Part shown: in pieces, positions 1-20,539 of the stretch | Numbering within the stretch: position 1 is the first letter of the stretch | Layout: the number at the start of each line of letters is the position of its first letter | IMG/VR virus record: IMGVR_UViG_3300048592_001410 | Coordinates: 1 to 20,539 of that record | DNA length: 20,539 nt | Origin: a virus | Direction: 5' to 3' (one strand) | Notes under the pieces: generated by a model | Told to the model about the DNA's origin: nothing | Databases searched by the model: none | The model's input: only the letters and a program-made list of their open reading frames with translations | Program-made: the position numbers and the translations under genes

Positions 1-300
1 TCATACCCGCTCCTTCAAGCCGTTCAGGGCGCGCGTGTGCCGCTCCTCCGCCCGGCGCTCGTGCTCATCCATCGCGCCTTCCAGCCGCTGAAGGTTGTCG
101 ACGACCGACTGGAGGGCGGAGGCGGTGTTGCGGTCTTTCTCCTCCAGGTGCTCGAGGAAGCGATCCGTGACCGCTTCGAGCCGGCTCCACATGAGACGGA
201 TGGCCAGGAACATGGCGCCGATCACGACACCCGCGACGCCCAGGTCGACCATCTGGCCGAAAGGATCGCCGTCGGTGGCTGTCTGCAGGAACACAAGCAT
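1..300 (-). CDS. Small membrane protein with C-terminal coiled coil, late phage gene
   Basis: This 99-residue protein has an N-terminal hydrophobic segment at about residues 17-36 that looks like a single membrane helix. It is followed by a charged, heptad-like stretch at about residues 40-95 rich in Glu, Arg and Leu, probably a coiled coil. The ATG at 298-300 is preceded by a strong GGAGGG ribosome binding site and the stop lies exactly at the window edge, so the gene is complete. It is the last visible gene of the minus-strand late operon, downstream of the tail fibre gene. Small one-helix proteins with a coiled coil in this position are often holin-like or lysis accessory proteins (XhlA type), but no lysin is visible and I infer nothing firmer than a small membrane protein. 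Confidence 0.7.
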   Translation of the reverse strand: MLVFLQTATDGDPFGQMVDLGVAGVVIGAMFLAIRLMWSRLEAVTDRFLEHLEEKDRNTASALQSVVDNLQRLEGAMDEHERRAEERHTRALNGLKERV

Positions 301-309
301 TTCGCCCTC

Positions 310-534
310 CTAGTGGCCGTGGTCAGGAGCGGCCGCGAAACCGCGCCACCATTCGCGTTCGTCTTGGTCGAGGTGCACGGCGCTCAGACGCGACGCCTCC
401 GCCGGCACCCAGCGCAGGCGGCCGTCCTGGTCGGGGTCCGAGACGAGGAGGTGTCCGTCCGGCCGAGAGTCGAGGACCAGCACGGCCCGATCCGCGTTAG
501 CATCGCCATCGACCCGCACCGTGAACGTCCTCAT
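310..534 (-). CDS. Hypothetical small phage protein
   Basis: A 74-residue acidic protein that I do not recognise. Its ATG overlaps the stop of the preceding gene by four bases (ATGA) and has a GGAGGTG ribosome binding site, which supports translation coupled to its neighbour. The sequence looks beta-rich in the first half (RTFTVRVDG, RAVLVLDSR, HLLVSD) with no hydrophobic membrane segment. It sits between the tail fibre and the small membrane protein, so it may be a tail accessory or virion-associated protein, but no function can be assigned. Confidence 0.65.
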   Translation of the reverse strand: MRTFTVRVDGDANADRAVLVLDSRPDGHLLVSDPDQDGRLRWVPAEASRLSAVHLDQDEREWWRGFAAAPDHGH

Positions 535-824
535 GGCTTCACCTCCAACTCCGAAACCAACCGCTCCACGCCGACAAGCGCAAGGTGCTCGGGTTTCTGC
601 GCCGGTTTCGGGTCCAGGTAGTGCGGCTGGACGAAGGACTTCGCCCGCTCTCCGATAGCCTTCTCGATGTCGTCTTTGGTCGCCTCGGCGCCGAGGACGA
701 GCGTGTCGACGAGGAGCGAGATGCGCTCGCCGGCGTCGGTCAGGGCGGTCCAGAGCACGCCGACGTGCAGTTCGGCGCCCTGCGGGTCGATGGCCGTGAT
801 CGTGAACGAGAGGTCCGGTTTCAT
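531..824 (-). CDS. Hypothetical small phage protein
   Basis: A 97-residue protein of unknown function. It begins at an ATG with a perfect AAGGAGG ribosome binding site, ten bases after the stop of the large tail protein, and its stop overlaps the next start in an ATGA junction. The first 45 residues look like beta strands (LSFTITAIDPQG, ELHVGVLWTAL, ISLLVDTLVLG). A helical acidic segment follows (KDDIEKAIGERA) and then a Pro/Lys-rich linker. Its position directly after the fibre gene suggests a fibre-associated or assembly role, but this is inference from location only. Confidence 0.65.
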   Translation of the reverse strand: MKPDLSFTITAIDPQGAELHVGVLWTALTDAGERISLLVDTLVLGAEATKDDIEKAIGERAKSFVQPHYLDPKPAQKPEHLALVGVERLVSELEVKP

Positions 825-833
825 GACGCCTCC

Positions 834-3482
834 TTAGACGGGGACCAGGCTCGTCGCGGTGACGAGCGACTTGCAGACGATCTCCAGGTCGAGGAGCTCG
901 CCGGCGGTGAAGACGATGGTGTTGCGCTGGCGCAGGGGCTGGCCCTGGGCGTCCTGCAGGTATTGGGTGATGTCCTTGGCGAGGAAGTCGCCGTCGAAAG
1001 GTCCGCCCAGCGCCGCGGTGTGGTCCGTGCCGTTAATGGCCACAGTGACGTTGGCGACGGCGGTCGGGCCGGCGCCTTCGTAGATGCCGAAGACGAGCGC
1101 GTGGGTGTGGCTCGGGATCGTGACCGAGTGGGTGTGGCTGGTGTCGGCTGACGAGGTTGCGCCGGTGACGGTGTGGGTGTGAGCGGCGACGGTGTGGCTG
1201 TGGGAGGAGCCGGAGGAGCTGGTCGTGCCCGTGACCGCGTGCGTGTGGTCGGCGGCGGCCTCGTAGGTGTAGACGTTACTGAAGGACCGTCCGTCGGGCA
1301 GGATCATGTAGAAGTAGACGAAGGCGGTTCCGGTCGAGTTGTAGCCTGCGACCGGGTAGTTGATGACGACGTGGGTGTGGTTGTTCATCGAGTGGCTGTG
1401 GCTGCCGACGTTGGGGAAGCCCGAGCCGGAGCCGTTGTGGTAGTGGGTCGCCGATTCGAGCTGGGTCGAAGCGACGCTCGGGATGGTCGACGTTGCAGCC
1501 GGGCCGTTGCCGACGGCCGCGAACATGAGGTGGCGGTGGTTGCCCGCGGCGCTTGCGGACTGCCCGCTAATGCCGTGCGTATGCGCGGCCTCTGCGCTCG
1601 ACGTCTGGCCGCCGCCGGCGCTGGCGGACTGTCCGCTGATCGTGTGGCTGTGCGAGGAACCGGCGCCCGAGGTGGCGACGTTGCCGCCGCCGCTGGACGC
1701 CCCGGTGGCGTTGGTGCGGACCGGCTTCACGGCCACGCTCAAGAGCGCCTGGTGGAGGTAAGAGACATTCGCGTCGTAGTCGACGACGAAGGTGACGTTG
1801 TGCGCCGCATCGACACTGCGCCGCTCCGGTCCGTGGATCTCACGGTAGGTGTAGGGGCGAAGGGAGACGTTGAGTGCGTGCATCCCCTCGAAGACCTCCG
1901 CCAGCCTGGAGGTCTCGTCCTCCTCGTGGCGGTCGACGGTCGCGACGGTGAGCGACCAGCTGTCGCTGCCGTCGTCGCGGAAGCTCCGCTCGAAGCCCAT
2001 CAACCAGAGGTTGGCGTCGACCGACAGCCAAGCCTCGCGCGTCCCGTCGCTCCGCTGGGCGATCCCACGGTAGACCAGGCGCAGGCGGTCACCGACCTGG
2101 AAGAGCGGCACTCCGTCTTCGTCGAGGTGGCGGAGCCCGACGACCTCGACCTCATAAGCCGTGCGCGGGTCTTTGTGGCGGGCGAGCCATGTGGCCGCGA
2201 CGTCGTAGAGAGCGTTCGCGGCAGCCGTGAATCCGGCCAGGCTGTTGGCGAGCGGCAGGGCATCCTTCCCGCTCAGGACGCGCGTACGCCGCCCGTAGGC
2301 GGCCACGCTGGCTGCATCCTCGAGGAAGTAGCACGTCCGCCCGTCCGGGCCGATCGCACTTTGCACCGCGTAGGGCGAGCTGCGCGTGGCGGAGCGAAGG
2401 TCCAGCTTGTTCACGCCCTCACCGGCCCCGAACGGGATAATCCGGTTCCAGATGTCGGCGGACTCCTCCAGCACCCGCAGGCCGGCCACGGGCGCCAGGC
2501 GGCGGTTCTCGCGGAGGGTAGGGCTGATGGCCTCGACGTTTTGCAGCACCACCCCACCGATGGCGCCGAACGCCCCGACGTCGACCTCCTCGTCCCAGAG
2601 GTCCTCGCGGACATGGAGGCGGAAGACCTCGGCGAGCTTGCCGAGCGCAGCCCAGAGCGGGAGCCCGTCGAAACGAGCCAGGAGGGTGGTGGCCGGGGTG
2701 TCTAGGCTACCAGGGCTCCAGCCGCTGCCCGTGAGCAGCGTCCCGACCGCAGAGGCGAGCGTGCTCCCGTCGAACGTCCGCCCCAGGAGCGTGTTCTGCC
2801 AGGCGAGCCGGCGGGCGATGCTGCTGCCCGAGACCTGAAGGACGAGGCTGCCGTCGGCGCTCACGAGCCGCGTCGCGCGATCGACCAGTCCGCGAAAGAC
2901 CAGCCCCTCGCCCTCGCGGTAGATGCGGACCTCGTTCCCCTGGGCTAGGAGTGCCGCCCGCTTGTCATGTGCCGGAATGTCGAAGGAGAAGCTGCCGATG
3001 CGGTCGAGCTCCATCCGGTAGGAGGCTGCAAGGACCACGGCGATGGGGCCGGCGCCGAGCCGGTTGCCAGCGGAATCGTAGACGTCCGCGCGCAGGCGGA
3101 GCGGTGGGAAGTCCCCGAAGGCGTCCAGCGCCTCGCTTTCGACGACCGCGGGCGCCAGCGTTGCTGAGTCGGCGAGCGCGGCCGCCACGGCTTGGCCCTC
3201 CGTTACCTGGATGGCGAGTGCGTCCGTGTCGGCCGCTTCGGCGGTGCTCGCGTCGCCCTCCTGCACGCCCGCGATTAGGTCCTCGGCGGCCGCTTTGGCT
3301 TCGCTGACGAACAGGGCATCCGTCTCCGCGACGGCCGCGGCGCCCGTGTCGGCGTCCGCCAGCACCTCCGTAACGGCGAGATCCTCCGCTTCGCCCAGCG
3401 CGACGGCCACGCTCTCGCCGTCGGCGAGCGGCACGCTGCCGCCGACGAATTCGGCGAGGTGGCGGGAGCTACGGCCCGGCAC
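834..3482 (-). CDS. Large tail hub/tip and fibre protein with HxH repeats
   Basis: An 882-residue structural protein and the largest phage gene here. Residues 1-125 are a low-complexity Ala/Glu/Asp/Val region with degenerate repeats of about 16-22 residues (ESVAVALGEAEDL, VAETDAL, VVESEAL). Residues about 126-530 resemble the hub-like domain of siphovirus tail proteins of the Gp37-like or endopeptidase-tail type (LDRIGSFSFDIPAHD, GNEVRIYREGEGLVFRGLV), expected at the tail tip. Residues 540-600 are a linker. Residues 600-800 are Gly/Ser/Ala-rich with eleven HxH motifs, as in metal-binding trimeric phage fibres, and the last 85 residues form a beta-rich end. The start is GTG, chosen because an AGGAGG site lies just upstream, overlapping the stop of the previous gene. 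I infer a fused hub and receptor-contact fibre. Confidence 0.8.
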   Translation of the reverse strand: MPGRSSRHLAEFVGGSVPLADGESVAVALGEAEDLAVTEVLADADTGAAAVAETDALFVSEAKAAAEDLIAGVQEGDASTAEAADTDALAIQVTEGQAVAAALADSATLAPAVVESEALDAFGDFPPLRLRADVYDSAGNRLGAGPIAVVLAASYRMELDRIGSFSFDIPAHDKRAALLAQGNEVRIYREGEGLVFRGLVDRATRLVSADGSLVLQVSGSSIARRLAWQNTLLGRTFDGSTLASAVGTLLTGSGWSPGSLDTPATTLLARFDGLPLWAALGKLAEVFRLHVREDLWDEEVDVGAFGAIGGVVLQNVEAISPTLRENRRLAPVAGLRVLEESADIWNRIIPFGAGEGVNKLDLRSATRSSPYAVQSAIGPDGRTCYFLEDAASVAAYGRRTRVLSGKDALPLANSLAGFTAAANALYDVAATWLARHKDPRTAYEVEVVGLRHLDEDGVPLFQVGDRLRLVYRGIAQRSDGTREAWLSVDANLWLMGFERSFRDDGSDSWSLTVATVDRHEEDETSRLAEVFEGMHALNVSLRPYTYREIHGPERRSVDAAHNVTFVVDYDANVSYLHQALLSVAVKPVRTNATGASSGGGNVATSGAGSSHSHTISGQSASAGGGQTSSAEAAHTHGISGQSASAAGNHRHLMFAAVGNGPAATSTIPSVASTQLESATHYHNGSGSGFPNVGSHSHSMNNHTHVVINYPVAGYNSTGTAFVYFYMILPDGRSFSNVYTYEAAADHTHAVTGTTSSSGSSHSHTVAAHTHTVTGATSSADTSHTHSVTIPSHTHALVFGIYEGAGPTAVANVTVAINGTDHTAALGGPFDGDFLAKDITQYLQDAQGQPLRQRNTIVFTAGELLDLEIVCKSLVTATSLVPV
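1101..1652 (-). repeat. HxH-motif region of the tail protein
   Basis: This part of the large tail protein encodes eleven His-x-His motifs, at residues 611, 634, 649, 680, 695, 702, 746, 761, 768, 783 and 792. They are set in Gly/Ser/Thr/Ala-rich sequence with semi-repeated units such as HTHGISGQSASA and HTHTVTGATSSAD. At DNA level it appears as recurrent gtgggtgtgg-type tracts. In T4 gp37 and related fibres such motifs from three chains bind iron or zinc. Confidence 0.75.
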
Positions 3483-3496
3483 TGGCTATCGCCCTC

Positions 3497-3841
3497 CTAC
3501 AGGCTGAGGACCTTCCAAGGCACCGGCTTCCCGTAGCCACGCAGCTGCTGGAGGGTGAAGACAACCGCCTGTGCGTCGTCGTCGCCGACGAGCGGTATCG
3601 AGGTCCAAAGCGCGCCGCCTGCGTCCGGCTGGCCGGCGTACACGACCTCCCGCCAGACGGAGCGCACTGTGCCGCCCGCGAGGACGGCCGTCTTCCCGGT
3701 GACAGCGAAGGTGTCCCCGTTGACCCGCGCGGCGAGGTCGAGCTGCAGCTGATAGACCTTGCCCTCGGTCAGGGTGACGAGCGTTTGCTCGGCGCCCGGC
3801 GCGCTGACCTGCGTGCCGCTTGCCTCGACGACTGTTGCCAT
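3497..3841 (-). CDS. Small beta-rich phage structural protein
   Basis: A 114-residue protein with alternating hydrophobic residues typical of beta strands (EQTLVTLTEGKVYQLQLDL, AVVFTLQQL) and no membrane segment. The ATG has a GGAGGG ribosome binding site and starts four bases after the stop of the beta-propeller gene. Its stop overlaps the ribosome binding site of the following hub/fibre gene. The tight coupling and position between two tail surface proteins suggest a virion decoration or tail-tip adaptor protein. I do not recognise a named family. Confidence 0.65.
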   Translation of the reverse strand: MATVVEASGTQVSAPGAEQTLVTLTEGKVYQLQLDLAARVNGDTFAVTGKTAVLAGGTVRSVWREVVYAGQPDAGGALWTSIPLVGDDDAQAVVFTLQQLRGYGKPVPWKVLSL

Positions 3842-3844
3842 TCG

Positions 3845-5467
3845 TTACCCTCCGATGAAGGTGGCTCGGACCGTGCCGGCCATCACGGCGAGGGCGGCGA
3901 TGCCGACGCGCACGACCTGGTCGCCATCCAGGCCGCCGCTGTTGTCGACGTCCTCCAGCGCGATCCCGATCGCGCGGTCGCTCTGCCCACCCGTGTAAAG
4001 GCCGTAGAAGAAGGGCGTGCCAGAGGCAGCGCCCACGCCCTGGCCGCGGTAGATCCGGGTGGACGCGGCGAGCGGCACGATGGCCTCGCGGAGGCGCAGG
4101 GGCACGTCCACTCGGCAGGCCGCCCCCGACGCCAGCCGCACTCGGTCCCACTCCACGCCATCCACCGATAGCCAGCCGTCGATGGTGCCGCTCGTAGACT
4201 CGAGGATGACGCCGACCAGGTCGAGGCCGTCCTCGGCGATGCGGCTCATCCAGGACTGGAACTGCGGCGCTGCCGACTCCAGGGCGTAACCGCTGACCGG
4301 ATAGAGCAGCCGAGCGGGCGCCGTGAAGGGATAAGCGGTCACGTAGGGCGACGTGGTGTGCGCGACCATCAACGCCTGGTCGAACGGCGTGAAGGCCACC
4401 CCTCGGCCGTTGCCCGTCGGAAGGGTCGCGGGGTTGGCGAGCTTGGTCCCGAAGCCGCCGCCCGAGCTCCAGGGGTAGACGCTGACGAAGGGCGTCGTGT
4501 CGTGGGCCACGGCGACGGCCGTGCCAACGGCGGTGCGGGCGAAGGCCACGTCGTAGGCGGCGCCGGTGGGTAGCGTGGCCGGGTCAGGGAAGGCCCGGCC
4601 GAAGCGGCCGAGGCCGTCGGACCGCCGGTAGGTGGGGTCGAACGGCCAGACCATGACAAAGGGCGTCGTGCCGCCAGCAGCTGCCAGGAATCGCCCATCC
4701 GGGGACCAGGCGAGGCCGTTGATGCTTGCGGGCGGGTTCCAGAACGCCGGCAACCCCTCCATGTTCCCGCTGTTGAACCACGTGGCCGCGAACGCTGAGC
4801 CGGTCCAGCCAATCACGGACAGGTACGGGCTACTGTTCGACCCGAGGGCGACAAAGGCGCCGCCGGGGTGGATCGCGACGGCGCGACCATCGAAGCCCGC
4901 GCCGTTGGGAGCGTCGGCCACCTTCGCACCCCAGGAACCGCTCCCCGACGCATCGAACGCCCACGCGTGGAGGTAGGGCGCGCTGGTGTTGCCAGCGAAG
5001 AGGTAGGCGCCGTCGATCGACCAGGCGAGGCCGCGGCAGGCCGTTCCGGGAAGGGTGGCCGGGTTGCCAAGTGGCGACGAGAACGAGCCCGTGCGCGGGT
5101 TGAACGGGTAGATCTTGAGGAAGGGCGAGGAGGAGTAGCCGACGGCAAGGAAGCGGCCGTTTGGGTGCCAGGCGAGGGCGTAGACCTGAGCGCTGGGCGA
5201 GGTCGGGGTGATGCGGCTGCCGAACCCGCCGGCGGCCCGGTCGTCCCACTGGTAGGCGTAGAAGAACGGCGACGTCGCCGATTGGCCGACGGCGACGTAG
5301 TTCGCCCAGGGGTGGACCGCCATCGCCTGGCAGTTGTTCCCGGGCACCGAGCCCGGGTTCGCGTACTTCGTGCCGAGGGCAATGGCGGGCGCGGTCACCG
5401 TCCCGAAGTCGTAGGTGGCGCCTTCGAGACGGCGGGCGACGCGCGGCGAGGAGGGGAAGTCAGGCAT
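3845..5467 (-). CDS. Seven-bladed WD40-like beta-propeller tail protein
   Basis: A 540-residue protein. Residues about 32-382 hold seven consecutive repeats of 44-60 residues, each with a core like GLAWSPDGRFLAAA followed by TTPFVMVWPF. The other copies include ALAWHPNGRFLAVG with SSPFLKIYPF, and VAFTPFDQALMVAH with TSPYVTAYPF. Seven units fit a closed seven-bladed WD40/YVTN-type propeller, which normally binds proteins or glycans. Residues about 390-540 form a different domain ending in an EF-hand-like loop (DVDNSGGLDGDQ, residues 506-517). The gene lies in the tail region between the Dit-proximal small genes and the hub/fibre gene, so I infer a tail-tip or baseplate surface protein, possibly for receptor binding. 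The ATG start has only a weak ribosome binding site, and it lies four bases after the stop of the preceding gene. Confidence 0.8.
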   Translation of the reverse strand: MPDFPSSPRVARRLEGATYDFGTVTAPAIALGTKYANPGSVPGNNCQAMAVHPWANYVAVGQSATSPFFYAYQWDDRAAGGFGSRITPTSPSAQVYALAWHPNGRFLAVGYSSSPFLKIYPFNPRTGSFSSPLGNPATLPGTACRGLAWSIDGAYLFAGNTSAPYLHAWAFDASGSGSWGAKVADAPNGAGFDGRAVAIHPGGAFVALGSNSSPYLSVIGWTGSAFAATWFNSGNMEGLPAFWNPPASINGLAWSPDGRFLAAAGGTTPFVMVWPFDPTYRRSDGLGRFGRAFPDPATLPTGAAYDVAFARTAVGTAVAVAHDTTPFVSVYPWSSGGGFGTKLANPATLPTGNGRGVAFTPFDQALMVAHTTSPYVTAYPFTAPARLLYPVSGYALESAAPQFQSWMSRIAEDGLDLVGVILESTSGTIDGWLSVDGVEWDRVRLASGAACRVDVPLRLREAIVPLAASTRIYRGQGVGAASGTPFFYGLYTGGQSDRAIGIALEDVDNSGGLDGDQVVRVGIAALAVMAGTVRATFIGG

Positions 5468-5471
5468 CGCG

Positions 5472-5855
5472 CTACACCAGGACCACGGTGTCGGTGCACG
5501 TCAGCTGCCAGCTTGCCGAGGAGGTCTTTGTCCCGAGCGAGACAACCTTGCGGCTGAGCATCTGGCCGCCGGAGAGGGCATTGAAGATGCCGCGCTCGTT
5601 CCAGGCGAAGTTCGCCTCTGCCGTGCCGAAGGTCGCGCGCCAGGTGATGACGTTTCCGCTGCGCTGCGGATAGGTGGCGTCCATCGGCTTGCGCAGCTTG
5701 TTGGTCGCCGCCTGAAGGTCGGTCTGGCTGCTGGCGAAAGCCGTAGCCGAGTCACCGACGCCGATGTGGGCGTTGGCGCTGTTGAACTTCGTGTAGCTCG
5801 AACCGCCGAGGACGGCATCCGCGATCATGTCGCGGGCAAGGTCAACGAGCGGCAT
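5472..5855 (-). CDS. Conserved phage tail-region protein
   Basis: A 127-residue protein with an N-terminal helix (LVDLARDMIADAVL), then Gly/Ala/Ser/Thr-rich sequence containing HIGVGDSATAF and KPMDATYPQRSGNVITW, and a C-terminal beta stretch. From memory this pattern resembles conserved uncharacterised proteins of phage tail clusters, but I cannot name the family. The ATG has an excellent GAGGAGG ribosome binding site and overlaps the end of the preceding small gene by 14 bases. Its location beside the propeller protein suggests a tail-tip or fibre-associated structural role. Confidence 0.7.
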   Translation of the reverse strand: MPLVDLARDMIADAVLGGSSYTKFNSANAHIGVGDSATAFASSQTDLQAATNKLRKPMDATYPQRSGNVITWRATFGTAEANFAWNERGIFNALSGGQMLSRKVVSLGTKTSSASWQLTCTDTVVLV

Positions 5856-6057
5856 CTGCGTCCTCCTCTCGCGGCGCGCGGCCTGCGAGCTGGAAGACCT
5901 GCTCGCCCTCGCGCACCTCGTAGGTCACCTCGTCGGCGACCCGCGTCCAGGCGTCGAGGCCCTTGGCGATGCCGAGGGCGACTTCCGGGTGGAAGCCGTC
6001 GCCGTCATCGACCTCGACTTCGAAGACGGTCGTTCGCGTCCTGCGTACCGTGGCCAT
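5842..6057 (-). CDS. Hypothetical small phage protein
   Basis: A 71-residue protein beginning MATVRRTRTTVFEVEVDDGD. I chose the ATG at 6055-6057, not an upstream in-frame ATG, because it has a GGAGAG ribosome binding site and forms an ATGA overlap with the stop of the previous gene. The N-terminus is basic, the middle is a short beta-alpha unit and the C-terminus is charged (APREEDADAAR). No family is recognised. It belongs to the string of short genes between the Dit-like protein and the propeller protein. Confidence 0.6.
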   Translation of the reverse strand: MATVRRTRTTVFEVEVDDGDGFHPEVALGIAKGLDAWTRVADEVTYEVREGEQVFQLAGRAPREEDADAAR

Positions 6058-6269
6058 CAGCGCTCTCCTTTCTGGCGGCGTTCCTCGAGGAACGCAATGT
6101 GTTCGGGGTCGTCGATGGACCGGCCCTGGAGGTCGACCCAGCCCTCCTCGACGGTGACCTCGACGGGCCGGCACGCGGTTCGGTGGCCGCCCCGGCAGTC
6201 GTGGTCGAACTTGGCGATCTCCGTGCGCTGGTGGACGCCGGAGGCGAAGCGGTCAGTGGTACGGGGCAT
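6057..6269 (-). CDS. Hypothetical small phage protein with Cys/His residues
   Basis: A 70-residue protein beginning MPRTTDRFASGVHQ. The start at 6267-6269 is preferred over the ATG at 6306-6308 because GGAGTGGAG lies upstream and it overlaps the Dit-like gene by only 17 bases. Residues 21-33 contain HDCRGGHRTAC, a compact Cys/His cluster that might bind metal, followed by EVTVEEGWVDLQG and a charged helix. The function is unknown. It is translationally coupled to the next gene. Confidence 0.55.
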   Translation of the reverse strand: MPRTTDRFASGVHQRTEIAKFDHDCRGGHRTACRPVEVTVEEGWVDLQGRSIDDPEHIAFLEERRQKGER

Positions 6270-7092
6270 AGAAACTCCACTCCAGGTCGAGATTGGGCGT
6301 CGCGCCATCGGCGTACTGCATGGCGTTGGGGCCGGGCTCCAGCTGCATGAAGCCGACCTGCGTCGGCCCGAGGATGACGAGCCCGTAGTCGTCGGCGTAG
6401 ACGGCGCCGTTTGTGTCGCTCCAGAGGGCCTGCATCCGCTCCGTGTCGATCTTCAGCTCCGAGTCGACGCTGACGGCGTCCCGGCTGGAGGCGACGCTGT
6501 AGCCGTTCGTGAGGTTGGTGAGCGAAGGGTTGGTGAAGCCGCTCGCGGCGTTTGCGCGGAGGCGAAAGACGGCGAAGCGGACCGGGGCGTTGCCCGGGTT
6601 GGTGATCGTGAACGGGTAGGGCGCCGTGGTGATGGTGACGGAGCCGGCCGTGGGCGCGGCCGCGAACCAGTCCGAGTAGCGGGCGAAGCGGAGCGTGACC
6701 GGGACGTTGAAGTAGCCGTTGACGTCGACCTGATAGCTCGGACGGGCGAGGAGCTTTGCCCAGCACCAGCGCCGGGTAGTGGCCGAGTCGACCTGGTAGA
6801 GCTTCCCGAGGCCGAGCCTCCGCAGGGTCGTCACGCAGTCGTCGAACTGGCTGTCGGCGTCGGCTGCGCTCGCGCCCCAGAGCGTGAAGCGCACCGCCTC
6901 CTCGCCGACCGCCTTCGGCCAGGGCGCGGCGCCCAGGAAGTCGACGGCGTAGTCGGCGCCGACCACCGGCGCCTCCGACCGCCGGAAGGCCTGGGCCGGT
7001 TCGTACTCGTAATCGTCCACAGGGAAGGCGTAGCTCGTGAGCCCGTCGACTGACTCGAACTTCTCCAGGTAGCGCAGCGAGGCGAGGGTCAC
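6253..7092 (-). CDS. Distal tail (Dit-like) protein
   Basis: A 279-residue protein directly downstream of the tape measure gene, the standard place for the distal tail protein that caps the tail tube and joins it to the tip. The GTG start overlaps the tape measure stop in a GTGA junction. The N-terminal 140 residues carry the tail-tube-like pattern of Dit proteins, including FTLWGASAADADSQFDDCV and YQVDSATTRRWCWAKLL. The C-terminal half looks like a beta-sandwich (YPFTITNPGNAPVRFAVFRL). Length and position fit the family. The assignment rests on synteny and fold-like pattern, not on a signature motif. Confidence 0.7.
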   Translation of the reverse strand: MTLASLRYLEKFESVDGLTSYAFPVDDYEYEPAQAFRRSEAPVVGADYAVDFLGAAPWPKAVGEEAVRFTLWGASAADADSQFDDCVTTLRRLGLGKLYQVDSATTRRWCWAKLLARPSYQVDVNGYFNVPVTLRFARYSDWFAAAPTAGSVTITTAPYPFTITNPGNAPVRFAVFRLRANAASGFTNPSLTNLTNGYSVASSRDAVSVDSELKIDTERMQALWSDTNGAVYADDYGLVILGPTQVGFMQLEPGPNAMQYADGATPNLDLEWSFYAPYH

Positions 7093-9065
7093 GCCACACC
7101 TCGCGCGCGCAGAGCCGCCGCCAGCCCGTAGGCGAAGTCGTTGAGTGATTGGCGCCCCTGGTCGGGGTCGCGGGCGTAGATGACAACGTCGCCCGTGGTC
7201 ACCGTGACGCCCTCGCCTCCGGTCCGCCGCGACAGAACTTGTCGCGTCTCGCCCGCCGGCAGGACGTCGGCGCCGCGCGGGAGGTGCACCAGCTCCGGCC
7301 CTTCCTCACCGACAAGGGCGAGGCCGCCGCGGAAGTCGCGCACGCCGCGGGCGAGCTGGATGAGGGGGAAGCCCCAGGAGAAGCCGGGAATGCTCCCCGG
7401 GCCGGGCGGGTCGAAGCCCGGCACTTCGACGCGGACGTTGTCGTGGAGCCAACGAAGGGCGCGGTTGACCGCCTCCCGGAAGGCGTCGATGAGCGCCTGG
7501 GCGATGTCGCCCACGTTCTCGGCGATGCCCTTGATGCCGGAGACGATGCCGTCTTTGAGCGCTGAGCCGAGGCCGAGCGCCGCTTCGAGCATGAGCGGGA
7601 CGAGGCCGGCGAGGAGGTTGATGGCGTTGCGGGCCGTCCCTTCGAGGCCGTTCCAGACGGCGCCGAAGATACCCTGCACGCCCTGCCAGGCGCGGTCCCA
7701 GTCGCCCGTGAACACGCCCATGAAGACGTCGACCACGCCCTTGATCACGCCGAGGACCGTCTCGATCTGAAGGCGCATCTGGTCCCAGGCGGTCTGCACG
7801 ACCAGCTTCACGGCCTCGACGGCGGGCCGGATGACGTCCTCGATCTCGTGCCAGTGGTCGCGTACGAACTCCACGGCCGTCGTGACCGCTTCGGTGATAG
7901 CCGTGGCGATGGCGGCGACGGCGGGGACGAAGGTGCCGGTGATCCAACCGGCGAACGCCTCGAACGTCGCCTTCACCGCTTCGGTGGCTGCCTGCAGCGG
8001 CGGGTATTTCTTCTCTAGGTCGTCCCAATGCTTCACCAGTAGGAAGATGCCGGCGCCAAGGGCGGCAACGACGAGGCCAATTGCGATCACCGGAGCAGCC
8101 GCGGCGATGGTTGCCACGGCGGCTGCGCCGGCCGAAACGGCCCAGGCCGTGAAGGCCACCACAAGGACGGTCCCGATCGCCACACCCGCGGCCTGGAGCG
8201 CGTCCTGATTGCCCACGAACCACTCCCCCAGCGTCTGCAGCGGCGGCAAGAGGTTGTCGCGGACGAAGCCACCGACCTGCTCGACCGCCGGGCCGAGGTT
8301 TGCCGAGATCCAGGTGGCGGCCGCCTCGATGGCGGGAACGACCTGCTCGGCGAGGACCACGCCGACCGCGGTCATGACGGGAAGGAGGGCGGCGCCCAGC
8401 GTTTCTTTCGCCTCAGCCAGGCGGAGCTGGAGCTGCTCGAACTGGCCCGCGGTCGAGCGGGCGTACGCCTCGGCCTGACCACCGAACTTCGCTTGCACGG
8501 CCGCGAGCGCATCCGCTTCCGAGGCGTTGTCGCCCAGGGTGATGCCGAGCTTCTTGAAGACCTCGATGTTCTCGGCGTTCAGCTTGCCCAGCATCTTCGT
8601 GGCCGTGGCGAGCGGGATGTTGGCGCCGCGGGCCAGGTCCATCGCCGCCTTCTGCCGGCGCAGGGCCTCGTCCGCGTCGCCGGTCGCGGCCGCGAGGAAC
8701 TCGAACGAGTCGCGGACGTCGTCGTCGCTGAACGCCAGCTTCTGGCCCGCGTCGATCGCTTCATTCACCTTCGCGATCGTCTCGTCGTAGTTGTCGCCGA
8801 GGTTGCGGACCGCCTGCTCCAGCCGGGCCGTCGCCTGCTCGTCTTCCGCCGCCGCCTTCGCGGCGTCCATCAGGAAGCCGGGCGCCTTCAGGAGCCCCTG
8901 GCCGACGACGAAGCCAGCGGCGACCGAGGCGGCCCTCGAGAAGGCGCCGTCCAGCCCTTTGACCTTCGCCTCCAGCCCGCCGGCGCTCTGGCCAAGCTGC
9001 TGCATGGCGTCCTGCGCCGGCTTCGGGTTCCCCAGGAAGACGATCTCCAGCTTCCGTTCAGCCAT
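7089..9065 (-). CDS. Tail tape measure protein
   Basis: A 658-residue protein, long, Ala-rich and mostly helical, with a hydrophobic region at about residues 293-345 containing two or more membrane-like helices. Residues 1-230 resemble the N-terminal tape measure domain, and the C-terminus has GLALVGEEGPELVHLPRGAD (581-600), a motif very common near the end of tape measure proteins. It scaffolds tail assembly and sets tail length; at about 0.15 nm per residue this length implies a tail near 100 nm. The ATG has a GAAGAAGGG ribosome binding site and lies within the last bases of the chaperone frameshift extension. The gene fits the order chaperone, tape measure, Dit. Confidence 0.93.
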   Translation of the reverse strand: MAERKLEIVFLGNPKPAQDAMQQLGQSAGGLEAKVKGLDGAFSRAASVAAGFVVGQGLLKAPGFLMDAAKAAAEDEQATARLEQAVRNLGDNYDETIAKVNEAIDAGQKLAFSDDDVRDSFEFLAAATGDADEALRRQKAAMDLARGANIPLATATKMLGKLNAENIEVFKKLGITLGDNASEADALAAVQAKFGGQAEAYARSTAGQFEQLQLRLAEAKETLGAALLPVMTAVGVVLAEQVVPAIEAAATWISANLGPAVEQVGGFVRDNLLPPLQTLGEWFVGNQDALQAAGVAIGTVLVVAFTAWAVSAGAAAVATIAAAAPVIAIGLVVAALGAGIFLLVKHWDDLEKKYPPLQAATEAVKATFEAFAGWITGTFVPAVAAIATAITEAVTTAVEFVRDHWHEIEDVIRPAVEAVKLVVQTAWDQMRLQIETVLGVIKGVVDVFMGVFTGDWDRAWQGVQGIFGAVWNGLEGTARNAINLLAGLVPLMLEAALGLGSALKDGIVSGIKGIAENVGDIAQALIDAFREAVNRALRWLHDNVRVEVPGFDPPGPGSIPGFSWGFPLIQLARGVRDFRGGLALVGEEGPELVHLPRGADVLPAGETRQVLSRRTGGEGVTVTTGDVVIYARDPDQGRQSLNDFAYGLAAALRARGVA

Positions 9066-9183
9066 TGCCCTTCTTCAGCGCTTTCGCGTACTCCTCCAGG
9101 TAGCGCCGCATGACGAGGAACTCGTCCAGGTGCAGCGCCCAGAACTCGGCCGGCGTCAGGCCGAAGACGTGGCAGAACTCGGG
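9058..9183 (-). CDS. Tail assembly chaperone T extension, expressed by -1 frameshift
   Basis: This is a 41-codon extension with no start codon of its own at its 5' end, in the -1 frame relative to the upstream chaperone gene. It reads PEFCHVFGLTPAEFWALHLD and continues with a charged helix ending in KALKKGNG, then TGA at 9058-9060. The protein-like sequence and the position between chaperone G and the tape measure match the G/GT programmed frameshift of siphoviruses, in which the fusion binds the tape measure. Candidate slip sites are the C-runs at 9181-9188 (CCCTCCCC) and 9218-9223 (TCCCC context). The fused protein would be near 126 residues. The exact slip site cannot be fixed by eye. Confidence 0.65.
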   Translation of the reverse strand, partial: PEFCHVFGLTPAEFWALHLDEFLVMRRYLEEYAKALKKGNG

Positions 9184-9437
9184 GAGGGCTCCGAGCCAGC
9201 GCCGGCGCCGGCCGCGATGGGGACCAGGCTGGCCAGCTCGCTCACCTTCACGCGGCGCGCATCCTCAAGCGTCAGCGACGGGTCCTGCCGCCGCTTGACC
9301 AACCAGACGAAGGCGCGCACGGCTCTGAGCGTTGGTTGCCAGCCGTCGGTGAGCGCGAGCGGGTCGATGCCGGTCGCCTCGGCGAAGTCCTCAAGCTCGC
9401 CCAGGTCCAGCTCGTTGATGTCGAAGACGAACGCCAT
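9156..9437 (-). CDS. Tail assembly chaperone G
   Basis: A 93-residue protein beginning MAFVFDINELDLGELEDFAE. The start at 9435-9437 has a GGAGGAACGG ribosome binding site; upstream in-frame sequence lacks protein-like character. The body is helical (LRAVRAFVWLVKRRQDPSLT, then EDARRVKVSELASL), and the last 20 residues become an Ala/Gly/Ser/Pro-rich tail, as expected after the point where a frameshift normally diverts ribosomes. It lies directly upstream of the tape measure. In the family, G and the frameshifted GT coat the tape measure and recruit tail tube subunits, then leave the virion. Confidence 0.8.
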   Translation of the reverse strand: MAFVFDINELDLGELEDFAEATGIDPLALTDGWQPTLRAVRAFVWLVKRRQDPSLTLEDARRVKVSELASLVPIAAGAGAGSEPSPSSATSSA

Positions 9438-9447
9438 CCGTTCCTCC

Positions 9448-9466
9448 GGGCGCCTGTCCGGCGCCC
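9448..9466 (-). promoter_or_regulatory. Hairpin abutting the chaperone ribosome binding site
   Basis: A perfect 7-bp inverted repeat (gggcgcc, loop tgtcc, ggcgccc) lies immediately 5' of the GGAGGAACGG ribosome binding site of the chaperone gene when read on the minus strand. There is no T-tract after it, so it is not an intrinsic terminator. It could modulate translation or stabilise the 5' end of the tail transcript. Confidence 0.4.
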
Positions 9467-9641
9467 CTGAGGCCAGCCCTAACAAACTGACCGGTGCCGA
9501 ACAACTCTTCTCTTGGGGGATGGCCCCGCTACCGTGAGCGAAGCACAATGCGCGCGTGCACGTGCTGCCCGACCTGAGCCCGAAGTTGTGAAGTCCATGG
9601 CGGTTGCCCGACCGCGACCCGGGCCGAGTCTTCAGCGGCGA

Positions 9642-9660
9642 CTGGCCCCTCACGGGCCAG
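9642..9660. repeat. Inverted repeat upstream of the SnoaL-like gene
   Basis: A perfect 7-bp inverted repeat, ctggccc and gggccag with a 5-base spacer, lies about 33 bases before the start of the plus-strand SnoaL-like gene. No T-tract follows on either strand. It may be an operator or a transcript-leader hairpin. In the rest of the 256-base gap between the two start codons at 9437 and 9694 I see only the hairpin at 9448-9466 and the CCCTAAC motif at 9477-9483. Confidence 0.3.
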
Positions 9661-9693
9661 GCAGTCTGTTGTCTGCACAAGAGGAGGCGGTCA

Positions 9694-10107
9694 ATGATTC
9701 ACACCCCCGCCGAACAGGCCAACATCGATGCCATACACCGGTTCATGGAGGCGGAGGCGATCCAGGACTGGGACACGGTCTATCAGTTCATCGCGCCGGA
9801 TTGCGTGGCTTACGCCCCTGGGGGGGTAGTCACGCGCGGACACGATGCGATGCACGCGAGCGACGAGGCCATGTTCTCGCGGCTCGCATCGTGGCGGCGG
9901 GAGATCCTGGACATTGCCGCGGACGGGGACAAGCTCGTCTTTCGCTGGCGGGCGGAGTTTGTCCTCCACCCTTCGGGAAAGCGCGGGGCGTTCGAGGGCC
10001 TGGCCTGGACTCACTGGCTAAACGGTCAGATGACCGAGACGTGGTCGTACTTCGATAGCGCCGAAGTGCGGCGCCAGATGACTCCGGCGAAGGAGGCAAC
10101 TCAGTGA
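9694..10107 (+). CDS. SnoaL/NTF2-like protein (phage moron)
   Basis: A 137-residue protein on the strand opposite to the phage operon. It has the layout of small SnoaL-like NTF2-fold proteins: an N-terminal helix pair (ANIDAIHRFMEAEAIQDWD), then YQFIAPDCVAYAPGG, a central strand KLVFRWRAEFVLH and the typical end EGLAWTHWLNGQMTETWSYF with SAEVRRQ. Length matches the family, whose members include cyclases, isomerases and many of unknown role. The ATG at 9694 is chosen because GAGGAGGCGG lies upstream. The 3' end overlaps the oppositely oriented gp10-like gene by 7 bases, so it is wedged tightly between two tail genes. Its substrate is unknown. A run of seven G lies at 9830-9836. Confidence 0.8.
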   Translation: MIHTPAEQANIDAIHRFMEAEAIQDWDTVYQFIAPDCVAYAPGGVVTRGHDAMHASDEAMFSRLASWRREILDIAADGDKLVFRWRAEFVLHPSGKRGAFEGLAWTHWLNGQMTETWSYFDSAEVRRQMTPAKEATQ

Positions 10108-10529
10108 CCTAAGCGGTCCACGCCGAAGATGTCGTCGAAGATCTCGGCCCACTCCTCGGCCGCCGTCTTGAGCCGGCGCCGGACGGTGGGCCAGAGGAAG
10201 TAGCCCTCACGGCCGCGGTGCGGTGGGAACTGGCGCGTGCGCGGCCGGGAGCCGCCCCCGAACTCCTGCCCGTAGAACTCGGGCACCCGGGCGCCGCCGG
10301 CGGTCACGCGCGCCTCGCGGCCGGAGGCCTGCGGACGGATGGAGCCCTTCGAGCGCCTCGAAACCGATGGGCCAGCCTGGGAACGGGCCTCGTCCGCCAG
10401 GCCCTCGACCAGGCGCTTGTTGACCTGCTGGAGCTGACGCGCGAGCTCGGGGTCGGCGGCGCGCAATTCGCGTTGTAACTCCTTGAGGCCGCGCACCTCG
10501 GCCGCCAGCATCCGGTCCTTCGTCACCAT
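10101..10529 (-). CDS. HK97 gp10-like protein
   Basis: A 142-residue basic protein beginning MVTKDRMLAAEVRGLKELQR. The first 50 residues are helical. The middle RRSKGSIRPQ and PEFYGQEFGGG, then GYFLWPTVRRRLKTAAEEWA, follow the usual pattern of HK97 gp10-family neck or head-tail joining proteins (RTGxLRxSI, then Y..EFG, then P..FL.PA). The start is placed three bases after the stop of the tail tube gene; a much longer in-frame extension would run back through the tube gene and is rejected. The ribosome binding site is weak, suggesting coupled translation. Its place after the tube gene, not before it, is somewhat unusual. Confidence 0.65.
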   Translation of the reverse strand: MVTKDRMLAAEVRGLKELQRELRAADPELARQLQQVNKRLVEGLADEARSQAGPSVSRRSKGSIRPQASGREARVTAGGARVPEFYGQEFGGGSRPRTRQFPPHRGREGYFLWPTVRRRLKTAAEEWAEIFDDIFGVDRLGH

Positions 10530-10531
10530 CG

Positions 10532-11503
10532 CTACGCCGCCGTGTCCGTCGTGCGCTGCTCGATCGTGATCACCGGGGTCACGCCATCGGCCAGGGCCTT
10601 GAACGGCCGCGGCTGCATGACGATGTCCGGTCCCCCAACCTTGGGCGTCGAGCCGCGGTAGGCCACCTTCGGGATCGTGACGGTGAGCTTGAACGGGCCG
10701 CCGCCAGCGATGACGGTCGGACTGATAAAGGCGAGGACGAGTTGCGCCTGCGTGCCCGCAACCCAGTCGGCGTAGGCGCCGAGGTCCTCGAACTCGCACT
10801 CCAGCTCGCCATCGATCACCGCTTCGCCGTTGGCGAGCGGCTCGCGTTTCACATTGCCGAGGCCGCGCCGGTCGGTGGCGAGGGCGTTCGTGCCTTTCAC
10901 GCTGGCCGACTTCACGAAGGTCGAGACGCCCCCAACAGTGAGCGCGCCCTCGGTGAAGACGAAGACCTCGGAGGCGGCCGGATAGCTGGCGACGGCAAGG
11001 GCGGTGCTGGTCTGCACGGTCTCGAAGTCGAAGGTGGTGGCGAGTTTGAGCGCCTCGTCGAGCGCGCATTTCAGCTGCCAGTCGACGACCTTCCCGCCCT
11101 CGTACGTGAACGGCCGGCTCACCCCCGTGATGTCCGGCTTGCCCACCTGGAGGGTGAGAGAGAGGCCCTTGAGGGCGTTGGCATCCGGGGTGATGACCGC
11201 GCTGCGTTCGGAGCCGGCCACGAGGGTGTTCGCGTAGCTCCCAAGGCAGTGCTTGAAGAGGAGGCCGAAGCCCTTCGTCTGGACGTCGAACTCGACCTGG
11301 CCGCCGGCGGCCTTGATATAGCGCTTCTCCCGGTCCGTTCGGAGGAAGCGGCCGGTGCCGAGGCCGCGGCTCTCGATCACGCCGACGTCGGCGTCGAGGC
11401 CCTCGCTGTTGAACTCCAGGAAGCGCGCGACGGCTGCCGCGGTGCCGTAGGCGGACTCCTCGCCGATGCCGAGTTGGGCGCCGAGGCCCGATGCGATCAC
11501 CAT
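10532..11503 (-). CDS. Major tail tube protein
   Basis: A 323-residue protein, beta-rich throughout, beginning MVIASGLGAQLGIGEESAYG, a typical tail tube opening (a Gly-rich start followed by E-x-x-YGT). Other typical stretches are GGQVEFDVQTKGFGLLFKHC, GKVVDWQLKCALDEALKLAT and NGEAVIDGELECEF. The length fits the two-domain tube family of long-tailed phages. The ATG has an AAGGAG ribosome binding site, and the gene lies between small head-tail joining genes and the gp10-like and chaperone genes. It polymerises around the tape measure to form the tail tube. Confidence 0.85.
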   Translation of the reverse strand: MVIASGLGAQLGIGEESAYGTAAAVARFLEFNSEGLDADVGVIESRGLGTGRFLRTDREKRYIKAAGGQVEFDVQTKGFGLLFKHCLGSYANTLVAGSERSAVITPDANALKGLSLTLQVGKPDITGVSRPFTYEGGKVVDWQLKCALDEALKLATTFDFETVQTSTALAVASYPAASEVFVFTEGALTVGGVSTFVKSASVKGTNALATDRRGLGNVKREPLANGEAVIDGELECEFEDLGAYADWVAGTQAQLVLAFISPTVIAGGGPFKLTVTIPKVAYRGSTPKVGGPDIVMQPRPFKALADGVTPVITIEQRTTDTAA

Positions 11504-11506
11504 GGC

Positions 11507-11686
11507 CTACTCCTTCCCCTTCGCCGGCTTGGGTTCGGGGACCGCCTCCCAGTTGCCGGCCTGCGCGAGCAGCCTTTCGCCAACCGCGTCCTGGACCTCG
11601 ACGGGCTCGCCGCGCTTCACGGTCTCGATGGCCGAGACCTCCGGGACGATGACCTCGTCGAACAGCCCCACGTAGCGCACCTGCAT
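11507..11686 (-). CDS. Hypothetical small phage protein (59 residues)
   Basis: A 59-residue protein beginning MQVRYVGLFDEVIVPEVSAI and ending PKPAKGKE. It starts at an ATG with an excellent GAGGAGGAAGG ribosome binding site and ends three bases before the tail tube start, so the operon packing strongly supports it. Small proteins of this kind, with an opening like MQVRYVG and a VKRGEPVEV turn, are frequent just upstream of tail tube genes in HK97-like phages. I cannot assign a function. Confidence 0.7.
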   Translation of the reverse strand: MQVRYVGLFDEVIVPEVSAIETVKRGEPVEVQDAVGERLLAQAGNWEAVPEPKPAKGKE

Positions 11687-11696
11687 TCCTTCCTCC

Positions 11697-12143
11697 TCAG
11701 CTCGGCAGCCGCTTCTCGACGGCCACCTGGAAGTCGATCCGGCAAACGCGGCCCTCGGGGTTGGCGCCCTCGGTCACCTCCGGCCGGCGGATGGCGCTCA
11801 CGCGCGCGACGTTGGCCACCGTGGGGTCGGCTCGCAGGAACGCCTCCACCTCGGCGAAGAGGGCGAAGGCGCGGCCGCGGACCTCCCGGAAGACCGACTC
11901 GTCGCTGCCCGGCCGGATGACCCAGACCATCACGTCGACGGTGTAGCGCTCTTCCCGTGCCAGCTTCCCGAGCGCGGACCATTCCTGCTCCCCGTCCACA
12001 TCGCCAAGCTGGACTGACTCCCGGGACGCGTCCTTGGAGGTCAGCGGAGCGCTCACGACCTGGACCCCGGCGAGTCCCGGACGGGCCAGCAGCCCGTCGA
12101 CGAGGGCGTTCTTGAAGGCGTGGATCGAGCTCGTCGTCGTCAT
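11697..12143 (-). CDS. Tail terminator-like protein
   Basis: A 148-residue protein beginning MTTTSSIHAFKNALVDGLLA. The pattern is an N-terminal helix, strands (ERYTVDVMVWVIRP), a long helix (VFREVRGRAFALFAEVEAFL) and a last strand GRVCRIDFQVAVEKR. It resembles tail terminator or tail completion proteins such as lambda U and HK97 gp10/gp11 neighbours. It lies between the head-tail connector and the tail tube, the standard position. The ATG overlaps the connector stop (ATGA). The role would be to cap the tail tube and mediate head-tail joining. The call rests on pattern and synteny. Confidence 0.65.
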   Translation of the reverse strand: MTTTSSIHAFKNALVDGLLARPGLAGVQVVSAPLTSKDASRESVQLGDVDGEQEWSALGKLAREERYTVDVMVWVIRPGSDESVFREVRGRAFALFAEVEAFLRADPTVANVARVSAIRRPEVTEGANPEGRVCRIDFQVAVEKRLPS

Positions 12144-13051
12144 CAGGCGACCACCGGGACGCGCTCGGCGCGGTAGCGATGGAGGACCTCGTCGACCAGG
12201 GGAAGCCCGAAGTAGGAGCCGTTGCGCCCAGCCGTGGCGAGCGCGAAGGTCCCGAACTCCCCCGCCTGGCTGGTAGCGCGGTCATCGAGGGGGCTCTTCA
12301 CAAGCTGGTCGCGGAGCAGGCGCAGCGCCGCCATGCGGATCTCGGCGGGCACCGGCTGGAGGCCGTGCTCGTACTCGACCTCGACGTTGCGGCGGCCGGC
12401 CGGGAACGTGCCGAGGGTCTCGCGATAGAGGAGCGAGGTCGGGTAGACGATCAGGTCCTCCAGCTCGGCCGCTGTGAAGGCCGTCCACGTCCCGGCGCTG
12501 CGCGTCCTGACGGTTCGGACCGCGAGCACGCGACCGTTGCCCACGCGGATCGACTCCGAGCCATCGCCGTCGAGCAGCTCGCGGGCGTAGCGCGCGCCGA
12601 AGGCCGTGCCGCAGATCTCGGCAAAGGCCTCGGCGATGCGGTCCCGGGCGGCGAGGATGGCGGCGTCTGGATAGCCCGTCGTGCTCGCCAGCGCGCTGCC
12701 GTCGAACGCACGTGCCTCGCCCAAGCTGAAGAGCACGTCGCCCACGACCCGGTGGTAGGTCGTCGCCGCCTGGGCTGCGCCGCCAACCGTGAACGTCCAC
12801 ATCGCCGTCAGGTCGTTGACCAGGGCCGTCTGAGCCGGCGTGAGCGAAAGCCGCAGCTTCCCCGACCCGGAGCCGACGATGGCCGCAGGCGTGGTCGCCA
12901 CGAGGACCGCACCGGCGCCGTCGAGGATGGTCACCGCCGGCACCGGGCTCGGGTCTGGGTCGGTGGCAACGCCGTCCACGGACAGCGCGACCTCTAGCAC
13001 GCCCGCCGTCCCGCGGAGGATGTCGGCCGAGCCGACGCGGTCGAGCGTCAC
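12143..13051 (-). CDS. Head-tail connector protein with N-terminal beta domain
   Basis: A 302-residue protein. I place the start at the GTG 13049-13051, which forms a GTGA overlap with the previous stop and has AGGGGTGAG upstream. Residues about 1-115 are a beta-rich Ig-like domain (GVLEVALSVDGVATDPDPSP, KLRLSLTPAQT). Residues about 130-300 match the gp6/Ad1-type connector pattern: YPDAAILAARDRIAEAFAEI, then VEVEYEHGLQPVPAEIRMAA and LRLLRDQLVKSP. Connectors form a ring below the portal. The extra N-terminal domain is larger than in HK97 gp6, which is about 108 residues, and may be surface exposed. Confidence 0.7.
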   Translation of the reverse strand: MTLDRVGSADILRGTAGVLEVALSVDGVATDPDPSPVPAVTILDGAGAVLVATTPAAIVGSGSGKLRLSLTPAQTALVNDLTAMWTFTVGGAAQAATTYHRVVGDVLFSLGEARAFDGSALASTTGYPDAAILAARDRIAEAFAEICGTAFGARYARELLDGDGSESIRVGNGRVLAVRTVRTRSAGTWTAFTAAELEDLIVYPTSLLYRETLGTFPAGRRNVEVEYEHGLQPVPAEIRMAALRLLRDQLVKSPLDDRATSQAGEFGTFALATAGRNGSYFGLPLVDEVLHRYRAERVPVVA

Positions 13052-13410
13052 TTGCTCACCCCTGTCAGCGCGAACGTGAACGAGGGCGTCGTGCCGGTGA
13101 TCGTGGCGACGTAGCGGCACTCCTTGCCGAGGCCGGTGAAACGCTTCCGCTCTGAGGCGACGCCCGTCTTGGCAGCGAAGCTGCCTACAGTTGCGGGCGA
13201 GTCTGCGGCGCCCTCTCGCGTCTCAATCGAGACGGTCATGGAGGGCGTGGTGCCGCCTACAGCCGTGACGTCGAGGACGAGGTCGAGCGTGCTGACCTCC
13301 TCGGTGTTGAACCAGGCGCCCTGAAGCGTCGCCGTCTCCGGTGCGGAGGGGTGCAGGGCCAGGGATTCGCCGCGCACGAAGCGGCCGCGGGCGTCCGAGT
13401 AGCGCGCCAT
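13048..13410 (-). CDS. Small beta-rich head-region protein
   Basis: A 120-residue protein beginning MARYSDARGRFVRGESL. Most of it is a predicted beta-sandwich (TLDLVLDVTAVGGTTPSMTV, ECRYVATITGTTPSFTFALT). The ATG has a GAGGAGGAG ribosome binding site within the end of the preceding gene and an ATGA overlap; its own stop overlaps the next GTG. The pattern resembles head decoration or head-fibre proteins encoded after the capsid gene, but I do not recognise a specific family. Confidence 0.65.
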   Translation of the reverse strand: MARYSDARGRFVRGESLALHPSAPETATLQGAWFNTEEVSTLDLVLDVTAVGGTTPSMTVSIETREGAADSPATVGSFAAKTGVASERKRFTGLGKECRYVATITGTTPSFTFALTGVSK

Positions 13411-13652
13411 CAGTTCTCCTCCTCGGCCGCCGCCCTGGTGCGCCGCGGCTTCGCGGGCGTCTCGGCTGCGGGCTCGCTCAGCTCGGCCGGCACGAAGCCC
13501 CGCTCGGCGAAGCCGGGCACGTCCTCGGCCATGACCTGGACGGTTCGTCCGTCAGGCGCGGTCATCACGACCCGCTCCGGCTGCGGGTCCGGTGACCGCT
13601 GGCCCTGATCGCCGAAGGCAACGAAGTCCTTGCTCCCGGTGACGTCACTCAT
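13410..13652 (-). CDS. Small hypothetical head-region protein
   Basis: An 80-residue protein beginning MSDVTGSKDFVAFGDQGQRS. A central segment VVMTAPDGRTVQVMAEDVPG is followed by an Ala/Pro/Arg/Glu-rich tail that looks disordered. It lies three bases after the capsid stop and overlaps the next gene by four bases. Short proteins with this central motif and a charged tail often follow capsid genes. The function is unknown, and the ribosome binding site is weak. Confidence 0.6.
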   Translation of the reverse strand: MSDVTGSKDFVAFGDQGQRSPDPQPERVVMTAPDGRTVQVMAEDVPGFAERGFVPAELSEPAAETPAKPRRTRAAAEEEN

Positions 13653-13655
13653 CGC

Positions 13656-14972
13656 TTAGAACCCCGTGATCGTGCAGAAGGCGGCCGGGCGCGGAACGGC
13701 GAAGCCGGCGCGCATGGAAGCGAGCAGGGCGACGATCCCGCGGATGAACCAGTCGCTGTGCGCGTCCGTCATCGACATCGAGACGCCTTCGCGGATCCAG
13801 AGGCTGGCGCCGCGACGGTAGGCGCCAGCGAGCGGCGTCCCGTCCGTGAAGGCGACGTTGGAGACCATCGGCACGCCCCAGACCTGGTCGCCTCCGGCCT
13901 GCGATGGCGGGCCGAAGAGGTAGGCGCCATTGGCGTCCTTCTCCAGGCGCAGGTCCTGGGCGTCGTTCGGGTGAAGGCCCAGCGAGTCGGGCTGAAGGTT
14001 GGCGATGCGGATCAAGGTGAACGACTTGTGCACCGCGTCAGGCCGGCTGTCCGTCCCCTTCGCCTGCGTGCTGATGCCGGAGGTGTTGTAGATCCCGCGC
14101 AAGTTGGGGGCGGTGCCGTTCCCGCTCAGGAGCTGGCCGTCGAGGCGCTCCAGGACGCCCTCCACCAGCTCACTCTCGATGATGGCGCGCACCTGGCCGG
14201 CGTCGGCGATGGCGCGCTTCGTCGCCGGAATGAAGTGCTTGATCTCCTGGACCAGCACCTGCCGCACTGCGAACGCGACACCGCTCTCGGGCGCCGCCCC
14301 ATCGGCGGAACTGGTGGCTTCGGCCACCTCGGCCGCGTTGTTCGTGCGCGAGGTCTGCTCGACGTACTCGATCATGTCGCTGTCGGTGTCGCCGACGTTG
14401 ACGAGGCCGGCGACCACGCGCGGCCGGCGGAGCAGCTCCAGCAGCTCGGTCTGGCGGTCGGCGAGGATGAAGGCGCCAGCCTGGGTGTCCGCGAGACCGG
14501 TGATGAGCGTCTTGAACTCGGTCCGCTCCAGGACCTTGACCGGTGCCGTTGCGACGCGGGCGTCGCTCATCTCCAGGATGCCGCTGCCCTTGAGCTGCTT
14601 GTAGCCCTCGGAGGCGAGCAGGCGGTCCGCCGCGCGACCGCGCGTGGCGAAGGCGACGGGAGCGCCGTCCTTGCGCTCGGGGTCGCCGGCGAGTGGCCGC
14701 TTCGGCTCGCCCACCGGCGCCTTGCCACTGATGCCTTCGATCTCCAGGAGGCGGTTGAGCTTCGCCTCGATCTGGGCGGCCTCATCGGCAAGGACGGAGT
14801 AGCCCTTGTAAGCCGTGTCCACCTTCTCGAAGTGATCGCCCTCGGTCGGGTCGACGCCGCCGGCGATCATCCCGTCCTTCAGCTTCTCCGCCTCGGCGAA
14901 GGCGACGGCAGCCTTGGCATTGGTGTCGCGCAGGGCCGTGCGCAGGTTGTCGATCGAGATGGTCATGCTCAT
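13656..14972 (-). CDS. HK97-family major capsid protein
   Basis: A 438-residue protein. Residues 1-110 form a charged helical delta domain (LADEAAQIEAKLNRLLEIEG) of the kind removed by the prohead protease. From about residue 145 the HK97 fold pattern appears: TEFKTLITGLADTQAGAFIL, a long stretch IKHFIPATKRAIADAG with RAIIESELVEGVLERLD, the hallmark LLSGNGTAPNLRGI (281-294), then LGLHPNDAQDLRLEKDANG and WGVPMVSN. It builds the icosahedral shell. The ATG has a perfect TAGGAGG ribosome binding site that overlaps the protease stop. Synteny with protease and portal is typical except for the OLD gene inserted upstream. Confidence 0.93.
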   Translation of the reverse strand: MSMTISIDNLRTALRDTNAKAAVAFAEAEKLKDGMIAGGVDPTEGDHFEKVDTAYKGYSVLADEAAQIEAKLNRLLEIEGISGKAPVGEPKRPLAGDPERKDGAPVAFATRGRAADRLLASEGYKQLKGSGILEMSDARVATAPVKVLERTEFKTLITGLADTQAGAFILADRQTELLELLRRPRVVAGLVNVGDTDSDMIEYVEQTSRTNNAAEVAEATSSADGAAPESGVAFAVRQVLVQEIKHFIPATKRAIADAGQVRAIIESELVEGVLERLDGQLLSGNGTAPNLRGIYNTSGISTQAKGTDSRPDAVHKSFTLIRIANLQPDSLGLHPNDAQDLRLEKDANGAYLFGPPSQAGGDQVWGVPMVSNVAFTDGTPLAGAYRRGASLWIREGVSMSMTDAHSDWFIRGIVALLASMRAGFAVPRPAAFCTITGF

Positions 14973-14981
14973 GGCTGCCTC

Positions 14982-15728
14982 CTACCGTTCGGCGCCGTTG
15001 GCGGCGGCGAGGGACTGGATTTCGCCGGCCAGGTCGTGGATGTCGTTGAGCCGCCCGAGGTCGGCGTTGGCGTTGCGGGCGCCGGCCTTGAGGGCGGCGT
15101 CCCAGCGGGCACGCAGGTGTGCGGCCGATTTCGCGTTCAGGGAGCGGACGACGGCCTGCGGGTCGAGCGCTGTCGGGGCGGCTGCGACCCGCTGCGACTT
15201 CGCGCCGATCAGCTCGGTATCCGGATGGCGGCCGACCAGCACGGGGCCGATCTCAAACAGCTCCAGCCGCTTCAGGTGGCGGACGTACTGGCCGTTCTGC
15301 GCCTTCTCGTCGCTCCACTCCTTCGCCTCGAAGGCGAACGAGAATTCCCGCACGACGGGCGGCGTGGCCGTCATGCCGGTGTGAATGGAGCGGGCGTACT
15401 GGCCGCTGATGCCGTCGTCGTCGAGGAAGAGCCGCGCCTTGACGCGGAGCCCCTTGGAGTCCTCGACCGCCTGGAGCGCCTGGCCTACGGGCGGGATGGT
15501 CCAGACGTGCGACCAAACGACGGGCGGGAGCCCCTTCTCCTGGAGGGTCTGCGTGAAGGCGCCGGGCTCGATGACGTCCGCGTCGCCGAAGAAGTCGGGG
15601 CGGTCGGGCGTGCCGAAGATGGCGACGTACGCTTCGAAGGTGCCGGTCGGCTCGCCCTCGCCCAGCAGCTTGTACTCAGTGGGGCAGTGCGCGACGCCGT
15701 GAAGGTCGGACTTCCACTCGATGCGCAC
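14982..15728 (-). CDS. Prohead maturation protease (S78-like)
   Basis: A 248-residue protein with the herpes/HK97 prohead protease pattern: FEAYVAIFGTPDRPD, GDADVIEPGAF, the catalytic His in PVVWSHVWTIPPVG (His74) and the catalytic Ser in VVREFSFAFEA (Ser130), then LKRLELFEIGPVLVG. The C-terminal 70 residues are helical and may act as the scaffold-like part. It cleaves the capsid delta domain during maturation. I start it at the GTG 15726-15728, preceded by GGGGAAGGGG. An in-frame TTG at 15755 is possible but lies inside the T-tract of a terminator hairpin. The gene is separated from the portal by the OLD insertion. Confidence 0.85.
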   Translation of the reverse strand: MRIEWKSDLHGVAHCPTEYKLLGEGEPTGTFEAYVAIFGTPDRPDFFGDADVIEPGAFTQTLQEKGLPPVVWSHVWTIPPVGQALQAVEDSKGLRVKARLFLDDDGISGQYARSIHTGMTATPPVVREFSFAFEAKEWSDEKAQNGQYVRHLKRLELFEIGPVLVGRHPDTELIGAKSQRVAAAPTALDPQAVVRSLNAKSAAHLRARWDAALKAGARNANADLGRLNDIHDLAGEIQSLAAANGAER

Positions 15729-15750
15729 CCGGCTGCCCCTTCCCCGGCCA

Positions 15751-15784
15751 AACAAAACGGGCCGAAGCTAATCGCTCCGGCCCG
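15751..15784 (-). terminator. Intrinsic terminator-like hairpin, minus strand
   Basis: Read on the minus strand, an 11-bp stem with one mismatch (CGGGCCGGAGC, loop GATTA, GCTTCGGCCCG) is followed at once by TTTTGTTT. That is the form of a Rho-independent terminator. It lies 23 bases before the protease GTG. The TAG stop of a short minus-strand frame, possibly the remnant of the com-like gene, falls inside its loop. Confidence 0.6.
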
Positions 15785-15834
15785 CGTGGGGCTCCGGCGT
15801 CGGCGCGCTGGGGCGCTCTGCCAACGAACCTAAC
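15768..15834 (-). pseudogene. Possible C-terminal remnant of the split com-like gene
   Basis: In this minus-strand frame the sequence reads LAERPSAPTPEPHAGRSD and stops at a TAG within the terminator loop. A Pro/Glu/His/Arg-rich tail like this is common after the zinc finger in phage Com-like proteins. If joined to the zinc-finger segment at the other side of the OLD gene it would give a protein near the usual Com length of about 60-70 residues. This is inference. The rest of the gap to 15995 holds an 8-bp inverted repeat and presumably the OLD promoter. Confidence 0.3.
15825..15834. repeat. Junction motif CGAACCTAAC, left side of OLD cassette
   Basis: The ten bases CGAACCTAAC occur identically at 19697-19706, left of the toxin-antitoxin cassette, and a related CCCTAAC lies at 9477-9483, left of the SnoaL cassette. 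It marks the border between minus-strand phage genes and a plus-strand cassette in each case. On the minus strand it reads GTTAGGTTCG. Here it lies 17 bases after TTGCGC, so a minus-strand promoter is an alternative reading. Confidence 0.4.
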
Positions 15835-15858
15835 GGGTGGAATTGAGGCAGCGCAAGG

Positions 15859-15883
15859 TCTCGCGCTTCATCGTCGCGCGAGA
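15859..15883. repeat. Inverted repeat upstream of the OLD gene
   Basis: A perfect 8-bp inverted repeat, tctcgcgc and gcgcgaga with a 9-base spacer, lies about 113 bases upstream of the OLD-family start codon. It may be an operator or leader hairpin for the cassette. No T-tract follows on either strand. Confidence 0.35.
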
Positions 15884-15995
15884 GGGTGGTCGGCGTTACC
15901 GGCTCGTTGAGATCGCAGCCTGGGGCGTCGCCGGGTAAACTTGTCCGACCCGATTGCCTTCCGACCAAGTGCTGCGGGCCGAGAGATGATGCGTC

Positions 15996-18092
15996 ATGCC
16001 ACAAATGAAGGCCCTGAAATTTCGAGTTCAAAACTTCCGCAACATCGAAGACAGTGGCTGGGTCAATCTCGAGTCGGTTACCGCTCTAGTCGGACGCAAC
16101 GAGTCCGGTAAGACGGCGCTTCTGAAGGCCCTCCACAAGTTCAATCCGGCCACGGATGAACCGTACGATCCGCTCAAGGAGTTTCCGAGGGATCGACTTC
16201 GGAGCGAGTACCAGGACGGCCGGGATTGGCCTGTCTGCTCAGTGCTTTTCGAACTGGGAGACAAAGTGCGCGAACAACTCCGGGCGCTCGGGGATGGACC
16301 GGAGCCTCCGCGCACGGTGGAGGTCACCCGCTTCTACGACGGCAGCCTAGAGTACGCGTTTGAACCTGCCGTGGTTGACGCTCCCGTTTCACCCGCAACC
16401 GTGCTGGACGCGTTAGCGGCCTTTGCGACTTCCGCGAGGCGGCTGCGCCCGATAGATGGATATGACGAAGAGGCGCTCGCTCCACTTCGTGGGCAGTATG
16501 CAAACTGGGCCGACGAGCGGCGAGCTGCTCTCCTCCCGTTCGAGGATTCCAGATCGCCCGAGGCGATGGCCGAGCTCCAACAGGTGGTCACAGACGCCAA
16601 CAACTTCTCAAACCCTCTGACGGCCGAGATGGTCGAGAGCGTAACGCAGGCTGCAGGGGCAGTGCTCGCCGCTGCGAAGATTCCGCCCGTCGACGACCGC
16701 GCCTGGGAAATTGTGAAGGCCGGCCTCCCGGTTTTTATCTATTTCGAGAACTATGGTGTGTTGGACAGTGCGGTGTATCTGCCGAGGCTGCTTGAAGACA
16801 TGAAGGTCAACCCTCGTGATGAGAGGGTGCGGACGGTCAACGCGATGTTCAAACACGTCAAGTTGCCAGCGGAAGAGATCTTCGACTTGGGCCGCGAAGA
16901 GGTTACCGAGGCACAGGCGAAGGGAAGCGAACCCACGGCTGAGATGTTGGAGCGCGATCGCCAGCGCAAGGACAGGAGGGCGATCTACCTAAATGCTGCG
17001 TCGCTCGACATCACCAAACGGTTCGCTGCATGGTGGCAGCAGCGCCGTCACAAGATCTCCTATCAAGCAGATGGCCCCTACTTCCGTATCTGGGTGTCAG
17101 ATGACAGGCGTCCAGACGTTGACCTTGAACTGGAGTCCCGGAGCAAGGGATTTCAATGGTTCTTCTCATTCTACCTTGTGTTTCTAGTCGAATCGGAGGA
17201 AGGGCATAAGGACGCGATCCTTCTCCTCGATGAGCCAGGGCTCCACCTTCACCCAACAGCTCAACAGGAACTTATTGGGTTCTTCGAGACGCTCTCGGCC
17301 ACTAATCCGATCGTCTACAGCACACATTCCCCGTTTCTTATAGACCCGCAGAGAATCCACCGTGTACGGCCAGTCGTGGAGTCGGAAACAGGCATATCAC
17401 ATATTTCGAATGACACGTGGCCAGCAGACAGGGACACGATATTCCCGCTCCAAGCCGCCGCTGGCTACCAGATGATGCAGGACCTTTTCAAGCATCGAAA
17501 GAACGTGCTCGTGGAGGGCCTGTCGGATTACCTGTACATCTACGCCTTTTCGCTAGCTCTCGTCGCCAAAGGAAAACCCGGACTGCCCGATGATGTCCAT
17601 GTCGTGCCGTGCGGCGGAACGCAAATGGTCACGCAGATCGCGGCGCTGTTCCTGGGTGAGCAGCTCCGACCGGTAGTGATCTTGGACGCCGACAGCGCGG
17701 GTCGCGGCCGTCGGACCAGCTTGCTCAAGAATCTCTACGCCGGACGCGAACGGGCGATTATCGGAATCGACGAGGTCCTTGGCGTTACAACCGACTGTGA
17801 GTTCGAGGACCTTCTGGACGAGGCCAGCCTTCTCGGGGCTGTGAAGGAGCTTGTAGGTAGGTCCTTGAGCCTCGCCGCGGAGGACCGGAACGCCGGGACT
17901 CTGCCGGATCAAATCGCGCATGCTGCGACGAGGAAGGGTGTCGTGCTGCCGGACGGATGGCGAGCCGACGCAGCGAGGCGGATCGTGGCTACGTGGGCCG
18001 CAAACCCGTCGAGAATCCCTGAAAGCGTGCTCCAGCGAGCCGAGACCTTGATAAACATGGTTAAGGAACGCGCGGCTGAGACTGAAGTCTGA
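15996..18092 (+). CDS. OLD-family ATP-dependent endonuclease (AAA + TOPRIM)
   Basis: A 698-residue protein encoded opposite to the phage operon. It has a Walker A motif GRNESGKT (33-40), a long coiled/helical middle, a degenerate signature region ESRSKGFQWFF (380-390), Walker B AILLLDEPG with Asp412 and Glu413, and an H-loop YSTHSPF (441-447). The C-terminal TOPRIM nuclease domain has VLVEGLSD with Glu507, VILDADSAG with Asp564 and Asp566, and CEFEDLL (601-607). This is the domain order of OLD nucleases such as P2 Old and GajA. No UvrD-like partner (GajB) or reverse transcriptase is adjacent, so it looks like a stand-alone class 1 OLD, expected to exclude competing phages. Base composition is visibly less GC-rich than the neighbouring phage genes, indicating transfer. 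It interrupts the portal-protease junction. Confidence 0.9.
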   Translation: MPQMKALKFRVQNFRNIEDSGWVNLESVTALVGRNESGKTALLKALHKFNPATDEPYDPLKEFPRDRLRSEYQDGRDWPVCSVLFELGDKVREQLRALGDGPEPPRTVEVTRFYDGSLEYAFEPAVVDAPVSPATVLDALAAFATSARRLRPIDGYDEEALAPLRGQYANWADERRAALLPFEDSRSPEAMAELQQVVTDANNFSNPLTAEMVESVTQAAGAVLAAAKIPPVDDRAWEIVKAGLPVFIYFENYGVLDSAVYLPRLLEDMKVNPRDERVRTVNAMFKHVKLPAEEIFDLGREEVTEAQAKGSEPTAEMLERDRQRKDRRAIYLNAASLDITKRFAAWWQQRRHKISYQADGPYFRIWVSDDRRPDVDLELESRSKGFQWFFSFYLVFLVESEEGHKDAILLLDEPGLHLHPTAQQELIGFFETLSATNPIVYSTHSPFLIDPQRIHRVRPVVESETGISHISNDTWPADRDTIFPLQAAAGYQMMQDLFKHRKNVLVEGLSDYLYIYAFSLALVAKGKPGLPDDVHVVPCGGTQMVTQIAALFLGEQLRPVVILDADSAGRGRRTSLLKNLYAGRERAIIGIDEVLGVTTDCEFEDLLDEASLLGAVKELVGRSLSLAAEDRNAGTLPDQIAHAATRKGVVLPDGWRADAARRIVATWAANPSRIPESVLQRAETLINMVKERAAETEV

Positions 18093-18251
18093 CCGGTTCA
18101 CGGAGAGCTCGCCCGATCGCCGATGAGTGGGGGGTTGGCACGCATTCCGGCGCTTGCACCGCGGGCACCGGAACACCACGGTCCCGTCCGCCTCGCAGAT
18201 GAGCTTGCCGCACGACTCGCACCGGATCGGCCGCAGTCCCTCCGTCGTCAT
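18093..18251 (-). pseudogene. Com-like zinc-finger protein, 3' end disrupted by OLD gene
   Basis: The frame starts at an ATG overlapping the portal stop (ATGA). Residues 1-41 read MTTEGLRPIRCESCGKL, then a short loop, then VVFRCPRCKRRN, giving a four-cysteine zinc ribbon at Cys11, Cys14, Cys29 and Cys32. This matches the Mu Com family, a small zinc protein that in Mu binds the mom mRNA and activates its translation. After about residue 41 the similarity ends and the frame runs antisense through the OLD gene to a stop at 17553, giving an implausible 232 residues. I infer that the OLD cassette was inserted within the gene. Whether the zinc-finger part is still expressed is unknown. No mom gene is visible. 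Confidence 0.6.
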
Positions 18252-19528
18252 CGTTCGTCTCTCGCCGCCTTTGTCGCCTGCAACCTCGCCAGCCGCTCCT
18301 CCATCGCCACGGCGCCCTCGCCGATGGGCATCATGTTCAGCGGCATCCAGAGCATGTCCGCGCGTGGGTCGTCGACGCGGTCGCGGTTCTCCAGGGCGCG
18401 CTTCTCGTTCGGCGTCAGGAAGTCTGCTGCCTTCAGCGCCTCGAAGCGTTCCTTGGGGTTGCCCTTCAAGACCTCGTTCAGGTCGAACTCAACGTACTGG
18501 CCGGCGAGGAGGGGCTCGGGGTCGATGAGCTGGGCCTGGAGCGTCTCCTCGATCATCGTCAGCCACGGCCCGAAGGTGTCCTGGTAGAGCATGATGTGCT
18601 GCTCGGTGATGTTGCTGAACGTCGCCCGGTCGAGGATGCCGACCACTGGCGGCGGCACGTCGTAGGCGGCCGCGCACTCCTCGCGGGTCAGCCTGCGCGT
18701 TTCGACCACCTGGGCATCGACGAGCGAATGGGACATCGGCTTCCAGTCGAGCCCGCCCTCCAGGACCGCCAGCTTGAAGGCGTTGTCCACGCCGCCGTGG
18801 AGCGTCGCCGTCTGCTCCTGCAGACGCTTCGCCGTGTCGGGCTTGAGCTGCTGGTCCGTGACGAGCACGCCGGACGGCCGGGCGCCATTGTCATAGGAGG
18901 CGGCCGTCAGCCGCTGGGCTGCGTCCTCGATCATCAGCGTCCGGCGCAGCGGCTCCATGGGCGAGAAGGCGACCAGGTCGTTTCCGGTTCCCCACCACTT
19001 GAAGTGCAGCACGTCCTCCGGCGCGAACGCGAGCCGCTGGCCCGCGGCCCCATGAAAGACGTAAGCCTCCACGGGGACCGATTTCCCGGGGACGACCTCC
19101 CAGAACCGAAAGGACGAGGTCCAGAGCTCGGTCGGCGGCTTGCCCGGCCCGGGCCGAACCTTCACGACCACCGCGTTCCCGTAGACGCAGATGTTGCCGA
19201 CGATCGCCTGCTTCCAAGCGAAGGGCGGCTTGCCCGGCATCGGTCGCGCCAGGGAATCAGCCAGCCAGCCGTCCCGCTGCCGGAGCCGTTCGCCGTCGGC
19301 GCCGAGGGCGTAGGTCTTCAACGGCAGCCGGCCGATCCCTCGCGCGAGCTTGTTGATGACGACGTTCAGCCAGAGCTGCCCGCGGTACATCTGTTCGTAG
19401 GACTGCGAGGCGCTACCGACCAGGGGGAGCGTACCGAGGCCTGGCCGGAGGCCCGAGGTGGCCGTTTGCCCACCGAAGGGAAACCCCTTAAGCCCGATGC
19501 CGGCGGCCGCGTTCCTGAGGAGCGTCAC
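18248..19528 (-). CDS. HK97-family portal protein
   Basis: A 426-residue protein with the phage portal family pattern: RGQLWLNVVINKLARGIGRL (49-68), GNICVYGNAVVVKV (111-124), PEDVLHFKWWG (170-180), SGVLVTDQQL, then EECAAAYDVPPPVVGILDRA (283-302) and NITEQHIMLYQDTFGPWLTM. It forms the dodecameric DNA entry ring at one capsid vertex. I place the start at GTG 19526-19528, which forms a GTGA overlap with the upstream small membrane protein; the sequence before it in frame is Arg/Pro-rich shadow. The length is close to the HK97 portal. Its stop overlaps the com-like start. Confidence 0.93.
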   Translation of the reverse strand: MTLLRNAAAGIGLKGFPFGGQTATSGLRPGLGTLPLVGSASQSYEQMYRGQLWLNVVINKLARGIGRLPLKTYALGADGERLRQRDGWLADSLARPMPGKPPFAWKQAIVGNICVYGNAVVVKVRPGPGKPPTELWTSSFRFWEVVPGKSVPVEAYVFHGAAGQRLAFAPEDVLHFKWWGTGNDLVAFSPMEPLRRTLMIEDAAQRLTAASYDNGARPSGVLVTDQQLKPDTAKRLQEQTATLHGGVDNAFKLAVLEGGLDWKPMSHSLVDAQVVETRRLTREECAAAYDVPPPVVGILDRATFSNITEQHIMLYQDTFGPWLTMIEETLQAQLIDPEPLLAGQYVEFDLNEVLKGNPKERFEALKAADFLTPNEKRALENRDRVDDPRADMLWMPLNMMPIGEGAVAMEERLARLQATKAARDER

Positions 19529-19692
19529 TCGTCTCGCTCCAGGCCCTGGGCGATGAAGACCAGCGCGGCGCCGGCGAAGATCAGCGCGGCGGGTGGGTAG
19601 ACCTGGTAGAGGCCGATGGCCGCGAGGCCGAACCCCAGGGCCTCGGCGGCAAGCGCCACGGCGGCGCGTAAGCGGTGCCCAACTCGTGTCAT
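19525..19692 (-). CDS. Small two-helix membrane protein upstream of portal
   Basis: A 55-residue protein beginning MTRVGHRLRAAVALAAEALG and ending FIAQGLERDE. It has two hydrophobic segments, at about residues 10-30 and 33-50, joined by a YPP turn, so it is likely a small membrane hairpin. Its stop overlaps the portal GTG (GTGA), which supports translational coupling. The ribosome binding site is weak. Small membrane proteins just before a portal gene are seen in other siphovirus clusters, but I cannot name a function. Confidence 0.6.
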   Translation of the reverse strand: MTRVGHRLRAAVALAAEALGFGLAAIGLYQVYPPAALIFAGAALVFIAQGLERDE

Positions 19693-19696
19693 GACC

Positions 19697-19706
19697 CGAA
19701 CCTAAC
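19697..19706. repeat. Junction motif CGAACCTAAC, left side of toxin-antitoxin cassette
   Basis: Second exact copy of the ten-base motif found at 15825-15834. It lies between the start of the minus-strand membrane protein and the plus-strand toxin-antitoxin cassette. On the minus strand it reads GTTAGGTTCG only five bases before the ATG, too close for a normal leader if it were a -10 element. Confidence 0.4.
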
Positions 19707-19738
19707 ACGCCCGCAGCGAACGTCGAGCCCCGCCGAAC

Positions 19739-19782
19739 CGATAGCAGCCACGCTATCGCCAGCGATACCGTCTGTGCTATCC
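19739..19782 (+). promoter_or_regulatory. Probable operator/promoter of the toxin-antitoxin operon
   Basis: A perfect inverted repeat CGATAGC-N6-GCTATCG (19739-19758) is followed by two further related half sites, CGATACC (19763-19769) and GCTATCC (19776-19782). The four GATA-type boxes are spaced about 11-13 bases apart and end ten bases before the toxin GTG. This is the layout expected for autoregulation by the HTH antitoxin. The TGTGCTATCCT segment could contain the -10 element. Confidence 0.5.
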
Positions 19783-19791
19783 TTGGTTCGG

Positions 19792-20166
19792 GTGGCGAAG
19801 TGGCTCATCAGAACGTTCACAACGGACGCGGGCGGCAAGCCGGTCGACGACTGGATCCGCTCGCTGGACCCCGCCGCCCGGGCGGAACTGGCCTGGACCA
19901 TCGAGCTCCTCAAGCGGCACGGGATCGAACTCGGGATGCCCTACGTCCGTTCACTCGGCGACGGCCTCTGGGAACTGCGGGCGCGGGAGGCGGACGGGAT
20001 CTACCGGATTCTCTACTTTCACTGGAAGGGCCGGACATTCGGCTTGCTGCACGGATTCACCAAGAAGACTCAGGCCACGCCAAAGAGAGAACTCGACATG
20101 GCCAGGACGCGCCGCGCCCGGTGGCTCGGTCGACAGACTCAAGAGGGGAGAAAGCGCGATGGATGA
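19792..20166 (+). CDS. RelE/HigB-type toxin (Gp49-like)
   Basis: A 124-residue basic protein of the phage Gp49-like RelE/HigB superfamily. It shows TDAGGKPVDDWIRSLD (11-26), GLWELRAREADGIYRILYF (58-76) and the family end LLHGFTKKTQATPKRE (85-100). Such toxins usually cleave mRNA at the ribosome and are neutralised by a partner HTH protein encoded just downstream. I use the GTG at 19792; a TTG at 19783 is an alternative. No good ribosome binding site precedes either, so translation may be leaderless. The stop overlaps the antitoxin start by 8 bases. The toxin-first order fits the HigBA arrangement. Confidence 0.85.
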   Translation: MAKWLIRTFTTDAGGKPVDDWIRSLDPAARAELAWTIELLKRHGIELGMPYVRSLGDGLWELRAREADGIYRILYFHWKGRTFGLLHGFTKKTQATPKRELDMARTRRARWLGRQTQEGRKRDG

Positions 20167-20539
20167 CTGGGACAAGCTGAAGGCCGAACTGCTCGAAGAC
20201 CCGGCAACCCGTGCCGCCTACGAGGCGCGGCGTCCCGCCTACGAGCTAGCGAGCAAGCTGGTCGAGCTTCGGACGCGCCTTGGGCTCTCGCAGCGGCAGC
20301 TCGCCGCAAAGGCCCAGATGACACAACCCGAAATCGCGCGGTTGGAGTCGGCTGCGACCCAGCCCACGTGGGAGACGGTTTCCCGGGTGCTTGGCGCGGT
20401 CGGTGCTGAGGTCGACATCCGGGTCCGCGACGACCATGGGAAGCTGGTAAAGGTTTCGGTGCTGACGCATCCACCGGTAGCTGGTGTCCCGCGCACCTCC
20501 CGCCGCCGAGCTTCGCCAGCCGAAGCACAGCCAGCCTAG
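20159..20539 (+). CDS. HigA-type XRE-family antitoxin
   Basis: A 126-residue protein with an XRE/Cro helix-turn-helix at about residues 34-85: LVELRTRLGLSQRQLAAKAQ, then MTQPEIARLESAATQPTWET. It overlaps the toxin by 8 bases, and its ATG has an AGAGGGGAG ribosome binding site within the toxin 3' end. It should neutralise the toxin by binding it and repress the operon at the GATA-type operator upstream. The N-terminal 30 residues, with EDPATRAAYEARRPAYELAS, are typical of HigA-type partners of Gp49 toxins. The C-terminal tail is Arg/Pro/Ala-rich. The stop codon is the last three bases of the window, so the gene is complete. Confidence 0.88.
   Translation: MDDWDKLKAELLEDPATRAAYEARRPAYELASKLVELRTRLGLSQRQLAAKAQMTQPEIARLESAATQPTWETVSRVLGAVGAEVDIRVRDDHGKLVKVSVLTHPPVAGVPRTSRRRASPAEAQPA

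Follow-up and report, generated by a model that had tools for sequence, protein, structure and literature searches.

The gap between the com gene and the prohead protease gene in the head operon of a lineage of Chloroflexota siphophages is a permissive accessory-gene (moron) site, and an OLD-family nuclease gene is one of its occupants. The gene was found in phage record IMGVR_UViG_3300048592_001410, whose 20,539 bases, analyzed here in full and referred to as the window, carry the structural operon of a siphophage, encoded on the minus strand. The OLD gene lies antisense to this operon with its reading frame intact, and a second contig, IMGVR_UViG_3300048591_001379, shows the same arrangement with 100% identity. 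The explanation we favor, with moderate confidence, is that of a temperate phage whose com-protease site houses a single-gene OLD system that would exclude infecting phages during lysogeny. The features around the site are as follows.

13656..14972, minus strand: major capsid protein, downstream of the protease (Pfam Phage_capsid, E=2e-36)
14982..15728, minus strand: HK97-type prohead protease (Pfam Peptidase_S78, NCBIfam proheadase_HK97)
15757..15785, minus strand: GC-rich hairpin followed by a T tract, terminator-like, between cargo and protease on the late-gene strand
15834..18143, no strand: variable cargo segment of ~2.3 kb; homology to relatives ends at these edges, the right edge lying within 15819-15833
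15996..18092, plus strand: OLD-family nuclease gene, ATG to stop, 698 aa
18144..18251, minus strand: Com-like zinc-ribbon gene, conserved part (PHROG 13819 gpCom, E=1.5e-5)
18248..19708, minus strand: portal protein (Pfam Phage_portal, E=4e-77; NCBIfam portal_HK97), conserved part from ~19600

Six related phages carry six unrelated cargos at one address

Portal relatives were taken from viral and genome contigs, which gave a multi-locus alignment of six loci, the window plus five. Among these related loci the portal is 92-96% identical in five and 70% in the sixth. All six have the portal, com and protease flanks and, in the same place, an unrelated cargo:

Window: OLD, antisense
L006: MerR-type regulator, small membrane protein and CopZ-type Fe-S metallochaperone, antisense
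L095: HEPN protein, sense
L096: IS481 transposase and GH10 enzyme, sense
L098: TIGR04255 protein and two small ORFs, antisense
L188: PIN protein and a 306-aa partner, antisense

By tblastx, no cargo is shared among the six inserts beyond low-complexity matches. The genomes of three relatives belong to one family and that of L188 to the same class, within the Chloroflexota; the loci on chromosomes represent decayed prophages of metagenome-assembled genomes, and L006, a viral contig from a metagenome, has no known host. Since the cargos include nondefensive ones (metal resistance, GH10), membership in the site is in itself no proof of a role in defense. Two of the inserts merit a separate mention. 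The two small ORFs beside the TIGR04255 protein (L098:8825-9788, minus strand) may form, as a cargo unit, an accessory or defense module of a kind not described so far, while the PIN protein and its partner (L188:2971-4319, plus strand) sit in a very short prophage remnant consisting of the portal C terminus, com, cargo and the protease N terminus.

The com gene, which was absent from the initial annotation, lies between portal and OLD, starting at 18251 and overlapping the portal stop codon (ATGA). Its conserved part comprises the first 36 codons with a CxxC..CxxC pattern and is 86-97% identical in five relatives. It has no native stop, its 3′ end being overwritten by the cargo, such that in the window the frame stays open, antisense into OLD, to 17553. 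On the other side, the protease probably starts at the GTG at 15728, judging from homologues, in which this start is conserved.

Homology between the window and L006 ends at 18145 and restarts at 15819, and the boundaries agree to ~15 nt across the six loci. The left edge directly follows the CPRCKR codons of com in every locus, and the right edge coincides with (T)TAGG, or lies only a few bases from it, in five of the six. Searching with a com DNA pattern returned no viral relatives beyond contigs already known, and one locus retrieved with a right-flank DNA pattern (L150) has no matching protease and was discarded as a chance match. Among eight loci of distant relatives with larger portal-protease gaps, there was no convincing case of antisense cargo.

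Outside this clade, portal and protease are indeed neighbors as a rule, as the initial annotation had assumed: the gap measures only ~13-70 nt in the closest portal relatives, and the two genes are adjacent in annotated Arthrobacter, Mycobacterium and Gordonia phages too. The position of OLD, which had been called unusual, thus does depart from the norm, but this is a property of the site, filled with a different cargo in each close relative, more than an oddity of the gene.

A dedicated site-specific system, such as integron-like cassettes or a transposon aimed at the 3′ end of com, would account for the closely similar edges in six loci; GTTAGG, found at the right edge in three of them, resembles an integron R′ box, and one cargo (L096) includes an IS481 element. 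We nevertheless consider such a system unlikely compared with rare illegitimate recombination followed by homologous exchange. L006 and L096 have GTAGG instead and L188 has neither motif, there is no recombinase shared across the six loci, and the edges could be held in place by purifying selection acting on com and the protease leader. As for integron cassettes in particular, reading the edges of the six loci revealed neither a complementary R″ box nor an integrase. The ends of the cargo show no consistent terminal or direct repeats, only chance-level matches of 7-9 bp.

Foreign composition and persistence of the cargo

The cargo segment of the window has a GC content of 59.6%, compared to 67.9% in its flanks, and the cargos in general are GC-poorer. 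This difference is also visible at third codon positions, where GC is 0.69 in OLD versus 0.88-0.93 in the portal, protease, capsid, tail tube and tape measure genes. By composition, OLD is foreign.

The relatives further inform on the fate of cargo in decaying prophages. In L095, L096 and L188, the protease is truncated just downstream of an intact cargo. L096 additionally harbors a degenerate com remnant, a HEPN ORF and a right flank with hairpin; at first sight a sign of cargo moving between sites, this is actually the same site present a second time, in a decayed state. Its HEPN ORF is 88% identical at the DNA level to the HEPN cargo of L095, and the pair shows a dN/dS of 0.19 over ~243 codons, which argues that selection keeps the cargo while the surrounding phage genes decay. 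Note that the loci were found via their portals, and so the pattern of intact cargo in decayed phage carries some ascertainment bias.

A conserved hairpin and two further cargo junctions

The terminator-like hairpin is present in all six loci, directly upstream of the prohead protease. Such an element in the middle of a head operon is unexpected. Its stem is kept across the six loci, with no two-sided compensatory changes among them. As a suggestion only, the hairpin may terminate late transcription after the cargo. Its conservation complicates the picture of a simple read-through late operon, which counts against our favored explanation.

The com-protease gap is not the only place where the operon carries cargo. 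A second and a third site, both with genes antisense to the operon, are occupied in the window by:

19675..20539, plus strand: HigB/HigA-like toxin-antitoxin pair in the terminase-portal gap (Pfam Gp49, E=6e-29, and HTH)
9694..10107, plus strand: SnoaL-like protein among the tail genes (Pfam SnoaL, E=1e-15; ORF open from 9604)

In relatives, the terminase-portal gap holds HicA/HicB (L006, L095 and L096) or nothing (L097), and at the junction equivalent to that of the SnoaL-like gene, L097 has a HAD hydrolase (9955-10665). Between the small and large terminase genes of L095 there is also a MazF/PemK-type toxin with a small partner ORF, again antisense (L095:5311-5842, minus strand).

Regarding orientation, four of the six cargos at the com-protease site are antisense, the two sense ones being those of L095 and L096. 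Over all sites, 11 distinct modules can be counted, of which 9 run against the operon (two-sided binomial p ~0.065), a bias that is suggestive only.

A solitary OLD protein with mixed class affinities

The product of 15996-18092 is a member of the OLD family and not a chance similarity. An ABC ATPase, a long helical insert and a TOPRIM domain follow each other in the same chain. The protein matches Pfam AAA_15 (E=2e-22), as well as AAA_21, and the PADLOC Old model (E=4e-22); the OLD-like_TOPRIM model scores 21.9 bits, slightly below its curated cut-off of 23.2, and the TOPRIM fold of the structure model matches OLD chains. The key ATPase and TOPRIM residues that the initial annotation had picked out in the 698-aa ORF were confirmed and are mostly conserved among 10 relatives (24-54% identity). 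Walker A (GRNESGKT, residues 33-40) and Walker B (ILLLDE, including D412/E413) have residues that are invariant across OLD relatives. In the TOPRIM domain (E507, D511, D564, D566 and E604/D605), E507, D511 and E604/D605 are invariant across the 10 relatives, D564 is kept in nine, the exception being the most distant one, and position 566 is D or E.

With com, portal and protease as the adjoining genes, OLD fits class 1 as defined previously (PMC10568477) by its gene context. It had been proposed that no GajB, reverse transcriptase or other partner is adjacent, and this holds. Neither OLD nor the annotated plasmid relatives inspected have beside them a gajB-type UvrD-like helicase, a reverse transcriptase as in class 3 (retron) systems or an AriB TOPRIM partner as in PARIS, although a partner encoded far away in the host is conceivable. 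Rfam gave no matches within the window, and PADLOC AriA matches to OLD span the generic AAA part only. The plasmid- and virus-borne relatives (27-54% identity) appear solitary too, those on viral contigs having no obvious partner; one Streptomyces plasmid has an HNH endonuclease gene upstream of its OLD relative. In two GTA-like phage contigs, the tail/lysis end carries an OLD relative of 53% identity (L003:1-2130 and L004:973-3231), the latter adjoining an IS5-like transposase.

Structure modeling gives a less uniform answer. We used an AlphaFold model of the whole protein (mean pLDDT 84) and one of the TOPRIM domain alone (pLDDT 87). With the former, Foldseek returned the class 1 protein TsOLD (6P74) as the top match (E=1e-11); it is the closest full-length structure and also the top sequence match among solved structures. 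The isolated TOPRIM model, in contrast, aligned best with class 2 BpOLD (Z 11.9, rmsd 3.5, 167 residues), as compared to class 1 TsOLD (Z 9.5, rmsd 3.6, 138 residues). PtuA and SMC heads, which topped the VIA-align list for the whole model, were set aside, as their alignment is limited to the ATPase part. Against the viral structure library, matches were weak and partial throughout. OLD shares ~21% identity with P2 Old, over 173 residues, and next to none with YbjD. The proposed class 1 assignment therefore stands as regards gene context (a single gene), but the TOPRIM domain, as modeled, resembles class 2 at least as well as class 1. OLD is best described as part of a solitary ~700-aa OLD lineage, ordinary-looking but divergent.

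What OLD might do for the phage

Most likely, OLD is a superinfection-exclusion moron that acts at the time of lysogeny. In the lysogen, a promoter of its own would drive its expression, and the protein would sense an infecting phage, upon which its ATPase-gated TOPRIM nuclease would act on nucleic acid and halt the infection. A search for a sigma-70-like promoter before OLD found none. The archetype is P2 Old, encoded at an exchangeable hotspot between gpA and portal, which excludes lambda and is triggered by loss of RecBCD function (PMC10568477, PMC9122126); P2 Old reportedly also cleaves a host tRNA (cited in PMC13261556).

How would a phage avoid being harmed by its own defense gene? Plausibly, OLD is silenced by opposing late transcription: once the phage's own prophage is induced, transcription of the structural genes might switch the antisense gene off, which is a weaker part of the proposed mechanism. 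We regard this as a better guess than the reverse, OLD damping late genes, because of the precedent of Tha in Staphylococcus aureus (PMC11087260).

A wider reading, which is possible but which we hold only tentatively, is that the late operon of this Chloroflexota siphophage lineage is a rack of exchangeable, mostly antisense modules at three or more fixed junctions, with defense and toxin-antitoxin genes switched on in lysogeny and off by structural-gene transcription, and that OLD represents a separate solitary lineage with a class 1 context and a class 2-like TOPRIM domain.

We also asked whether OLD might instead serve its own phage or host, as a helper in DNA repair or recombination whose place among the head genes reflects a role in packaging or maturation. 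OLD proteins do process DNA ends in vitro (PMC10568477), and an archaeal OLD protein reportedly acts in the cell cycle (PMC12796447). A packaging role, however, sits poorly with a gene that is antisense to the head genes and of different composition, and OLD relatives at 27-35% identity reside on plasmids, far from head genes. Moreover, relatives carry unrelated cargo in the same slot, and so OLD need not have a packaging role to be there. Overall, we deem this quite improbable.

Least probable, and in our judgment very unlikely, is the idea, building on the suggestion of the initial annotation that OLD could damp late gene expression, that antisense expression of OLD lowers the protease and capsid genes, making OLD a lysis-lysogeny regulator: its orientation, the com frame that overlaps it and the mutual antisense regulation documented in phage noncontiguous operons (PMC11087260) would allow for this, but OLD transcripts head away from the protease toward com and portal and could therefore counter nothing but transcription that comes in from the portal, L095 and L096 with their sense cargo have no such antisense gene at the site, and the hairpin (15785-15757) may already separate the transcription units.

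Significance and comparison with known systems

With exclusion by a lysogeny-time moron as the preferred reading, the main interest nonetheless centers on the site as a hotspot for cargo within the head operon of these Chloroflexota phages. The prophage defense hotspots described in the literature cited here adjoin cos sites, repressors or integrases, while this one lies inside the head-morphogenesis block. Its occurrence in little-known Chloroflexota phages widens the range of places where new defense genes can be sought, and metagenomes can be mined for the com-protease gap, a short address defined by its anchors. The site further allows one to test directly whether antisense defense genes are silenced by late transcription, one route to avoid self-attack. 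The solitary ~700-aa OLD group, in turn, bears on whether single-gene OLD proteins defend broadly.

The closest parallel is P2 Old and the gpA-gpQ defense hotspot (PMC9122126, PMC10568477). There, as here, a temperate phage encodes a single-gene ABC-ATPase/TOPRIM protein, and a segment of 1-5 kb with high turnover lies beside the portal gene. The present site differs in its place within the head operon, flanked by com and protease, in the size of the OLD protein (698 aa versus 586 in P2, with ~21% identity) and in its Chloroflexota host. Of the structurally characterized proteins, the class 1 OLD of Thermus scotoductus (6P74) is ~170 aa shorter than the protein described here and is the weaker TOPRIM match, while class 2 OLD proteins, that is, GajA of Gabija (BpOLD, 6NK8; XccOLD, 6NJV-6NJX), provide the best match to the isolated TOPRIM domain; gajB, however, is not adjacent here.

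With respect to gene arrangement, the layout at the OLD locus fits a noncontiguous phage operon. In the Tha/Ith noncontiguous operon of S. aureus prophages, defense and phage genes likewise oppose each other in one locus, and opposing transcription in such operons helps to make defense and lytic states exclusive (PMC11087260). In the Tha/Ith case it is the inhibitor gene that is antisense, within the cI operon, whereas here, as known from the gene layout, the putative defense gene itself runs antisense to the late operon.
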